Of a DNA stretch of 64,000 nt, positions 1-64,000 are shown piece by piece. The notes under the pieces are model-generated. The model was not told the origin of the DNA and did no database searches. It saw only the letters and a list, made by a program, of their open reading frames with translations. Position 1 is the stretch's first letter. Each line of letters starts with the position of its first letter. Origin of the DNA: Halorubrum sp. 2020YC2 (GTDB lineage Archaea > Halobacteriota > Halobacteria > Halobacteriales > Haloferacaceae); NCBI RefSeq assembly GCF_018623055.1, contig NZ_CP076019.1:1364001-1428000 (forward strand), given 5' to 3'. A program made the translations under genes and the position numbers.

Positions 1-313
1 GGTCGCCCGCCGACAGCAGGTTGAGGACGGTGTTTATCGCGCCCATCCCCGAGGAGAAACAGCGCGCGTGGCTGCCCGACTCCAGCGAGGCGAGGTTCGC
101 TTCGAGGTCGGTGCGCGTCGGGTTCCCGGTCCGGCTGTACTCGTAGCCGCGGTGGTCGCCCGGCGCGTCCTGCTCGTACGTCGAGTTCGCGTGGATCGGG
201 GTCATCAGCGCGCCCGTCTCCGGGTCCGGCTCCTGTCCGGCGTGGATCGCGCGGGTCTCGAAGCGGCGGTCGTCGTCGCGGTCGCCGTCGCTGCCGTCAG
301 ATCGGTCGCTCAT
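1..313 (-). CDS. Cystathionine gamma-synthase-type PLP enzyme (N-terminal part, partial)
   Basis: Only the first 104 residues are in the window; the gene continues past position 1. After an acidic leader of about 20 residues come the conserved blocks of the Cys/Met-metabolism PLP family: RAIHAGQEPD, TPIHANSTY, YEYSRTGNPTR and a glycine-rich FSSGMGAI segment. These build the N-terminal and PLP-binding part of enzymes that make or break cystathionine or homocysteine. The PLP lysine lies outside the window, so gamma-synthase, gamma-lyase and O-acetylhomoserine sulfhydrylase cannot be separated. The ATG at 313 was chosen because the family homology begins shortly after it. Confidence 0.85.
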   Translation of the reverse strand, partial: MSDRSDGSDGDRDDDRRFETRAIHAGQEPDPETGALMTPIHANSTYEQDAPGDHRGYEYSRTGNPTRTDLEANLASLESGSHARCFSSGMGAINTVLNLLSAGD

Positions 314-418
314 ACCTGTGTCTCGTCACCGAGGCTGGTGATTCTTCCCCTTTGAACCGCCCGCGAGAAGGCTGCGCGCCCGCGAGACGAGAGCCGTCGC
401 TCGCGGTGTGAGAGTGGA

Positions 419-527
419 TGCTCGGTCAGGGATTTGAACCCTGGTCGTCGGCTGACTTCCGAACCGGCGCCGAGGCGCCGCGTCCGCCGAAAGGCCAACA
501 TGATTGGCCGGACTACACCAACCGAGC
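419..527 (-). tRNA. tRNA-Glu (anticodon UUC) with a probable 34-nt intron
   Basis: The minus strand folds into a tRNA with a 7-bp acceptor stem (GCTCGGT with ACCGAGC plus discriminator A), a T-arm CAGGG-TTCAAAT-CCCTG, and an anticodon stem TTGGC paired with GCCGA. The loop reads CTTTCGA once a 34-nt insert at 454-487 is removed between positions 37 and 38, the usual archaeal intron site. This gives anticodon UUC and a 75-nt mature tRNA. The intron contains a CGGCGC/GCGCCG hairpin. I could fit only a relaxed bulge-helix-bulge at the exon junctions, so the exact boundaries are tentative. Confidence 0.85.
454..487 (-). other. Probable tRNA-Glu intron
   Basis: This 34-base insert sits between positions 37 and 38 of the tRNA. 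Removing it restores a 7-nt anticodon loop and a five-pair anticodon stem. Its centre is a six-pair GC stem with a CTCG loop. The core helix of a splicing-endonuclease motif pairs at only three of four positions here, so splicing is inferred from the exons rather than from a clean recognition site. Confidence 0.6.
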
Positions 528-640
528 GTAAACGACGCTTACGCCGGGGACAATTTAACTCTTCTCAACTCTCGGCAGCGTGGGTGGGTAGCCCACGCCC
601 GATCTCCGCAGACGATCGCGACCCGAAACCCCGACGAGGT

Positions 641-748
641 TCGGAGCCGCGACGGGACTCAGAGCTGCGACGAGATTCGGAATCGCCACGGCACTCGGGG
701 CCGCGACGGCACTCGGAATCGCCACGGCACTCGGGGCCGCGACGCGGA
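641..748. repeat. 18-bp tandem repeat, six units
   Basis: Six consecutive 18-bp units run between tRNA-Glu and the cyclophilin gene. Units 3 and 5 are identical, units 4 and 6 nearly so, giving a 36-bp higher-order repeat. Units begin TCGG(A/G) and contain GC(C/G)GCGACGG or ATCGCCACGG. The tract lies downstream of the cyclophilin stop codon and has no gene of its own. The rest of 528-762 holds nothing else I can name. Confidence 0.9.
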
Positions 749-762
749 CAGAAACTCGGGGG

Positions 763-1329
763 TTACTCGTCGACGTCGACCTTCTCGATCTCGACGGCCT
801 CGCGGGGGTCGTCGTTGCGGCCGGTCGGCACGCCGCCGATCTCCTCGACGACGTCCATCCCGTCGATGACCTGCCCGAAGACGGCGTGTTTACCGTCGAG
901 GTGCGGGGTGGCGTCCAGCGTGATGAAGAACTGCGAGCCGTTCGTGTTCGGGCCGGAGTTCGCCATCGAGAGGATACCGGGCCCGTCGTGGGTGAGGTCG
1001 TCGTGGAACTCGTCGTCGAACTGGTAGCCGGGACCGCCGCGGCCGTTCTCCATCGGGTCGCCGCCCTGGATCATGAAGTCGTCGATGACGCGGTGGAAGA
1101 CGATACCCTCGTACAGCGAGTCGCCGCGGACCTCGCCGGTCTTGGGGTCCTCCCACGTGTTCGTGTCACGCGCCGGCTCCGCGTCGGCGGCGGGGTCGTG
1201 GCGCGCTAAGCCGAGGAAGTTCTCGACCGTCTTCGGCGCGCGGTCGGCGAACAGCTCGACGACGATTTCGCCGTGGTTGGTCTGGATCGTTACCTGCGGG
1301 TTGTCGGGGTCGTGGACGTCTCGTGCCAT
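763..1329 (-). CDS. Cyclophilin-type peptidyl-prolyl cis-trans isomerase
   Basis: A 188-residue single-domain cyclophilin that catalyses proline cis-trans isomerisation in protein folding. The family blocks are plain: [15 protein letters not shown] at the start, [15 protein letters not shown] (active-site Phe and Arg), [20 protein letters not shown], and the [19 protein letters not shown] segment. A 30-residue insert (about 45-75) precedes the first catalytic block, as in other haloarchaeal members. No signal peptide is visible, so it is cytoplasmic. The ATG at 1329 gives a sensible N-terminus; an ATG further upstream would add 35 arginine-rich residues without homology and would overlap the divergent xapX start. 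Confidence 0.93.
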
Positions 1330-1402
1330 GTCCTCGGGAAGGAGCGCGCGTCGGAAAACCCTACCCATCTTCGCGGCCGGCCCGGCGACCGCGAAGGCCG
1401 CA

Positions 1403-1410
1403 TTTATAAA
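1403..1410 (+). promoter_or_regulatory. TATA box for the XapX gene
   Basis: TTTATAAA is centred about 26 bases before the ATG at 1433, the spacing expected for a leaderless haloarchaeal transcript. Confidence 0.7.
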
Positions 1411-1432
1411 CGAACGCAGCCGACGCGTCGAC

Positions 1433-1633
1433 ATGAGTTCGACCCCCGTCCTGACCGCCGCGGCGCTCGTCGTCGGGGTGACCGTCGGCGCGCTGTTCGC
1501 GTTCCTCCGCGTTCCGATCCCCGCGCCCCCGGAGCTACCGGGGGTGGTGGCGATCGTCGGGATTTACCTCGGGTTCAAGCTGGTCGGCTACGCCGGCGTC
1601 GGCTTCGACCTGCTCGACGCGCTCGGACTGTAG
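1433..1633 (+). CDS. XapX domain membrane protein
   Basis: A 66-residue protein of two hydrophobic helices (about 5-27 and 36-60) joined by a short [15 protein letters not shown] linker. This [20 protein letters not shown] pattern is the signature of the XapX domain, a small inner-membrane family of unknown biochemical role. It is divergent from the cyclophilin gene. A TATA box about 26 bases before the ATG suggests a leaderless transcript. Confidence 0.85.
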
Positions 1634-1739
1634 TCCCCGGTCTGAGCTTCCCGGTCCGGCCTTCCCGAGTCCGACCTTCCCGAGTCCGACCACCGAGGCG
1701 GCCGGTATCGTTTTCCACCGGGCGCGAGGAGTGGCGGGT

Positions 1740-2237
1740 ATGTACGACGACATCCTCCTGCCAGTCGCGCCCGGCGGCGAGGCGAACGACGCGATCCCGC
1801 ACGCGGCCAGCCTCGCTGAACGGTACGACGCGACGGTTCGCGTGGTCTCGGCGGCCGACACCGCGGTCGACACGCTCGCGGGGCCGCGGACCGGCGCGTT
1901 CTCCGACCGGCTCGCGGAGGCGGCCGAAGAGCGCGTCGAGGCGGTGACGGCCGAACTGGAGGCCGCCGGCGCCGAGACGGTCGGAAACGTCGTCCGCGGC
2001 GAGCCGCTGGACGTCATCGAGAGCGCGATCGACGACGGCGCCGACATCGTCGTCATGCCGAGCCACACCCGGCGGGGGATCCGGCGCCTCCTCCTCGGTA
2101 GCGTGACGGAGAAGGTCGTCCGGGTCGCCTCCGTGCCCGTGGTGACGGTCCCGATGGACGAGACCGAGGAGGGAGGCGAGGAGTCAGCGGAGCCGGCCGC
2201 CGGAAGCGACGCGGGCGACGCGTCCAACGCGCGGTGA
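1740..2237 (+). CDS. Universal stress protein (UspA family)
   Basis: A 165-residue single-domain UspA protein. It opens with MYDDILLPVAPGGEA (beta-1 and the nucleotide-facing loop) and ends with RRGIRRLLLGSVTEKVVRVASVPVVTV, the usual C-terminal motif. The ATP motif of ATP-binding members is degenerate: Pro and Thr replace the first two glycines, so nucleotide binding is uncertain. An acidic 25-residue tail follows. Its stop overlaps the GTG start of truA, so the two are probably co-transcribed. The ATG at 1740 is preferred over the in-frame GTG nine bases upstream because family homology starts at once. Confidence 0.9.
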   Translation: MYDDILLPVAPGGEANDAIPHAASLAERYDATVRVVSAADTAVDTLAGPRTGAFSDRLAEAAEERVEAVTAELEAAGAETVGNVVRGEPLDVIESAIDDGADIVVMPSHTRRGIRRLLLGSVTEKVVRVASVPVVTVPMDETEEGGEESAEPAAGSDAGDASNAR

Positions 2238-3163
2238 CGGGCGACCCGAACGACTCGACCGGGAGGGAGACCGTCACCCGCGCCTTCCGGGTCGCGTACG
2301 ACGGCCGGGAGTACGCCGGCTTCCAGCGCCAGCCGCACGCGCACACGGTCGCGGACGCGCTCCTCGGCGCGCTGGCCGATCACGGGGTCGTCGAACCCGG
2401 CGAGGGACCGACCCACGCCACGCCCCCCGGCTACGCCGCCGCCGGCCGGACCGACGCGGGGGTCTCGGCGGTGGCCCAGACCGTCGCGTTCGAGGCGCCG
2501 ACGTGGCTCACGCCGCGCGCGTTCAACGGCCACCTGCCGGGGTCGGTCCGCGTGTGGGCCGCCGCCGACGTCGAGGACGGGTTCCACGCGACGCACGACG
2601 CGGTCCGGCGGACGTACCGATACCACCTCTACGCGCCGAGCGCCGACGCCGCGGACGCGCCCGCAGACCCGGCGCGCAGAGACCCGGAACACGCGGTCGA
2701 CGACGACCGGTTCCGGGCGGCGCTCGCGCGGTTCGACGGCGAACACGACTTCCACAACCTGACGACCGACGAGACGGGGACGGTCCGCGACCTCGACGCG
2801 CGGGCGGTCCGCGAGGGTGACACGCTCGTCGTCGAACTCGCCGCGGACGGCTTCCCCCGCGCGCTCGTGCGGCGTGTCGTCGCCGCGGCCCGCGCCGTCG
2901 GTCGCGGGACGGCGGACCTCGCGTGGATCGACCGGCTGCTCGCCGCGGAACCGGTTCCCGGCGAGCGCGGCGTCGGGCCGGCGCCCCCGGAGCCGCTCGT
3001 GCTGTGGGACGTGACCTACCCCGAAGCGGCGTTCGCGGTCGACCCCGAGGCCGCGGAGAGCGCTCGCGTCGCTTTCGGGGAGCGCCACCGGGACGCCCGC
3101 CACGCCGCGACCGCCACCGGCGCGGTGCGCGACAGGCTGTTCTCGGCCATCAAGGAACGGTAG
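2234..3163 (+). CDS. truA: tRNA pseudouridine(38-40) synthase TruA
   Basis: A 309-residue TruA, which converts uridines 38-40 in the tRNA anticodon arm to pseudouridine. The catalytic aspartate is D74 in GYAAAGRTDAGVSAV. Other family blocks are FRVAYDGREYAGFQRQP near the N-terminus, AFNGHLPGSVRV and the RTYRYHLY segment, with FPRALVRRVVAAARAVGRG in the C-terminal half. The GTG start overlaps the uspA stop (GTGA), which points to translational coupling. An insert rich in Ala and Asp (about 136-155) is typical of halophile loops. Confidence 0.95.
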   Translation: MTGDPNDSTGRETVTRAFRVAYDGREYAGFQRQPHAHTVADALLGALADHGVVEPGEGPTHATPPGYAAAGRTDAGVSAVAQTVAFEAPTWLTPRAFNGHLPGSVRVWAAADVEDGFHATHDAVRRTYRYHLYAPSADAADAPADPARRDPEHAVDDDRFRAALARFDGEHDFHNLTTDETGTVRDLDARAVREGDTLVVELAADGFPRALVRRVVAAARAVGRGTADLAWIDRLLAAEPVPGERGVGPAPPEPLVLWDVTYPEAAFAVDPEAAESARVAFGERHRDARHAATATGAVRDRLFSAIKER

Positions 3164-3193
3164 CTCGGGTCGCGACGGAGAGACGGAAACCGA

Positions 3194-3727
3194 CTACGCC
3201 GCCGACCCGCCCGCCGGCGTCTCCATGCCGTCGACGCGAACGAGGAGGGTGTTCCCGTCGACGTTGGTCGCGTCGACCACGCCGGAGAGCCGAAGCCCAG
3301 CCGCGGGGGTCGGACCGACGGTCACGCGGTCGCCGGCGTCGAAGGGGCCGACCGGACCGCGGATCACGAGTTCGGCGCGGCACAGCTCCGGGTTCGCGAC
3401 GCTCGACAGGTCTATCTCCGCAACGGTGACGTCCTCGACCGGAGCGCCCTCGCGCTCGACGGGCGTCGTCGCCGCGTCCTCCAGCCGCTCGATACCGAGC
3501 GCGTCGTACGCCCCGTCGGTGGGGACGTAGCCGCCGTCGGGCCCGGCGACCCCCTCGACGAGGCCGAGCGTCCGGAGGCTCCCCATCCGGTTCCGGACCG
3601 TCCCCGCGTTGCGGTCGATAGCGTCGGCTATCTCGCGTCCCTGTACCGGTGCCTCTCGACCCTCGGAGAGGTTCACGAGCGCGGTAAGCACCCGTTCCTG
3701 ACTCGAACTCAACTGAATTTCGGACAT
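3194..3727 (-). CDS. Winged-helix transcriptional regulator, haloarchaeal Rrf2/TrmB-like
   Basis: A 177-residue regulator. Residues 1-75 form a winged helix: SSSQERVLTALVNLS, then GREIADAIDRNAGTVRNRMGSLRTLGLVEGV as the recognition helix and wing. Residues 75-177 form a beta-rich domain with ELCRAELVIRGPVGPFDAGDRVTVGP. I recall this arrangement from haloarchaeal proteins loosely annotated Rrf2-family. No Cys-rich Fe-S motif is present (a single Cys), so classical iron-sulfur sensing is unlikely. Its promoter would lie in the AT-rich island immediately upstream. Effector and targets are not evident. Confidence 0.8.
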   Translation of the reverse strand: MSEIQLSSSQERVLTALVNLSEGREAPVQGREIADAIDRNAGTVRNRMGSLRTLGLVEGVAGPDGGYVPTDGAYDALGIERLEDAATTPVEREGAPVEDVTVAEIDLSSVANPELCRAELVIRGPVGPFDAGDRVTVGPTPAAGLRLSGVVDATNVDGNTLLVRVDGMETPAGGSAA

Positions 3728-4020
3728 AACTAAACTGAACCACGTCTGATTGATAAATGTTCGTGTATAACGACATTATATGCTTAGAACGAGTCTTGTA
3801 GAGACAATTCCTAGAAATACGTGCGAAAATTTGGAAGACTTCTTCTAACGGGTCAAAATTCTTGTTTCGAAGATTCTCTGACCGGTACTGTGTTACTATT
3901 CCTGACAAAACAAAACGTACATAATTTTTTAAACCGATACTTACGCGTTTCAGACGACTATCGCACCAATTCCTTATATAATCTACACCGCAAGTATTTA
4001 CCAGCCCGACCGGAAGCGGC
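3728..4020. other. AT-rich intergenic island
   Basis: About 290 bases are rich in A and T, in sharp contrast to the surrounding DNA. The tract holds many TATA-like strings (TTATAT, TTTTTTAAA, TTATATAA, GTATTTAC) and several T- or A-runs. It divides the minus-strand regulator from plus-strand nadE, so promoters for both must lie here. No reading frame in it has haloarchaeal protein composition. No initiator gene (orc1/cdc6) is adjacent. Confidence 0.8.
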
Positions 4021-4162
4021 GAGCGACTGATGACGATCCAACGCACCGACCGGGACCGCCCGGATCGACGCACCGACGCTCTGCGACGGGCCGTCGGACG
4101 GCAACCGGAACGACGAGCGCGCCGAGCGGGTCGGGAGACCGGCCTCCGGACGGGAGGGGAAG

Positions 4163-5137
4163 ATGGCTGACCGCGACTCGGCGTTCGACCTCGACGAGGA
4201 CGCGGCGACCGGGCGCTCGGCGGGGAGCGCGGCGTCGAACGACGACGGGTCGGCCGCCGGTCGGACTCGGTCCCTCCCGGAGTCGCTCCTCCCGGACCGG
4301 GACCCCGGGGCCGAGCGCGACCGGGTCGGCTCGTTCATCGCCGAACAGGTGAGCGCCGCGGGGGCCGACGGCGTGGTAGTGAACATGAGCGGCGGACTCG
4401 ACTCGACGGTGACGGCGGCGCTCGCGGTCGAGGCGCTCGGCGCCGACCGCGTCTACGGGCTGATCCTCCCGTGTAACAAGATCGGCGCCCCCCACGCTCG
4501 CGACGCCGAGGCGCTCGCGGCGGCGCTGGGGATCGACCACGACACGGTCCACCTCCAGCCGCTGTTCGCGCAGTTCGGCGCGGTCGTCCCCGACCGCTTC
4601 GACCTCCACGGCCAGCCGGTCCGGTCCGGCAACGCGGTCTCGCGGCTCCGGATGGCGGTCGCGTACCTCGCGGCCAACGCGACGAACCGCCTGGTCTGTG
4701 GCACCGCGAACCGCAGCGAACTCCTCTTGGGCTACCTGACGAAACACGGCGACGGCGCAGCCGACATGTTCCCGCTCGGCCACCGCTACAAGACGGACGT
4801 CCGGGCGCTCGCCGCCGAACTCGACGTGCCGGAGTTCGTCGTCGAGAAGGCGCCCACAGCCGGATTTCTCCCGGGACAGCGCGACGCCGACGACCTCGGC
4901 GCCCCCTACGAGGTCGTCGACCCCGTCCTCCACCTCGGCGTCGACCGCGGTCTCGACCCCGAGTCGGTCCTCGAACGGATCGCCGCCGCACTCTCCGACC
5001 CCGGCGACGGCGACGAAAGCGACGACAGCGAACTCGCCGCCGTCGACCGCGAACTCGTCGCTGAGCTCTTGGGTCGGCACCGCGCGACGGCACACAAGCG
5101 GCTCCCGCCGCCGACGCCGGACGCGGACCTCGAGTGA
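4163..5137 (+). CDS. nadE: NH3-dependent NAD+ synthetase
   Basis: A 324-residue NadE, which amidates deamido-NAD to NAD+ using ATP and ammonia. The first 50 residues are a low-complexity acidic extension. The ATP pyrophosphatase loop SGGLDST is at 76-82. Further blocks are the GLILPCNKIG segment, GNAVSRLRMAVAYLAAN, VCGTANRSELLLGYLTKHGDGAADMFPLGHRYKT, and the KAPTAGFLPGQRDADDLGAPYE substrate loop. No glutaminase domain is fused, so free ammonia is the donor. The transcript probably has a leader, since the AT-rich promoter region lies more than 130 bases upstream. Confidence 0.95.
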   Translation: MADRDSAFDLDEDAATGRSAGSAASNDDGSAAGRTRSLPESLLPDRDPGAERDRVGSFIAEQVSAAGADGVVVNMSGGLDSTVTAALAVEALGADRVYGLILPCNKIGAPHARDAEALAAALGIDHDTVHLQPLFAQFGAVVPDRFDLHGQPVRSGNAVSRLRMAVAYLAANATNRLVCGTANRSELLLGYLTKHGDGAADMFPLGHRYKTDVRALAAELDVPEFVVEKAPTAGFLPGQRDADDLGAPYEVVDPVLHLGVDRGLDPESVLERIAAALSDPGDGDESDDSELAAVDRELVAELLGRHRATAHKRLPPPTPDADLE

Positions 5138-5185
5138 GGCCGGGGACCGGTTCCCCTCGGGACCCCGGCCACGCTCGGACCCCTC

Positions 5186-6616
5186 TCAGTCCCAGTCGGC
5201 CGGCCAGAGGTCAGCGGCGCGCATCCCGGTCTCGAAGTCGGCCTCGCGGAACGCGGCCGCGAGTTCGTCGCGGTCGAGCCGCGGCAGGTCGCGTTCGGGC
5301 GACGCGAACTCCGCGACGAGCAGCGCTGTCAGCATCGCGTGCTCGCGGACGTTCCGGTCGTCGACCTTGTCCCGGGTGTCCGCGTGGGTGTGACCCCAGC
5401 CCCGGCCGCGGTCGCCCGAGTCGCTGTGGAGCTGGAGCGCCGGCACGCCGCGGCGCACGAACGGCCACTGGTCGGAGAACGGGTGGGGCTGCGCGTCGAC
5501 CTCGACCGGCTGCCGCGTCGCTGCCGACACGGCCTCCGCGACCGACGCGGCCGCCGTCGAGGCGTGCGCGAGCGCGACGAGGTCACGGAACCGCCCCGCG
5601 CCGTCGACGTTGACCACGCCCTTCACGCGGTCGAGGTCGAGGCGGTCCGCGAGGTGTTCCGCGCCGAGCAACCCGACCTCCTCCGCGCCGACCGCGACGA
5701 CGTCGACGCCGAGGGGGAGGTCCGCGTCCGCGAGGATTCCGGCCGCGGTCGCGACCGTCGCGATGCCGCAGCCGTTGTCGAGCGCGCCCTCCGCGATGTC
5801 GTGGGCGTCGTAGTGAGCCAGCAGGAGGACCCGTTCGTCGGTGTCCGGCCCGGCGCGCCCGATCACGTTACGGCTCTCGCCGGGGGTCGTCGACGCCTCG
5901 ACCGACAGCTCCGCCTGCGCGACGTCGCGCGAACCGGACGTGATCGCCCCTTCGCCCCCGACCGCGTACTCGCGGAGCCACGCGCCGGTCTCCTTCGAGA
6001 CGCCGACGGCGACCGCCTCGGCCTCCGCCCCGAACGTGAGCGACCCGGTCGGGGGGAGCTGGCCGTCGAGGTGGTTGACGAACACGAAGCCGACCGCGCC
6101 CGCGTCTATCGCGTAGCCGAACTTCTCCATGCGGTGGACGAACCGCCCGCCGGAGGGAGTCGTCGTCGAGGCGACCGCGATCCGGCCCTCCACCTCCCGC
6201 TCGTCTATCTCCGCCGGGGTGCCGTAGCCGACGTCGACGAGTTCGCCTGCGACGCTCCCCGCCGGCGAGTACGGGAGCGCTAGGGCATCGAACGAGCGCG
6301 TCGCCGGCTCGCCGTCCCGCCCCGAGACGGTCACGTCAAGCGAGGCCGACCCGCGCTCCCACGTCGGGAGGTCGAACGGCTCCGTGCGCACGTCCGCGAG
6401 TCCCGCGCGCTCGAAGGCGTCCGCGACGAGTCCGGCGGCCCGGCGCTCCCCTTCGCTGCCGGCCATGCGGCTCCCGGTCGCCGTGAGGTCGGTGAGGAAG
6501 CGCCACGGCTCGTCGTCGGTCCAGGTCGCGCCGAGCGCGGGGGCGAGGGCGGCCGCCCGCTCGCGCACGCGGTCGACCGCGGCGGAACGCGTCGCGTCTG
6601 TTGCGTCGTCGATCAT
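5186..6616 (-). CDS. M28-family zinc aminopeptidase with PA domain
   Basis: A 476-residue peptidase of the M28 family. Residues about 115-210 form the protease-associated insert. Metal ligands are visible as HYDAHD (H268, D270/D273), the conserved ALDNGCG aspartate D280, AEEVGLLGAE (E312/E313), and a C-terminal GWGHTHADTRDKVD histidine block. No secretion signal is evident, so a cytoplasmic role in peptide turnover is likely. A TTAAG box lies about 26 bases before the ATG on the minus strand. The substrate cannot be told. Confidence 0.9.
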   Translation of the reverse strand: MIDDATDATRSAAVDRVRERAAALAPALGATWTDDEPWRFLTDLTATGSRMAGSEGERRAAGLVADAFERAGLADVRTEPFDLPTWERGSASLDVTVSGRDGEPATRSFDALALPYSPAGSVAGELVDVGYGTPAEIDEREVEGRIAVASTTTPSGGRFVHRMEKFGYAIDAGAVGFVFVNHLDGQLPPTGSLTFGAEAEAVAVGVSKETGAWLREYAVGGEGAITSGSRDVAQAELSVEASTTPGESRNVIGRAGPDTDERVLLLAHYDAHDIAEGALDNGCGIATVATAAGILADADLPLGVDVVAVGAEEVGLLGAEHLADRLDLDRVKGVVNVDGAGRFRDLVALAHASTAAASVAEAVSAATRQPVEVDAQPHPFSDQWPFVRRGVPALQLHSDSGDRGRGWGHTHADTRDKVDDRNVREHAMLTALLVAEFASPERDLPRLDRDELAAAFREADFETGMRAADLWPADWD

Positions 6617-6734
6617 GGGCGTGCCTCCGTCGGTGACGGCTTAAGCGTGTGGCTCGCGGAACCGGATTCCCGGAGCGGGTCGGCGTCCGCCGAAACGCTA
6701 CGTTCAAGTGGGACGGTCGGATACCTCAAATCGA

Positions 6735-6805
6735 GCACCGTTGGTCCAGTGGTAGGACATTAGCTTCCCAAGCTAATAGCCCGGGTTCAATTCCCGGACG
6801 GTGCA
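6735..6805 (+). tRNA. tRNA-Gly (anticodon CCC)
   Basis: A 71-nt cloverleaf. Acceptor GCACCGT pairs with ACGGTGC plus discriminator A. The anticodon stem is TTAGC/GCTAA with loop TTCCCAA, giving anticodon CCC. The T-arm contains GGGTTCAATTCCC. No intron. Its last 20 T-arm/acceptor bases are repeated downstream (see 6976-6995). Confidence 0.96.
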
Positions 6806-6874
6806 TTTCTCGAACGTAGTGAGAGAAGTCACCGGACAGAATTGAACCCTATCAGTCGCGTGCAGCGAGCGGTG

Positions 6875-6950
6875 CGAGGTGCGAGCTGAGAGGGACCGAA
6901 GGTCCCTCAAGCAGCCGGCGCTTTGCGCCGGCGACGAAGCGAGCACCTCG
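6875..6950. other. Three-way-junction palindrome inside the tRNA-Gly scar
   Basis: An outer 8-bp stem (6875-6882 with 6943-6950) encloses two perfect 8-bp hairpins: 6890-6897 with 6901-6908 (GAA loop) and 6914-6921 with 6925-6932 (TTT loop). All three stems pair without mismatch. It is not part of any gene and lies between the tRNA-Gly 3' end and its duplicate. Confidence 0.8.
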
Positions 6951-6975
6951 ATTGCGAGCGAGCACGTCTGACTCC

Positions 6976-6995
6976 GGTTCAATTCCCGGACGGTG
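6976..6995 (+). repeat. Duplicated 3' end of tRNA-Gly (att-like scar)
   Basis: Twenty bases here are identical to 6784-6803 inside tRNA-Gly, covering the T-loop, T-stem and most of the 3' acceptor strand. The match continues after one C-to-T change. The 170-bp interval has no integrase. A related string in the opposite orientation occurs near 6837-6848. This is what remains when an element integrated into a tRNA 3' end has lost its cargo. Confidence 0.75.
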
Positions 6996-7059
6996 TATCG
7001 CTGCGGCGAGCAATACCGCGAGCCGCAGGCATTCCGAAATTCGCTCTGACATGTCGAAT

Positions 7060-7260
7060 ACTTCCAAAGCCCCAGCCGTGAGGCGGGCCCTTTGAGTCCC
7101 ACCCTCCACCGCACAGCAACCGCGCCTCACACCTCCCCAACCTCGTCGGTGGTCCTCCGCTACGCTCCGGACCACCGACTCCCTCGCACGCGCTCCTCGT
7201 GGCCGCCGGCGGCGGCCACTCGGAGGCGCGCGCCACCGCAGTACCACGTCTATTTATAAA
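7060..7260 (-). repeat. TATA-flanked structured element, copy A
   Basis: Read on the minus strand, a TATA box (7251-7260) is followed by the family core: GCGGTGGCGCG, the GAGGGAGTC block, GAGG(T)TGGGGAGGTGTGAGG, GGGTGGGACTCAAAGG and GGCTGGGGCTTTGG. One stem is a perfect 11-bp hairpin (7145-7155 with 7169-7179). The apical hairpin uses GGCCGCC arms. This is the shortest copy: it lacks the long fourth stem and its last module has no TATA. It lies 51 bases downstream of the KaiC-like gene stop and next to the tRNA-Gly scar. Confidence 0.8.
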
Positions 7261-7311
7261 GGAACGCCGCTGGGACGCGTACTGGTTTAAATACCGCGTC
7301 GTACTGTCCGC

Positions 7312-8868
7312 TCAGAAGATGTTCGCCTGGTCGTAGACGGAGATACCGGTGTCCGTGATGTCGTAGGGCTTCGTCTCCCGGGAGTGGTTCGCGTCGCGGA
7401 TCTTCTGGATCTCGACGGCGAGCCGGGTCTCTCGGAAGTCCGACCCGCGGATGTACTGAAGGACGAAGACGGCGTCGGTGAGGTACTCGACGATCCCGTG
7501 CCGAGAGGCGTACGGGTTCTCCTCGCTCGCCTCGGAGGTGAGCAGCGTCGTCACGCCCGCGTCCTTCAGCGCGCGGGTGAACCCGAACACCTCCGAGCGG
7601 CGCTTCGCGGGGTGGTCGTACATCATCTCCAACAGCGAGACGGAGTCGAGCACCAGCCGGTCCGCGTCGAACTCCGCGATGAGCCGGACGAGGTCGTTGC
7701 GGATCGACGACAGCGAGTTCGCCATCTCGATGGGGTCGATGGCGACGACCGCGAGGCGGTCTTCGGCCGCGTGGTCGCGGAACGACCACCCCTTCTCGTC
7801 GGCCGTGTCGTAGATCGACTCCTTCGTCTGTTCGAGCGTGATGTAGATCCCCTTCTCGCCGCGTTCGAGGGCGTGGTTGAGGAACTGGAGCGCGAACGTC
7901 GTCTTCCCGGTCCCGGCGCCGCCGATGACCGACAGCAGCGACCGACTGGGGACGCCGCCGAGGATCATGTCGTCGAGGCCCTTGATCCCGATGTCGGTCC
8001 GTTCGATCTCCGACTCGAACTCCTCGGGGTCGACGTCGAACTCCGCCGCGTCCCCGGCGTCGTCCCCGCCGAACTCCCCGAACCCGAACTCGTCGCCTTC
8101 CCCGCCCGACGGGCCGCGGTAGCCGCCGAAGGGATCGTTGTCGGCGCCGCCACCGCCCCCACCGCCGCCGGAGCCGCCAGAGCCGGGGCTCCGGCTTCCG
8201 CCGAAGGGGTCGTCGTCCCCGAGCGAGTCCGTGCCGCCGCCCCCGGTATGTTCGCCGCCCGCACCGCTCCCGACATCGGCATCGCCGCCGCCGCCGAAGG
8301 GGTCGTCCTCTCCGAAGGAGCCGGACCCCGCGTCGTCGACGTCACCGAACGCGTCCGCCGGAAGGCCGCCGCCCGCGGGGTCGGCGTCGGGCGCGTCGGG
8401 TCCGCCGTCGCCGCCGTCGAGGTCGCCGGTGCCGAAGTCGTCACCGCCGAATGGGTCGCTCTCGCCCGAGTCGTCACCGTCGAGGACGTCGGTCCCGTCC
8501 GCGTCGACGCCGCCGAAGGGGTCACCGTCGGAGTCGTCGCTCCCGATTCCGATCTCCCGCGCCGGGTCGTCCGAGACGCCCTCAGCGTCGTCGGGTCCGC
8601 GTCCCGCGTCGGCTGTTCCGGGTTTCGCGCTCCCGGCGGTGCCTTCCGCCCCGTCTGCCGCGTCTTCCGCGCCGTCCGACTCCGATCCCCCGTCGTCGGA
8701 CTCCGCCTCTCCGTCGTCGGACTCTGCCCCTCCGTCGTCGGACTCTGCCCCTCCGTCGTCGGACTCTGCCCCTCCGTCCTCGGATTCCGAACCGGCCACG
8801 GGACGCTCGTCGGACTCCTCGTCGGTCTCGCGCAGCGCGCGCTCGAACCAGTCGTCCTCCTCGCTCAT
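7312..8868 (-). CDS. KaiC-like RecA-superfamily ATPase with long acidic N-terminal region
   Basis: A 518-residue protein in two parts. Residues 1-275 are low-complexity Asp/Glu/Gly/Ser sequence, with tandem ESDDGGA repeats near 20-60 and a poly-Gly stretch near 240. Residues about 285-518 form one KaiC/RAD55 domain: TDIGIKGLDDMILGGVPSRS, Walker A GGAGTGKTT, Walker B DRLVLDSVS, and the C-terminal RETKPYDITDTGISVY. KaiC-like proteins of this kind act in signalling with histidine kinases or archaellum control; the partner here is not evident. The acidic half is probably disordered. Confidence 0.88.
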   Translation of the reverse strand: MSEEDDWFERALRETDEESDERPVAGSESEDGGAESDDGGAESDDGGAESDDGEAESDDGGSESDGAEDAADGAEGTAGSAKPGTADAGRGPDDAEGVSDDPAREIGIGSDDSDGDPFGGVDADGTDVLDGDDSGESDPFGGDDFGTGDLDGGDGGPDAPDADPAGGGLPADAFGDVDDAGSGSFGEDDPFGGGGDADVGSGAGGEHTGGGGTDSLGDDDPFGGSRSPGSGGSGGGGGGGGADNDPFGGYRGPSGGEGDEFGFGEFGGDDAGDAAEFDVDPEEFESEIERTDIGIKGLDDMILGGVPSRSLLSVIGGAGTGKTTFALQFLNHALERGEKGIYITLEQTKESIYDTADEKGWSFRDHAAEDRLAVVAIDPIEMANSLSSIRNDLVRLIAEFDADRLVLDSVSLLEMMYDHPAKRRSEVFGFTRALKDAGVTTLLTSEASEENPYASRHGIVEYLTDAVFVLQYIRGSDFRETRLAVEIQKIRDANHSRETKPYDITDTGISVYDQANIF

Positions 8869-9039
8869 CGTTTCCGCCGCCCGTGGGGGGTCGACATGCG
8901 CCGAGCAAGGCGGCCGAGCGGCTTGAAACTTTCCGGCGAGGTCTCGGCTTCCGAGAACTCGCGGGGAGCACCCCCTCCGGAATCCGACCGTCCGCGCGAT
9001 GTCCGCACGCTTTTACCCGGGGACGGGGATGGATTCCCC

Positions 9040-9867
9040 ATGGAAGTGGGCATCGTGGCGCGAAAGGGCAGCGAGCGGGCGGCGTCGCTCGCGGCGACGC
9101 TCAGGGACGTCGTCGTCGACGCGGGCGAGGGCGTCTGGCTCGACGAGGAGACCGCCGCCGCGCTCGACGCCGGCGACGACGCCCGGCCGGTCGCGGCGTT
9201 CGACGACTGCGACCTGGTCGTCGCGGTCGGCGGCGACGGGACGTTCCTGTTCGTCGCGCGCAACGCCGGCGACACCCCGATCGTCGGGGTGAACCTCGGA
9301 GAGGTGGGCTTCCTCAACGCCGTCCCGCCCGCCGACGCCGCGAGCGCGCTCCGCGCGGAGATCCGGTCGTTCCGCGACGGCGGCCTGGAGGTCCGCGAGG
9401 CCCCGCGGCTCACCGCCAGCGCGACCGATTGGACCTCGACGCCCGCCGCGAACGAGGTGGTCGTCCAGGGCGACCGCCGCGGCCCGGGCGGCGGAATCGA
9501 CTACGAGGTGCGCGTCGACGGGTCGCGGTACGCCGGCGGGCACGCCGACGGCGTCCTCGTGGCCACGCCGACGGGGTCGACCGCGTACAACCTCTCCGAG
9601 CGCGGGCCGCTGGTCCACCCCGACGTGGACGGGCTGGTCGTCAACGAGATGGCCGCCGAGGAGGGGATGCCCCCGCTTGTGGTGGACGCCGACGCGACCG
9701 TCACCGTCTCGGTGCCGGACGAGGCGGGCGCGACCGTCGTCAGCGACGGCCGCGACACCGCCGCGCTCGACGGGCCGGTCGAGGTGACAGTCGAGCGTAC
9801 CGCGCCGCCGATACGGGTCGCCGGCCCGCCCTCCGACTTCTTCGAGGCGCTCGGGAAGCTGTCGTGA
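9040..9867 (+). CDS. NAD kinase
   Basis: A 275-residue ATP-NAD kinase, which phosphorylates NAD to NADP. The diagnostic GGDGTF motif is at 64-69 with catalytic D66. Other family blocks are GVNLGEVGFLNAV, NEVVVQG, the GGHADGVLVATPTGSTAYNLSERGP segment, and the C-terminal VVSDGRD. The ATG at 9040 follows a TTTTA box about 25 bases upstream and gives direct homology from residue 1. It is divergent from the KaiC-like gene across a 170-bp gap. Confidence 0.95.
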   Translation: MEVGIVARKGSERAASLAATLRDVVVDAGEGVWLDEETAAALDAGDDARPVAAFDDCDLVVAVGGDGTFLFVARNAGDTPIVGVNLGEVGFLNAVPPADAASALRAEIRSFRDGGLEVREAPRLTASATDWTSTPAANEVVVQGDRRGPGGGIDYEVRVDGSRYAGGHADGVLVATPTGSTAYNLSERGPLVHPDVDGLVVNEMAAEEGMPPLVVDADATVTVSVPDEAGATVVSDGRDTAALDGPVEVTVERTAPPIRVAGPPSDFFEALGKLS

Positions 9868-9910
9868 GCCGGACGCGCAAGCTTCAATCCGCGGCCGACC
9901 CGAGTCCCGG

Positions 9911-10441
9911 ATGATGAACGTCCCGCTGGGACTGACGCCGTTCGCCGGGCAGTCGCGGAGCGAACACGCGCTCGTCCTCGTCGGGGGCGCGATCGCGTGT
10001 CTCGTCGGCTACGTCGGCGCGGCCGCGGCGTTTTTCGGACTGGCCGCGCTGGGCCACGGCGAGCCGGCGGGACCGCAGCGGGTCGCCGGCGTCTTCGCCT
10101 CGCTGGCCTGTTGGGGGTTCTACGCGCTCGCGTTCGTCCGCGGGAAGGGCGGTCCGGTGACGGACGTCCTCGTGTATCCGCTCGCGACGGTGACGGCGGT
10201 CCCGTTCGCGTTCCGCTGGGTCGCCTTCGGGCCGGCGTGGGACGCGCTCGCGGAGCGGTTCGGCTTCTTCCTCTTCCGGCCGGCGCTTTTCGTCGACGCC
10301 GCCGCGCACGTCCTTCCGGGTCTCGTCTTATGCGCCGGAGTCCTGACCGCGTGGGCGAGCCTGCTGGGCGAGGAGGCGGTGGCGGCGTGGCAGCGCGAAC
10401 ACCTCTCGGAGCCGTTCCGCGAGGCGTTCGTCGAGGAGTGA
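9911..10441 (+). CDS. Four-helix integral membrane protein, unknown function
   Basis: A 176-residue protein with about four membrane segments (roughly 22-46, 60-78, 88-112 and 126-152) and a soluble, acidic C-terminal tail (QREHLSEPFREAFVEE). I recognise no domain. Two adjacent ATG codons (9911 and 9914) could start it. It lies between NAD kinase and a TVP38-like protein, all on the plus strand. Confidence 0.8.
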   Translation: MMNVPLGLTPFAGQSRSEHALVLVGGAIACLVGYVGAAAAFFGLAALGHGEPAGPQRVAGVFASLACWGFYALAFVRGKGGPVTDVLVYPLATVTAVPFAFRWVAFGPAWDALAERFGFFLFRPALFVDAAAHVLPGLVLCAGVLTAWASLLGEEAVAAWQREHLSEPFREAFVEE

Positions 10442-10489
10442 TCGGACGCACCCACAAAGCGTTTACCGGGCGCCCGCCGACGCGGGAGC

Positions 10490-11182
10490 GTGAATCGCCG
10501 CTCGACGGTCGGACGGTACGCGGTCGCGGGCGTCGCCGCCGCCGCGCTGGCGGCGGTCGCGCTCGCGGTCTCCCCCGAGGCGGCGCTCTCGCGGCTCCGC
10601 TGGCTCGCGGACGACCCGGTGCGGTTCGGGGTCGCCGCCCTCGCGCTCGCGGCCGTCAGGCCCCTCCTCGCGTGGCCGACGACCCTGCTCGCCGTCGTCG
10701 TCGGCTTCGGCTACGGGTGGGTCGGGACGCCGTTCGCGCTCGCGCTCGTCGTCGGTACCGCCCTCCCGCCGTACGCGCTGGCTCGGGCGGGGCGACTCCG
10801 GCTCCGAGGCGACTCGGAGGCCGACGGGAAGGCGGGCGTCGCGGCCCGGTTCTGTCGCGCCGGCGAGCGCTTCGCGGCGGAGTCCGGGAGCGTGCGCGCG
10901 GTGGCCGGCACCCGCCTGCTGCCGCTCCCCTCCGACGCGGTGACGGTCGGCGCCGCGGTCGCCGGGGTCCGCGGTCGCCCGTTCCTGCTCGGGACCGCGA
11001 TCGGCGAGTTACCGTGGGTCCTCGGCGGGATCGCGGTCGGCGTCTCGCTCGACCGCCTCGCGGCGAGCGGCGGGTCGCTCGTCGACCCGGCGGTGATCGT
11101 CGGCATGGCCGCGGTCGGCGCGCTGCTGTTGGCGGGGCCGCTCTACCGGACGTTCGTGCGACCGGACGCGGCGGCGGCCTGA
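10490..11182 (+). CDS. TVP38/TMEM64-family (VTT domain) membrane protein
   Basis: A 230-residue membrane protein. An N-terminal helix (about 10-28) is followed by the VTT/SNARE-associated Golgi domain: RPLLAWPTTLLAVVVGFGYG, then GTALPPYALARAGR, and later TRLLPLPSDAVTVGAAVAGV and GELPWVLGGIAVG. The family includes DedA-like and TMEM64 proteins with membrane-lipid or transport roles. The GTG start at 10490 follows a GTTTAC box about 28 bases upstream. The 290-bp gap downstream (11183-11475) holds no feature I can support. Confidence 0.85.
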   Translation: MNRRSTVGRYAVAGVAAAALAAVALAVSPEAALSRLRWLADDPVRFGVAALALAAVRPLLAWPTTLLAVVVGFGYGWVGTPFALALVVGTALPPYALARAGRLRLRGDSEADGKAGVAARFCRAGERFAAESGSVRAVAGTRLLPLPSDAVTVGAAVAGVRGRPFLLGTAIGELPWVLGGIAVGVSLDRLAASGGSLVDPAVIVGMAAVGALLLAGPLYRTFVRPDAAAA

Positions 11183-11475
11183 CTCGGCGCACGGAGAGCG
11201 TCTGAGAAAACGACTCGACAGCGGCCGAGTCGAGGAAATCGAAGACCGCCCGAACGCGTCGTCGCGCGGGCGATCTGCGGGTCGTGTGCCTCTGACGGCG
11301 AACGAGCCCTCCGATCGGGAACCGACCGCAGCGGTGCGCGCATTCCCCCGGTCCCCGAATCCCGGGAACCGACCCAGCCCTGACCCCGAAGCCGCGGTCG
11401 CTCCCGGCCGCTCGCTGCGGCGCGAGCGCGGAGCGCACCGCGGCTCCAACGGGGGACCGAGGGGGCGCGAAGCGG

Positions 11476-12207
11476 TTACGAGCCGCCGTCGGACGAGTTC
11501 TCTCCGTCGCCGGACGAGTCCTCGGCGTCGCCGTACGCCACCTCGATGCCGCTCGGCACCGGTCGGAGGAGGTACCGCCCGTTCCCCCGCAGCACCGGCG
11601 CGAAGTCGGCGGTGAACGTCGTCCGCGCGTTCTCGCGGATCTCGAACGGCTCGTTGAAGGTCAGGGGCGCGTTGCCCGGGAGGTCGACGGTCGCGTCGCT
11701 CCCGTCGGTGAGCGTCCCGTCGGCCGACGACACGTCGAGCTGGAGGTACGGGTACTCGCCCGTCCGTAGTTCGCGCTCGTCGATCAGTTGCGTCTCGCCG
11801 TTCTGGAGTTCGACGAGGTCCGCCTCCTGGGCCTCGTCGAACTCGAAGTACTCGCGGCCGTCGGGAGCGTCCTCGCCGTCGGTCTCGTTGCCGTCGACGG
11901 TCTCGTTGCCGTCGGCGGTGTCGTCGGCTCCGTCGTCACCGTCAGCGGCGGTCTCGTTGCCGTCGCCATCGGACTCGTCGGACTCCGGCTCGGCGCCCTC
12001 CGGCCCGAGCCAGAACCCCTCGACGGTGACGACGAGCGACTCGAAGTCCCCGATGTCGGCGGGCTGGTCGGTCACCCGCGTCGCGAGCGTCCCCGTCGCA
12101 CGGCCGACGCAGCCGGCGAGACCGGCGGCGCCGAGCGCGGCGGCGCCGGTCGCCCGGAGGTAGGTCCGGCGGTCGAGCGCGTCGAGATCGGTCGTGCGGT
12201 CCGTCAC
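11476..12207 (-). CDS. DUF4382-domain twin-arginine lipoprotein
   Basis: A 243-residue secreted protein. Its N-terminus has DRRTYLRATGAAALGAAGLAGC, a twin-arginine signal ending in a lipobox cysteine, so it should be exported folded and lipid-anchored. The mature part matches the DUF4382 pattern (SLVVTVEGFWLG, YEYLQLDV-like strands, and a C-terminal FTADFAPVLRGNGRYLLRPV). An Asp/Asn/Glu-rich insert with NETVDGNETDG repeats (about 78-115) interrupts it. The GTG start lies one base after the stop of the upstream secreted-protein gene, so both form one transcript. Confidence 0.87.
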   Translation of the reverse strand: MTDRTTDLDALDRRTYLRATGAAALGAAGLAGCVGRATGTLATRVTDQPADIGDFESLVVTVEGFWLGPEGAEPESDESDGDGNETAADGDDGADDTADGNETVDGNETDGEDAPDGREYFEFDEAQEADLVELQNGETQLIDERELRTGEYPYLQLDVSSADGTLTDGSDATVDLPGNAPLTFNEPFEIRENARTTFTADFAPVLRGNGRYLLRPVPSGIEVAYGDAEDSSGDGENSSDGGS

Positions 12208-12208
12208 G

Positions 12209-12511
12209 TTACGCCTCCTCCTCGCCCGCGTCGGTCCCGTCGTCCGCGTCGCCCTCGCCGGCGCCGTTCCCGGCGATTTCGCTCACGGTCTCACCGAGGT
12301 CGTCGACGCCGCCGGAGAGGAACTCGTTCACGCTGTCGAGGACCCCGCCGACGAAGTCCGGCACCTGGTCCGGGAGGTCGCTCGGCGGGCCCGCGTCGCC
12401 CGAGGCGTCGTCCGGGCCGGGCGTCGCCGCGACGGCGCCGGCGGCCGCGCCGGTCCCGATCAGTACCACCGTGGCCAGCGCCACGAGCAGCGTCGTTCGG
12501 AGTGCGTTCAT
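12209..12511 (-). CDS. Small secreted or membrane-anchored acidic protein
   Basis: A 100-residue protein with an N-terminal hydrophobic segment (MNALRTTLLVALATVVLIGTG) followed by Ala-rich sequence, then an acidic tail with a LPDQVPDFVGGVLDSVNEFLSGGVDDLGETV amphipathic stretch. No recognised domain. It is the first gene of a pair with the DUF4382 lipoprotein. A TTTAAT box about 26-30 bases upstream (12535-12545) is the likely promoter. Confidence 0.72.
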   Translation of the reverse strand: MNALRTTLLVALATVVLIGTGAAAGAVAATPGPDDASGDAGPPSDLPDQVPDFVGGVLDSVNEFLSGGVDDLGETVSEIAGNGAGEGDADDGTDAGEEEA

Positions 12512-12732
12512 AGCAACTTCCCCTCGGTGCCCGACACGGTTTAATACCCCAAGCCGTTCAGCCGAGTTTCGCCCGATTTAATCCGGTTTAATGGGGAGTA
12601 GACGGCCTGAAAACGGAATCCGGGTCGAAAGAGCGGACACTTATAAAAGACAGTCTCTGACGACGGCGGTCGCGCAGTCGAGGTCGGACCGCGTCGGCGG
12701 TCGGCGGTGCGCGACGAGGTCGGACGGTCCGG

Positions 12733-14037
12733 CTACGGCTCCAGCCGGTTCGGGTCGCGCGGGAACATGATCGCCTCCTTGATGTTGTCGAGGCCGGCGA
12801 CCTTCTGGACGAGGCGGTCGATGCCGAGTCCGTAGCCGCCGTGGGGGGGCGTGCCGTAGCTCAGCGCCTCGATGTAGAACTCGAAGTTCGCGGTCTCGAC
12901 GCCCTCCTCCTCCATGACCTCAACCATGCGCTCGACGTCGTGTTCGCGCTGGCCGCCCGAGGAGAGCTCCTGACCCTTGTAGATGAGGTCGAACTTCCGA
13001 GAGGCGATCTCGTCTTCGGGCACGTCCTGCATGTAGTAGAACTTCTCGTCGGGGTACCCGACGACGAAGAACGCCGGGTGGCCCTGCTCTTCGAAGTGCT
13101 CGCCAAGCAGCTTCTCGCCCTTCGTGTCGAGGTCGGTCGGGTCGTCCGGGAAGTGCCCGTACTCGGTTTCGAGGATGTCGAGCGCCTCGTCGAAGGTGAT
13201 CCGCGGGAAGTCGTCCTCGGGGACTTCGAGGTCGACGTCGAGCAGGTCGAGTTCGCGCTCGGCGTTCGCCGCGACCTCGCGGAGCGCGTAGCGCAGCGAC
13301 TCCTCCTGCACGTCCATCACGTCGTCCTCGTCGTCGATGTACGCCAGCTCCACGTCGAACATCGATATCTCGGAGACGTGCCGGGAGGTGGCGAAGTCCT
13401 CGGCGCGGAACGCGGTGCCCGTCTCGTAGACGGCCTCGTAGCCCGAGGCCATCAGCATCTGCTTGTACAGCTGGGGGCTCTGCGAGAGGAACGCGTCCTG
13501 GTTGTAGTAGAGGATCGGGAACAGCTCCGCGCCGCCCTCGGCGCCGCCCTTCGAGATCAGCGGCGTCTTGATGTCGACGAACCCCTCGTCTTCGAACCAC
13601 TCCTCCATCGCGGTGACCAGCTCGGAACGCAGGGTGAACACCGCGAGCGTCTCCGGCTTCCGGAGGTCGAGCGCGCGGTTGTCGAGCCGGGTCGAGAGGT
13701 CGACCTCGATGTCCTTCGAGATCTCCAGCGGGAGCGGGGAGTCCGCCTCGTCGATGACCTCGTACTCGGTGGGCGCGATCTCGACGCCGCCGGGCGCCTG
13801 GTCGCTCTCTAACGGCTCGCCGACGACCCGGACCACGTCCTCGGCGCCGACGTCCTGAACGGCCTCGAACAGCTCCGGCTCGCGCTCCTCCTTGAAGACG
13901 ATCTGGATGAGCCCCTCGCGGTCGCGCACGATGAGGAAGACGAGGCCTCCCAGATCGCGGATCTCGTGGACGTGGCCGGCGATGGCGACCTCGTCCGCGT
14001 CCGGTTCGACGTCCGACGTGTGAATTCGCTCGATCAT
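12733..14037 (-). CDS. aspS: Aspartyl-tRNA synthetase (archaeal type)
   Basis: A 434-residue class II synthetase. Residues 1-100 form the OB-fold anticodon-binding domain ([30 protein letters not shown]). Motif 2 is [25 protein letters not shown]. Motif 3 is [14 protein letters not shown]. The [25 protein letters not shown] block is typical of archaeal enzymes, many of which charge both tRNA-Asp and tRNA-Asn. Discrimination cannot be decided here without knowing whether AsnS exists elsewhere. Confidence 0.96.
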
Positions 14038-14218
14038 GACGGTGACTGCTTACGCGCAACTGGTCGGGCGGTCGGCATAGGCCTGTCGTCTCGACGGCGA
14101 CGGAACGCGGCGCCCGCGGCCGCTCCGGCGTGTTCTCGGGGACTTCCGGACGGAACCTGCCGTGGCATGCGGTCACATAACTAACATAATTTTAATACGA
14201 AACCGATACAGGTGGTTG

Positions 14219-14365
14219 ATGACGGCGTTTCCCGCGCCGCGGATCCCGACTATGACCCGCTCCACCACCTCGACGCTCGTGCGGTCCGCGAGCGTCGCGT
14301 TCCTCGGGTGGATCGGGACCGGCTACGGGATTCCGAACCTACGGTCCGTCCGCCCGACCGCGTGA
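14219..14365 (+). CDS. Possible small hypothetical protein
   Basis: A 48-residue frame (MTAFPAPRIPTMTRSTTST...) with a weakly hydrophobic middle (VRSASVAFLGWIGTGYGIP). I recognise nothing in it. The case for it is the promoter: a TTTTAATA box at 14189-14196 ends about 24 bases before the ATG, the leaderless spacing used elsewhere in the window. The case against it is the basic composition. The rest of the 14038-14609 gap holds only the aspS upstream region and unassigned sequence. Confidence 0.35.
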   Translation: MTAFPAPRIPTMTRSTTSTLVRSASVAFLGWIGTGYGIPNLRSVRPTA

Positions 14366-14609
14366 CGCGCGTCGGCTGGGGAGATTTCCCCGCGGGACGG
14401 ACCACCTCCCGTTCTCTCCAGCCGCCGCTGTCCGTCGCGCGCGTCGAGTCGGACGGCCGTCTCCCTCGCGAGCGTCGCCGTCGGTGGCCCCGCTGTGACC
14501 CCAGTCGGTGGCTCGCCGTCGGCGCGTTCGAGGCCGCGGACCGGTCGCTTCCCGGGTTCGGACCGGGACGCAGACCGGCCGCGCCGCGTTCGACTCGCGG
14601 CGAGGGCGT

Positions 14610-14942
14610 ATGGCGGCAGCCATCCACACGCCGTCGGTCGAGGCGACGGTGACCGTCCGCGTCTCGCAGGCGGCCGCCGGCGACCTCGTCGCCGGCGCCA
14701 GAGCACAGATCGAACGAATCGACGGGCTCCGCGTCGAGGAGATCGAGATCGCCGGCCTCCGGCCCGGCCTCAACGACACCACGGTCGAGGCGGTCGCGAC
14801 CCTCGCGGTCGACGAGGGGGCGGCGCCCGGAGCGCAGGTCGAGGCTGAACAGGAGTTCGTCGTCGACCGGGTCCGCGAACGGCTCGCCGGCGGCTTCGGC
14901 GTCGACCCCGAGCGTGTCGAGCGCGTCGACCCGCCCGACTGA
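14610..14942 (+). CDS. Conserved-looking hypothetical protein
   Basis: A 110-residue acidic protein with no recognised domain. Predicted beta strand SVEATVTVRVSQ, a helix AAGDLVAGARAQIERI, strands VEEIEIAGLRPGLNDTTVEAVATLAV, and a C-terminal helical segment. The alternating strand-helix order suggests a compact cytoplasmic fold. Composition matches real haloarchaeal genes. It converges with larC across 27 bases. Confidence 0.65.
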   Translation: MAAAIHTPSVEATVTVRVSQAAAGDLVAGARAQIERIDGLRVEEIEIAGLRPGLNDTTVEAVATLAVDEGAAPGAQVEAEQEFVVDRVRERLAGGFGVDPERVERVDPPD

Positions 14943-14969
14943 CGGGGCGACCGGTCGCGGGACCCTCGG

Positions 14970-16382
14970 CTACTCCTCCGAGAGCCGCTCCCGCACGTCG
15001 GTCTCGGCGCGCCTGAGCACCTCCCGGATCGGGAGCCCGGTCGCCTCCGCGACCGCGGCCGCGTCGTCGTACTCCCCGCTGACGTCGTAGGGCTCGCCCT
15101 CCGTCGTCGACGCGATCTTCACGCTCACTTCGTGGTCGGCGCCGTCGACCCGGAGCGTCGCCGTCTCGAACTCGCGTTCCGCGATCCACCGGTGGCTCGC
15201 GCCGGACTGCCGAACGCCGAGCGTCCCCGTCTCGCGGGCGAGCCGCTCCGCGACCGCCTCGGCGTCCGCGGGCTTACAGATGACCTTGACGAGGTGGCCG
15301 GGCCGTGACTTCTTCATCGTCGTCGGAACGATGGTTACGTCTCGTGCGCCGGCGCGCGAAAGCGTCTCCTGAAGCCCGCCGAGCACCTCGGGGGCGGCGT
15401 CGTCGAGGTTCGTCTCCAAGACGGCGATGTCGTCGTGGACGAGTCCGCCGTCGGGATCGTGTTCCGCGTGGGCGTCCGCGTTGTGGGTCTCGTGGGTCCC
15501 ATCGGCCTCGTCGGCTTCGTCTCCGGGTCGACCGCCGTCACCGAGGAGCGCGCGCAGGACGTTCGGGTGGCGCTCGAAGTCGGCGTCACCGGCGCCGTAG
15601 CCGGTGCGCTCGACCGCGAGATCCGGGACCGCGTCGACTCCCTCCGCGACCGCACCGAGGATCGCGGCGCCGGTCGGAGTGAGCAGTTCGCGGTCGATCG
15701 GTCCGCCGACGATCCGGAACCCGGCGCGGGTCGCTATCTCGGTCGTCGCCGGGGCCGGGACCGGGTACGTCCCGTGGCTCATCTCGACCGTCCCCCCGCC
15801 GGCCGCGACGGGAGTCGTGACCACGCGCTCGGGGTCGAGGTCGGCGAGCAGCAGCGCGGCGCCGACCACGTCGGCGATCGCGTCGTCCGCGCCCACCTCG
15901 TGGAAGTGGATCTCGTCGAGGTCGGTGCCGTGGACCGAGGCCTCCGCGCGTCCGAGTAGCTCGAAGGCGTCGAGCGCGGTCGACTCGACGGGGTCGGGGA
16001 GCGCCATCGACTCGACGAGGTCGACCACCTCGCGGTAGCTCCGGTGGACGCCGGCGCCCTCGGCCGAAGCAGCGTCTGCGGGAGACGCCGTGTCGTGGCT
16101 GTGGTCGTGGTCGTGGTCGTGGCTGTGGTCGTGGTCGTGGTCGTGGTCGTGGCTGTGGCCGTGGTCCGAGTTAGCCTCGGCCGCCTCGTTGTCGCCGTCG
16201 ACGAGGACGTCGACGGCCGTCGCTCGGATCCCGTTCTTCTCCGTCTCACCGACCTCGTACCGGACCGGGAGCGCGTCGCTCACGGGGTCGAGGACCGCGG
16301 GATCGGCGCCGGCCGCGACCAGCGCGGCGCAGATCATGTCGCCGGCGGCCCCGGTCCGACCGTCGAAGACGAGCGTTCGCAT
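14970..16382 (-). CDS. larC: Nickel pincer cofactor biosynthesis protein LarC
   Basis: A 470-residue LarC, which inserts nickel into the pyridinium dithiocarboxylate precursor of the NPN cofactor. N-terminal MRTLVFDGRTGAAGDMICAALV and the middle DEIHFHEVGADDAIADVVGAA are signature blocks; the C-terminal half has IAVLETNLDDAAPEVLG and TTMKKSRPGHLVKVIC. A histidine-aspartate tract of about 26 residues (near 78-104) resembles a nickel-storage loop. In some bacteria larC is split by a programmed frameshift; here it is one continuous frame. ATG 16382 is chosen over a frame extension of nine residues because homology begins at MRTLVFDG. Confidence 0.93.
   Translation of the reverse strand: MRTLVFDGRTGAAGDMICAALVAAGADPAVLDPVSDALPVRYEVGETEKNGIRATAVDVLVDGDNEAAEANSDHGHSHDHDHDHDHSHDHDHDHSHDTASPADAASAEGAGVHRSYREVVDLVESMALPDPVESTALDAFELLGRAEASVHGTDLDEIHFHEVGADDAIADVVGAALLLADLDPERVVTTPVAAGGGTVEMSHGTYPVPAPATTEIATRAGFRIVGGPIDRELLTPTGAAILGAVAEGVDAVPDLAVERTGYGAGDADFERHPNVLRALLGDGGRPGDEADEADGTHETHNADAHAEHDPDGGLVHDDIAVLETNLDDAAPEVLGGLQETLSRAGARDVTIVPTTMKKSRPGHLVKVICKPADAEAVAERLARETGTLGVRQSGASHRWIAEREFETATLRVDGADHEVSVKIASTTEGEPYDVSGEYDDAAAVAEATGLPIREVLRRAETDVRERLSEE
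16081..16170. repeat. Hexanucleotide-rich repeat encoding the LarC His-Asp tract
   Basis: The coding strand repeats GACCAC and GACCACAGC units, giving (HD)n with HSHD interruptions. Such a tract is prone to length change by slippage and binds nickel in related proteins. Confidence 0.85.
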
Positions 16383-16489
16383 GGTGCTCCCGAGGCGACT
16401 GCCGGACAAATACCTCGGGATTGACTTCGCTGAATTGGTCGAACGGTTGTTTATAAGTATCTGAGCGATGGCCGTCTGCTATTTATAAA

Positions 16490-16799
16490 TCGGTGACGAC
16501 GAATCGGAGGCGAACACCCCAAAGCCCCAGCCACGAGGCGGGCGCACGCTCGCTGCGCTCCTCACTCGGTCGCTCACTCCGTTCGCTCCCTTGTTGCGGT
16601 GCTTGTGTCGCCTGCGCCCGCCTCGCGGCTGCCCCTTTGAGTCCCGCCCGACCGCACAGCACCTCACACCTCCCCAGCCTCGTCAGTCGCCCGTCGCTCC
16701 GCTCCGGGCGACTGACTCCCTCGCGCGTGCTCCTCGCGGCCGCCTTCGGCGGCCCCTCGGAGGCACGCGCCACCGCAGTTCGGCGTTGTTATTTATAAA
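16490..16799 (-). repeat. TATA-flanked structured element, copy B
   Basis: On the minus strand, TATA (16790-16799) is followed by GCGGTGGCGCGTGCC, the GCACGCGCGAGGGAGTC block, a perfect 12-bp hairpin (16682-16693 with 16705-16716), GAGGCTGGGGAGGTGTGAGG, GGGACTCAAAGGGGC, and a 16-bp stem (16530-16545 with 16614-16629, one G-U). It ends in a 57-bp module starting at GTGGCTGGGGCTTTGG and finishing with TTTATAAAT. TTTATAAAT therefore brackets both ends of the element. The upstream gene's stop codon lies inside the 5' TATA box. The following stretch, 16446-16455, has another TATA before larC. Confidence 0.85.
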
Positions 16800-16984
16800 C
16801 GGTCTCCGCCGGTCGCGAACAGGTACAGCTCCCCGACGACCACGAACCCGACAGCCGCGAGCGGGACGGCGAGGAGACCGCCGACGTCGAGCGCGTTCAG
16901 CGTCGCGCCGACGAGCACGCCGGCGACGAGGAAGGCCAGCCGGGAGAGGAGCGACCGCATCGGGTCGGAGAGGGAGTCGAACAC
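16793..16984 (-). CDS. Small two-helix membrane protein
   Basis: A 63-residue protein with two hydrophobic helices (about 14-34 and 38-58; LLSRLAFLVAGVLVGATLNAL and GLLAVPLAAVGFVVVGELYLF). No recognised domain. I favour a GTG start at 16984 because a T-rich box lies about 25 bases upstream; an ATG at 16960 would give 55 residues. Its TAA stop is part of the TATA box of repeat copy B, so transcription of this gene should run into the element. Confidence 0.65.
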   Translation of the reverse strand: MFDSLSDPMRSLLSRLAFLVAGVLVGATLNALDVGGLLAVPLAAVGFVVVGELYLFATGGDRL

Positions 16985-17210
16985 GCTGGGACGTCGCCGC
17001 GAACGGGCAAAAAACGCCCGCCACGGCCGGCCCCGAGTCCACGGCGAAAACGCACGCTTACGACGAGGTTTTAAGAACGGACGCCTAACCGTGCTATATG
17101 ATAACACAACCTGACGCGGTCGCCGGTCCCTCGGTGCGGCCCGGCGGCGGCACGGGCAACAGGCTTATTCCCGGACCGGGTCCAGATACGACTATCCCCC
17201 GCGAGGAACC

Positions 17211-19433
17211 ATGAACGAAGTCCAACTCGAAGTGGCGAAGGCGTACCCGAACGACTCGGGGCGCGGCATCGCCCGACTCGACCCCGACACCCTGTTGCAC
17301 CTGAAGCTCTCGCCCGGCGACATCATCGAGATAGAGGGCGCGGAGACCACCGCCGCGAAGGTCTGGCGCGCGGACCGCCAGGACTGGAACACCGACACCG
17401 TGCGCGTCGACGGGTTCACCCGCCAGAACGCGGACGTTGGCATCGGCGAGCGCGTCACCATCCGGAAGGCGGAGGCCGAGAAGGCCGACAAGCTCGTCTT
17501 GGCCCCGCCCGAGGAGGCGTCGGTCCAGTTCGGCTCCGACGCCGCCGGCATGGTGAAACGCCAGATCCTCAAGCGCCCGGTCGTCGAGCGCGACATCGTC
17601 CCCGTGATGTCGTCGACGAACCACCCGTTCATGCGGTCGCCCGGGCAGGCGATCCCGCTGATCGCGGTCGAGACGGAGCCGGACGGCGTCTGTCTCATCA
17701 CCGAGGACACCGAGGTCGAACTGCGTGAGGAACCGATCTCCGGGTTCGAGAAGACTGGCGGCGGGATCACCTACGAGGACATCGGCGGCCTCCAGTCGGA
17801 GATCCAGCGCGTCCGCGAGATGGTCGAACTGCCGATGAAACACCCGCAGATCTTCTCGAAGCTCGGCATCGAGCCGCCGCAGGGCGTCCTGCTCCACGGC
17901 CCGCCGGGCACCGGGAAGACGCTGCTCGCGAAGGCGGTCGCCAACGAGACGTCGGCGTCGTTCTTCTCGATCGCCGGCCCCGAGATCATCTCGAAGTACT
18001 ACGGCGAGTCCGAACAGCAGCTCAGGGAGATCTTCGAGGACGCGAAAGAGGAGTCGCCCTCGATCATCTTCATCGACGAGCTCGACTCGATCGCGCCCAA
18101 GCGCGAGGACGTCACCGGCGAGGTCGAGCGACGCGTCGTCGCCCAGCTGCTGACGATGATGGACGGGTTAGAGACGCGCGGACAGGTGATCGTCATCGGC
18201 GCGACGAACCGCGTCGACAGCGTCGACCCCGCGCTCCGCCGGCCGGGCCGGTTCGACCGCGAGATCGAGATCGGCGTCCCCGACGAGGTGGGCCGCAAGG
18301 AGATCCTCCAGATCCACACCCGCGGGATGCCGCTCTCGGACGACGTGAGCTTGGACCACCTCGCGGACGAGACGCACGGCTTCGTCGGCGCCGACATCGA
18401 GAGCCTCACGAAGGAGGCCGCGATGAAGGCGCTCCGGCGGTACCTCCCGGAGATCGACTTAGACGAGGAGGAGGTGCCGCCGAGCCTCATCGACCGGATG
18501 ATCGTCAAGCGCGACGACTTCTCGGGCGCCCTCAACGAGGTCGAGCCCTCCGCGATGCGCGAGGTGCTCGTCGAGCTGCCGAAGATATCGTGGGACGACG
18601 TGGGCGGGCTCAGCGACGCCCAACAGCAGGTTCAGGAGTCGGTTGAGTGGCCGCTCACCTCGCCGGAGAAGTTCGACCGGATGGGCGTCAACGCCCCGAA
18701 GGGGGTGCTGTTGTACGGACCGCCCGGAACCGGGAAGACGCTGATGGCGAAGGCGGTCGCCAACGAGACGAACGCGAACTTCATCTCGGTCCGGGGGCCG
18801 CAGCTGCTCTCGAAGTGGGTCGGGGAGTCGGAGAAGGCGATCCGGCAGACCTTCCGGAAGGCCCGGCAGGTGAGCCCGACGATCATCTTCTTCGACGAAC
18901 TGGACAGCCTCGCGCCCTCGCGCGGGCAGGAGATGGGGAACAACGTGTCCGAGCGCGTCGTCAACCAGCTCCTGACGGAGCTTGACGGCCTTGAAGACAT
19001 GGGCGACGTGATGGTCATCGGCGCGACCAACCGCCCGGACATGATCGACCCCGCGCTGCTGCGCTCGGGGCGGTTCGACCGCCTCGTGATGATCGGCCAG
19101 CCAGATCAGGAGGGCCGCGAGCAGATCCTCGACATCCACACGCAGAACACGCCGCTCGCGCCCGACGTGAGCCTCCGCGAGGTCGCGGAGATAACCGACG
19201 GCTACGTGGGCTCCGACTTAGAGGGGATCGCCCGCGAGGCCGCCATCGAGGCCCTGCGCGACGACGACGACGCCGAGGAGGTCGAGATGAAGCACTTCCG
19301 GCGCGCGATGGAGTCGGTGCGGCCGACGATAAACGACGACATCCTCGCGTACTACGAGGACGTCAGAGAGCAGTTCAAGGGCGGCGGCGGCGAGTCGCTG
19401 CGCGACACCGGCGGCCGGATCGGGTTCCAGTAG
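17211..19433 (+). CDS. cdc48: Cdc48/VCP-family AAA+ ATPase
   Basis: A 740-residue double AAA+ unfoldase, the archaeal Cdc48 (CdcH) that extracts and unfolds proteins, probably for the proteasome. Residues 1-180 form the double-psi barrel N-domain. D1 has Walker A GPPGTGKT at 230-237, Walker [13 protein letters not shown], and an arginine finger in [12 protein letters not shown]2 repeats the set (GPPGTGKT near 503, [21 protein letters not shown]). The C-terminal tail ends in GFQ and is Gly/Asp-rich rather than carrying an HbYX motif, so direct proteasome docking through a tail is not supported. Length is normal. Confidence 0.96.
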
Positions 19434-19498
19434 ACCGTTCGCCGCGGTCCGCACCGTCCGACCGTTTTTGCGTTCACGACACGTACTGAGCGGCGACT

Positions 19499-19747
19499 AT
19501 GTCCGACGACGTGACCGTCGACGTGGAGGTCGAAGTGGAGGTCGACCGCGACGAACTGGAGATCGAACGCGACGGCGCCGAGGCGATCGAGGCGACCTAC
19601 GAGGCGAACGGGATCGAGATCGAGGTCGAAGCGGAGGTTGAGACGGACGCCGGAAGCGACGACGAGGGAGGCGAGGACGGCGAGGGCGGCGAGGGCGACG
19701 AGGGCGGCGACGCCGACCACGAGCCCGGCTACGAGGACACCGAGTAG
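19499..19747 (+). CDS. Small acidic protein
   Basis: An 82-residue, extremely acidic protein: VDVEVEVEVDRDELEIE and IEIEVEAEVETD segments alternate charge and valine/isoleucine as in beta strands, then a Gly/Glu/Asp tail with GGEDGEGGEGDEGGD. No recognised domain. A TTTTTG box about 35 bases before the ATG could be its promoter. Its strong acidity is that of real haloarchaeal proteins, but low complexity limits confidence. Confidence 0.6.
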   Translation: MSDDVTVDVEVEVEVDRDELEIERDGAEAIEATYEANGIEIEVEAEVETDAGSDDEGGEDGEGGEGDEGGDADHEPGYEDTE

Positions 19748-19823
19748 CGGACCCGCACCGCTCTCGCGACGAGCCGCCGCCCCGTTTCGCACCTTTTAAC
19801 CTCGCCAGCGACCAAGCGGGGGT

Positions 19824-20357
19824 ATGTCTCAGCCCCGCGTCCCCGGCGGCGACGAGAACGCGCTGGAGCTGCCCTGCGGGGAGGCGATCGGCGTGGGCGC
19901 ACTGGATCTCGGAATGCGCGAGTACGAGTGCGACTGCGGGGAGACCCACGCGGTCGTGATGGACGTCCACCCCCCGGAGCGGTTCCTCCCGGACTTCCTC
20001 GTCGAGGTGCTCCGCGAGGCCATCGAGACGACCAGCGAGGAGATGCCGGAGTTCGACACGCCGCACCTGCTCGGCGTCGTCTTAGAGGAGTTCCCGGAGG
20101 CCGTCGTCTCGCACGACGCCAGCGAGAACGCCGACGTGGGGTACGCGATGGTGTGGGTGGCACAGTTCGACTCCCGCCGGCTCCACGAGGTCGTCGTGGA
20201 ACTCGTCGTCGAGCTGATGGAACACGCCGTGAGCCACGCGGACGACGACGAGGCGCTGTCGGCGTTCGAACAGGAGATGGTCGAGTTCGACGTGAGCGAG
20301 TTCGTCGAGCAGTACCGCGCCGAGCGCGACCTCGAGGCCGAGGATCCCTACGCCTGA
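19824..20357 (+). CDS. DUF5815-like haloarchaeal protein
   Basis: A 177-residue acidic cytoplasmic protein. Near the N-terminus, PCGEAIGVGALDLGMREYECDCGETHAVVMDVHPPERFLP has three cysteines in C...CxC spacing and may bind metal. The rest is mainly helical, including [23 protein letters not shown] recall this pattern from haloarchaeal DUF5815 proteins; function is unknown. A TTTTAAC box about 26 bases before the ATG suggests a leaderless transcript. Confidence 0.8.
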   Translation: MSQPRVPGGDENALELPCGEAIGVGALDLGMREYECDCGETHAVVMDVHPPERFLPDFLVEVLREAIETTSEEMPEFDTPHLLGVVLEEFPEAVVSHDASENADVGYAMVWVAQFDSRRLHEVVVELVVELMEHAVSHADDDEALSAFEQEMVEFDVSEFVEQYRAERDLEAEDPYA

Positions 20358-20495
20358 ATCGGACCGGCCGGTCTCGGTTCGCTCCCCGAAGACCGCTCAA
20401 ACGCCGACATACGGCCGTTTCACGCCTCGTGTCTGACAGCCGTCCGACTTCTGTCTCACTCAACCCTATATGTTCGGAGACCGTACGTAAGACAC

Positions 20496-20720
20496 ATGAG
20501 CGCCGGCGAATACGACCGGTACGACCGGATCCGCGGCGTGCTCGCCGAGGCGGACGAGCCGCTGACGGCCCGGGAGATCCTCGCCCTCGTCGAGGAGTGC
20601 GACGACTGCGAGGCGATCGACAGCCCGCACCGCGTCGCGACGGTGCTGGGGCGCCGGGCCGAGCGCGGCGAGGTCGAGGTCATCGCGGGACAGCCGTACC
20701 GGTACCGGCTCGATACCTGA
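20496..20720 (+). CDS. Small winged-helix protein
   Basis: A 74-residue protein that looks like one winged-helix domain: RIRGVLAEADEPLTAREILALV (helices 1-2), SPHRVATVLGRRAERGEVEVI (recognition helix and wing) and a terminal strand PYRYRL. Two cysteines (CDDC) could form a metal site. It may bind DNA or be an antitoxin-like regulator, but no partner gene is adjacent. A CCTATATG box lies about 27 bases upstream. Confidence 0.75.
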   Translation: MSAGEYDRYDRIRGVLAEADEPLTAREILALVEECDDCEAIDSPHRVATVLGRRAERGEVEVIAGQPYRYRLDT

Positions 20721-20747
20721 GGGCGGCCGCTCTTACTGCGGCGCCTG

Positions 20748-21758
20748 CTACGGCGAGACTATCAGATCGAACCGAGAGACCCCGTCTCGGTACTCGACGA
20801 CGACGTTCCGGAAGTCGACGCGGTCGTCGTAGTCGCCTATCGGCCGGAGGTCGCCGGCGATACCGAGCGCGTCGAGGGCCTCGTCGAGTGCCTCCGACGG
20901 CGGCGCGCCCTCCTCGTACCGACGCGGTTCGTCGGCTATCGCGTCGTCTAACACCCCCCGAGCGGCCTCCGAGAGCCCGGCCGCGTTCAGGTCGCGTTCG
21001 ACGATCCGCTCGCGCGCGTGTTCGGTGAACTCGCTCCGTACGTCCGATATTTCGGTGACGGCGTACGTCCACTCCGGAACCCGAACCGTCCGACGCTCCG
21101 CGACGGTTCGGAAGAACTCGTCCTCGTACTCGACGAACTCGAACGCGGGCGACGGGACGAGGTCGCTGGCGTCGGCGTCGAGCCCGTGGTGGAACTCGAC
21201 GGTCTGAAGCCCGTCGAACTCGGGGTCGCCGAGGAAGCCGTCGTGGCCCGCGTACACGGCGTCGAGCGCCGCGTCGAGCACGCGCTCGTCTTGGTCCGAG
21301 AGGTCGAACGGCGGCCGCGCCACCGTCGCGTCGTCGGGCGGCGTCTCGTCGCGGCGTTCGAGCGCGAAGTGCCATCGCTCCCGTTCGAGGGAACGTTCCG
21401 ATTCGATTCGAACCTCGTAGAAGGTCCCGTCGCGTTCGAGGAACGTCGGGCGCGGCCGCGTCTCCGTCCCCCACCGATCGCGGCCGACGAGCGGCCATTG
21501 CCTGACCGTCACGTTCCCGGTCTCGAACAGCTCCGAGAGGTACGCCGTCTTGGTCTCGGTCGCGAAGTCGACGCGGGTCACGGCGTCGATCTCGGTCGGA
21601 TCGGGCCACAGATACGGACGTCCGATCGACGAGAGGTCCAGTTCGTCAGCGATGAGCGCGTACGAGTCGAGGCTGCCGGGGCTCAGACACCCGCCGGTCG
21701 CGGCAGCCGCGCCGGCGGCGCCGAGCAGTCGGAGGGCACGGCGGCGGGAACAGGTCAT
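20748..21758 (-). CDS. Secreted lipoprotein, unknown function
   Basis: A 336-residue protein with a twin-arginine-type signal and lipobox: MTCSRRRALRLLGAAGAAAATGGC. The mature protein is acidic and contains RVDFATETKTAYLSELFETGNVTVRQWPLV, a middle FEVRIESERSLERERWHFALERRDE-like beta region, and a C-terminal helical segment. I recognise no domain. It should be exported and membrane-anchored. The downstream gap to carB contains the divergent carB promoter. Confidence 0.8.
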   Translation of the reverse strand: MTCSRRRALRLLGAAGAAAATGGCLSPGSLDSYALIADELDLSSIGRPYLWPDPTEIDAVTRVDFATETKTAYLSELFETGNVTVRQWPLVGRDRWGTETRPRPTFLERDGTFYEVRIESERSLERERWHFALERRDETPPDDATVARPPFDLSDQDERVLDAALDAVYAGHDGFLGDPEFDGLQTVEFHHGLDADASDLVPSPAFEFVEYEDEFFRTVAERRTVRVPEWTYAVTEISDVRSEFTEHARERIVERDLNAAGLSEAARGVLDDAIADEPRRYEEGAPPSEALDEALDALGIAGDLRPIGDYDDRVDFRNVVVEYRDGVSRFDLIVSP

Positions 21759-21970
21759 GTCCGTCACGGGATTCCCGACATCTCGGTAAATTCCTTGTGG
21801 TGGGCGCCTCAGCCCCCGTATTCGGCGGCGACGCGCCGCACGTTCTGGACATCGAGGCTTCCGTTCGCGGCGGTCGTGTCGGAGATCACGCGGTGCAGTA
21901 GCAACCACCGTGGTACTCGACCGCTTGCGAAAATCGCAAATTTGCTGCGAGATTCGTACTCTACCGCCGA

Positions 21971-21980
21971 CCTTATTACG
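21971..21980 (+). promoter_or_regulatory. TATA-like box of carB
   Basis: CCTTATTACG is centred about 27 bases before the carB ATG at 22003, consistent with a leaderless transcript. The 21800-21960 stretch before it is AT-richer than its surroundings and holds no supported gene. Confidence 0.6.
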
Positions 21981-22002
21981 ATGAGCGTATTCCGTCCGCG
22001 TA

Positions 22003-25000
22003 ATGAGCGAGGACCGGACGATTCTACTCATCGGCAGCGGACCGATACAGATCGGGCAGGCGGCCGAGTTCGACTACTCCGGCGCGCAGGCGTGTCGCGC
22101 GCTCCAAGAGGAGGGCGCCCGCGTCGTCTTAGTGAACTCGAACCCCGCGACGATCATGACCGACCCCGAGACGGCCGACCGGGTGTACATCGAGCCGATC
22201 ACCCCGGAGGCCATCGCGGAGGTCATCCGGATCGAGGAGCCGGACGGCGTCATCGCCGGGCTGGGCGGCCAGACCGGACTCAACGTCACCGCCGAGCTTG
22301 CCGAGGAGGGAATTCTGGAAGAGCACGACGTCGAAGTGATGGGGACGCCGCTCGACACCATCTACGCGACGGAGGACCGCGACCTGTTCCGCCAGCGGAT
22401 GGAGGGCCTCGGACAGCCGGTGCCGAAGTCGACGACCATCTCCTTAGACGACGACGAGTCGGTCACCGACTTCGACGAGGAGTACTTCCGCGAGCGGGTT
22501 CAGGACGCGGTCGACGCGGTCGGGGGGCTCCCGGTCATCGCGCGGACGACGTACACGCTCGGGGGCTCCGGCTCGGGCGTCGTCGACGAGTTCGAGGAGC
22601 TGGTCGAGCGCGTCCGGAAGGGACTCCGCCTCTCGCGCAACAGCGAGGTGCTGATCACGGAGTCCATCGCGGGCTGGGTCGAGTTGGAGTACGAGGTGAT
22701 GCGGGACGCCGACGACTCCTGTATCATCATCTGTAACATGGAGAACATCGACCCGATGGGGATCCACACCGGCGAGTCGACGGTCGTCACCCCCTCGCAG
22801 GTGATCCCCGACGACGGCCATCAGGAGATGCGCGACGCGGCGCTCGAAGTGATCCGCGACCTCGGCATTCAGGGCGGCTGTAACATCCAGTTCGCGTGGC
22901 ACGACGACGGGACGCCGGGCGGCGAGTACCGCGTCGTCGAGGTGAACCCGCGCGTCTCGCGCTCCTCCGCGCTCGCGTCGAAGGCGACCGGCTACCCCAT
23001 CGCCCGCGTCACGGCGAAGGTCGCCTTGGGCAAGCGCCTCCACGAGATCGAAAACGAGATCACCGGCGAGACGACCGCCGCCTTCGAGCCGGCGATCGAC
23101 TACGTGGTGACGAAGGTGCCGCGCTGGCCAATCGACAAGTTCGACGACGTGGACTTCGAGCTGGGCACGGCGATGAAGTCCACCGGCGAGGCGATGTCCA
23201 TCGGCCGGACGTTCGAGGAGAGCATGGTGAAGGCGCTCCGCTCCTCGGAGTACGACCCCGCGGTCGACTTCGACGAGGTAGACGACGACGAACTCGAATC
23301 GGAGTACCTCGAACGCCCCAGCCCGGACCGCCCGTACGCGATGTTCGAGGCGTTCGACCGCGGCTACGAGGTCGACGACGTGATCGACCTCACCGGCATC
23401 CACCGCTGGTACGTCGAGCGCTTCGAGAAGATCGCCGACGGCACCGCCGCGGCCGCCGAGGGCGACTTCACCGAGGCGGCCATGGTCGGCCGCACCGACG
23501 CGGAGATCGCCGCGACCGCGACCGCCGGCGGCGTCGACGCCGACGTGGGGACAGTCGAGAGCGCGGTGCCCGACCGCACCTACAAGCAGGTCGACACCTG
23601 CGCGGGCGAGTTCGAGGCCTCCACGCCGTACTACTACTCCGCACGACTGCCGGAGTTCCTCCAAGGGGCCGACACCGCGGGCGCCGCGAACGAGGTCCGC
23701 GTCGACCCCGACGTCGAGAGCGTCGTGGTCGTCGGCGGCGGCCCGATCCGCATCGGGCAGGGCGTCGAGTTCGACTACTGCGCGGTCCATGCGGTGCGCG
23801 CGCTCCGCGAACTCGGCATCGACGCGCACGTGATCAACAACAACCCCGAGACGGTGTCGACCGACTACGACACCTCCGATGGGCTGTTCTTCGAACCCAT
23901 CTCCGCCGAGGAGGTGGCCGACGTGATCGAGACGACCGGCGCCGACGGCGTGATGGTCCAGTTCGGCGGCCAGACCTCCGTCAACGTGGGCGAACCCCTT
24001 CAGGCGGAGATCGAGCGCCGCGGGCTGGACTGCGAGATTCTGGGGACGAGCGTCGAGGCGATGGACCTCGCGGAGGACCGCGACCGGTTCAACGTCCTGA
24101 TGGACGAGTTGGGCGTCGCCCAGCCCGAGGGCGGCACCGCGACCAGCGAGGACGAGGCGCTCGAACTCGCTCACGAAATCGGGTACCCCGTCCTCGTGCG
24201 CCCCTCCTACGTGCTCGGCGGGCGCGCGATGCGCGTCGTCGAGGACGACGCGGAGCTAGAGGAGTACATCGAGGAGGCGGTCCGCGTCTCGCCCGACAAG
24301 CCCATCCTCGTCGACCAGTTCCTCGACGACGCGGTCGAACTGGACGTCGACGCGGTCGCCGACGTCGGCGCGTCACACGCGCCTGCAAGCGAGACGGAGT
24401 CTCGCCCTGGCGAGGACGTCCTCCTCGGCGGCGTGATGGAACACGTCGAGAGCGCTGGCGTCCATTCGGGCGACTCCGCGTGTATGATCCCGCCGCGCTC
24501 GCTCGACGACGAGACGCTGGCGCGGGTCCGCGAGGTGACCGAGGACATCGCCCGCGCGCTCGACACGGTCGGCCTGCTCAACGTCCAGCTGGCGGTGACG
24601 GGCGTCGAGGGCGAGGCGGAAAGCGAGGTGTACGTGTTGGAGGCGAACCCGCGCTCCTCGCGGACCGTCCCGTTCGTCTCGAAGGCGACGGGCGTCCCCA
24701 TCGCCAAGCTCGCGGCGAAGGTGATGACCGACGACCTGACCCTCGCGGACCTCGACGCCGACGAGCAGATCCCCGAACACCGCTCGGTGAAGGAGGTCGT
24801 CCTCCCGTTCGACCGCCTGCCGGGCTCGGACCCGCGGCTCGGCCCGGAGATGAAGTCCACGGGCGAGGTGATGGGCACCGCGACCTCCTTCGGCAAGGCG
24901 TACGACAAGGCGCAGGACTCTACGGGTAAGCCGATCCCGGAGTCGGGCACCGCCGTCGTCGACCTCTCGGCCGAGGAGTTCCCGGACCCCGGCACCGAGG

Positions 25001-25275
25001 AAGGGGAGGCGCTCGTCGCGGGCTACGCGGAGCACTTCGAGCTGAGCGAGGCGACCGACCTGATCGAGGCGGCCAAGCGCGGCGACCTCGACCTCATCGT
25101 CTCGCGCCAGCGCGACCTGCTGGAGGTCGCCGTCGAGGAGGAGATCACCTACTTCTCGACGCACGCCTCCGCGAAGGCGGCCCTGGAGGCGCTCGACCAC
25201 GCGAACGACGACCTCGACGTGATGGCGGTCTCCGACCGCCCCAAGCGCGTCGAGGACTGGGGCGCGGCCGAGTAG
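22003..25275 (+). CDS. carB: Carbamoyl-phosphate synthase large subunit
   Basis: A 1,090-residue CarB making carbamoyl phosphate for pyrimidines and arginine. The two ATP-grasp halves are visible: residues 1-550 begin LLIGSGPIQIGQAAEFDYSG, and residues about 560-950 repeat VVGGGPIRIGQGVEFDYC. Each half has an ATP loop and a VEVNPR/VLEANPR metal site. The last 130 residues form the MGS-like allosteric domain, where UMP or ornithine acts in bacteria. An extra insert (about 785-805) is Ala/Glu-rich. No carA is adjacent in the window, so the amidotransferase subunit must be elsewhere. Confidence 0.97.
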   Translation: MSEDRTILLIGSGPIQIGQAAEFDYSGAQACRALQEEGARVVLVNSNPATIMTDPETADRVYIEPITPEAIAEVIRIEEPDGVIAGLGGQTGLNVTAELAEEGILEEHDVEVMGTPLDTIYATEDRDLFRQRMEGLGQPVPKSTTISLDDDESVTDFDEEYFRERVQDAVDAVGGLPVIARTTYTLGGSGSGVVDEFEELVERVRKGLRLSRNSEVLITESIAGWVELEYEVMRDADDSCIIICNMENIDPMGIHTGESTVVTPSQVIPDDGHQEMRDAALEVIRDLGIQGGCNIQFAWHDDGTPGGEYRVVEVNPRVSRSSALASKATGYPIARVTAKVALGKRLHEIENEITGETTAAFEPAIDYVVTKVPRWPIDKFDDVDFELGTAMKSTGEAMSIGRTFEESMVKALRSSEYDPAVDFDEVDDDELESEYLERPSPDRPYAMFEAFDRGYEVDDVIDLTGIHRWYVERFEKIADGTAAAAEGDFTEAAMVGRTDAEIAATATAGGVDADVGTVESAVPDRTYKQVDTCAGEFEASTPYYYSARLPEFLQGADTAGAANEVRVDPDVESVVVVGGGPIRIGQGVEFDYCAVHAVRALRELGIDAHVINNNPETVSTDYDTSDGLFFEPISAEEVADVIETTGADGVMVQFGGQTSVNVGEPLQAEIERRGLDCEILGTSVEAMDLAEDRDRFNVLMDELGVAQPEGGTATSEDEALELAHEIGYPVLVRPSYVLGGRAMRVVEDDAELEEYIEEAVRVSPDKPILVDQFLDDAVELDVDAVADVGASHAPASETESRPGEDVLLGGVMEHVESAGVHSGDSACMIPPRSLDDETLARVREVTEDIARALDTVGLLNVQLAVTGVEGEAESEVYVLEANPRSSRTVPFVSKATGVPIAKLAAKVMTDDLTLADLDADEQIPEHRSVKEVVLPFDRLPGSDPRLGPEMKSTGEVMGTATSFGKAYDKAQDSTGKPIPESGTAVVDLSAEEFPDPGTEEGEALVAGYAEHFELSEATDLIEAAKRGDLDLIVSRQRDLLEVAVEEEITYFSTHASAKAALEALDHANDDLDVMAVSDRPKRVEDWGAAE

Positions 25276-25363
25276 CCGAGAGAACTGGTGAGTTGTGAAG
25301 CGGGGGGTAAAAGGGCGCGTTCGGAGGGGAACCCACAAGCCGCCCGCCGCCCTGCGGAGCGGT

Positions 25364-26023
25364 GTGAACGTCGACATTCTGCTGTACGACGGCTTCGACG
25401 AGCTGGACGGGATCGGCCCGTACGAGGTGTTCGACTACGCGCTCGGCTTCGCCGCCGAGGAGACGGCCGACGCCGGCGCCGGCGACGGTGACGACGCCGG
25501 GCGGGACGGCCGCGTCCGGTACGTCACGCTCGACGAGCGCGATCGGGTGACGGCGAGCCACGGGACCCGCGTCGGCGTGGATGGAGTCCTCCCCGACCCG
25601 GAGGCCGACGGCGCGCCCGACCTGCTGGTCGTCCCCGGGGGCGGCTGGAGCGCGCGCGACGAGGCGGCGAGCGCGTGGGCGGAGGCCCAGCAGGGCGACG
25701 TGCCGCGCGCGCTGGCGGCGCACCACGCGGCCGGCACGCGGATCGCCTCGGTGTGCACCGGCTCGATGCTGCTCGCGGAGGCGGGCGTCACCGACGGCCG
25801 CCGCGCCGTCACCCACGCCTCGGCGCTCGACGAGCTTCGGGAGTCGGGCGCGGAGGTCGTCGACGCGCGCGTCGTCGACGACGGCGACCTCCTCTCCGCC
25901 GGCGGGGTCACCTCCGGTATCGACCTCGCCTTACACGTCGTCGAGCGCGAGTACGGGGAGGAGATAGCCGACCGCGTGGCGACCGTCATCGAGTACGAGC
26001 GGCGGTACGAGGTCGCGGCGTAG
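25364..26023 (+). CDS. DJ-1/PfpI-family protein (class I glutamine amidotransferase-like)
   Basis: A 219-residue single-domain protein. MNVDILLYDGFDELDGIGPYEVF opens the fold, LLVVPGGGW is the glycine loop, and the nucleophile elbow is IASVCTGSMLLAEAG with C131. The ALHVVEREYG C-terminus matches proteins of the isonitrile-hydratase/AraC-like branch. A disordered acidic insert is at 33-50. The GTG at 25364 fits the family start; an upstream ATG would add 23 basic residues. Reaction unknown. Confidence 0.87.
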   Translation: MNVDILLYDGFDELDGIGPYEVFDYALGFAAEETADAGAGDGDDAGRDGRVRYVTLDERDRVTASHGTRVGVDGVLPDPEADGAPDLLVVPGGGWSARDEAASAWAEAQQGDVPRALAAHHAAGTRIASVCTGSMLLAEAGVTDGRRAVTHASALDELRESGAEVVDARVVDDGDLLSAGGVTSGIDLALHVVEREYGEEIADRVATVIEYERRYEVAA

Positions 26024-26069
26024 GTCGGCCGAGCGCCGGACGGGCGCCCCGTCGACGGGCCGGACGCGG

Positions 26070-26543
26070 TTAGTCGCCGCCGCTCTCGTCGGGGAGGGGA
26101 ACGGCGTCGTCAGCGCCCGACTCGTCCGTCGTGGTCTCGCCGTCGGCGTCGACGGTGATCACGGTGCAGTCGAGTTCGCCGCGGAGGAACGAGTCGATGT
26201 CGGGGTCCGAGAGCAGCTTCTGGACCATCCGCCGCCACCGACCGGCCTGCTTCGAGCCGATGACGACGACGTCGGCCCCCTCCGCGACGACCTCTTCGAG
26301 GATCGTCTCCTCGACGAGGAACCCGCGGCGGACCACGTAGCGCGCGCGGTCGATCCGGCCGATCCGCTCTTCGACGGCGCGCTTGAGGTCGCTGCGCGAG
26401 ACGCCGCCCGACTGCTGGTAGAGGTCGACGTGGAGGATCGTGAGGTCGGCGTCGCGCTCCTCGGCGACGCGGGCCGCCTCTCGGAGCGTCGCCGCCGAGT
26501 GCGACGAGGGAGGGAACCGGACCGGGACCACGACGAGCGTCAT
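26070..26543 (-). CDS. Universal stress protein (UspA family)
   Basis: A 157-residue UspA-fold protein. MTLVVVPVRFPPSSHSAATLREAARVAEERDADLTILHVDL is the N-terminal Rossmann-like unit. Near the C-terminus, VVIGSKQAGRWRRMVQKLLSDPDIDSFL replaces the ATP motif and lacks the usual glycines, so nucleotide binding is doubtful. An acidic tail ends it. Divergent from the RNase HI gene. Confidence 0.86.
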   Translation of the reverse strand: MTLVVVPVRFPPSSHSAATLREAARVAEERDADLTILHVDLYQQSGGVSRSDLKRAVEERIGRIDRARYVVRRGFLVEETILEEVVAEGADVVVIGSKQAGRWRRMVQKLLSDPDIDSFLRGELDCTVITVDADGETTTDESGADDAVPLPDESGGD

Positions 26544-26685
26544 GTCGAATCGGTGGGAGCCGGGACGTAAATACGCTGTCGGTGTGCCCGCCCGTGACCC
26601 GCGCCCGGCCCCTCGGGTTTTTGTACGCGCTGTCCAATGTGAGGGCGACGAACCGACGCGAAGCGCGCGGTTCCACCGAGATAAC

Positions 26686-27327
26686 ATGGACCAACTCCCC
26701 ACCGACAGGCTCTCGCCGCTCGCGAGCCGGGTCGACGACGTCCTCGCGCTGTACGGCTACGAGATCGGCCCCGCGATCGAGGCGATCGACGGGGCCGTGA
26801 CCGGCTACGGCGGCCTGTTCTCGCCGGGGACGAGCGACGGCGAGATCCGCGCCGCCGTCGAGGAGGTCCTCGCCGCCGGCCCGCCCTCCGAGGGCGACTC
26901 ACGGCGCTCCGGCGACCGCGACGTCGTCCTCTACGTCGACGGGAGTTCCCGCGGCAATCCGGGACCGGCCGGAGCGGGCGCCGTGATCCGGACCGAGGGC
27001 GGACCGGTCGCTCGGTTGGGGCGGCCGGTCGGCGCCAGCGCCGAGAACAACACCGCGGAGTACGCGGCCCTCCACCTCGGGTTAGAGGCGCTGGCCGCGC
27101 GCTGCGACCCGGAAACCGTCGAGGTCCGGATCGACTCGCGGACCGTGATCGACGACGTCTGGGGCGACGGCGACGGCGTCGCGGCGGCCGCGCCGTACAG
27201 GCCGGCGATCCGGGACCGCCTCGCCGCGCTGTCCGCGTGCGAGTGGACCCACCTCGTCGACAGCGACCCGAACCCGGCGGACGCCCGCGCCGCGGTCGGC
27301 GCCGACATCGCCGCGCTCGGGCCGTGA
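26686..27327 (+). CDS. rnhA: Ribonuclease HI (archaeal type)
   Basis: A 213-residue RNase HI, which cuts the RNA strand of RNA-DNA hybrids. An N-terminal helical domain of about 75 residues, found in haloarchaeal members, precedes the catalytic domain: VVLYVDGSSRGNPGPAGAGAV (D85), ASAENNTAEYAALHLGLEAL (E125), VRIDSRTVIDDVWG (D150). The last acidic site is in VDSDPNPADARA. The ATG at 26686 follows a TATA-poor region; an upstream frame extension of 80 residues is basic and not family-like. Confidence 0.92.
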   Translation: MDQLPTDRLSPLASRVDDVLALYGYEIGPAIEAIDGAVTGYGGLFSPGTSDGEIRAAVEEVLAAGPPSEGDSRRSGDRDVVLYVDGSSRGNPGPAGAGAVIRTEGGPVARLGRPVGASAENNTAEYAALHLGLEALAARCDPETVEVRIDSRTVIDDVWGDGDGVAAAAPYRPAIRDRLAALSACEWTHLVDSDPNPADARAAVGADIAALGP

Positions 27328-27347
27328 GGGCGAGTGCGAGACGGGCC

Positions 27348-27701
27348 CTACTGACCGTTCCCGTCTGACTCGGGCGATATCACGTCGTCGGGGCCCCTCG
27401 GGGCTTCGAGCCGGACGGCGTGACGCGTGTGTCGCGCGTGCGACTCCGCCCAGCGACGCGCGGACCGCTCCGAGAGGAACCGCTCGCCGTCCGGGCACCG
27501 CTGACACCGGCCCACCCACGGGGTCACGTCGTCCGGGTAGTGACCGGTGTGGCGCTCGTGGTCGAGCGCGAACTGCTCTATTGCGTGGCCGCCCGCGTCG
27601 AGGTCGTCGACCTCGCGGTCGAGCGTCCACTCGCGGCCGCACCGCTCGCACGAGACGGTCGGTGCCTCCCGGTCGTCGTTCGAAAAGCCGTCGTCGCTCA
27701 C
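27348..27701 (-). CDS. Haloarchaeal zinc-finger-like protein
   Basis: A 117-residue protein with two cysteine pairs, VSCERCGREW near 18 and GRCQRCPDG near 65, spaced as a four-cysteine zinc site, and histidine-rich helices between and after them (DHERHTGHYPDD; SHARHTRHAV). Unknown function; the fold may bind nucleic acid. Overlapping no neighbour, it converges with rnhA. Confidence 0.72.
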   Translation of the reverse strand: MSDDGFSNDDREAPTVSCERCGREWTLDREVDDLDAGGHAIEQFALDHERHTGHYPDDVTPWVGRCQRCPDGERFLSERSARRWAESHARHTRHAVRLEAPRGPDDVISPESDGNGQ

Positions 27702-27759
27702 GGGCGCGTTTCGGGCCGCAACTACTTGAACGCCGACGCCGCGGCGGCCCCCGGCCGCC

Positions 27760-28812
27760 TCACAGCGCCGGCGGCTCGCCGCGGCCGATCACGATCTCCT
27801 GTCCCTCGACGTCCTCCAAGGCGGCGACGCGCCCGCCGATCTCGACGCGGCCGTCCTCCGTTTCGACGACCAGCGACGCCACCTCCTCGGTGTCGACGAA
27901 CGCCACGTCGACGACCTTCCCGCGGACGGTCACGTCGGCCCCCGTCTCGATGTCGCGCCCCTCGACGGTCGCGTAGAACTCCTCGCCGTCGAACTCGCGG
28001 ACGTCCTTCACCGCGCGGCGGATCGAGGCGTAGCGGCGCGGGAAGGGCCGCTCCTCGCCGTCGGCGGCGAGCGTCTCGGCGGTCGTCCAGAGGACCGTGC
28101 CGAAGAAGCCCGAGACGAGGAAGCCGAGCGCGGAGCGGTTGAAGATGACGCCGTAGCGCTCGCGGTCGTCGCGCAGGGCGTCCTGGGTGGCGTACACGGA
28201 GTACTCCCCGTCCCCGACCGCGAGGACTGGCGTGGTGATCCCGCGGCGGGCGCGCGCGATGGTCGAGACTTCGAGGTAGTCGAACTCGGCCGGGTCGGGC
28301 GCGTTCGAGGCCGGCGTGACGAGCAGTTCGACGCTGACGCCCGCGGCGACCTTCGCGGCGAGTTCGTCGCGGAACCGACGGAGGAGCCCCGGGGTGAGCG
28401 AGACGGCGAGCTCGTACTCCGCGTTCTCGATCACCTCTTCGAGGTACCGGAGGATAGTCGAGCGCGACTTCACGAGCGACACCGCCTCGGTCTCGCGGGT
28501 CGGCGCGGTGTAGCGGGCCTCCAGCTCGTCGACCATCTCCGCGAACGACGAGCGCAGGTCACCGAAGGCGTCCTCGGGGTCGACGGCGACGATCTTCATC
28601 GGCCGCGACTCGCGGAGTTCGACGAGGCCGCGGTCCGAGAGGCTCCGAACGGTGTCGTACACGCGCGGCTGCGGGATGTCCGTCCGGTCGGCGATGTCGC
28701 TCGCCGTCAGTTCGCCGTGTTCCAACACCGCGAGGTACGCGTCTATCTCGTATTCCCCGAGGTTGAATCGGTCTCCGACCCGGTCGAGCGTGTCCCGGAG
28801 ATCGTCTGTCAT
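27760..28812 (-). CDS. TrmB-family transcriptional regulator
   Basis: A 350-residue TrmB regulator, the class that senses sugars in archaea. Residues 1-75 are the winged helix ([39 protein letters not shown]). A short helical linker and the TrmB effector domain follow ([29 protein letters not shown]). The C-terminal 90 residues are beta-rich ([22 protein letters not shown]), as in the long form that binds ligand. A TAGTAAAAAG box on the minus strand (28841-28850) is about 30 bases before the ATG. Confidence 0.93.
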
Positions 28813-28835
28813 ATCGGGAGAACGGGGGCGGGGGT

Positions 28836-28850
28836 TATAGCTTTTTACTA
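28836..28850 (-). promoter_or_regulatory. TATA-like box of the trmB-family gene
   Basis: The minus-strand sequence TAGTAAAAAGCTATA overlaps two candidate TATA boxes 24-38 bases before the ATG at 28812. Confidence 0.6.
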
Positions 28851-28908
28851 TGGGACGAGTTGTACGCGTTTTCAGAGTCCGGTTTCGTCCCCGACCGCCG
28901 TCGGCCGG

Positions 28909-29656
28909 TCACATGTACATGCGGTCGTAGCTCCCCTCCGGCTCCCGCTCTTCCATCCGTTCGGCAAGATCCTCGTAGCGACGCCGGATCTCCGCCGCGA
29001 ACGCCTCCAGCGGGGCCGCGTCGACGCCGAGTTCGTATATCTCGTTCGCGGTGTCGACAAGCCGCACCGCGGCGTCGACGTCGGGCGCCTGCGCGTGGAC
29101 CGGGTGACGAGCACGCCGACGCCGAGGGCGACTCGAGGCCGCGTTCGAGCAGCCCGGCGTTCGTCCCGTCGAGGAAGCCGGACTCCATCGCGGGGACCTC
29201 GACCCCGTCGCCCAAGCGCGCCGCGCGGTAGTCCTCGGTGGCGACGTGGAACGTCCGGTGGGCGTCCGGACCGTGCGCCACGGGGACGCCCGCCAACACC
29301 GCGACCTCTTCGACCCCGTTCGCCTCGGTCCAGTCGAGGAGCGCGTCCGCGAGCCGTTCGCCGGCCATCGGCGGGACGAACTGCTCCGCGACCAGCACGG
29401 TGACGTCGAGGTCCGGCGCGGAGTACAGCCGGATCGGGTGCCGGGGGGCTCCCTTGGTGAACGGCGTGATCGACGGGAGCCCGCCGACCCGGACGTGCCC
29501 CGTCTCCGCGAGGTCGAGGTCGTCGACGAGGTAGTCGACGGCGGTGAGGCCGGCGAGTCCGAACGACGAGAACCCGACGATGACCGTCGCTCCCGGCCGC
29601 GAGTCGTGTTCGACGCCGAAGCTCGGTCCCCTCGTATCCGCGGGCGGTCGCGACAT
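28909..29656 (-). pseudogene. Proteasome assembly chaperone (PAC2) family gene, frameshifted
   Basis: The first frame (from 29656) gives PAC2-family blocks: GATVIVGFSSFGLAGLTAVDYLVDDL, VRVGGLPSITPFTKGAPRHP, VAVLAGVPV and MESGFLDGTNAGLLERGLES. Near 29100-29118 the reading frame breaks. The family continuation (VHAQAPDVDAAVRLVDTANEIYELGVD... ending DRMYM at 28909) is in another frame. Adding one base in each of two places (GCG_TCGGC and ACC_CGG) restores a continuous GVLVTPVHAQAP. PAC2 proteins act as proteasome-assembly or ATP-grasp-like chaperones. Real inactivation and a pair of sequencing errors are both possible. Confidence 0.8.
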
Positions 29657-29824
29657 ACTCCTCCTTCGCTCAGCCGCGTGATAGTGGTTGTCCCCGCCGC
29701 GGTCGGTTCGCCGCGACCGCGTCCGTCCTCGTCCGTCGCGATCGGATAGCCGGGTCCGAACCCGAGGCCGCCCGGACGCCCGCGGGGAGAAACGCTTTTT
29801 CGGGTGGCCGACGGCGAATCCGCT

Positions 29825-30859
29825 ATGGTCTCTCCGGAGGCGCCGGCGGTCCCGGGGGTCGTCTCGCGGCTCACCGACATCGCTTCCGGACTCGGTGACC
29901 TCCCGGGAGCGAGCCTCCTGACGGTCCTCGCGTCGGTCGCGCTCGGCGTCGTCGTCGCCAACTTCATCGTTCGACTGATCGGGCGCCCGGTGGCGCGCCG
30001 CGTGTCGCGACAGAGCGTCGCACAGACGATCGTCCGCGGGGTGCGGGTGGGAACGATCGCGGCCGCGCTGTTCGTCGGACTCAACGCCGTCGGGTTCCAG
30101 TTCGCGGACCTCCTCCTCGGGACGGCGGTGTTCTCGGCCGTCATCGGTATCATCCTCGCGCCGCTCGTGGGGAACTTCATCAACGGCGTGTTCATCCTCG
30201 CGGACCAGCCGTTCGAGATCGGCGACATGATCCAGTTAGAGGACGGGACGACCGGGTTCGTCGAGGACATCACGATCCGGTACACGAAGATATTCACCCT
30301 CGATAACACGTTTCTCGTGGTGCCGAACGGGGCGATGCGCGAGCGCGACGTGACGAACTTCTCGGCGGAGGACGAGCGGACCCGTCGGTCGATCGACGTC
30401 TTGGTCACCTACAGCAGCGACGTCTCGGAGGCCCGGCGGCTCGTCGAGCGCGCGGCGCGCGACAGCGAGGCCGTCATCGACGGCGGCCCCGACATCCGCA
30501 TCGGCGTGGCGCGGTACATGGCGGGCCCCGACTGCCGGATCCACGAGTTCGGCGACAACGGGGTCCTGCTGCGGCTCCGCTACTGGGTGAAAAAGCCCTA
30601 CAAGCTGGCGAAGGTCCAGTCGGAGGTGAACACGAGGATCCGCGAGCGGTTCGCGGAGGCGGACGTCGAGATGGCGTACCCGCACCGGCACCTCGTCTTC
30701 GACGACACCTCCGGCGTCGCCCGCGTCGACACCGGCTCCGACTCGGCGGAAGTCGCTGCGGCCGATCCGGCCGCGGGCGACGCGGTGGCCCCCGCGAACT
30801 CCGTCGACGAGGCCTCCGACGCCGCGGACTCCGCCGGCGACGAGGGCCGGGATCGGTGA
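29825..30859 (+). CDS. Small-conductance mechanosensitive channel (MscS family)
   Basis: A 344-residue membrane channel that relieves osmotic down-shock. Three N-terminal helices (about 32-50, 75-95 and 100-122) lead into the pore-lining segment with FSAVIGIILAPLVGNFINGVFILADQPFEIGDMIQL, the MscS signature. A beta domain (RYTKIFTLDNTFLVVPNG) and the cytoplasmic vestibule follow, then an acidic tail (280-344). The ATG at 29825 is preceded by a TTTTTCG box about 27 bases upstream. Confidence 0.93.
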   Translation: MVSPEAPAVPGVVSRLTDIASGLGDLPGASLLTVLASVALGVVVANFIVRLIGRPVARRVSRQSVAQTIVRGVRVGTIAAALFVGLNAVGFQFADLLLGTAVFSAVIGIILAPLVGNFINGVFILADQPFEIGDMIQLEDGTTGFVEDITIRYTKIFTLDNTFLVVPNGAMRERDVTNFSAEDERTRRSIDVLVTYSSDVSEARRLVERAARDSEAVIDGGPDIRIGVARYMAGPDCRIHEFGDNGVLLRLRYWVKKPYKLAKVQSEVNTRIRERFAEADVEMAYPHRHLVFDDTSGVARVDTGSDSAEVAAADPAAGDAVAPANSVDEASDAADSAGDEGRDR

Positions 30860-30903
30860 CCGGATCGGAACCCTGATAGAGCGCGCCCGGCGTTTACGTA
30901 CTA

Positions 30904-32574
30904 GTGAGCGACAAGCCCGCTTCCGACCCGGACGACCCCTCCGACGGCGGTCCGCCCGACGGACGCGGCGACGGTCCGCCTGACGGACGCGGCGACGGTC
31001 CGCCTGACGGACGCGACGGTCCCCCGAGCGATCCCGCCGGCGACCCGCCCGGCGATCCGGGCGACGACGGGCCCCTCGACGACGAGTCGATCACCGAGGG
31101 GAGCCTCCTCCGGCCGCTGTTCCGCCTCGCGTGGCCGATCGTCGTCATCCAGCTGTTACAGGTGACGTACAACATCGTCGACACCCTCTACCTCGGCCGG
31201 CTCTCGGCGGAGGCCGTCGGCGCGATCAGCCTCGCGTTCCCCCTCATCTTCCTGCTGATCGCGGTCGCGGGCGGCTTCACGACCGCGGGCGCGATCCTCG
31301 TCGCGCAGTACACCGGCGCCGACGGCGACGGGTCGGCGGGGCTCGTCGCGGGACAGACGATCTTCACCGTCTCGGTGCTGTCCGTGCTGATCGGGATCGG
31401 CGGCTACTTCTACACCCGTCCCGCCCTCGAGATCCTGCCGAGCGACGCGGACACCGCGGCGACCGTGATCCCGCTCGCGGCCGACTACATGGAGGTCATC
31501 TTCGCCGGGATCCCCCTGATGTTCGGCTTCTTCGTCTTCTCGGCGCTGATGCGCGGCTACGGCGACACCCGGACGCCGATGGCGGTCATGTTCGTCTCCG
31601 TCCTCCTGAACGTCCTCTTGGACCCGTTCTTCATCTTCGGGTTCGACGGGAACCCGCTGTTCGAGTGGCTCGCAGCGGTGCCGGGCCTCGCCGCGCTCGA
31701 CCTGATCGCGCTGGAGGCGACTCTGCTCTCCGCGACGGGGGTCACGGGGATCGGCATTCAGGGCGCCGCGCTCGCGACGATCCTCTCGCGCGGCGTCGCG
31801 ACCGCCATCGGCCTCTGGATCCTGTTCGGGACGGGCTACGGCCCCGACGTAACCTTCGGCCACCTCGTCCCCGACCTCGATTTCATCCGCGACATCTTCC
31901 GGCTCGGCCTCCCCTCCAGCGTCGAGCAGACGACGAGCGCGCTCGCGATGATCACGCTCACGGCGATGATCGTCACGTTCTCGCCGCCCGTCGTCGCCGC
32001 CTACGGACTCGGGAACCGGCTCATCTCGCTCGTCTTCCTGCCCGCGATGGGACTCGGCCGCGCCATCGACACGATGGTCGGGCAGAACCTCGGCGCGAAC
32101 CGCGCAGACCGCGCCGGCAAGGCGGTGAAGTTCGCGGCCACGACCGGCGCGGGCGTCATGTTCCTCGTCGCGGTCGTCGCCGTCGCGTTCACCGAGCCGA
32201 TCGTCGGGGCGTTCCTCGGCGACGTGCCGGACGCGCCCGCGACGATCGGCCACGCGGTCGAGTACGTCCGAATCCGCTCGGTGGAGTTCGCCTTCATCGG
32301 CGTCTCGCAGGTAATCCTCGGGGCGTTCCGCGGCGCGGGCAACACGAAGACCGCGATGGTCATCTCGATCCTCACCCTCTGGGTGGGCCGGGTCGCGAGC
32401 GTGGCGTACCTCGTGTTCGTCGCCGGGTGGGGCGAGACGGGGGTCTGGGTCGGCATGGCGCTCGGGAACGTCCTCGGCGCGGTCGTCGGCGTCGCGTGGT
32501 TCTCGCGCGGCACGTGGACCGAGCGGTACATCGACGACCCGGACCCCGGCGTGGATCCCGTGGGTGACGACTGA
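30904..32574 (+). CDS. MATE-family multidrug/toxin efflux transporter
   Basis: A 556-residue MATE exporter with 12 predicted helices, driving extrusion by Na+ or H+. Homology starts at LLRPLFRLAWPIVVIQLLQ (about 65) with NIVDTLYLGRLS; internal halves are related, the second starting at DIFRLGLPSSVEQTTSAL. The first 60 residues are an acidic leader containing tandem DGRGDGPP units. The GTG at 30904 starts it, 44 bases after mscS. Substrate unknown. Confidence 0.93.
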   Translation: MSDKPASDPDDPSDGGPPDGRGDGPPDGRGDGPPDGRDGPPSDPAGDPPGDPGDDGPLDDESITEGSLLRPLFRLAWPIVVIQLLQVTYNIVDTLYLGRLSAEAVGAISLAFPLIFLLIAVAGGFTTAGAILVAQYTGADGDGSAGLVAGQTIFTVSVLSVLIGIGGYFYTRPALEILPSDADTAATVIPLAADYMEVIFAGIPLMFGFFVFSALMRGYGDTRTPMAVMFVSVLLNVLLDPFFIFGFDGNPLFEWLAAVPGLAALDLIALEATLLSATGVTGIGIQGAALATILSRGVATAIGLWILFGTGYGPDVTFGHLVPDLDFIRDIFRLGLPSSVEQTTSALAMITLTAMIVTFSPPVVAAYGLGNRLISLVFLPAMGLGRAIDTMVGQNLGANRADRAGKAVKFAATTGAGVMFLVAVVAVAFTEPIVGAFLGDVPDAPATIGHAVEYVRIRSVEFAFIGVSQVILGAFRGAGNTKTAMVISILTLWVGRVASVAYLVFVAGWGETGVWVGMALGNVLGAVVGVAWFSRGTWTERYIDDPDPGVDPVGDD

Positions 32575-32685
32575 CGCCCCGGATCCGTTGTGATCCGTCA
32601 CAAGTGAGATATTCCGGCCCAATCGCGCTCAGTACAGACGTAGCGACGAGCGATTGCGGGAGTAGGTGTAGTCCGTTGTGAGGCC

Positions 32686-33090
32686 ATTTATAAGTAGAAT
32701 TGCGGTGTTGCCGGCGGCTGTTTATAAGCGGCTGGCGCTGCTGCGGTGAACGTCTTCAAAGCCCCAGTCGCGACGGCTCGCGCGCCTTGCTGTGCTCCTC
32801 GCTCGGTCGCTGTCGCTCCCTCGCTGCGGTGTCGCCGGCGGCTTCGCCGCCGGCTGCCCGTGGCGCGTAGCGCCACACTGCTTGCTGCGGCGTGCTTCGC
32901 CCTCGCGACTGCCCCTTTGAGTCCTACCCCACCCCGCACCACCCCGCACCGCCCCGCACCGCCCCGCACCTCACGCCTCCCCAGCCTCGTCGCTGGCGGC
33001 TGGCGCCGCCAGCGACTCCCTCGCGGGCTGACTCGCGGCCGCCGGTGGCGGCCGGTCGCAGGCGCGCCACCGCACTCTGCTTTTATAAAC
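32686..33090 (-). repeat. TATA-flanked structured element, copy C
   Basis: On the minus strand: TATA 33081-33090; GCGGTGGCGCG; a perfect 12-bp hairpin (32989-33000 with 33005-33016) with a 4-nt loop; GAGGCTGGGGAGGCGTGAGG; a CCCCGCACC-repeat expansion (GGTGCGGGG units); TAGGACTCAAAGGGGC; an enlarged fourth stem region with two extra hairpins (GGCGGC/GCCGCC); GCGACTGGGGCTTTG; then a 57-bp module with TATA near 32720-32727. A further TATA-like box is at 32686-32695. The upstream gene on the same strand ends 178 bases away. Confidence 0.82.
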
Positions 33091-33231
33091 GCTCGGCACC
33101 GTCACTCACGGCTATTTAAACACCGGCTCATCGCCATCGATCTGCGATACTCACTCCCTCACTCGATCAAGAAGCGCTCTTCAGCGACCAGCCGTTTCGG
33201 GCGGATATATATCTGAAGAAGGCATTTCAAC

Positions 33232-33249
33232 GGAGCCGACGCTCCGTGT
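33232..33249. terminator. Possible terminator hairpin 3' of the small CxxC protein gene
   Basis: ACGGAGC and GCTCCGT form a 7-bp stem with a 4-nt loop, 19 bases after the minus-strand stop at 33268, followed on that strand by TTGAAAT. It may end that transcript, but archaeal terminators are mostly T-tracts, so this is weak. Confidence 0.3.
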
Positions 33250-33267
33250 AACCGATCGCCTGTGCGT

Positions 33268-33495
33268 TCAGTGCCGAAACAGGTACACCGCGTCGCCGTC
33301 GCGCAGCAGACAGAAGCGCGCGCCGTCGTTCTCGGGGAACGTCGTCCCGGTCTGTCGCGTGACGAACAACCGCGAGAAGGCGTCGTCGCACACCGGACAC
33401 GGCATCGCCTCGCGGTTCTCCCAGAGGCTCGTCGCGCCCGAATCGCGGAGCTGTTTCAGCTCGTGACGGTGGTCGTGAACGTCGAACTCGGCCAT
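33268..33495 (-). CDS. Small haloarchaeal CxxC protein
   Basis: A 75-residue protein. MAEFDVHDHRHELKQLRDSG begins with a His/Asp-rich helix; AMPCPVCDDAFSRLFVTRQ carries a CPVC pair and a third cysteine (RFCLL) follows, which could form a metal site with histidines. Similar small proteins are scattered through haloarchaea (some labelled 'flagella cluster protein'); role unknown. Copy C of the dispersed element lies downstream. Confidence 0.75.
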   Translation of the reverse strand: MAEFDVHDHRHELKQLRDSGATSLWENREAMPCPVCDDAFSRLFVTRQTGTTFPENDGARFCLLRDGDAVYLFRH

Positions 33496-33560
33496 ACGCG
33501 GGAGTTCGCCCGCGGGGTGTTGAACGTGTCCTCGCGAGTCTCAGTTCGGAGAACGCGCGG

Positions 33561-34762
33561 TCAGTTTCCGACCCGCAATGGCTGCGCCTCCCCGTAGGTG
33601 AGCGTGCGCCACACCCACTCGACGGGCCCGAACCGGAAGTAGCGCAGCCAGAGCACGGAGAGGACGATCTGGCCCGCCCAGATCCCGACCACGATCCCCA
33701 TCGCCTCGAACCGGCTCACGTAGCCGAACAGCCCCAGCCCGTGCCCGTAGAATATCGTCGTCGCGACGACCGTCTGGAGCAGGTAGTTCGTGAACGCGGT
33801 CCGGCCGACCGCGGCGAGGGCGCGCGTCACGATTCCCTCGCCGCGCCAGCGGACGAACAGGGTGATCAGGCCGACGTAGCCGCCCGCGACGAGGAGGCTC
33901 CCGACGTAGTTGAACTGCCGCCAGTACAGCGCGGCGCCCGCGCTCCAGTCGTTCGCCTCGATGTACGCGACGCCCGCGACGACGATACCGACGCCGACGA
34001 CGCCGCCCGCGACGAGCCGGCGGTAGAACGCGGTCGACCGCTCGCCGGTCAGCACCCCCGCTTGTACAGCGCCATGCCGAGCAGCATGACGCCGCCGACC
34101 CGCCAGAAGCTCGACCCGATGAACCCGGAGGTCTGTCGCTGGAACGACGAGCCGACGCGGTGGCTCATCTGGTCGAGCCACCCCCCGCGGTAGGCGGCCA
34201 CCTCCTGTCGGATCGCGGCCTCAGCCGGCATCCACTGGCCGGCGAGCGCCTCGCCGCCGATCGACACCGCCGCGAACAGTTCGAGCGCGGGGATGAAAAG
34301 CAGGAATATCCCGGCCAGCCCGGCGAGCCGGCGCGCGTCGAGGTCGCGGACGAAGAGGAGGAAGATCCCGGTCAGCCCGTACGCGACGAGGATGTCGCCG
34401 TACCACAGCAGGTACGCGTGGAGGAGCCCGACCGCGATCAGCACCGCGGTCCGGCGGAGGTGGAGCCGGACGGCGTCTTGGCCCTTCTCCTCTTTGCTCT
34501 CGATGAACATGAGGACGCCCGCGCCGAACAGCGCGGAGAATATCGTGATGAACTTCGACTGCGCGAACACGTGGCCGACGAACCACGTCCAGTAGTTGAG
34601 CCCGCTGAACTCCCCGTACACGTTGGGGTTGAGCAGGGTCTGCTCCGGCATCGAGAAGACGCGGATGTTGATGACGAGGATGCCGAGCAGCGCGAACCCC
34701 CGGAGCGCGTCAAGACTGGTGATCCGTTCGGAGGGCGGCGTCGGGCCGGAATCGCGGGTCAC
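33561..34762 (-). pseudogene. DUF418-family membrane protein gene, frameshifted
   Basis: A YeiB/DUF418-type protein of about 400 residues: ERITSLDALRGFALLGILVINI, then helices, SSFWRVGGVMLLGMALYKRG, where the frame meets a stop at 34049. The continuation (VLTGERSTAFYRRLVAGGVVGV... NYVGSLLVAGGY, AAVGRTAFTNYLLQTVVATTIFYG, FGPVEWVWRTLTYG) is in the next frame down to 33561. One added G in the 5-G run near 34052 joins the two halves perfectly. This is either a homopolymer sequencing error or a recent slippage mutation. Family function is unknown (transport-like). Confidence 0.82.
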
Positions 34763-35057
34763 GAGTTGTCCGACGGAAGTGCGCCCAGCACCGAATAGGT
34801 TCCCATCGCGGACGCGGTCGCCGGGGGTCGGGGCGGGCGTCGTCGAGGGTCGGGACGGGCGTCAGCGCCCGGCAGGCCCGTCGGCTTCGACCGACTCTGT
34901 TACTTCTGTTGAAACACTCTTCAGACGGAGTCTCGCCTGAAACAGTCGGTCGATGAGAGCTGTCCGTCTCCCGTCGTTACACCGTGCGACGGGAGCGGAC
35001 AGCGACTTTCCCGTTTCACCAACATGACGAGTTCGTCGGTAGCGGAACCGAAACACA
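34763..35057. other. Intergenic stretch without a supported gene
   Basis: Between the DUF418 gene and a small membrane protein. On the minus strand two short frames begin at the end of the small membrane gene: one starts in its TGATG overlap (45 codons), another at a GTG at 35056 (64 codons). Neither has recognisable homology. Base composition is somewhat lower in GC than the surroundings from 34880 on. Confidence 0.5.
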
Positions 35058-35261
35058 TCAGGATGAGAGCCATGCGTATGTCTGGATAGCGCCGAACAAC
35101 AGCGCGAGTATCCCGTTTTCGACGAGCAATAAGAGGTTGTCTGCCAGCACCGTCCGGGTGACTACAGCGAGAATACCGAATCCCGTTGCCAGCACCAGAT
35201 TGTATTTTGCGAACGCTGCCCAGCAGTCCTGATCGAGCTCAATGAGACCATCGCTACCCAT
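35058..35261 (-). CDS. Small two-helix membrane protein
   Basis: A 67-residue protein with two hydrophobic helices (about 18-37, YNLVLATGFGILAVVTRTVL; and 44-62, LLVENGILALLFGAIQTYAW) after an acidic N-terminus. No recognised domain. Its codon use is less GC-biased than neighbours, as is the surrounding 34.9-35.4 kb stretch. Its stop overlaps an ATG of a 45-codon frame, which might be coupled. Confidence 0.65.
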   Translation of the reverse strand: MGSDGLIELDQDCWAAFAKYNLVLATGFGILAVVTRTVLADNLLLLVENGILALLFGAIQTYAWLSS

Positions 35262-35382
35262 ACGTGCCGCTCGTCCTCAGCGGTGACAAATGGTAGGATT
35301 GAGGAGGCCGAGCAGCCTGTAGTCTCGGTACGTGGACTGTATTGAGCGGGATCGGGAGAGAATTTATTTTCTGTAGCGGATG

Positions 35383-36447
35383 TCAATCCAATCGGACCGC
35401 CGCCCCGGTCTCTGAGGACCGGTAGATGGCGTCGATGACGCGCTGGACCCGCAGGCCCTCCTCGACGGTGTTGATCTGGGGCGCCTCGCCCGCGGCGACC
35501 GCCTCGAGGAACGCCGCCTGCTCGGCGGCGTGGCTGTCCGCCTCGCGCGTCTCCACGGTCGCGTCCGAGAGGTGGTGGCCGCCGCCGACCCCCGCCTCGT
35601 GGATCGTGAGGTCGCCGCTGCCGCGGTCGAACGTCGCGCCCGCCTCGGTTCCCCGGACCACGAACTCGTTCGTCGGCGGGCGGTTCGTCGCCCACGCGAC
35701 CTCCAGCGAGACCGTGGAGCCGTCTTCGGTCCGGACGAACGCCGACGCGGAGTCGTCCACGTCGAACCCCTCCGGCCCGGCGTCGTCGCCCCACATGTCG
35801 ACGTACGCGTAGTCGTCGCGGCCGCCGAACTCCGAGCGCGTCTCCCCGGTGACCTCGACGACCTCGGGGTGGTCGAGGAAGTGGAGCGCCAGGTCGACGG
35901 CGTGGACGCCGATGTCGATGAGCGCGCCACCGCCCGCGACGTCCGCCGAGGTGAACCACGAGCCGCGGCCGGGAACGCCCCGCCGCCGGACGTAGTTCGC
36001 CTCGACGTGGGCGGTCTCACCGAAGCGCCCCTCGTCCTGGTGGTGTTTTATCACCCGGACCGGCTCCGCGAACCGGTTGTTGAACCCGACGGTACAGAAC
36101 CCATCGGCGTCGCGGGCGGCGGCGGCGATCCGCTCGGCGCTTTCGAGCGTGTGCGCCAGCGGCTTCTCCAAGAGCACGTCGAGCCCGGTCGCGAGCGCCG
36201 CGGTCGCGTACTCCTCGTGGAACCGGTTCGGCGTGGTGACCAACACGGCGTCGCAGTCGTCGTACAGCGCGGCCTCGTCCGCGTGGACAGGGAGGTCGAA
36301 CTCTTCGTGGAACCGCTCGCGGGCGTCCGCGTCGATGTCCATCCCGCCGACGAGGTTCGCGCCGCGCTCGACCAGTTTCGTCGCGTGGTGGGACCCGATG
36401 CCGCCGAGACCGACGATGCCGACGGCGACGTCGTTCGGATGCGTCAT
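35383..36447 (-). CDS. Gfo/Idh/MocA-family NAD(P)-dependent oxidoreductase
   Basis: A 354-residue two-domain oxidoreductase. The Rossmann domain opens VAVGIVGLGGIGSHHATKLVERG, and EKPLAHTLESAERI carries the conserved catalytic-domain Lys-Pro motif (EKP). The C-terminal alpha/beta domain has SWFTSADVAGGGALIDIGVHAVDLALHF with the conserved DIGVH block. The family acts on sugars, inositols or bile pigments; the substrate is not evident and no sugar operon is adjacent. Expression should start from a GTTAAAAAC box on the minus strand about 25 bases upstream. Confidence 0.93.
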   Translation of the reverse strand: MTHPNDVAVGIVGLGGIGSHHATKLVERGANLVGGMDIDADARERFHEEFDLPVHADEAALYDDCDAVLVTTPNRFHEEYATAALATGLDVLLEKPLAHTLESAERIAAAARDADGFCTVGFNNRFAEPVRVIKHHQDEGRFGETAHVEANYVRRRGVPGRGSWFTSADVAGGGALIDIGVHAVDLALHFLDHPEVVEVTGETRSEFGGRDDYAYVDMWGDDAGPEGFDVDDSASAFVRTEDGSTVSLEVAWATNRPPTNEFVVRGTEAGATFDRGSGDLTIHEAGVGGGHHLSDATVETREADSHAAEQAAFLEAVAAGEAPQINTVEEGLRVQRVIDAIYRSSETGAAVRLD

Positions 36448-36467
36448 AGACGGGATTCACAACGGGT

Positions 36468-36476
36468 GTTTTTAAC
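36468..36476 (-). promoter_or_regulatory. TATA box of the Gfo/Idh/MocA gene
   Basis: GTTAAAAAC on the minus strand is centred about 25 bases before the ATG at 36447. Confidence 0.65.
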
Positions 36477-36522
36477 ACACACGTCCGGCCGAACGCGGCG
36501 GGTCGAGGCGGCGGTCTCCGCG

Positions 36523-36993
36523 TCAGGCGACCGGGACGGCGACGACCAGCGTCGCCGCGGCGTCGACGACCGCGGGCGCCATCGAGTCGACGAAATCGAA
36601 GAGTTCCCCAAGCGCGCCGGCGTTCCCGGCGAGACTGTCGCGGGCGTCGAGCAGCGCCCGGAACCGCTCCGGTTCCCGGGCGATCACGAACCGACCGACG
36701 GAGGCGCCCGTCACGAGGAAGGCGAGGAGGGCGAGCGCCCGCGAGATCGCGAGCAGCCGCAACAGGATCGGGACCGCCAGCGCGAGCGCGAGCGCGGCGA
36801 CGACCCCGGTGACGACCTCCCCGAGCGATCCGCCGTCCGCGAGGTCGACGACGCCCGCCCCGGAGAGGAGGACGAACCCCCCGACGAGGAGGACCAGCGA
36901 CCCCCACATGAGCGCCGCCAGCAGGCGGACCGGCCCGTCGTACCCCCTCCCGGCGTCGTCCGGGACGTCGTCGTGGACCCACGGGTTTCGCAT
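36523..36993 (-). CDS. Membrane protein, unknown function
   Basis: A 156-residue protein with about four hydrophobic segments (roughly 23-45, 58-78, 84-102 and 140-156) and an acidic N-terminus (MRNPWVHDDVPDDAGRGYDGPV). A charged ARDSLAGNAGALGELFDFVDS helix lies before the last segment. No domain recognised. Confidence 0.75.
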   Translation of the reverse strand: MRNPWVHDDVPDDAGRGYDGPVRLLAALMWGSLVLLVGGFVLLSGAGVVDLADGGSLGEVVTGVVAALALALAVPILLRLLAISRALALLAFLVTGASVGRFVIAREPERFRALLDARDSLAGNAGALGELFDFVDSMAPAVVDAAATLVVAVPVA

Positions 36994-37108
36994 ACGCGAA
37001 CTCGTGGTCGGGCGCTCATATAGATCGCTTCAGATCTCGGAAATGCCCGGCGTGAAACTGAACGGGGCGGAAAGCCTCCGGAGGGGGTTTATCCGGGTCG
37101 GAGGCCGG

Positions 37109-38887
37109 TCACTCGCTCGGGTGCGACCCGGTCATCCACTCGCTCGCCTGCGGCTCGTTCGGGTCGGTGACGACCTCGACGAGCGCGGGACCGTCCCGAG
37201 CGCGGGCGCGCTCGACGGCGTCGCCGACCGCGTCGCGCTCGCGGACCCGCTCCGCCGGCAGGCCCATCCCCGACGCGACCGCGACGAGGTCGAGCCCGGT
37301 CTCCGCCCAGCCGTAGGCGCCCTCGGAGAACTCGTACGAGCGCGACGCCTCCTCGCTGATGATCGCGTAGTCGTCGTTGTTGAGCGCGACGACGGTCACG
37401 TCTATTCCCTCGCTCGCCAGCGTGTGCAGCTCGTGGACGCACATCATGAGCCCCCCGTCGCCCGTGAGCGCGACGACGTCGCGGTCCGGGTTCGCCAGCT
37501 TGGCGCCGATCGCGGAGGGGAGTCCGGTCCCCATCGTCGCCCACGAGCCGGGGTTGACGTACGACCGCGGCCCGGCGGCGGGGAAGGAGACGAGCGTCCA
37601 CAGCCGGAACCCGCCCGCGTCGGCGGTGACGACAGCCTCCTCGGGGACCGCGTCGCGCACCGCGGAGAGGACCTCGACCGAGCGGAGGGGGCGGCCGTCG
37701 CCGTCGTCGGGACCGTCGCTGTCCTCCCCGGCGGCCGACCCCGAGAGCGCCGCGAACCGCTCGCGGTCGGCGGCGCGGACCGAATCGGCGCGTTCGGCGC
37801 CCGTGCGGTCGCGAGACGCGGCCGGCTCGGCGGCGGCCGACCCGCCGTCGACGCGGTCGTCGAGCGCGCGCAGGAAGCGGTCGGCGTCGGCGGCGACCCC
37901 GAGGGCGGCGTCGTAGCCGAACCCGATATCGTCGCCGTCGAGCGTGACGTGAACCAGCGACTCGGGCATCTCGACGGACCACGAGGCGGTCGCGACCGCG
38001 TCGAGGTCGGAGCCGACGACGAGACCGACGTCCGCCTCCGCGAGGAGGTCTCGCAGCTCCGCGCTGGCGCCGCCGCAGAGGACCCCCGCGGACAGCGGAT
38101 GCGTCTCGGGGAGCGTCCCCTTCCCCTTGTACGTCGTTACGACCGGTGCGTCCACCTTCTCCGCGACCGCGCGCAGCGCGTCGCTCGCGTCCGATCGCCT
38201 GACGCCGCCCCCGGCGAGGATGACGGGCGAGTGCGCGTCGGTAAGCAGGCCGGCGGCCTCGCGCACCGCGTCCGCGGGCGCGGCCGGCGGCGGCGATGGG
38301 TCGCGGTCCCCGACCGCGGGCTGGGGCGTGCGGCCCGCGAGGAGGTCCTTCGGGATCCCGACCCTGACGGGTCCCTGCGGGTGCTCGCGGGCGGTGCGGA
38401 TCGCCTCGACGACCGCCGGGACCGCGCCGGCCGGCGAGTCGACGAGGACGTTGTCCTTGACGACGGTGTCGTACGTCTCGGGCGGCGTCTCGTGGATGCC
38501 GTCGCCGCCGCGGACCGAGCGCTCCGTCTCGACGGCGAGGTGGAGGAGCGGGACGCAGTCGTTCAGGGCGTTCTTCAGCCCGTTCATCGCGTTCGTGTCG
38601 CCCGGGCCGGGGACGACGCAGGTGGCGGCCATTCCCTCCGGGTCGCTCGTCTCGGCGTATCCCCACGCTTGGTGCGAGACGGCGGTCTCGTGGCGGGCGA
38701 CGACGAACCGCGCGTCGCGGTCGGCGAGCGCCCGGTTCAGGGGGAGGGTCTGTTTCCCGGGGATGCCGAAGACGGTGTCGACGCCGCGGGCGAGCATGGC
38801 GTCGACGACCGCCTCGGCGACGGTCGGGCGGTCGTCGTCGGCCGCGTCGTCGGGGTCGTCGCGAGCGGCGGGGTCGTCCGCGTCCAT
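37109..38887 (-). CDS. Thiamine pyrophosphate-dependent enzyme of the acetolactate synthase family
   Basis: A 592-residue IlvB-like enzyme. The N-terminal pyrimidine-binding domain has GVDTVFGIPGKQTLPLNRAL and the catalytic glutamate E67 in VVARHETAVSHQAWGYAE. The central domain has VILAGGGVRRSDASDALRAV and TTYKGKGTLPETHPL. The C-terminal TPP-binding motif is TGDGGLMMCVHELHT...NNDDYA. An acidic, Ala-rich insert lies near 370-425. Acetolactate synthase, other 2-oxoacid decarboxylases and benzoylformate-type enzymes share these features; no ilvN regulatory subunit is adjacent, so biosynthetic acetolactate synthase is less likely. Confidence 0.88.
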   Translation of the reverse strand: MDADDPAARDDPDDAADDDRPTVAEAVVDAMLARGVDTVFGIPGKQTLPLNRALADRDARFVVARHETAVSHQAWGYAETSDPEGMAATCVVPGPGDTNAMNGLKNALNDCVPLLHLAVETERSVRGGDGIHETPPETYDTVVKDNVLVDSPAGAVPAVVEAIRTAREHPQGPVRVGIPKDLLAGRTPQPAVGDRDPSPPPAAPADAVREAAGLLTDAHSPVILAGGGVRRSDASDALRAVAEKVDAPVVTTYKGKGTLPETHPLSAGVLCGGASAELRDLLAEADVGLVVGSDLDAVATASWSVEMPESLVHVTLDGDDIGFGYDAALGVAADADRFLRALDDRVDGGSAAAEPAASRDRTGAERADSVRAADRERFAALSGSAAGEDSDGPDDGDGRPLRSVEVLSAVRDAVPEEAVVTADAGGFRLWTLVSFPAAGPRSYVNPGSWATMGTGLPSAIGAKLANPDRDVVALTGDGGLMMCVHELHTLASEGIDVTVVALNNDDYAIISEEASRSYEFSEGAYGWAETGLDLVAVASGMGLPAERVRERDAVGDAVERARARDGPALVEVVTDPNEPQASEWMTGSHPSE

Positions 38888-38990
38888 GATGCGAACTCGA
38901 CCGAACGGGTGTTGAAGCCTTCGGCCTCGGCGGCCGGTCGTCGCCCCGGCGCACGGCGTTCGTCTCTCGGTCGCGGCGTCCGTCGCCCGG

Positions 38991-40925
38991 TCACTCCGCG
39001 ACGTTCGTCTCGCGGACGCGGACGCCCTTCCGGCCGAGGTGGCGCATCTGTCGCTGGGCGAACTCCTCCTCGCTGGAGCCGCGAGTCGCGAGGACGTACA
39101 CGAGCGCGGAGCCGGTCGGTCGCATCGTCCGGCCGGCGCGCTGTGACCCCTGTCGCCGGGAGCCGCCGAGCCCGCTCGCGACGACCGCGAGTTCGGCGTT
39201 CGGGAGGTCGATCCCCTCGTCTCCGACGCGGGAGACGACGAGGACGTCGAGGTCGCCGTCGCGGACGGCGTCGGGAGACCCCTCGTCGCCGTCGCCCCCG
39301 TCCTCCGCCCGGAACCGTCGGAACAGCTCCGCGCGCTCGTGGTGTGGCGTCTCGCCGCTGATGAAGGGGGCGTCGAGCGCGTCCGCGATGGCCTCGCCGT
39401 GGTCGAGGTACTCGACGAACACGAGCGCCTTCTTGTCGCGGTGGGCAGCCAGCAGGTAGCGGATCTCCTCGACTTTCGCCGGGTTCTCGGCCGCGACCCG
39501 TCTGCGCTCCCGACCGTCCGCCGCCGCGTACTCGCTTTGCGCCATCTCGTCGCGCCACGGGACGTACCGGATCTCCACCTCCGGCTCCTGGACGAAGCCG
39601 GCCTCGAAGAGCGAGTCCCAGTCGGCGCCGATCGGCTGGCCGATCAGGGTGTATATCTCCTCCTCGCTGCCGGTCTCGCTGACGGGGGTGGCGGAGAGTC
39701 CGAGCCGGTGTTTGCTCTGGAGTTCGGCGGTCCGGGAGTAGACGGGGGCGCTGACGTGGTGCGCCTCGTCGAAGCAGATCAGCCCCCACTCGCGGGAGTC
39801 GAAGAGGCTCCGGTGGCGGTCCATTCCGGCGATCTGGTAGGTCGCGATCGTGACGGGACTGATATCCTTGGTCCCGCCGTGGTACAGCCCGATGTCGGCC
39901 GGGTCGATCGTCGAGTGGTCGAGCAGTTCCTCGCGCCACTGGTCGGCCAGTTCCCGCGAGGGGACGAGGATGAGCGTCTCGCCGCCGACGGCCGCGATGG
40001 TCGCGATGGCGGCGACCGTCTTCCCGGAGCCGGGCGGCCCGACGTACACCCCGGACTTGCGGTCGAGGAACTCATCGACCCAGGTCCGTTGGTAGTCGCG
40101 GAGGTCGGTCGTGAGTTCGATCTCGACGGGGTCGCCCGTTTCGAGGTCGCGGTCGTCCTCGACGGGGTAGCCCGCGTCGTACAGCGCGCGCTTCACCGCG
40201 GCGACCGCCGCCTCGTTGACCCACGCCTCGGTGTCCGAGATGGGCGCGCGGAGGTGGTCCTCGTCGAGGTGCTGGTCCGCGACGTTGCCCATCAGGTTCT
40301 CCGAGGCGGCTTCGAGGACCACGTAGCCGTCCGCGTGGGTGTATAACCGGAAGCGGTGCGCGCGCCGCCACTGGTCGCGCACCCACGCTTCGAGGTGGTC
40401 GTAGCGCCGCGGGAGGACGGAGCGCAGCGCGTCGACGAGCGCGTCGGCGTCGTCGAACGGCGCGGCCCACACGTCCTCCTGCCGGATCCGATAGAGGTAC
40501 CCGCGGGTCCCCGGCTCGGTGCCGGTGGTGTCGACGAGGTTCGCGAACTGCGAGAGCCGCGCCCGGGTGTACTGCGTGGGCCGGTCGACGACGATCTCGC
40601 GGCGCTCCGGGAAGGTCACGAGGCGCTCGCGGCTCGCCAACGCCCCCCAGTCGCGCGGGTAGAAGACGACGGGGTCGGCCTCCACGTCGAGGCGGTCCAC
40701 GTCGCCGCGGTCGACCAGCGCGGCGAGCGCGTCGCGGGCCGCGGCCTGCGTGGTCCCGAGTCGGCGGGCGACCTCGCTCGCGGTCGCGACCGGGCGCTCC
40801 TCGGCTTCGAGCGCCTCGTGGAAGCGATCTAAGGAGAGATTGTCTTCGGGATCGTTTTCGGCGTCGTCGCCGGTGTCGTCGGTGGAATCGTCGCCGGCGT
40901 CGTCGCCGGTGTCGTCGGTCATCAC
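38991..40925 (-). CDS. XPB/Rad25-like superfamily 2 DNA helicase
   Basis: A 644-residue helicase. The N-terminus (1-45) is an acidic tail, then a winged-helix region (RFHEALEAEERPVATASEVARRLG). Helicase motifs: DYQRTWVDEFLDRKSGVYVGPPGSGKT (motif I), ILVPSRELADQW, DEAHH (motif II), LSATP (III), VFVEYLDHGEAIADAL (IV), DEGIDLPNAELAVVAS (V), SQRAGRTMRP (VI). The order and VPSRELADQW-type blocks match archaeal XPB, used in DNA opening or repair. The alternative start is the next ATG codon three bases later. The window has a second, smaller XPB-like gene at 56204. Confidence 0.9.
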   Translation of the reverse strand: MMTDDTGDDAGDDSTDDTGDDAENDPEDNLSLDRFHEALEAEERPVATASEVARRLGTTQAAARDALAALVDRGDVDRLDVEADPVVFYPRDWGALASRERLVTFPERREIVVDRPTQYTRARLSQFANLVDTTGTEPGTRGYLYRIRQEDVWAAPFDDADALVDALRSVLPRRYDHLEAWVRDQWRRAHRFRLYTHADGYVVLEAASENLMGNVADQHLDEDHLRAPISDTEAWVNEAAVAAVKRALYDAGYPVEDDRDLETGDPVEIELTTDLRDYQRTWVDEFLDRKSGVYVGPPGSGKTVAAIATIAAVGGETLILVPSRELADQWREELLDHSTIDPADIGLYHGGTKDISPVTIATYQIAGMDRHRSLFDSREWGLICFDEAHHVSAPVYSRTAELQSKHRLGLSATPVSETGSEEEIYTLIGQPIGADWDSLFEAGFVQEPEVEIRYVPWRDEMAQSEYAAADGRERRRVAAENPAKVEEIRYLLAAHRDKKALVFVEYLDHGEAIADALDAPFISGETPHHERAELFRRFRAEDGGDGDEGSPDAVRDGDLDVLVVSRVGDEGIDLPNAELAVVASGLGGSRRQGSQRAGRTMRPTGSALVYVLATRGSSEEEFAQRQMRHLGRKGVRVRETNVAE

Positions 40926-41004
40926 CGCAGCTTCGGCCGCGACGCGGAAATGGATAGCGTCAGCGGCCGAGAGGAGTTGACGACATCACGGAAATCGTGA
41001 CGGA

Positions 41005-41453
41005 TCGCTGTCGCGGCGAACGCCGCCGAAACCCCAGTCGCTTGCTGATAAATGACTAACTGTAGATCGGCGGCGAACGCCTCCAAAGCCCCAGTCGCGA
41101 GGACGGCGCACGTTCGCTGCGGTCCTCAGTCGCTCGCGCTGCTCGCTCCTTGCGGTCCTTACGTCACCCGCGCCGTCCTCGCGACTGCCCCTTCGAGTCC
41201 CACCCGACCGCGACCGCACCACCGGAAGCCGTTCCTGCTCGCTTCGCTGCGCGGGCTGCGACTTCCGTACTCCCGCTCGCTCCCGCCGGTCACTCGCGGG
41301 ACCGCACCTCACGCCTCCCCAGCCTCGTCGCTCACTCCGTTCGCGACTCCCTCGCGCGTGCTCCTCGCGCCCTTCGGGCGCTCAGAGGCACGCGCCACCG
41401 CGCTACGCGAGCACTCACGCGTAGCGTGCGAATCCGAACGTCGTTTATAAATA
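41005..41453 (-). repeat. TATA-flanked structured element, copy D
   Basis: Minus strand: TATA (41444-41453), GCGGTGGCGCGTGCC, GCACGCGCGAGGGAGTC, a shortened second hairpin (GTCGC with GCGAC, 41327-41331/41343-41347), GAGGCTGGGGAGGCGTGAGG, an extra stem of about 80 bases inserted in the third region, GGTGGGACTCGAAGGGGC, a perfect 16-bp stem (41094-41109 with 41170-41185), then two 57-bp end modules (41098 down to 41042, and from 41041). The first module contains a TATA-like ATTTAT. The upstream minus gene ends 12 bases before the TATA. Confidence 0.84.
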
Positions 41454-41464
41454 GAGTCCGCCGC

Positions 41465-42211
41465 CTACCGTCCCGGCGACCGCCCCCGGCACCGCCGCGA
41501 GGTGATCCCTTCCTTCGAGCGGAACCGGCAGCCGCAGTCGGTACAGCGCACGAACGGCTCACCAGGTTCGGTTTCGAGGCGGTGCTCGCCCACCTCGAAC
41601 GGACGGGTCACGGTCCGGGGGCGGATCCGGTCGGGAATCGCCGTCGACGCCGACTCGCTTAACGCGGTGCGCACGGCGATGGTGTCCACGTCGACCCCGT
41701 CCCAGCGCGACGCTTCGAGGGCCGCCTCGCGGTCCGCGACCTCGGTCCACCCGGTGACGACGACCGGGGAGTTCGTCTCGGTGTCGCTCACGACCACGAC
41801 GAACCGGACCCCGCCCTCGACGAGGGCGAACCGCCAGCCGTCGGTGCTGTTCCAGCGGAGTTGACCGCTCCGGATCGCGTCGCTCACGGTGCGCGTCGAG
41901 ACGTACCGACCCGGCTGTTCGAGGCGCTCGCGGAAGTGGTCGGTGAGCGCGTAGAGGCCCGGGTCGCGTACCGGCGGGTCCTCCGGCGTTCGGGCAGCAG
42001 ACTTCCCGCCGTGGCGCGAATCGACCGATCGATACTCGGGTCGATCCGTTCTGCCGGCCCGAGCGCGGCGGCGCGCCGGCGACTCCGGCGGCGACCTGGG
42101 CCGCGCGTCTGTCTGCCGGCTCGCGGCGGCGGTCGTGGAAGCGGTCCGACGCTCCGTCGATCCGGGCCCGAGGGGCTCCGCGTCCCCCGACCCGCCCTGT
42201 CGGGATGCCAC
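41465..42211 (-). CDS. Hypothetical protein with C-terminal cysteine knuckle
   Basis: A 248-residue protein. The first 80 residues are low-complexity and basic (SRQTDARPRSPPESPARRRARA) and may not be translated as I call them. From DPGLYALTDHFRERLEQPGRYVSTRTVSDAIRSGQLRWN to FALVEGGVRFVVVVSDTETNSPVVVTGWTEV the sequence looks like a small alpha/beta domain with RelE/DUF4258-like strand order. A C-terminal CTDCGCRFRSKEG...C may bind zinc. The GTG start at 42211 has a TTAAG box about 24 bases upstream, which favours the full-length form. Confidence 0.65.
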   Translation of the reverse strand: MASRQGGSGDAEPLGPGSTERRTASTTAAASRQTDARPRSPPESPARRRARAGRTDRPEYRSVDSRHGGKSAARTPEDPPVRDPGLYALTDHFRERLEQPGRYVSTRTVSDAIRSGQLRWNSTDGWRFALVEGGVRFVVVVSDTETNSPVVVTGWTEVADREAALEASRWDGVDVDTIAVRTALSESASTAIPDRIRPRTVTRPFEVGEHRLETEPGEPFVRCTDCGCRFRSKEGITSRRCRGRSPGR

Positions 42212-42352
42212 TACGACATCGTATCGAGCGCGCTCTTAAGTGTGTTACGCTGACACAGGGGGAGCGGCCGCGAGATGACCGTGCGAAAAATTCTCTTGGG
42301 GAACGGCGCCCGCTCCGGATGGTACGCGAAAGAAGCGAGCGAACAGGGTCGA

Positions 42353-42562
42353 CTATGAGTTCCGCTGAGCCTGGTCGATGGCGTTTCGAACTCCCGCGGT
42401 GTTTTTGCTGCCGAGAGGGAACGTCTCGCCGCCCGCGTTCGTCACGTCCAGCCGACTGATGCCGAACAGTCCGAGGAGTGACCCGGAGGGTTCCGTCGCG
42501 CTCCGTAAGCTGTCGAGACGGAGTTCAGTGGTCTTCGAACTGAGCAGTCCGCCGTGTTTGAC
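42353..42562 (-). pseudogene. C-terminal fragment of a PH-domain (YdbS/DUF304-like) membrane-associated protein
   Basis: An open minus-strand stretch of 69 residues without start codon ends at 42353. It reads GGLLSSKTTELRLDSLRS, SLLGLFGISRLDVTNAGGETFPLG and NTAGVRNAIDQAQ, which follows the bacterial-PH pattern (GLLSSxxxE-R--D-RS...G-LGxLFGI--V-I-TAG). Stop codons interrupt the frame upstream, so the N-terminal half and start are missing. The break lies about 50 bases from the tRNA-Tyr scar repeat, suggesting the integration/deletion event removed the rest. Confidence 0.6.
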
Positions 42563-42613
42563 TCAGGTGTCGATAGGCCGACCGACTGTCGACTGTGAAT
42601 CAACCGGAAAGGA

Positions 42614-42636
42614 AGTCCGCCCTCCCCGAATTGAAC
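42614..42636. repeat. Duplicated 3' end of tRNA-Tyr (att-like scar)
   Basis: Twenty-three bases are identical to 42766-42788, the 3' T-arm and acceptor strand of tRNA-Tyr plus two flanking bases. The two copies start 152 bases apart. The interval 42637-42765 has no gene; a diverged fragment of the same motif sits near 42698-42712. This matches the att repeats of a tRNA-targeting integrative element whose cargo has been lost. Confidence 0.8.
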
Positions 42637-42767
42637 TCACCGAGACAGTCCGGGCGTGCGGCTCGCTTCGCTCGCCGTTCCGGGCCGTGACTCGTCTGCT
42701 CAATTCGGGTCGGTCGTCCCTCTCGGTCAGCAACCGCTCGCTGTCGCTCACGGGTGCTGAGGTTTAG

Positions 42768-42841
42768 TCCGCCCTCCCCGAATTGAACGGGGGACAAGTC
42801 GATCTACAGTCGACTGCTCTACCAGGCTGAGCTAAGGGCGG
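42768..42841 (-). tRNA. tRNA-Tyr (anticodon GUA)
   Basis: A 74-nt cloverleaf on the minus strand. Acceptor CCGCCCT with AGGGCGG plus discriminator A; D-arm AGCTCAGCCTGGTAGAGC; anticodon stem GTCGA/TCGAC with loop CTGTAGA, giving anticodon GUA; T-arm CCCCGTTCAATTCGGGG. No intron. C1-G72 at the acceptor end is the archaeal tRNA-Tyr identity pair. Confidence 0.96.
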
Positions 42842-43005
42842 TTACCGAAACATAGCCGCCGGATTCGACTTAAGGGTTCCCTTTCAGAGCAGGTGTGATC
42901 CGCCGTACCGCGGCCCCGATCGACGGACTCGAAGCCCCTGCCCGCGTTCCGACCGCACCGCCCTCGCCGCGCGGCAGTTAAGTCGCTCGCGGCGGGAGCG
43001 GGAAC

Positions 43006-43896
43006 ATGGCCGACGGCGACGACAGACAGGCGACGTTCGGGTCGGACGGGAGCCTCGAAACCGAGACGACGCCGGACGCGACGGGCGAGAACGACTTCGG
43101 CGAGGAGAAGGAGCCCAACGAGACGGACGGCGGCTACAGCCGCTACGTCGTCTCCAGCCTCCTCCAGAAGGCGGTGCGACGCTCCGACGAGGAGGTCGCC
43201 GCGTGGGCGGCGTGGGAGCTGGCCCGCTCCGGCTACGCCTGGAACCTCTGGGACCGACTCAACCTCTACGTCGTCGAGGACCTCCGGGCGGGCAGCGACG
43301 TGGCGCTCACGGTCGAGCGCTACGAGGAACTCGCCACCGAGCGCTGGGAGCCGGACGCGTGGAAGGGCCGCCTCTGTGCGATCCACGCCGCGCTCGCGGC
43401 CGCCCGCGCCCGCTCGACCCGAGAGGCGTCGAACGCCGACGCGTACTTCGGCGCCGTCGCGGAGATCCGAGCCGAGGCCCGCGAGCGCGGCGAGGAGCCC
43501 GCCCACGACTTCCCCGTCGGGGACCTCAAACCGGAGGGCGAGTTCGACGCCGTCTTCGACGGCCACACCGGCGAGGGGTCGAAGCGCGGGCGGGGTACTC
43601 GGTTCTTCAAGACGCACGGCGCCCGCGTCGGCCCGGAGGGCGAAGACGAGCAGAGCGCGCGCTGGCAGCGGCTCGCGATGCTGCTCGACGGGGAGACCGA
43701 CTACGACGCCGACGAACTCGACCGCGCCGTCGAACCGGTCGACCCCGACGACCCGTGGGGCGACTCGGAGCCGAGCGAGGGCGACGGCGGCGACCGCGGT
43801 GAGGAGGACGGCGGGGCGGGGAGCGGGGATAGCGACGGCGACGACGGCGACCCCGGAGCCGGCGGGTCCGGCTCGCTCACCGACTTCGCGGAGTGA
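43006..43896 (+). CDS. Hypothetical protein resembling the C-terminal domain of RarA/MgsA
   Basis: A 296-residue acidic protein. Residues 45-165 (YSRYVVSSLLQKAVRRSDEEVAAWAAWELARSGYAWNLWDRLNLYVVEDLRAGS) resemble the helical C-terminal domain of RarA/MgsA ATPases, in which KAVRR-DE-AAL--A--L-ESGE and a following SEDIG-like block are typical. No AAA+ module is present: there is no Walker A in the first 45 residues, which are disordered-like. RarA acts at stalled replication forks; a stand-alone domain would be an adaptor. This is a pattern-based guess. A 60-residue acidic tail ends it. Confidence 0.6.
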   Translation: MADGDDRQATFGSDGSLETETTPDATGENDFGEEKEPNETDGGYSRYVVSSLLQKAVRRSDEEVAAWAAWELARSGYAWNLWDRLNLYVVEDLRAGSDVALTVERYEELATERWEPDAWKGRLCAIHAALAAARARSTREASNADAYFGAVAEIRAEARERGEEPAHDFPVGDLKPEGEFDAVFDGHTGEGSKRGRGTRFFKTHGARVGPEGEDEQSARWQRLAMLLDGETDYDADELDRAVEPVDPDDPWGDSEPSEGDGGDRGEEDGGAGSGDSDGDDGDPGAGGSGSLTDFAE

Positions 43897-43908
43897 GTCG
43901 GGCGCTCC

Positions 43909-45669
43909 TCAGCGGCGCCGACGGCCCCGGGGCCCCGGACCGGAACCGACGCGAACGCCGACGCTCAGACTCGCGAGCGCGACTGCGGCGACCGCGGCGA
44001 CGGCGCCGAACCCCGGCGACCGTCCGTCGGTGGCGCCGCCCTCCGCCCGCGACGCGTTCCCGGCGTCGCCGCCGCTGCCGTTCGATCCGCTCCCGCTCGC
44101 GTCGGTCGGCGCCGCCTCGGGCGGGACCGACTCGACGGCGGCTCCCACGGCGGGGGGCGCGTCGACGGTTCCGTGTCCGTACCGGTAGTCGGGCGCCGTC
44201 GCGTTCTCGGGGCGGACCGCGGTGTCGACGAGCGCCGACTCGACCGCCGGCGCGGCCGCTCGCCCGTCGGTCGCGGCGACCGCGAGCGCCGCGACCCCGC
44301 TGGCGTGCGGCGCCGCCATGCTCGTCCCCTGTCGGAAGACGTAGCTGCCCCCGGTGCCCGCGGCGGCGCTCGCGACCCGGACGCCCGGCGCGGTCACGTC
44401 GGGGACGACGTACGACGCGGGCCAGTCGCTCGGATATTCACCGAACGCGGCGGCGGAGTCGATCCGCTGCCCGCCCGAGAACGGCGGGACCCGCCGGTCG
44501 CCGTCGACCGCGCCGACGGCGACCGCGTCGTACGCGTTCGCGGGCGAGGAGGAGGCGTTCGCGCCCTCGTTGCCGACCGCGGCGACGACGACCGTTCCCG
44601 TCGCGCGGGCGTTCCTGACCGGCCCGACGAACCCGCGGAACGTGCCGTTCGCGCCGAGGCTCAGTTGGAGCACGTCGGCGTCGGCCGTCACCGTCGCGTG
44701 TTCCATCGATGCGACGACGGCCGCGAACGTCGCCGTCCCGTTCTCCTCGAACGCGTCGATGCCGTACAGCGTCGCCTCGGGCGCGACGCCGATGTACGTC
44801 CCCGAGGCGTTCCCGCCCGCGACCGTCCCCGCGACGTGGGTCCCGTGGCCGTCGGGGTCGCTCGCGTCCGCGACGTCGTCGCTCACGAGCGTCCCGTTCG
44901 CGTCGAACGACGCCCATCCGGCGAGGTCGATGTCCCGGTGGTCTGGGTCGACGCCGGTGTCGACGACCGCGACGGTGGCGCCCGCGCCCCGCGTGTCGAA
45001 CCGCTCCCAGGCGGTCGGCGCGCCGACCTGCTGCACCCCGGCCACGGCCCGGCCGCTCGGGTCGGCGCCGATCTGGGGCATAACGCTCGATCCGATCGGC
45101 TCGACGACGACGTTCTCGTGGATCCGGGTGACGTTCTCGACCGCGCGCAGGTCGGCGGCCGCCACGCGCCCGGCGTCGACGGAGACCAGCAGCGCGTTCG
45201 CCAGCCAGAACTCGCGCTCGACGGCGACCCCGGGCCGCGAGGCGGCGAACGACTCGAAGGCCGCGCGCTCGGCGTCGGCGTGGTCGCGCAGGTCTGCGAC
45301 CGCCGCGCTCGCGTCCGCGCCGGCCGGTGGAATCCCGTCCGCCGCGCCGAGCGCCGCGGGGTCGTCGACCGGCTCGAACCGCACGACGAGTTCGACCGTC
45401 CCGTTCGCCCCGGCGAGCGGGGAGTCGGTCTGGGCGACGCCCGCCGGAGCCTGACCGGCGTCGACCGTCCCGGGGGCGATCGCCGGTGACGTCGCCGTCG
45501 GAGACGCCGCGGCCGCGACCGCGCCGGTCCCGACCGCGAGCGCGACCAAAACCGCGCCGACTGCGAGCGCGACCGAGACGTTGGTTCGGACCGGTCGACC
45601 GCGGGAGCGCGGTCCGGCGTCCCGCGGTCGCCCCCGCGTCGACTCGTCCCGCGACCGACCGTCGATCAT
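43909..45669 (-). CDS. Subtilisin-like serine protease (S8), membrane-anchored
   Basis: A 586-residue extracellular protease. A hydrophobic segment (30-56) directs export. A pro-region (about 90-200) precedes the catalytic domain: D237 in VAVVDTGVD, H275 in DGHGTHVAGT, the oxyanion-hole asparagine in AVGNEGAN, and serine in FRQGTSMAAPHASG. After a Gly/Ser/Asn linker the C-terminus has a transmembrane helix (AVAAVAAVALASLSVGVRV) with a basic tail, a cell-surface anchor layout. It is a secreted, probably halolysin-type protease. The ATG at 45669 starts the only sensible signal sequence. The opposite-strand 43006 gene ends just 12 bases away. Confidence 0.92.
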   Translation of the reverse strand: MIDGRSRDESTRGRPRDAGPRSRGRPVRTNVSVALAVGAVLVALAVGTGAVAAAASPTATSPAIAPGTVDAGQAPAGVAQTDSPLAGANGTVELVVRFEPVDDPAALGAADGIPPAGADASAAVADLRDHADAERAAFESFAASRPGVAVEREFWLANALLVSVDAGRVAAADLRAVENVTRIHENVVVEPIGSSVMPQIGADPSGRAVAGVQQVGAPTAWERFDTRGAGATVAVVDTGVDPDHRDIDLAGWASFDANGTLVSDDVADASDPDGHGTHVAGTVAGGNASGTYIGVAPEATLYGIDAFEENGTATFAAVVASMEHATVTADADVLQLSLGANGTFRGFVGPVRNARATGTVVVAAVGNEGANASSSPANAYDAVAVGAVDGDRRVPPFSGGQRIDSAAAFGEYPSDWPASYVVPDVTAPGVRVASAAAGTGGSYVFRQGTSMAAPHASGVAALAVAATDGRAAAPAVESALVDTAVRPENATAPDYRYGHGTVDAPPAVGAAVESVPPEAAPTDASGSGSNGSGGDAGNASRAEGGATDGRSPGFGAVAAVAAVALASLSVGVRVGSGPGPRGRRRR

Positions 45670-45852
45670 GGACGGATCCTTCGCGGGTCGGCGCAAATAG
45701 CTTCTGCTCGGGCGTGCCGACGGTTTCCGGCGGCGACCTCGCGGGCGCCCGTCGCGGCCTCGCGGCCGTCCGTCGGCGGTACCGCCCGTTCGCCGCTTCC
45801 GTCGATCCCCGCTTCCGCCAATACTTATGACCCGGCCCTCGTTACGGCGACT

Positions 45853-46443
45853 ATGACAGATGTCGTAATCGTCGGCGGTGGACCCGCCGGCCTGAGCGCC
45901 GGACTGTTCGCGAGCAAGAACGGACTCGACGCGACCCTCTTCGACACGGACGGGACGTGGATGCACAAGGCGCACCTGTTCAACTACCTCGGGGTAGGCT
46001 CCGTCGGCGGCAGCGAGTTCATGGCGACCGCCCGCCAGCAGGTCGACGACTTCGGCGTCGACCGCCACCAGGGCGAGCAGGTCACGGGCGTCGAGTCGAC
46101 CGACGACGGCTTCACCGTAACGACCGAGGACGGCGAGTACGACGCCGACTACGTCGTCCTCGCGACGGGCGCGAACCGCGACCTCGCTGAGGCGCTCGAC
46201 TGCGAGTTCGACGACGACGACACCGTCAGCGTCGGCGTCTCGATGGAGACCAGCGTCGAGGGCGTCTACGCGACCGGCTCGATGGCCCGCGCCGAGGAGT
46301 GGCAGGCGGTCATCTCCGCCGGCGACGGCGCCGCCGCCGCGCTCAACATCCTCTCGAACGAGAAGGGCGAGCACTACCACGACTTCGACGTCCCCGACAC
46401 CGCGGCCTCGGTGTTCGGCGACCTGATCGACGACGAGGAGTGA
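45853..46443 (+). CDS. FAD-dependent thioredoxin-reductase-like protein, single nucleotide domain
   Basis: A 196-residue protein with one FAD-binding fold: TDVVIVGGGPAGLSAGLFASKNGLDATLFD (GxGxxG) at the N-terminus, LATGANRD in the middle, and VEGVYATGSMARAEEWQAVISAGDGAAAALNIL at the C-terminus, the usual FAD pyrophosphate motif of this family. It lacks the NADPH-binding domain and the CxxC redox pair of thioredoxin reductase. Truncated relatives serve as electron carriers or sensors; the role here is unknown. Confidence 0.85.
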   Translation: MTDVVIVGGGPAGLSAGLFASKNGLDATLFDTDGTWMHKAHLFNYLGVGSVGGSEFMATARQQVDDFGVDRHQGEQVTGVESTDDGFTVTTEDGEYDADYVVLATGANRDLAEALDCEFDDDDTVSVGVSMETSVEGVYATGSMARAEEWQAVISAGDGAAAALNILSNEKGEHYHDFDVPDTAASVFGDLIDDEE

Positions 46444-46491
46444 GCCGCGTTTCGGCGCGTCTCTCCGCGCCGATCGCTTCTGTCCGTTCTT

Positions 46492-48150
46492 TTACCGACG
46501 CGACAGGCGCCGCCGGACCGCGTCGACGCCGCGCCGAACCCCCCGACCGATCCGCGTCGCGGCGAACGCGCCGCGGACGAACCAGTCGGTCGGGATCCGG
46601 TCCGGGAACGTCAGCGGACCGACCCGCGAGACGCCGACGGTCCGCGTCTCCGTGTACCGCTGAATCCCCTCTCGCCCGTGGCGGCGACCGAGTCCCGAGT
46701 CGCCGAACCCGCCCATCGGCGCGTCGTTTGCGCCCCACGTCGCGAGGAACGCGTCGTTGACGTTCACCGTGCCGCAGTCTATCTCGCGGGCGAGTTCGGC
46801 GCCCCGCTCGCGGTCCCCGGTCCAGACGCTCGCGTTGAGTCCGTACGGGGAGTCGTTCGCCGCCGCGACCGCCGCGTCCGCGTCCGGGACCGGCGTCACG
46901 ACGGCCACCGGTCCGAACGTCTCCTCGCAGGCGACCGTCGCGTCCGGGTCGACGCCGGTCAGTACCGTCGGCTCGTAGCAGTACGGCGCCACGTCGGGCC
47001 GGGCGCGCCCGCCGGTCTCGACGGTCGCACCGCGGTCGCGGGCGTCCGCGACGTGGGACTCGACGCGGGCCAACTGGTCGGCGTCGACGAGCGAGCCGAG
47101 GTCGGCGTCGTAGTCGTAGCCGGTCCCGAGCGTCACCGCCTCAGTTTCGCGGACGAACGCGTCGAGGAAGGCGTCGTACGCGGACTCGACGACGTAGATC
47201 CGCTCGGCGGAGAGGCAGAGCTGGCCCGCGTTCGAGAAGCAGGCCTGGACCGCGCCGCGGGCGACCTCGTCGACGTCGGCGTCCCCGCACACGACGAGGG
47301 GGTTGTTGCCGCCGAGTTCGAGCGAGCAGCCGATCAGGTTCCGGCCCGCGCGCTCCGCGATGGTCCGGCCGGTCGCCGTACTGCCCGTGAACGCGACGTA
47401 GTCGACCGCGTCGATCAGCGGCGGGCCGACCGTCGGCCCCTCTCCCGTGACGACCTGAAAGAGGTCGTCGGGGAGGCCGGCGAGCTCCAGCAGCTCGGAG
47501 AGGAGCAGCGCCCCATAGGGGGTCTTCTCGTCCGGTTTCAGCACGACGGCGTTGCCCGCGGCCAGCGCGGGGATCGCGTCCGCCATCGACAGCGTGAGCG
47601 GGTAGTTCCACGGCGAGATCACGCCGACGACGCCGACCGGCTCGCGGGTGACCGTCGCGGTCGTGACCCCGGGCGCCACGCCCCGACGTCGCTCCTCGGA
47701 GAGCGCGTCCGGCGCCTCGCTCGCGACGTACGCGCAGCCGGTCGGCACGTCGAACAGCTCCTCGACCGCGGTGCGCCGGGACTTCCCGGTCTCCAGCTGG
47801 AGGACGTCCAACAGCTCCTCGCGGCGCTTCGCGACGAGGTCGCCGAACCGGTCGACGACCCGGGCGCGCTCCGCCGCCGGCGTCTCGGCCCACGCCGACT
47901 GCGCCTCGCGGGCGCGCTCGACCGCGGCCTCGACGTCGGCGGCGTCGCAGGCCGGGACGCTCCCGATCCGCTCGGCGGTCGCCGGGGCGAACACGTCGAG
48001 CGCGTCGGGGTCGCCCTCCGGGTCGTCGGCCCGGTCGTCGGCGTCGGCAGCGGGCCGAGAGCGCGCGACGCGGTCGCTGAGACCGTCGAGCCGTCGCGCC
48101 GCGAGCGTCGGGGCGTCGTCGACCACGGTAGGGGGATCCGTCGAGGACAT
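46492..48150 (-). CDS. Aldehyde dehydrogenase (succinate-semialdehyde-type)
   Basis: A 552-residue NAD(P)+-dependent aldehyde dehydrogenase. Family blocks: VVGVISPWNYPLTLSMADAIPALAAGNAVVLKPDE, FTGSTATGRTIAERAG, catalytic ELGGNNP glutamate, and the nucleophile cysteine in SNAGQLCLSAERIY. ACEETFGPVAVVTPV and GLNASVWTGDRERG follow. An N-terminal acidic extension (1-50) and a C-terminal 50-residue basic tail are unusual. Succinate-semialdehyde is suggested by overall style only; other aldehydes are possible. It is co-oriented with an AI-2E transporter. Confidence 0.9.
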   Translation of the reverse strand: MSSTDPPTVVDDAPTLAARRLDGLSDRVARSRPAADADDRADDPEGDPDALDVFAPATAERIGSVPACDAADVEAAVERAREAQSAWAETPAAERARVVDRFGDLVAKRREELLDVLQLETGKSRRTAVEELFDVPTGCAYVASEAPDALSEERRRGVAPGVTTATVTREPVGVVGVISPWNYPLTLSMADAIPALAAGNAVVLKPDEKTPYGALLLSELLELAGLPDDLFQVVTGEGPTVGPPLIDAVDYVAFTGSTATGRTIAERAGRNLIGCSLELGGNNPLVVCGDADVDEVARGAVQACFSNAGQLCLSAERIYVVESAYDAFLDAFVRETEAVTLGTGYDYDADLGSLVDADQLARVESHVADARDRGATVETGGRARPDVAPYCYEPTVLTGVDPDATVACEETFGPVAVVTPVPDADAAVAAANDSPYGLNASVWTGDRERGAELAREIDCGTVNVNDAFLATWGANDAPMGGFGDSGLGRRHGREGIQRYTETRTVGVSRVGPLTFPDRIPTDWFVRGAFAATRIGRGVRRGVDAVRRRLSRR

Positions 48151-48213
48151 CAGATGTCGAACAGAGGGGCGGGCGAGGGAAAGCCGTACCGGCGGCGGGG
48201 TCGGGTGGACGGG

Positions 48214-49233
48214 CTACTCGGTCGCGTCCGCGGTCCCGTCGACCCCCTCCGACGACGCGCCGTGCTCCGAGAGCATGTCGATCACTTCGAGCAGCAGCGA
48301 CACGACGAGCGGGCCGACGATGACGCCGACCGCGCCCAGCGAGAGGATGCCGCCGACGAACCCGACGAAGTAGAGGCCGGGAGAGATCTTCCCGGTCCGG
48401 TCGGCAAGTTGCGTTCGGATCACCGCGTCCGGAACGAACGCGACGACGACGAGCCCGATCACCAGCACCGCGACCGCCCGCCCGGTCTCTCCGACGAGGA
48501 GGTCGCCGGCCCCGAGCGCGACGACGAGGACGCTCGGACCGACGACGGGAATGAACTGGAGGACCCCCGCGATGACGGCCAAAAGGACCGGCGAGCCGTA
48601 TCCGAGGAGCCGGAACACCGCGAACGCGAGGAGGAAGGTCCCGGCCGCGGTCGCGGCCTGGAGCACGTAGATCGAGTACAGCGTCCGCCGCGTCCGCTCG
48701 TGGAGCCGAGACGGGATGTCGTGGTACTCCTCGGGGACGATGCCGAAGACCGCCGTTTCGACGGCCGTCGGCCGGTAGAGGATCCCGTACACGAGGAACG
48801 TGAACACGACGAGCTCCAAGACGAGCACCGGGGCCGCGCCCGCGACGGCGAGCGCGACTCCCCTGACCCACGTCTCGGCGGCCGCGGCGAACGGCGCGAT
48901 CTCGACGACCGTCTCGAACCCGCCGACGCTGATCGGGACGAGGTCCGGGATCTGCTCGAGGATCGCGATCAGCTCCGACCGCCGTCGGTACAGCGCGTAG
49001 AGGAGCGGCGCCACGACGAGGGTGGCGCCGACGAACGCGACGGCGGTGGCGACGCCGCAGGCGATCCGGCGCGAGAGGCCGCGGCCGACGAGCCGCTGCC
49101 GGAGGGGGTAGAGCACGTACGCGACGGTGACCGCGAACACGACCGTCCGCAGCACCTCCGCCAGCACGGCCGCCGCGAGCGTCGCCAGAGCGACGAGCAG
49201 CACGCCGAGCAGCCGTTGCCGGTTGAGAACCAT
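48214..49233 (-). CDS. AI-2E family transporter
   Basis: A 339-residue membrane protein with about eight helices, family block FTFLVYGILYRPTAVETAVFGIVPEEYHDIP in the middle and GSPVLLAVIAGVLQFIPVVGPSVLVVALG and GIVGGILSLGAVGVIVGPLVVSLLLEV-like helices at the C-terminus. Members export small molecules or Na+/H+; quorum signals are only one of several suggested substrates. ATG 49233 is preferred because the sequence becomes membrane-like at once. Divergent from repeat copy E. Confidence 0.9.
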   Translation of the reverse strand: MVLNRQRLLGVLLVALATLAAAVLAEVLRTVVFAVTVAYVLYPLRQRLVGRGLSRRIACGVATAVAFVGATLVVAPLLYALYRRRSELIAILEQIPDLVPISVGGFETVVEIAPFAAAAETWVRGVALAVAGAAPVLVLELVVFTFLVYGILYRPTAVETAVFGIVPEEYHDIPSRLHERTRRTLYSIYVLQAATAAGTFLLAFAVFRLLGYGSPVLLAVIAGVLQFIPVVGPSVLVVALGAGDLLVGETGRAVAVLVIGLVVVAFVPDAVIRTQLADRTGKISPGLYFVGFVGGILSLGAVGVIVGPLVVSLLLEVIDMLSEHGASSEGVDGTADATE

Positions 49234-49326
49234 GCCGTCGGCGTCGTAATCCCCGGCAAAAGTCGTTGCGGTGGTGGCGGCGACCGCTATCTGTTGTTTA
49301 AATATCTGCGGCAGGTGGCGACGATA

Positions 49327-49743
49327 CTTATAAAGAACAATGCGGTGGCGCGTGCCGACGAGCGCCCGAAGGGCGCGAAGTCGCACGCGCGAGGGACGCG
49401 GTGAGTGAGGGGCGACCGGAGAGAGCCCCGAGCGAACCGCGAGGCTGGGGATGGATGAGGTGCTGTGCGGGGCGGGGTGGAACTCAAAGGGGCGGTCGCG
49501 AGGTCGCCGTAGGCGACGCAAGGACCGCAGGGAGCGAGCGACCGAGGACCACAGCGAGCGTACGGCGACCTCGCGACTGGGGCTTTGGAGGTGTCCGCCG
49601 AGGATCCACAGTCGACCACGTATAACCGAGCGACTGGGGCTTTGGAAGCGTTCACCGCCGAACCGCCGACAACCGATTATAAATAAGCGGCTGGGACTTC
49701 GGAAGCGTCCCTCGTCGAATCGTCGGAGTCCTAACACGGAACA
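49327..49743 (+). repeat. TATA-flanked structured element, copy E, with three 57-bp end modules
   Basis: The only plus-strand copy. TATA (ACTTATAAA, 49326-49334), GCGGTGGCGCGTGCC, GCACGCGCGAGGGA, a split stem (49398-49402 with 49436-49440; 49409-49413 with 49425-49429), GAGGCTGGGGATGGATGAGG, GGTGGAACTCAAAGGGGC, and a perfect 16-bp stem (49495-49510 with 49562-49577). Three successive 57-bp modules start at 49573, 49630 and 49687; the first two end in TATAAC or TTATAAATAA. The following aminotransferase starts at 49807. Confidence 0.86.
49573..49743 (+). repeat. Tandem array of the 57-bp TATA-bearing module (part of copy E)
   Basis: Three modules of exactly 57 bases each begin GCG(A/G)CTGGG(G/A)CTT(T/C)GG. 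Copy D has the same module twice with the same 57-base period. In most modules a TATA-like motif occupies positions about 45-55. The third copy here lacks it and is more diverged. Confidence 0.85.
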
Positions 49744-49806
49744 CACTCGCCCTCGACAACCACCGGCAACCACAGCACCTAACCTCGCGGCCGCCCGAAC
49801 GCGGGT

Positions 49807-50961
49807 ATGCGCATCGACCCGTTCGGCCTCGAACGCTGGTTCGCGGAGCACGAGCACGAGGCCGACATCATGCTGGCCGAAAGCGGGATCCGGTCGCTCG
49901 ACGCGGGCCGGTTCGACCTCGACCCGGGGAAGCTCGGCTACGTCATCCCGACCGACGGCGACCCCGAGTTCCGGGCGTCCGTCGGTGACCGCTACGACCG
50001 GTCCGCCGACGAGGTGCTCTTCACCTGCGGCACGCAGGAGGCGAACTTCCTGACGTTCCTCTCGCTACTTGGCGACGAGGGGCCCGTCGGCGGAAACGGT
50101 GAGACGGCCGGCGTCGGCTCCGGCACCCACGCGGTCGTCGTCACCCCCACCTACCAGGCGCTCCACGCCGTGCCGGACGCGTTCGGGGACGTGACCCGCG
50201 TCGAACTGGAGCCGCCCGAGTGGGAACTGGACCCCGACGCCGTCGCGGACGCCGCCCGCGACGACACCGCCGTCATCGTCGTCAACAACCCGAACAACCC
50301 CACCGGGCAGTACCACGACGAGGCGGCGATGCGGGCGGTGTACGACGTCGCCGTCGACCGCGACGCCTACCTGCTCTGCGACGAGGTGTACCGCCTGCTG
50401 GCCGCGGAGCCGCAGCCGCCGGTCGCGAGCTACGGGGCGCACGGCATCTCGACGACGAGCCTCACGAAGGCGTACGGGCTGGCCGGCCTCCGGTTCGGCT
50501 GGATCGCTGGGCCGGAGCCGGTCGTCGAGCGCGCGTGGCGCTGGAAGGACTACACCACCATCTCCCCGAGCCTGTTCGGCCAGCACGTCGCGAAGCAGGC
50601 GCTCGGCCGGCGCGAGGACCGGATCCTGTCGGAGAACCGCGAACTGGCGGCCGCCCACCGCGACCGCGTCGCGGACTGGGTCGACGCACACGACCTCGAC
50701 TGGCTCGACCCCGTCGGCGTCAACGCGTTCGTGACGGTCCCCGACGGCTTCGCGGACGCGGAGGAGTTCTGCCGGACGGTCGTCGAGGAGGCGAGCGTCG
50801 TCCTCGCGCCCGGCGGTCTGTTCGGCTTCCCGGGCCGCTTCCGGATCGGATTCGGTCTCCCGACCGAGGAACTGGAAGACGGTCTCGACCGGGTGAGCCG
50901 CGTGATCGAGGAGCACGCCGCGGCGTCCGACTCGGCCGCGACGACCGGAGGTGACGCCTGA
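49807..50961 (+). CDS. PLP-dependent class I/II aminotransferase
   Basis: A 384-residue aminotransferase of the fold-type I family. Conserved elements: FTCGTQEANFLTFLSLLG (phosphate-binding), VIVVNNPNNPTGQYHDE, YLLCDEVYRLLA and the Schiff-base lysine in STTSLTKAYGLAGLRFGWIAGPE. C-terminal arginine FPGRFRIGFGL. Substrate not evident; this PLP subgroup includes capreomycidine synthase-like and aspartate-type enzymes. The stop overlaps the ATG of the small membrane protein, so they are coupled. Confidence 0.92.
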   Translation: MRIDPFGLERWFAEHEHEADIMLAESGIRSLDAGRFDLDPGKLGYVIPTDGDPEFRASVGDRYDRSADEVLFTCGTQEANFLTFLSLLGDEGPVGGNGETAGVGSGTHAVVVTPTYQALHAVPDAFGDVTRVELEPPEWELDPDAVADAARDDTAVIVVNNPNNPTGQYHDEAAMRAVYDVAVDRDAYLLCDEVYRLLAAEPQPPVASYGAHGISTTSLTKAYGLAGLRFGWIAGPEPVVERAWRWKDYTTISPSLFGQHVAKQALGRREDRILSENRELAAAHRDRVADWVDAHDLDWLDPVGVNAFVTVPDGFADAEEFCRTVVEEASVVLAPGGLFGFPGRFRIGFGLPTEELEDGLDRVSRVIEEHAAASDSAATTGGDA

Positions 50962-51245
50962 TGGGGTTCTTCGGCGACCTCAAAGAGGACGTGGTCGAGT
51001 TCGTCCGCAACCCGACCGACGAGCAGAAGATCCTGGTGGCCGCGGCGCTCTCTATCGCCGTCGCGGACCGCTTCTTCTACGCCATCGACTTCCCGTTCGT
51101 CGTGCGGACGACGGCCGCGGTCGGCGTCGGCTTCATCGTCATGTTCGTCGTCAGCTACCTGTACACGGGCCAGCTCGTCCCGCCGGACGGGAACGTCGAC
51201 GAGGACGAAGAGCGGGAGGAGTACGTCGACGAACTGGACCCCTAA
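50961..51245 (+). CDS. Small membrane protein, coupled to the aminotransferase
   Basis: A 94-residue protein with two hydrophobic helices (about 24-44 and 48-72; VAAALSIAVADRFFYAIDF and RTTAAVGVGFIVMFVVSYLYTG) between an acidic helix and an acidic tail. The ATG overlaps the preceding stop (TGATG). No domain recognised. Confidence 0.8.
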   Translation: MGFFGDLKEDVVEFVRNPTDEQKILVAAALSIAVADRFFYAIDFPFVVRTTAAVGVGFIVMFVVSYLYTGQLVPPDGNVDEDEEREEYVDELDP

Positions 51246-51356
51246 CCGCCGCAGACGCCGTCCGACGAGTTCACGGCCGCCGCGACCGCCGACCCGTGAG
51301 CGCCCGTCCGACGGCGTTCCAAACCGTTTATACACGCGCCGCGGGAAATACCGCTT

Positions 51357-51734
51357 ATGCCGCGAGAGCAGAAGCAGGTTCGCGAACTCCAGGAGGGCAG
51401 CTACGTGATGATGGACGACGCGCCCTGTAAGATCAATCACTACAGCACCGCCAAACCCGGCAAACACGGCAGCGCCAAGGCTCGCGTCGAGGGCAAGGGC
51501 GTCTTCGACGACAAGAAGCGCTCGCTCTCGCAACCGGTCGACGCGAAGGTGTGGGTCCCGATCATCCAGCGGAAGCAGGGACAGGTCGTCAACGTCAGCG
51601 GCGACGAGGTCCAGGTGATGGATCTGGACACCTACGACACCTTCACGATGCGGATCCCCGAGGGCGAGGACTTCGCCTCGGACGACAACATCGAGTACCT
51701 CGACTACGAGGGCCAACGGAAGATCATCGGGTAG
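51357..51734 (+). CDS. Translation initiation factor 5A (aIF5A)
   Basis: A 125-residue archaeal IF5A, which helps the ribosome pass polyproline and is modified by hypusination. The hypusine loop is [16 protein letters not shown] with K36 as the modified lysine. The SH3-like N-domain and OB-fold C-domain ([29 protein letters not shown]) are complete. The next gene is an agmatinase in the same direction, five bases away, which fits a link to hypusine and polyamine chemistry. A TTTATAC box lies about 28 bases upstream. Confidence 0.96.
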
Positions 51735-51739
51735 TCGGT

Positions 51740-52642
51740 ATGTTCCCCGGAGCGACGACCGACCGCGAAGCTGCTTCCTACGTGGTCGTCGGCGCTCCGC
51801 TCGACGCCACGACCACTTTCCAGCCGGGCACCCGGTTCGGACCGGACCGGGTCCGGCGCTTTTCAGAGAGCTACGACGACTACGACCGCCGCACCGACAG
51901 TCGCTTCGCCGCGCTGGGCGTCCACGACGCGGGCGACGTGCGCCCGTGGGACGACGTGCGGGCGTACCTCGACCACCTCGCCGCCGAACTCCGGAGCGTC
52001 GTCTACGACGGCGCCGTCCCCCTGCTCGTCGGCGGCGAACACACGGTCACGTACGCGGGCGTCGACGCCGTCGACCCCGACGTGCTCGTCGTCTGCGACG
52101 CCCACCTCGACCTGCGCGACGCGTACGACGGGAACCCGTGGAACCACGCCTGCGTCACGCGCCGGTGTCTCGACGACCTCGGCGTCGACCGCGCCGTGGT
52201 CGTCGGCGCCCGGACCGGCTCCGAGGCGGAGTGGAACCGCGCGGCCGACGCCGACGTGGAGGTCGTCGCGCCCGAGGACGCCCGCGAGTGGATAGGTGCG
52301 CTCGACGGCGACGGCTCCGGAGAAGCCGGCCCGTTCGACGACGGGGACTCCGTCTACTGCTCGGTCGACGTCGACGCGCTCGACCCCGCCTACGCCCCTG
52401 GAACCGGCACGATGGAGCCGTTCGGACTTGAGCCGCGGGAGGTCCGCGACCTCGTCCGCGCGGTCGCCCCCCGCGCCGACGGGTTCGACGTCGTCGAGGT
52501 GAACGACCGCGACGACGGGCAGGCGGCGGCGCTGGCCGGGAAGCTACTGCGGGAGTTCGCGCACTCGCACGCGAGCGCGACCGACGGCGGCCGGACCGAC
52601 GGCGGCCGGACCGACGGCGGCCGGACCGACGGCTCGGCGTAG
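51740..52642 (+). CDS. speB: Agmatinase/arginase-family ureohydrolase
   Basis: A 300-residue binuclear manganese hydrolase that splits agmatine into putrescine and urea (or a related guanidine). Ligands are visible: H101 in LVGGEHTVTY, D120, H122 and D124 in VVCDAHLDLRD, and D210, D212 in YCSVDVDALDPAYAPG. The GNPWNHACV loop and final VEVNDRDDG block close the site. Five bases separate it from IF5A; in haloarchaea agmatine-linked hypusine formation is known, so the pairing is probably functional. The C-terminus carries TDGGR repeats from a 15-bp tandem repeat. Confidence 0.93.
   Translation: MFPGATTDREAASYVVVGAPLDATTTFQPGTRFGPDRVRRFSESYDDYDRRTDSRFAALGVHDAGDVRPWDDVRAYLDHLAAELRSVVYDGAVPLLVGGEHTVTYAGVDAVDPDVLVVCDAHLDLRDAYDGNPWNHACVTRRCLDDLGVDRAVVVGARTGSEAEWNRAADADVEVVAPEDAREWIGALDGDGSGEAGPFDDGDSVYCSVDVDALDPAYAPGTGTMEPFGLEPREVRDLVRAVAPRADGFDVVEVNDRDDGQAAALAGKLLREFAHSHASATDGGRTDGGRTDGGRTDGSA
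52580..52640. repeat. 15-bp tandem repeat in the 3' end of the agmatinase gene
   Basis: GGCGGCCGGACCGAC is repeated three times in phase with the codons, giving TDGGRTDGGRTDGGR at the C-terminus. It lies outside the catalytic core and may vary between strains. Confidence 0.85.
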
Positions 52643-52685
52643 GGGGGCGATGTCGAACCCGCCGGACCAACCGACGGCCGACCGC

Positions 52686-52937
52686 TTACGACAGTTCGGA
52701 GAGCCGGCGCCGCGCGGCGGTTACCGCCTCCATCGCGTCGATCCACTCGCGGGGGTCGGTACACCAGATGCGGTCGCCTTCGACGCTGACACAGAAGACG
52801 GACTCGCCGGAGGGCGACAGCGTGACGCGGTCGACGTCGGGGCGGTCACCGAGGTACGCGTCGATGAGCCGTCTGGCGGTCTCCGCCTCTGACCGCAGCC
52901 GGTTTCCCGATGCGTACTCGATAGCTATCTCTGCCAT
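52686..52937 (-). CDS. Small hypothetical protein
   Basis: An 83-residue acidic protein: MAEIAIEYASGNRLRSEAETARRLIDAYLG helix, then strands RVTLSPSGESVFCVSVEGDRIWC and a terminal amphipathic helix DAMEAVTAARRRLSEL. The N-terminal strand-helix resembles Rdx/SelW-like thioredoxin folds, but there is no CxxC. A TTATTAAT box is about 25 bases before the ATG on the minus strand. Confidence 0.68.
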   Translation of the reverse strand: MAEIAIEYASGNRLRSEAETARRLIDAYLGDRPDVDRVTLSPSGESVFCVSVEGDRIWCTDPREWIDAMEAVTAARRRLSELS

Positions 52938-53055
52938 GGGCGAGCGTTAGTCCTACACGATTAATAATCATTGTTTTCTGGCAGCGATTGCGGGTTTCGC
53001 GGGCGGTTCGCCGCGAGGCGGGTCCGCAGTTGCCCCCCCATCCGTCCGGGGTCAC

Positions 53056-54654
53056 CTACCGCCCGTCGAACACGACCTCGCCGTCGACGACCGTGAGCGC
53101 GACGTCGATCTCGTCGATCGCGTCGGCGTTCTCCCACGGCGAGGCGTCGAGCGCGACGAGGTCGGCCCGCTTTCCCGCCTCGATGGTGCCGAGTCGATCC
53201 TCGTCGAAGCCGGCGTAGGCGGCGCCGCTCGCGTACGCGCGCAGCGCCTCGGTGACGGTGAGTCGCTGTGACTCCGCGGGGGCGTTGACCGCGTGGTGGA
53301 CGCCGAACAGCGGGTCCATCGGCATGCCGTCGGAGCCGAACGCGAGTTTGACGCCCGCGTCGAGCATCTCGCGGTAGCGGTTCGTCTCAGCGGTGCGCTC
53401 GGGGCCCAGCCGCTCCTCGTAGAGCCCGTCCTCCCGGGCCCACTTCAGGAAGTTCGGCTGGACGCTGGCGACGACGCCCGTCTCCGCGAGGCGCTCGATC
53501 GCCTCGTCGTCGGCCAACTCGACGTGTTCGATCCGGTGGCGCGCCTCTCCCGCGTCGGTCCGCGACGCCTCCTCGTAGGCGTCCAGCACGGCGTCGACCG
53601 CCTCGTCACCGATGGCGTGCGCGGTGAACTGGAAGCCCGCGTCGGTCGCGTCCGCCACGGTCTCGTTCAGTTCCTCGGGGTCGACGACCCACTGGCCGGC
53701 CTCGTCGGGGGCGTCGGCGTACGGCTCCGAGAGGCGCGCGGTTCGACCGCCGAAGCTCCCGTCGGTGTACGACTTGATCGCGCCGGTTTCCACCATGTCG
53801 CTCCCGGCGTTCGTCGCGAGGCCGACCTCGCGCGCCGCGTCGAGGTGGTCGCTCCAGTAGTTGATCCGGACGCGGGCGGTCAGTTCGCCGGCCGCGTCGA
53901 GGTCGCGGTAGACGCGCGGGGCGTGCGAGTCCCGAACCATGTCGTGGAAGCCGGTGATCCCGCGTTCGGCGCAGTGCTCTAACGCGGCCTCGACGACCGC
54001 GCGCGTCTCGGCCGGTCCCGGCTCGACCGCCCGGTATATCGGGTCGATCGCGGCTTCGAGGAGGACCCCGGTCGGCTCGCCGTCGCCGCCGGTCGGCACC
54101 GTCTCGTCGGGGGCGTCGGCCAGCGCGTCCGCGAAGCGGTCGAGCGCGACGCCGTTCACCGCCGCGACGTGCATGTCCTCGCGGAACGCCGCGACCGGGC
54201 GCTCGGTCGAGACGCGGTCGAGGTCCTCTCGCGTCAGGTAGCGCGACTCGTCCCACGTCGACTCGTCGTAGCCGTAGCCGAGCACCCAGTCGCCGGTCTC
54301 GGCGCTTTCATCTCCGCTCTCCTCAGATTTCACTTCCGCCGCGCGCTCGTCGAGCAGGTCGACGGCCTCGTCCGGGGAGTCGGCCGCGGAGAGGTCCGCG
54401 TGGACGAGGTAGCGCCCGACGGTGGTCAGGTGGGTGTGCGCGTCGACGAACCCGGGGAGGAGGACGCGCCCGTCGAGGTCGACCACGTCGGTGTCGACGC
54501 CCGCGAGCAGTTCCACGTCGCGGGTCCGCCCGGTCCGGACGACCTCGCCGTCGCGCACGGCGACCGCCTCGCAGACCGCGTCGCCGCCCGCGTCCGGGTC
54601 CGCGAGCGCGTGTCCCTCCCCGTTCACGAAGATCCGGTCCGCGGCCTCTGTCAT
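53056..54654 (-). CDS. Amidohydrolase 3 family (YtcJ-like) metal-dependent hydrolase
   Basis: A 532-residue TIM-barrel amidohydrolase. The metal HxH motif is FVDAHTHLTTVG; further ligands and blocks are GFHDMVRDSHAPR, YTDGSFGGRTARLSEPYA, FQFTAHAIGDEAVDAVL, RHRIEHVELADDEAI and FGSDGMPMDPLFGVHHAV. The family hydrolyses amide, urea or formyl bonds; substrate unknown. The N-terminal strands hold NGEGHALADP. ATG 54654 begins shortly before the family start. Confidence 0.88.
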   Translation of the reverse strand: MTEAADRIFVNGEGHALADPDAGGDAVCEAVAVRDGEVVRTGRTRDVELLAGVDTDVVDLDGRVLLPGFVDAHTHLTTVGRYLVHADLSAADSPDEAVDLLDERAAEVKSEESGDESAETGDWVLGYGYDESTWDESRYLTREDLDRVSTERPVAAFREDMHVAAVNGVALDRFADALADAPDETVPTGGDGEPTGVLLEAAIDPIYRAVEPGPAETRAVVEAALEHCAERGITGFHDMVRDSHAPRVYRDLDAAGELTARVRINYWSDHLDAAREVGLATNAGSDMVETGAIKSYTDGSFGGRTARLSEPYADAPDEAGQWVVDPEELNETVADATDAGFQFTAHAIGDEAVDAVLDAYEEASRTDAGEARHRIEHVELADDEAIERLAETGVVASVQPNFLKWAREDGLYEERLGPERTAETNRYREMLDAGVKLAFGSDGMPMDPLFGVHHAVNAPAESQRLTVTEALRAYASGAAYAGFDEDRLGTIEAGKRADLVALDASPWENADAIDEIDVALTVVDGEVVFDGR

Positions 54655-54735
54655 GGGAACTCGGGGGGCACACAGCGTGTTAACCGTTCGGGAAACGGCG
54701 ACCGATTTATTCGGTGGGCCGGCGAATCGCCGCGT

Positions 54736-55185
54736 ATGTACGACCACGTCCTCTTGCCCACCGACGGAAGCGTCGGCGTCGACCGCGCGACCGACCACGC
54801 GATCGACGCCGCCGACCGCTACGACGCGACCCTCCACGTCCTCTACGTCGTCGACGGCGACGTGGTGAACGCCTACTCGGGCGACGAGTTCGTCGACGGC
54901 GCCGAGGGCGCGGAGGAGACGCTCGAAGAGAACGGCCGCGAGGCGCTCGACGCCGTGGCCGAGCGCGCCCGCGAGGCCGACGTGGAGACCGTCACCGCCC
55001 TGCGGTACGGGATCCCCCACGAGGAGATCCTCCGGTACGCCGACGAGGAGGGCGTCGACCTCACGGTGATGGGGTCGAAGACGCGCTCCGGCGACTACCG
55101 GCGGATGCTCGGCTCCGTCACCGAGCGCGTCTCCCGCCAGTCGACCGCGCCCGTGAGCATCGTGAAGACGACCGTCGACGCCTGA
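54736..55185 (+). CDS. Universal stress protein (UspA family)
   Basis: A 149-residue UspA protein. MYDHVLLPTDGSVGVDRATDHAIDAADRYDATLHVLYVVD opens the fold; LTVMGSKTRSGDYRRMLGSVTERVSRQSTAPVSIVK closes it. The ATP motif is nearly intact (GSKTRSG with Thr for the second Gly, then LGS), so ATP binding is more plausible here than in the 1740 gene. Divergent from the amidohydrolase. Confidence 0.9.
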   Translation: MYDHVLLPTDGSVGVDRATDHAIDAADRYDATLHVLYVVDGDVVNAYSGDEFVDGAEGAEETLEENGREALDAVAERAREADVETVTALRYGIPHEEILRYADEEGVDLTVMGSKTRSGDYRRMLGSVTERVSRQSTAPVSIVKTTVDA

Positions 55186-55206
55186 GCGGCGCGTCTTCCT
55201 CTGTAT

Positions 55207-56154
55207 TTATAATCGGTCCCGCGCGTCGGCCGCGACCGCCTCCAGCGCCGCCTCCGCGGTCGAGACGCGGTCCGCGAGGCTACAGAACCCGTGCGCCATC
55301 GCCGGGTAGTGACGGTGTTCGACCGGAGTTCCCTCGCGCTCGAACCGCTCCGCGAGCGCGACGCCGTCGTCGCGCAGGGGGTCGAACCCGGCGGTGACGA
55401 CCGTCGCGGGCGACAAATCGCCTAAGTCCCGCGCCCGGAGCGGGACCGCGTAGGGGTTCGCGGCGTCGACCCGACTTCTCAGATACCGCTCGTAGAACCA
55501 CCGCATGTCGGCGCGGGTGAGCAGCGGCCCGTCCGCGTTCTCCCGGTAGGAGTCCGTCTCGAAGTCGTGACCGGCGATCGGATAGAGCAGGAACTGCCCG
55601 GCGGGCGCGAGGAGGTCGTCGAACTCCCGGGCGCGGAGCGCGGTCGCGACCGCGAGCGCGCCGCCGGCGCTGGTGCCGGAGACGCCGATCCGGTCGGGGT
55701 CGACGCCGAGCGCGCCCGCAGTTTCCGTCACCCACTCGACCGCCGCGGCCGCCTCGTCGACCGCGACCGGGAACGGGTGTTCGGGGGCGAGCCGGTAGTC
55801 GACGGAGACGACGACGGCGTCGGCGCGGACCGCGAGCTCGCGGCAGATCCCGTCGACCGAGTCGAGCGTGCCGAGCGTCCATCCGCCGCCGTGGAGGTGG
55901 ACGAGGGCGCGGGAATCTACCGAGGCTTCGACGGCGTTTTCGGGCCGATACACCCGCACCGGCACCTCGCCGTGGGGGCCGTCGAACGCGAGGTCGCGGG
56001 TCTCGGCAACCGGGGGTTCGGGCGGCCCGGAGAACAGATCGTCTTCGAGGCGGCGGGCGGCGTCGACGGAGAGATCGCTCCACGCCGGGGGTCCCAGCGA
56101 CTCGATCTCGGCTATCGCCGCGGCGAGGTCCGGGTCGAGTTCGGCCGCGCGCAT
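55207..56154 (-). CDS. Alpha/beta hydrolase of the hormone-sensitive lipase family
   Basis: A 315-residue esterase/lipase. Oxyanion motif LVHLHGGGWTLGTLD, nucleophile serine in GVSGTSAGGALAVATAL, aspartate in VVTAGFDPLRDDG and histidine in YPAMAHGFCSL define the catalytic triad and the HSL subgroup. Acts on short-chain esters; physiological substrate unknown. Its stop codon lies in a TATTTATAA string downstream of the uspA gene. No signal peptide. Confidence 0.92.
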   Translation of the reverse strand: MRAAELDPDLAAAIAEIESLGPPAWSDLSVDAARRLEDDLFSGPPEPPVAETRDLAFDGPHGEVPVRVYRPENAVEASVDSRALVHLHGGGWTLGTLDSVDGICRELAVRADAVVVSVDYRLAPEHPFPVAVDEAAAAVEWVTETAGALGVDPDRIGVSGTSAGGALAVATALRAREFDDLLAPAGQFLLYPIAGHDFETDSYRENADGPLLTRADMRWFYERYLRSRVDAANPYAVPLRARDLGDLSPATVVTAGFDPLRDDGVALAERFEREGTPVEHRHYPAMAHGFCSLADRVSTAEAALEAVAADARDRL

Positions 56155-56203
56155 GGCGGACCGAGGCGGTGGGACTTTGTAAGTCGGTCGGCAACTCCGG
56201 CCG

Positions 56204-57586
56204 ATGGACGTCCGGGTGACCTACGAGGACGGGACGGTCCGGGTCGACGCGGACGCCGACCTCGCGGCCGACGCGCTCCCGCCGCTGCCCGGGGTCGAGA
56301 CCGATCCCCGGACCGGGACCGGTCGCGCGCCCGCGCACCGCTACGCCGAACTCCGGCGCGCGCTTCGGGTGGCCGGCGTCTCCGTCGACGACCGGGTGCT
56401 CGCGGCGAGCGACCGCGCCGCCGAGGCGGCCGGGCTGCCGGACGCGCTCGCCACCGACTACGACCTCCGCGAGTACCAGCGCGAGGCGCTCGACGCGTGG
56501 CGCGACGCCGGCGACCGCGGCGTGATCGAACTGCCGACGGGCGCCGGCAAGACCGTGATCGCGATCCGCGCGATGGTCGAGTTGGGCGTCCCGACGCTCG
56601 TCGTCGTCCCCACGGTCGACCTGCTCGACCAATGGCAGCGGGAGCTGGAACGCGAGTTCGACGTCCCGATCGGCCGGTTCGGCGGGGGCGAGCAGCGCCG
56701 GGAGGCGATCACGGTGTCGACGTACGACTCGGCGTACCTGAAGGCGGACGGCGTGGGCGACGCGTTCGGGTTCGTCGTCTTCGACGAGGTCCACCACCTC
56801 GGCGGCGAGGGGTACCGCGACGCCGCGCGCCTCCTCGCCGCGCCCGCGCGGCTCGGACTCACCGCCACCTTCGAGCGCCCGGACGGCGCCCACGAGGCGG
56901 TCGCGGAGCTGGTGGGCGACCGCGTGTACGCGCTCGACGTGGACGACCTCGCGGGCGACCACCTCGCGCCCTACGACATCCGGCGGATCGAGGTGGAGCT
57001 GACCGACGCGGAGCGTGAGCGCTACGACGAGAAGCAGGGCACGTTCGTCGAGTACGTCCGCGACGCGGGGATCACGTTCACGAGCGGGAGCGACTACCAG
57101 GAACTCGTCAAGCGCTCGGGCAACGACCCGGCCGCCCGCGAGGCCCTCCTCGCGAAGCAGGACGCCCGCGAGATAATGATGAACGCAGAGCGGAAGGTCG
57201 ACCGGCTCGCGGAGATCCTCGACCGGCACCGCGACGACCGCGTGATCGTGTTCACGGCCCACACCGACCTCGTCTACCGCCTCTCCGAGCGCTTCCTCCT
57301 GCCAGCGATCACCGCCGAGACGGGCGCGAAGGAGCGGCGCGAGATCCTCGAACGCTTCCGCGACGGCACCTACGGGCGGGTGGTCGCCGCGAACGTCTTA
57401 GACGAGGGGGTCGACGTGCCTGACGCCAACGTCGCGGTCCTCCTCTCCGGGTCGGGCAGCGAGCGCGAGTTCACCCAGCGGCTCGGGCGCGTCCTCCGGC
57501 CGAAGGAGGACGGCGGACGGGCGACTCTCTACGAACTCGTCAGCGCCGAGACGGCCGAGGAGCGCGTGGCGAGCCGGCGGCGATAG
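56204..57586 (+). CDS. XPB/Rad25-like DNA helicase (short form)
   Basis: A 460-residue superfamily 2 helicase. Motif I is LREYQREALDAWRDAGDRGVIELPTGAGKT, Ia VVPTVDLLDQW, II FDEVHHL, III LGLTATFER, IV VIVFTAHTDLVYRL, V VLDEGVDVPDANVAVLLS, VI EFTQRLGRVLRP. Missing the winged-helix N-terminus of the 644-residue paralogue at 38991, it begins with about 80 residues of damage-recognition-like sequence (VRVDADADLAADALPPLPG). Such Bax1-less XPB proteins open DNA for repair or transcription. No bax1 gene follows. Confidence 0.9.
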   Translation: MDVRVTYEDGTVRVDADADLAADALPPLPGVETDPRTGTGRAPAHRYAELRRALRVAGVSVDDRVLAASDRAAEAAGLPDALATDYDLREYQREALDAWRDAGDRGVIELPTGAGKTVIAIRAMVELGVPTLVVVPTVDLLDQWQRELEREFDVPIGRFGGGEQRREAITVSTYDSAYLKADGVGDAFGFVVFDEVHHLGGEGYRDAARLLAAPARLGLTATFERPDGAHEAVAELVGDRVYALDVDDLAGDHLAPYDIRRIEVELTDAERERYDEKQGTFVEYVRDAGITFTSGSDYQELVKRSGNDPAAREALLAKQDAREIMMNAERKVDRLAEILDRHRDDRVIVFTAHTDLVYRLSERFLLPAITAETGAKERREILERFRDGTYGRVVAANVLDEGVDVPDANVAVLLSGSGSEREFTQRLGRVLRPKEDGGRATLYELVSAETAEERVASRRR

Positions 57587-57602
57587 CCGGCGGTCGACGG
57601 GG

Positions 57603-57998
57603 TCACTCTGATTCGCGGTCCCGCCGAATCTCCCGGACTCCCAACAGCACGTACGCTGCGCCGACGAGCCGGAGGAACGTATCGAATTCCGGCCTCCACT
57701 CGACGGCGTCCGGGTCCCCGTAGAGGAGCCGCGGCGCGATGGCGCGGTACGCCCGCGGAGCGACGAGCAGGACAGTCCCGAAGGCGCCGGTAACGTACAT
57801 CGCCCGAGCGTAGGCCCGGCCGCCGATCAGGGCGAGCGCGACGACGACCGCGCCTTCGGCCCGAAGCGCCGGCCGCGTTCCGCGTCTCGGTTCGACCTCG
57901 TCCGGGTTCTCGACGGCGATGCGCTCGAAGGCGGCGACGATCCGGTCCGGGACCAGCACCGTGAGCGCGCCGAGGACGCCGATGATCGCTCGGATCAT
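57603..57998 (-). CDS. Small membrane protein, unknown function
   Basis: A 131-residue protein with about four hydrophobic stretches (MIRAIIGVLGALTVLVPDRIVAAF; RAEGAVVVALALIGGRAYARAMYV; GAFGTVLLVAPRAYRAI; FLRLVGAAYVLLGVREI). The pattern IGVLGALTVLVPDRIVAAFERIAVENPDE is familiar from small haloarchaeal membrane proteins. No domain known. Confidence 0.78.
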   Translation of the reverse strand: MIRAIIGVLGALTVLVPDRIVAAFERIAVENPDEVEPRRGTRPALRAEGAVVVALALIGGRAYARAMYVTGAFGTVLLVAPRAYRAIAPRLLYGDPDAVEWRPEFDTFLRLVGAAYVLLGVREIRRDRESE

Positions 57999-58063
57999 GG
58001 CAGGACGTACGCGATGGGGATAATTAGTCGTACCCGCGTTTCTACCGCCGTGAGAAGGCCGAT

Positions 58064-58762
58064 TCAATCGTCGCCGTCGACGTCGAGCGAGCGCTTCTCG
58101 CCCAGTTCCTGTTCGAGGCTGCCGCGCTCCCAGCTCCGGACCGCTTCGCCCTCGACCTCGGCGCGAAGCTTCTCTTCGAGGAGGTTCACCGCGACGCTGT
58201 TGGCGCCTTCCGGGATGATCACGTCGGCGTGTTTCTTCGAGGGCTCGATGAACTGCTCGTGCATCGGTTTCACCGTCGAGAGGTACTGGTCGATGACGCC
58301 TTCGAGGTCGCGGCCGCGCTCGATCACGTCCCGACGGATACGGCGCAGAATGCGCACGTCGGCGTCCGTCTCGACGAACAGCCGGAGGTCCATCATGTCG
58401 TTTATGTCCTCGTCGTACAGCGCGAGGATGCCCTCCAGCACGATGACGTCGGTCGGCTCGACGGTGACGCGCTCGGCTTCCCGGTTGTGGATCTCGAAGT
58501 CGTACTGGGGCATCTCGACGGACTGGCCTTCCAGCAGCGCTTCGAGGTGCTCGCGGAGCAGCTCCCACTCGAACGCCGAGGGGTGGTCGTAGTTGACCTC
58601 CTGCCGCTCCTCGAAGTCGAGGTGCGAGAGGTCCTCGTAGTAGTTGTCCAGGGGGATCCGCGTGACGCTGTCACCGAGGTCGCGGGTGACGAGCCGGGAG
58701 ACGGTCGTCTTCCCGGCGCCCGTCCCCCCCGCGATCCCGATCACGAACGAGGGAATAGCCAT
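58064..58762 (-). CDS. udk: Uridine kinase
   Basis: A 232-residue P-loop kinase that phosphorylates uridine/cytidine in pyrimidine salvage. Walker A GGTGAGKT at 12-19; [34 protein letters not shown] substrate block; [35 protein letters not shown]; and [16 protein letters not shown]. The C-terminus ends in a short acidic extension. ATG 58762 immediately precedes the P-loop strand. Divergent from the CBS gene. Confidence 0.95.
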   Translation of the reverse strand: [232 protein letters not shown]

Positions 58763-58975
58763 ACCGGCGTTCGAACGCCGGACGGTTTGAACGCTCCCTT
58801 TTCATCGTCGCGGTCGAGGCGCGCGGAAGGCGCACGGAGGCTGCGCGGGGGACGCCTCGTCGACCGCGAGCGGTTCGGTACCACCTCACGTGAGAACCGA
58901 TCGCGAGAATACGGCGGGCGCCGGTAAAACGCTACCGGGGGCACCTTTTAGCCGGTCGGAGCGAATTCGGGAGGT

Positions 58976-59701
58976 ATGCGAACAGACACCACGGTTCGTG
59001 ACGTGATGCACCGCGAGTTCCTCGGCGTCAGCGAGTCGGACTCGCTCTCGGACGCGGCCGCGCTGCTGGTCGAGGAGGAGACGAACTGCCTCGTCGTCGT
59101 GCGCGGCGGCGAGCCTGTCGGGCGCTTGGGGTCCCGCGACGCGCTCGACGCGCTGCTGGACGCCACCGGATCCGACGACGGCTCGAGATCAGAGACGAAC
59201 GTCGACGACCGCACCGTCGGCGACGCGATGGGACCGCCGCTGCCGACGGCGTCCCCGAACGACTCCCTGACGGCCGTCGAGGAGCGCCTCGTCGCGGAGG
59301 GGGCGGACCGGGTCGTCGCCGTCGACGACGGCGAGGCGGTCGGGGTCGTCACGGACGGCGACGTGCTCGCCGCCGGCGCCCCGCGGACCGGGACCGACGG
59401 GTTCGGTGACGGGAGCGCGACCGGCGAGGGGCGGCCGGACGAGGCGGTGGTCTCGGCGGCCGCCGCCGCGGACTCCGACGCCGAACGGGGCGCCGGGGCG
59501 ACGATGGACCCGGCGACGACGGAGCGCGTCGCGGGCGAGCCGCGCGACGAGCCGGCGGGGACCGACGGCGGCGTCGACCCGGTCGCGGAGGCGCCGAGCG
59601 GGGCCTCGACGCAGGGCGTCTGCGAGAACTGCGGCGCGCTCGTCCCCGACCTCGTCACCGCCAACGGGCAGGCGGTCTGCCCGAACTGCCGCGAGATCTG
59701 A
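58976..59701 (+). CDS. CBS-domain protein with C-terminal zinc ribbon
   Basis: A 241-residue protein. Two CBS motifs (TTVRDVMHREFLGVSESDSLSDAAALL... and RTVGDAMGPPLPTASPNDSLTAVEERL) bind adenosine nucleotides in this family. An acidic linker (about 145-215) leads to a four-cysteine ribbon: GVCENCGALVPDLVTANGQAVCPNCREI. CBS-ribbon proteins are common haloarchaeal regulators; target unknown. Confidence 0.9.
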   Translation: MRTDTTVRDVMHREFLGVSESDSLSDAAALLVEEETNCLVVVRGGEPVGRLGSRDALDALLDATGSDDGSRSETNVDDRTVGDAMGPPLPTASPNDSLTAVEERLVAEGADRVVAVDDGEAVGVVTDGDVLAAGAPRTGTDGFGDGSATGEGRPDEAVVSAAAAADSDAERGAGATMDPATTERVAGEPRDEPAGTDGGVDPVAEAPSGASTQGVCENCGALVPDLVTANGQAVCPNCREI

Positions 59702-59766
59702 GCCGCCGCCGGGTCCCGGACTCGCCGGCCGGCAGCCTCAACACGCCGCGAGTCGAAGGCGGCCGC

Positions 59767-60318
59767 ATGGCCGAGACGGACACCCGGATCGAGCCGGCGA
59801 CCGCCGACGACGTCGACGCCGTCACCGAGATGTGGGTGGCGCTCGCGGCGGGCCAGCGCGAGCACGGCTCCACGCTCCGCGCCGAGGCGAACCGCGCGAC
59901 CGTCCGCGAGTGGGCCGCGCAGTCGGTCGTCACGGGAGATATCCTTGTCGCGCGCGACGCGGCGGCCGCGGCGGGGTCAGGCGACGAGACCGACGTCGTC
60001 GGCTTCGTCGGCTTCTCGCTCGAACGCGGCGACTACGAGCGCGACGCCGTCCGCGGGACCGTCAGCAACCTCTTCGTGACGCCGGAGCGTCGCGGGGAGG
60101 GGATCGGCGCGGCGCTGCTCGACGCGGCCGAGCGCGCGCTCGACGAGGCGGGCGCGGACCGCGTGGCGCTGGAGGCGCTGGCCGACAACGACCGCGCCCG
60201 GGCGTTCTACGCGGCGCACGGCTACGAGAGCCACCGCGTCGAACTGACGAAGTCGATCGACGGCGAGACCGACGACGGCCGGAACGGTGACGCCGAATCC
60301 GCGGCCGAAAGCGGCTGA
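59767..60318 (+). CDS. GNAT-family N-acetyltransferase
   Basis: A 183-residue acetyltransferase. The acetyl-CoA loop is VSNLFVTPERRGEGIGAALLDAAERAL (R/QxxGxGxA), with ARAFYAAHGYESHRVELTKSID at the C-terminal strand. A variable TEMWVALAAGQREHGSTLRAEANRATVREW helix lies before it. Substrate unknown. tRNA-Thr follows downstream. Confidence 0.9.
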   Translation: MAETDTRIEPATADDVDAVTEMWVALAAGQREHGSTLRAEANRATVREWAAQSVVTGDILVARDAAAAAGSGDETDVVGFVGFSLERGDYERDAVRGTVSNLFVTPERRGEGIGAALLDAAERALDEAGADRVALEALADNDRARAFYAAHGYESHRVELTKSIDGETDDGRNGDAESAAESG

Positions 60319-60379
60319 CCCCGGCCGGGTTCGCGGAAAGCGACACGCACTCATAGGAGGACCGAGTACGGCCGCACGC

Positions 60380-60453
60380 GCCAGGGGAGCATGGGCGGTT
60401 CATGCACTCGACTTGTAATCGAGACTTCCGGGGTTCAAATCCCTGCCCTGGCT
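60380..60453 (+). tRNA. tRNA-Thr (anticodon UGU)
   Basis: A 74-nt cloverleaf. Acceptor GCCAGGG with CCCTGGC plus discriminator T; anticodon stem CTCGA/TCGAG with loop CTTGTAA, giving anticodon UGU; T-arm CGGGGTTCAAATCCCTG. No intron and no duplicated 3' end downstream. Confidence 0.95.
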
Positions 60454-60518
60454 TCGCACCGCTCCGCCGGCGCGGCTCCGCGGAAATTTCTTAAGTAGTC
60501 TCGACCCCCACGTCGGGC

Positions 60519-60722
60519 ATGGACTCGTCGGACCGCGCGCTGCTCGGCGCGGCAGGAATCGTCGGCGCGCTCGTGCTGGCGGTCGCGCTCGCCGGGGGCG
60601 CGCTCTTCGGCTTCGACGAGTCGGCCGCGCGGCCGCTCCGGCTCCTCGCGGTCGAGCCGCTCACGTGGATCGTGATCGCCGCGCTGCTCGTCGCGGTCGT
60701 CGGGAACGCATACATCGACTGA
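60519..60722 (+). CDS. Small two-helix membrane protein
   Basis: A 67-residue protein with two hydrophobic helices (about 8-32, LLGAAGIVGALVLAVALAGGALFGF; and 45-65, EPLTWIVIAALLVAVVGNAY). No known domain. TTTCTTAAG about 27 bases upstream is the likely promoter. Confidence 0.72.
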   Translation: MDSSDRALLGAAGIVGALVLAVALAGGALFGFDESAARPLRLLAVEPLTWIVIAALLVAVVGNAYID

Positions 60723-60759
60723 CGGCGTCGACCCGCGAGCGGTCGGCCGGGAGCGAGCC

Positions 60760-61179
60760 TCACCGAACGACCGTCACCGGCACCGGCGACCGCTGAAACA
60801 CCGTCTTGGCGACGTTACCGACGAGCAGCCGGTCCGCGAGCGACCCGCTGTGGGTGCCCAACACGACCACGTCGAACTCCTCGGCGTGGTCGATGATCTG
60901 GCGCGCTGGCCGCCCCGCCTCCACGATCGTCTCGACCTCCGCGTCGTACTCGGCGGCGATCTCGCGCGCCCGCTCGAACACCGGCTCGGCGGCCTCGCGG
61001 ATCCCCTCCTCGCCGTCGTCCGACAGCGCGATCCCCACCGCCTGCCCCATCATCGGTGACGCCCCGCCGACGACGTTCAGGACGGTGATCTCGGCGTCCG
61101 GATGCCCGTCGAGCGCGTACCGGAGCGCGCGCTCGGAGAGGTCTGAGCCGTCCATCGCGACGAGTACGCGCTCTATCAT
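60760..61179 (-). CDS. Universal stress protein (UspA family)
   Basis: A 139-residue UspA. MIERVLVAMDGSDLSERALRYALDGHPDAEITVLNVVG opens it; FDVVVLGTHSGSLADRLLVGNVAKTVFQRSPVPVTVVR closes it. GTHSGS-D...VGN is a partly degenerate ATP loop. Four UspA-type genes occur in the window. Confidence 0.9.
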   Translation of the reverse strand: MIERVLVAMDGSDLSERALRYALDGHPDAEITVLNVVGGASPMMGQAVGIALSDDGEEGIREAAEPVFERAREIAAEYDAEVETIVEAGRPARQIIDHAEEFDVVVLGTHSGSLADRLLVGNVAKTVFQRSPVPVTVVR

Positions 61180-61250
61180 ACCGGCGATACGCGTCGTCAC
61201 CTGATAAACGCACGTGGTAGATCGGGTCTCGCGGCCCGATTCCCGCTCGC

Positions 61251-61763
61251 TCAGTCTTCGACGTCCTCGATAGCCCGGACGAGCGCGTCGAGCGCGCGCT
61301 CGGCGGCCCCTCGCTTCACCGCGTCGCGGTCGCCGTCGAGGACCGCGCGCTCGGTCCGAACGAACGACTCCTCGGTGCCCCACGGCGCGGCGTGCGCGAC
61401 CCCGAACCAGACGAGTCCGACCGGCTTCTCGTCGGTGCCGCCGGTCGGCCCCGCGATCCCGGTCGTCGCGACCGCCCAGTCCGCGTCCGCCCGGTCGCGC
61501 GCGCCGGCCGCCATCTCGCGGACCACCGGCTCGCTCACGGCGCCGTGGGCGTCGAGCGACTCGCGGGAGACGCCGAGCAGCTCGCGCTTGGCGTCGTACG
61601 TGTACGTCACGAACCCCCGGTCGAAGTAGGCGCTCGCGCCCGGCACGTCAGTCACCCGCGACCCGACCAGCCCGCCGGTGAGCGACTCCGCGGTCGCGAG
61701 CGTCTCGTCGCGGTCCCCGAGGAGCGCGTTCAGGCGCTCGGCGGGAGCGGTCGTCTCGTCCAT
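61251..61763 (-). CDS. CinA-type nicotinamide-nucleotide amidohydrolase domain protein
   Basis: A 170-residue stand-alone PncC/CinA domain. Characteristic blocks are TLATAESLTGGLVGSRVTDVPGASAYFDRGFVTYTY and WAVATTGIAGPTGGTDEKPVGLVWFG. In bacteria this domain deamidates NMN; in archaea it is usually free-standing, as here. ATG 61763 gives the expected length. Confidence 0.9.
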   Translation of the reverse strand: MDETTAPAERLNALLGDRDETLATAESLTGGLVGSRVTDVPGASAYFDRGFVTYTYDAKRELLGVSRESLDAHGAVSEPVVREMAAGARDRADADWAVATTGIAGPTGGTDEKPVGLVWFGVAHAAPWGTEESFVRTERAVLDGDRDAVKRGAAERALDALVRAIEDVED

Positions 61764-61823
61764 GCCTCCCGTTCCGTGCGAGGCGCCCCTGAGGTTTACG
61801 CCGCGCCGCGCCGAAGGCCGACC

Positions 61824-62510
61824 GTGACCGACACCGACTGGGACGAGCGGTTCGCGTCGGGCGAGTACCCGCGCGCGCCGGAGCCGTCCCCCGTGTTCCG
61901 CGCCTACGAGCCGTCGCTGCCCGACGGCCGCGCGCTCGACGTCGCCGCCGGGACCGGCCGCAACGCGGTGTTCCTCGCGGACCGCGGCCGCGACGTCGAC
62001 GCGCTCGACGCCTCGGCGGAAGGACTCCGTATCGTGCGCGAGCGCGCCGCGGAACGCGGGATCGGAGACCGGATCGAGACGGTTCGGGGCGACGTCTCGA
62101 CGTACGGCTTCCCGGCGGAGACGTACGACCTGATCGCGATGAGCTACTTCCACGCGCTCGACCGGTTCGCGGACCTGATCGCGGCGCTCGCGCCCGGCGG
62201 GTACCTCTTCGTGGAGGGACACCTCCGGTCGGCGCCGCCCGCGGGCTCGGGACCGAGCGGCGACCGCTATCGATTCGCGGCGAACGAACTGCTCCGCGCC
62301 GGACTCGGGCTGAGCGTGCGCTACTACGACGAGACGACGACGGAGCGGCCCGACGGCCGCGAGCGCGCCACGGCCCGGCTGCTCGCGCGGAAGTCGACCG
62401 GCGGCCGCCAGTCGTACCCGCCGCGTCCGGAGCCGGCGGAGCGGTGGGAAGACGGCGGCTCCGGCTCGGCCGACGTCGAATCGACCGCCGCGGACGGGCG
62501 GGACGCGTGA
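61824..62510 (+). CDS. Class I SAM-dependent methyltransferase (thiopurine/TPMT-like)
   Basis: A 228-residue Rossmann-fold methyltransferase. SAM motif I is GRALDVAAGTGRNAVFLADRG, then VDALDASAEGLRIVRERA (motif II) and YDLIAMSYFHALDRFADLIAALAPGGYLFVEG (post-I region). The substrate is not shown. The GTG start at 61824 is close behind the divergent cinA gene. Its stop overlaps the next GTG (GTGA), so the pair is co-translated. An acidic tail of about 40 residues ends it. Confidence 0.9.
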   Translation: MTDTDWDERFASGEYPRAPEPSPVFRAYEPSLPDGRALDVAAGTGRNAVFLADRGRDVDALDASAEGLRIVRERAAERGIGDRIETVRGDVSTYGFPAETYDLIAMSYFHALDRFADLIAALAPGGYLFVEGHLRSAPPAGSGPSGDRYRFAANELLRAGLGLSVRYYDETTTERPDGRERATARLLARKSTGGRQSYPPRPEPAERWEDGGSGSADVESTAADGRDA

Positions 62511-63109
62511 CCGACGACGCTCCGTCGTCGCCTGCCGCGGCCCTCCGGTCGCTCGTCGCGACCGCGGTCGGCGCCGACCTCGCGGACCTCGACGGCCGGA
62601 TCGAGGTCGTCGAAGCCGGGAGCGGGTCCGAGGGCGACGATGTGGCCGGGAGCGACGCCTCGGCCCCCGCGGAACGGCTCGCTGAAATCGTCGGTCGGGC
62701 CGACAGCGTCGTCGCCGTCGTCCCGCGGTTTGACGCCGACCTCGCGCGCCGACTGAACGCGGCCCTGTCGCCGTCCGCGACCGGGGCGGACGGGGGCGGC
62801 CCCGCGGGGGACGCGGCCGTCCCGGGGGAGGTCCGGGTCGTGTTCACCGACGCCGCGAGCGACCGGCTCTCCGGAGCGACCGGGGCGGTCGTCCGGCGCG
62901 CGCTCGCGGACCGCGGCGTCGACGCGTACCGCCACGCCGGCGAGTCGCCGGTAGCGGTGGTCCTTGCGGACGACCGCGCCGCCGTCGGGTCGGTCGACGG
63001 CGACGGGGTCGCGGCGCTGCTGTGGACGGACGCGCCGCCGGTCCGCGAGTGGGCGGCCGCGACCTGCCGGCGCTACCTCGACGCCGCCGAGCCGGTGGAC
63101 GGGTCGTGA
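62507..63109 (+). CDS. FilR1/TrmB C-terminal-like protein without HTH
   Basis: A 200-residue protein. Its C-terminal half (EVRVVFTDAASDRL..., VDAYRHAGESPVAVVLADDRAAVGSVDGDGVAALLWTDAPPVREWAAATCRRYLDAAEPV) resembles the effector domain of FilR1-type archaeal regulators, where a 'LP-Ga-L-DDRVALGAYD' strand and a terminal RYREEAEP helix are typical. The N-terminal 100 residues have no clear winged helix. It may be a stand-alone sensor or a divergent regulator. It overlaps the methyltransferase stop by four bases. Confidence 0.65.
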   Translation: MTDDAPSSPAAALRSLVATAVGADLADLDGRIEVVEAGSGSEGDDVAGSDASAPAERLAEIVGRADSVVAVVPRFDADLARRLNAALSPSATGADGGGPAGDAAVPGEVRVVFTDAASDRLSGATGAVVRRALADRGVDAYRHAGESPVAVVLADDRAAVGSVDGDGVAALLWTDAPPVREWAAATCRRYLDAAEPVDGS

Positions 63110-63178
63110 GCCGGGGTCCTCCCGACCGGCGACGTCGGTCCCCGGTCCGCTTTTGAGGGCCCCCGCCGAAAGACGGGT

Positions 63179-63451
63179 ATGAAACCGCTACTGCTGTTAG
63201 TGGCCGGAATCGGCGGACTGCTCGAAGCCGTCGCGCCGCGGCGCGCCGTCGCGCTCTGGACGCGCGCGCTCTACCGGAACGCCGGCGAGGCGGAGCCGCG
63301 GGACTGGGTGTACGCGGCCGCAAAACTCGAGGGGACGCTGGTCGCGGCGGGCGCGCTGGTCGGGCTGTTCCGGCTCGCGACCGCCGACGACGACCCGGCC
63401 GACGACGACTGGATGACCGCCGACGACGACCCGGCCGGCGACGCAGAGTAG
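63179..63451 (+). CDS. Small membrane-associated protein
   Basis: A 90-residue protein with an N-terminal hydrophobic helix (MKPLLLLVAGIGGLLEAVAP), a charged middle (RRAVALWTRALYRNAGEAEPRDWVY), a second hydrophobic stretch (VAAGALVGLFRLAT), and an acidic tail. TTTTGA about 25 bases upstream could be the promoter. Unknown function. Confidence 0.75.
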   Translation: MKPLLLLVAGIGGLLEAVAPRRAVALWTRALYRNAGEAEPRDWVYAAAKLEGTLVAAGALVGLFRLATADDDPADDDWMTADDDPAGDAE

Positions 63452-63523
63452 TCCGGCGAACCACCCGCCGAACCGACCGGGGGGACCCGAACGTGTATTT
63501 GTCGCGTCTAGGTATCCTGCCGC

Positions 63524-64000
63524 ATGGAGGGGCTTCCCGCGGACCTCAGGTCGGACGACGCACCGACGATCCGCGTCCTTCACGTCGACGACGACGCCTT
63601 CCTCGACCTGACCGCGACGTACCTCGGACGGATCGACGACGCGTACCGGATCGTCCGGGTGAACCCCGCTGCCGAGGATATCCTCGGCTACGACGAGTCG
63701 GAACTGCTCGGCGGGTCGTGGGTCCCGTTCGTCCCCGAGTCGGAGTATCGACACGTGGCGGCGCTCGAACGCGACCTGCTCTCCGACAAGGGCGGCTACC
63801 AGAGCGTCAACGAGAACGTCCGGAGCGACGGCGAGCGGATCCGCTGCGCGTGGCACAACCAGGTGGTGACCGACGCCGAGGGGGCGGTGATCGGCGTCTT
63901 CTCGCAGTTCGAGGACGTCACCGAAGCGGAGGCCCGGAAACGCGCGATCGAGCGGACGAACGCCGTGCTGTCGTCCGCGCTCGACGCCCTCCCGGTGGGG
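63524..64000 (+). CDS. PAS-domain sensor (probable histidine kinase) with a rudimentary receiver start, partial
   Basis: The first 159 residues are in the window. After an acidic leader, IRVLHVDDDAFLDLTATYL is the first strand, acid pocket and first helix of a response-regulator receiver. It passes at once into GRIDDAYRIVRVNPAAEDILGYDESELLGGSWVPFVPESE, a PAS domain, ending in VIGVFSQFEDVTEAEARKRAIER. About 100 receiver residues, including the phosphorylated aspartate and conserved Lys, and probably the first PAS strand, are absent. The frame is open, so this is a clean in-frame deletion rather than a frameshift. The C-terminal part, likely a kinase, is outside. Confidence 0.85.
   Translation, partial: MEGLPADLRSDDAPTIRVLHVDDDAFLDLTATYLGRIDDAYRIVRVNPAAEDILGYDESELLGGSWVPFVPESEYRHVAALERDLLSDKGGYQSVNENVRSDGERIRCAWHNQVVTDAEGAVIGVFSQFEDVTEAEARKRAIERTNAVLSSALDALPVG

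Follow-up and report, generated by a model that had tools for sequence, protein, structure and literature searches.

Terminal AT boxes as probable built-in parts of a chromosomal family of intergenic elements in Halorubrum

The element beside larC and its two nonamers

A repeated intergenic element called copy B lies between the gene larC on its left and, on its right, an open reading frame (ORF) that ends at position 16793 and converges on the element. The window, by which we mean the whole 64,000-nt stretch of DNA analysed, itself part of a single 3.06-Mb contig (G000), holds five copies including this one. The other four are a truncated copy at 7 kb (7088–7238, minus strand, profile positions 2–151, with a box at 7252–7260) and copies at 32.7 kb (32756–33070, minus strand, boxes at 32721 and 33082), 41 kb (41083–41400, minus strand, box at 41444–41452) and 49.3 kb (49343–49588, plus strand, boxes at 49329 and 49678). 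Within the LarC reading frame, a simple DNA repeat at 16090–16165 gives rise to a run rich in His and Asp (HDHDHDHD...).

The conserved structured core of copy B spans 16519–16775 on the minus strand (profile positions 2–257). Read in this minus sense, the roughly 257-nt core begins with GCGGTGGCGCGTGCC, finishes with GGCTGGGGCTTTGG and carries two hairpin domains plus a long covarying helix, whose arms (AGCCACGAGGCGGGCGCA at 16529–16546 and TGCGCCCGCCTCGCGGCT at 16613–16630) lie more than 60 nt apart. Four G-tracts are conserved on the same strand: tracts 1–3 within 16632–16649 (GGG at 16647–16649, GGG at 16643–16645 and GGGG at 16632–16635), and tract 4 (GGGG) at 16525–16528. Past the core follows at least one tail unit of the form GGTGTTCNCCGNCGATC...ATTTATAAGCGAGCGGCTGGGGCTTTGG; such units are often near-identical within a copy and differ between copies. 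ORFs of 62–101 amino acids cross the element on both strands (16479–16798). A protein-coding reading was rejected, as the ORFs of 96–101 amino acids inside copy B sit in covarying helices and were judged spurious; under automatic annotation, ORFs running through the element could become repeated spurious proteins.

The nonamer TTTATAAAT occurs on the plus strand at 16482–16490, inside a 10-bp palindrome (ATTTATAAAT, 16481–16490) and hence on both strands, and again on the minus strand at 16791–16799. The window holds six matches to this sequence, compared with 0 expected from shuffles. An earlier note on this DNA had reported the same nine bases at either end of copy B; the pair is there and exceeds chance, but the quoted positions (16490–16498 and 16790–16798) are off by 8 and 1, respectively. 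A further AT box (TTTATAAGT, 16450–16458), recognizable by its sequence, lies 32 bp outside the left box. Outer-end AT boxes are often paired 32–34 bp apart, or about three helical turns (in the window, 16450/16482 and 32687/32721), and TTTAAATA/TTTATAAA box pairs are seen at the outer ends of other copies.

Boxes across copies and target-site duplication

To call a box in other copies, we required a match to TTTATAAA at seven or more of its eight positions. Boxes are present at both ends in 38 of the 74 full copies examined, so the earlier claim of related boxes flanking the other copies holds for these but not for the remaining 36, which lack one or both. When ends are scored singly, 26/92 copies have no minus-sense 5′ box and 15/102 have no 3′ box. 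Both boxes carry the same 9-mer in only three of the 38 two-box copies, making their identity a peculiarity of copy B. Each end follows a consensus of its own, TTTATAAAT at the minus-sense 5′ end and TTTATAAGC at the 3′ end. The distance of the tail-end box is mostly fixed (29 nt in 49 of 87 box-bearing copies), whereas the box opposite the tail, where present, is usually separated from the core by 13–24 nt. Further out on this non-tail side, TTTAA or TTAAA is found at −62 to −38 in 24/74 copies, versus one in a control interval.

One proposal for the paired nonamers was transposition of the element into TATA boxes, with nine bases of the target being doubled. The identical 9-mers on either side of copy B and the many dispersed copies are what such a mechanism would produce. 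However, target-site duplication predicts that the boxes of one copy resemble each other, and among the 38 two-box copies they are no more alike than boxes paired by shuffling (identity at 7.71 of 10 positions within copies and 7.77 for shuffled partners, P = 0.79). The constant distance between core and left-side box in most copies and the separate consensus of each end also argue against it. Furthermore, none of TTTATA, TTATAA or TATAAA occurs in nine unoccupied alleles at four of the window's sites, which belong to congeneric species and thus give a weaker comparison than strains would. Two alleles of genome G007 were left out of this set: a seemingly empty site at 34.8 kb proved to hold a decayed element, of which TTCGAGTCCCGCCC remains, and the allele at 16.5 kb, with a single TTATGAAC, may likewise be a decayed element. 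Finally, relatives hold elements at shared loci: most placeable elements occupy the same locus in three species (G000, G051 and G065), the outcome that the earlier note had itself named as fatal to the proposal. Duplication of a TATA target is therefore, in our judgement, highly improbable.

A role of the boxes as pairing terminal inverted repeats was also rejected, the inverted identity of box plus flanks being no higher than the shuffled level. The element resembles a miniature inverted-repeat transposable element (MITE) or other non-autonomous insertion element in being small, non-coding, dispersed and present in many copies. It does not belong to that class, because it has neither a target-site duplication nor pairing terminal repeats; it also differs in that its loci are common to several species and in its near absence from plasmids.

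A promoter-like unit and the neighbouring genes

For calibration, 282 gene starts from the same genomes were profiled, revealing an A/T peak at −27 and a second at −10. A profile of 55 copies read inward from the tail side shows TTATAAAT, then GAT, then GAACACC, with the spacing found at these gene starts. In copy B, the left box (16482–16490, plus strand) would be the TATA of a promoter-like unit directed into the element, the remainder of which (16491–16517, plus strand) supplies A/T at about −10 and a predicted start near 16512 within the conserved GAACACC. The left box thus has the core-promoter features expected of it: TATA about 30 bp before the predicted start, A/T at −10 and a purine at +1. 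The right box (16791–16799, minus strand), read inward, fails the spacing check and was dropped as a promoter candidate, given its variable distance of 13–24 nt and the presence of only G/C at the −10 position. The suggestion that the element is a cassette with its own start promoter consequently survives for the left box, which has haloarchaeal core-promoter spacing, but not for the right one.

The promoter-plus-start unit is tandemly repeated in many copies, which would explain why boxes recur at the tail end. Duplicated tail units occur as well where the genus has no TATA there (L164 and L167), which counts against our overall reading of the boxes. In other genera, on the upstream side of the core in the R-sense, every third position from −29 to −5 tends to be a purine (R-N-N), ahead of the GAAAGCCCC start.

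The same suggestion had a second half, namely that the boxes are read-out promoters by which the element re-supplies a TATA to its neighbours. AT boxes do stand near both ends in about half of the copies. At copy B, however, larC has its own −27 box (16404–16414, minus strand; GGACAAATACC when read on the plus strand), which is kept in relatives that lack the element, so read-out into larC was discarded. At the other end, the right box shares bases with the stop codon of the converging ORF. Over the copies as a whole, co-directional downstream genes are not strongly favoured, and only an inward reading of the tail-side box gives promoter spacing. Read-out promoters are accordingly an unlikely purpose for the boxes, if a less remote one than target duplication.

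Conservation of loci and replacement of sequence

Elements at shared loci keep their place and not their sequence. Orientation is the same in 34 of 37 shared-locus pairs, and the flanks 150–600 bp away have a median identity of 0.92. In contrast, the elements themselves are no more alike than non-orthologous copies (mean rank percentile of 0.53 in global alignment), with the ortholog ranking first in 10 of 56 comparisons versus 3.4 expected by chance. Whole hairpins vary between orthologs, yet both arms still pair. On the right-box side, moving outward from the core, ortholog identity is 0.67–0.75 in the initial 60 bp, box included, and reaches about 0.9 past 80 bp. This low identity places the right box within a unit that evolves with the element, and its spacing is wrong for a promoter.

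The simplest reading of elements that are stable in locus but changed in sequence would be gene conversion among copies, which would replace sequence in place. Alternatives are fast change that preserves structure, or new insertions that hit the same sites again and again. With its constant address and changing content, the family offers an archaeal test case for concerted evolution.

We consider it likely, with a probability of roughly 65%, that both boxes are integral to one member of a large intergenic family, chiefly chromosomal and most likely made up of non-coding RNA (ncRNA) genes, that no target-site duplication is involved, and that the left box is the TATA of an inward promoter. Against this stand the 36 of 74 copies without a full pair of boxes and the conflicting evidence on strand. 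The question posed by the nonamers has an ordinary answer: the boxes are built in, and one is promoter-like.

Fold, strand and distribution of the family

Compensatory changes in the helix arms, by which structured RNAs are recognized, are present here, with all four Watson–Crick pair types at many positions across genera. For 87 sequences belonging to other genera, the consensus fold scores −40.8 in the minus sense and −25.2 in the plus sense, compared with about 0 for column-shuffled alignments. On the minus-sense strand, G·U wobble pairs outnumber A·C by 58 to 17 in total (20 versus 6 for the genus of the window, 38 versus 11 for the rest), counts that come from related and hence non-independent sequences. 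The minus-sense G-tracts are intact in 65/74 copies and in 122/128 copies of a second set, which was chosen by a motif containing two of the tracts. Wobble pairs, fold energy and G-tracts point to the minus-sense strand, the promoter-like unit to its complement; the evidence on strand is thus in conflict, and the element may be transcribed on both strands. That it is transcribed at all, from which strand and to what function, we infer from features of the DNA.

In profile searches, three 300-kb blocks, each taken from a different species, contained 57–70 copies per Mb, or about 190 copies per genome if these blocks are typical; by density, the family occupies roughly 2% of the chromosome. The genome-wide matches considered for G000 are the best 40 of 265 candidates scored as copies. 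By simple gene calls, the elements are intergenic and show no strong preference in orientation. The core motif GGRCTSAAAGGGGC has 115 matches in the source genome (reversed control, 0) and is found in 115 of 195 genomes, a number that coincides with the former by chance, and in 39 of the 66 sampled genera of the order, some genomes having a single and possibly chance match. Named records with the element include Haloarcula, Halobaculum, Halorussus, Haladaptatus and Natronococcus. Only three plasmid records match copy B, and no phage record in the collection searched does so; for comparison, haloarchaeal plasmids from many genera do carry the IS200-type TnpA found in this genome. In four multi-replicon genomes, all matches listed, from the best 40 scored per genome, lie on the main replicon, which is indicative of a chromosomal habit among the matches listed.

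The repetitive extragenic palindromes (REP) and their BIME assemblies, with the associated RAYT (TnpA-REP) transposases, are closest to this family in behaviour. Likenesses are the many intergenic chromosomal copies, the palindromic structure and, within the collections searched, the rarity on plasmids and phages. A REP core is a short palindrome, unlike the present core of about 257 nt with its several covarying helices and promoter-like unit. The genome has only three matches to the Y1 transposase domain PF01797, which may miss some RAYTs; their nearest elements are about 9, 12 and 1 kb away, and these three do not consistently adjoin the element. Structured ncRNA families in Rfam share the covarying helices and conserved unpaired segments. 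Unlike them, the element matches no Rfam 15 family even at E ≤ 1, is present in about 190 copies per genome and shows no orthology signal at shared loci. That a family without an Rfam entry has its core motif in over half of the order's sampled genera adds to its interest.

These comparisons bear on what the element might be. A tentative picture, which we hold at well below even odds, is that of chromosome-restricted RNA genes spread across much of Halobacteria, with four G-tracts that possibly form a quadruplex at a helix junction, and with fixed loci whose content is repeatedly overwritten by other copies, both helix arms together. A rival reading, also well below even odds, is that the element acts as DNA, as a REP/BIME-like hairpin repeat serving the nucleoid, replication or recombination, with no RNA gene. 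The many copies over the main chromosome, the mere three plasmid records and absence of phage matches, and the main-replicon location of the best matches listed all suit a role as DNA. However, a DNA hairpin predicts no asymmetry between G·U and A·C pairs, in conflict with the 58:17 ratio, and it leaves the promoter-like unit conserved at one end unaccounted for.

A literature search on haloarchaeal repeats and RNAs and on the core sequence, which reached a minority of subscription journals, yielded no description of the family, and one may exist elsewhere. Intergenic ncRNAs have been reported in haloarchaeal vesicles (PMC10927574); the accessible part of that article does not describe the family of copy B.

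Two further arrangements were seen among the copies. In L183, L192, L286, L293, L295, L297 and G191, all from other genera, minimal elements form head-to-head pairs about 25–30 bp apart, separated by a palindrome-like spacer such as CCGGTTGATCAACCGG. In different genera, one or two small-hairpin cassettes (for example, CGAAAATCTTCGATTTTCGGGATCACGAGAGAGCGAGCTCTCTCGAAC) reside inside element loops, so that a second repeat is nested in the first, as observed in L198, L202, L285 and L286 and in Halorubrum-like copies such as E59 and E71.
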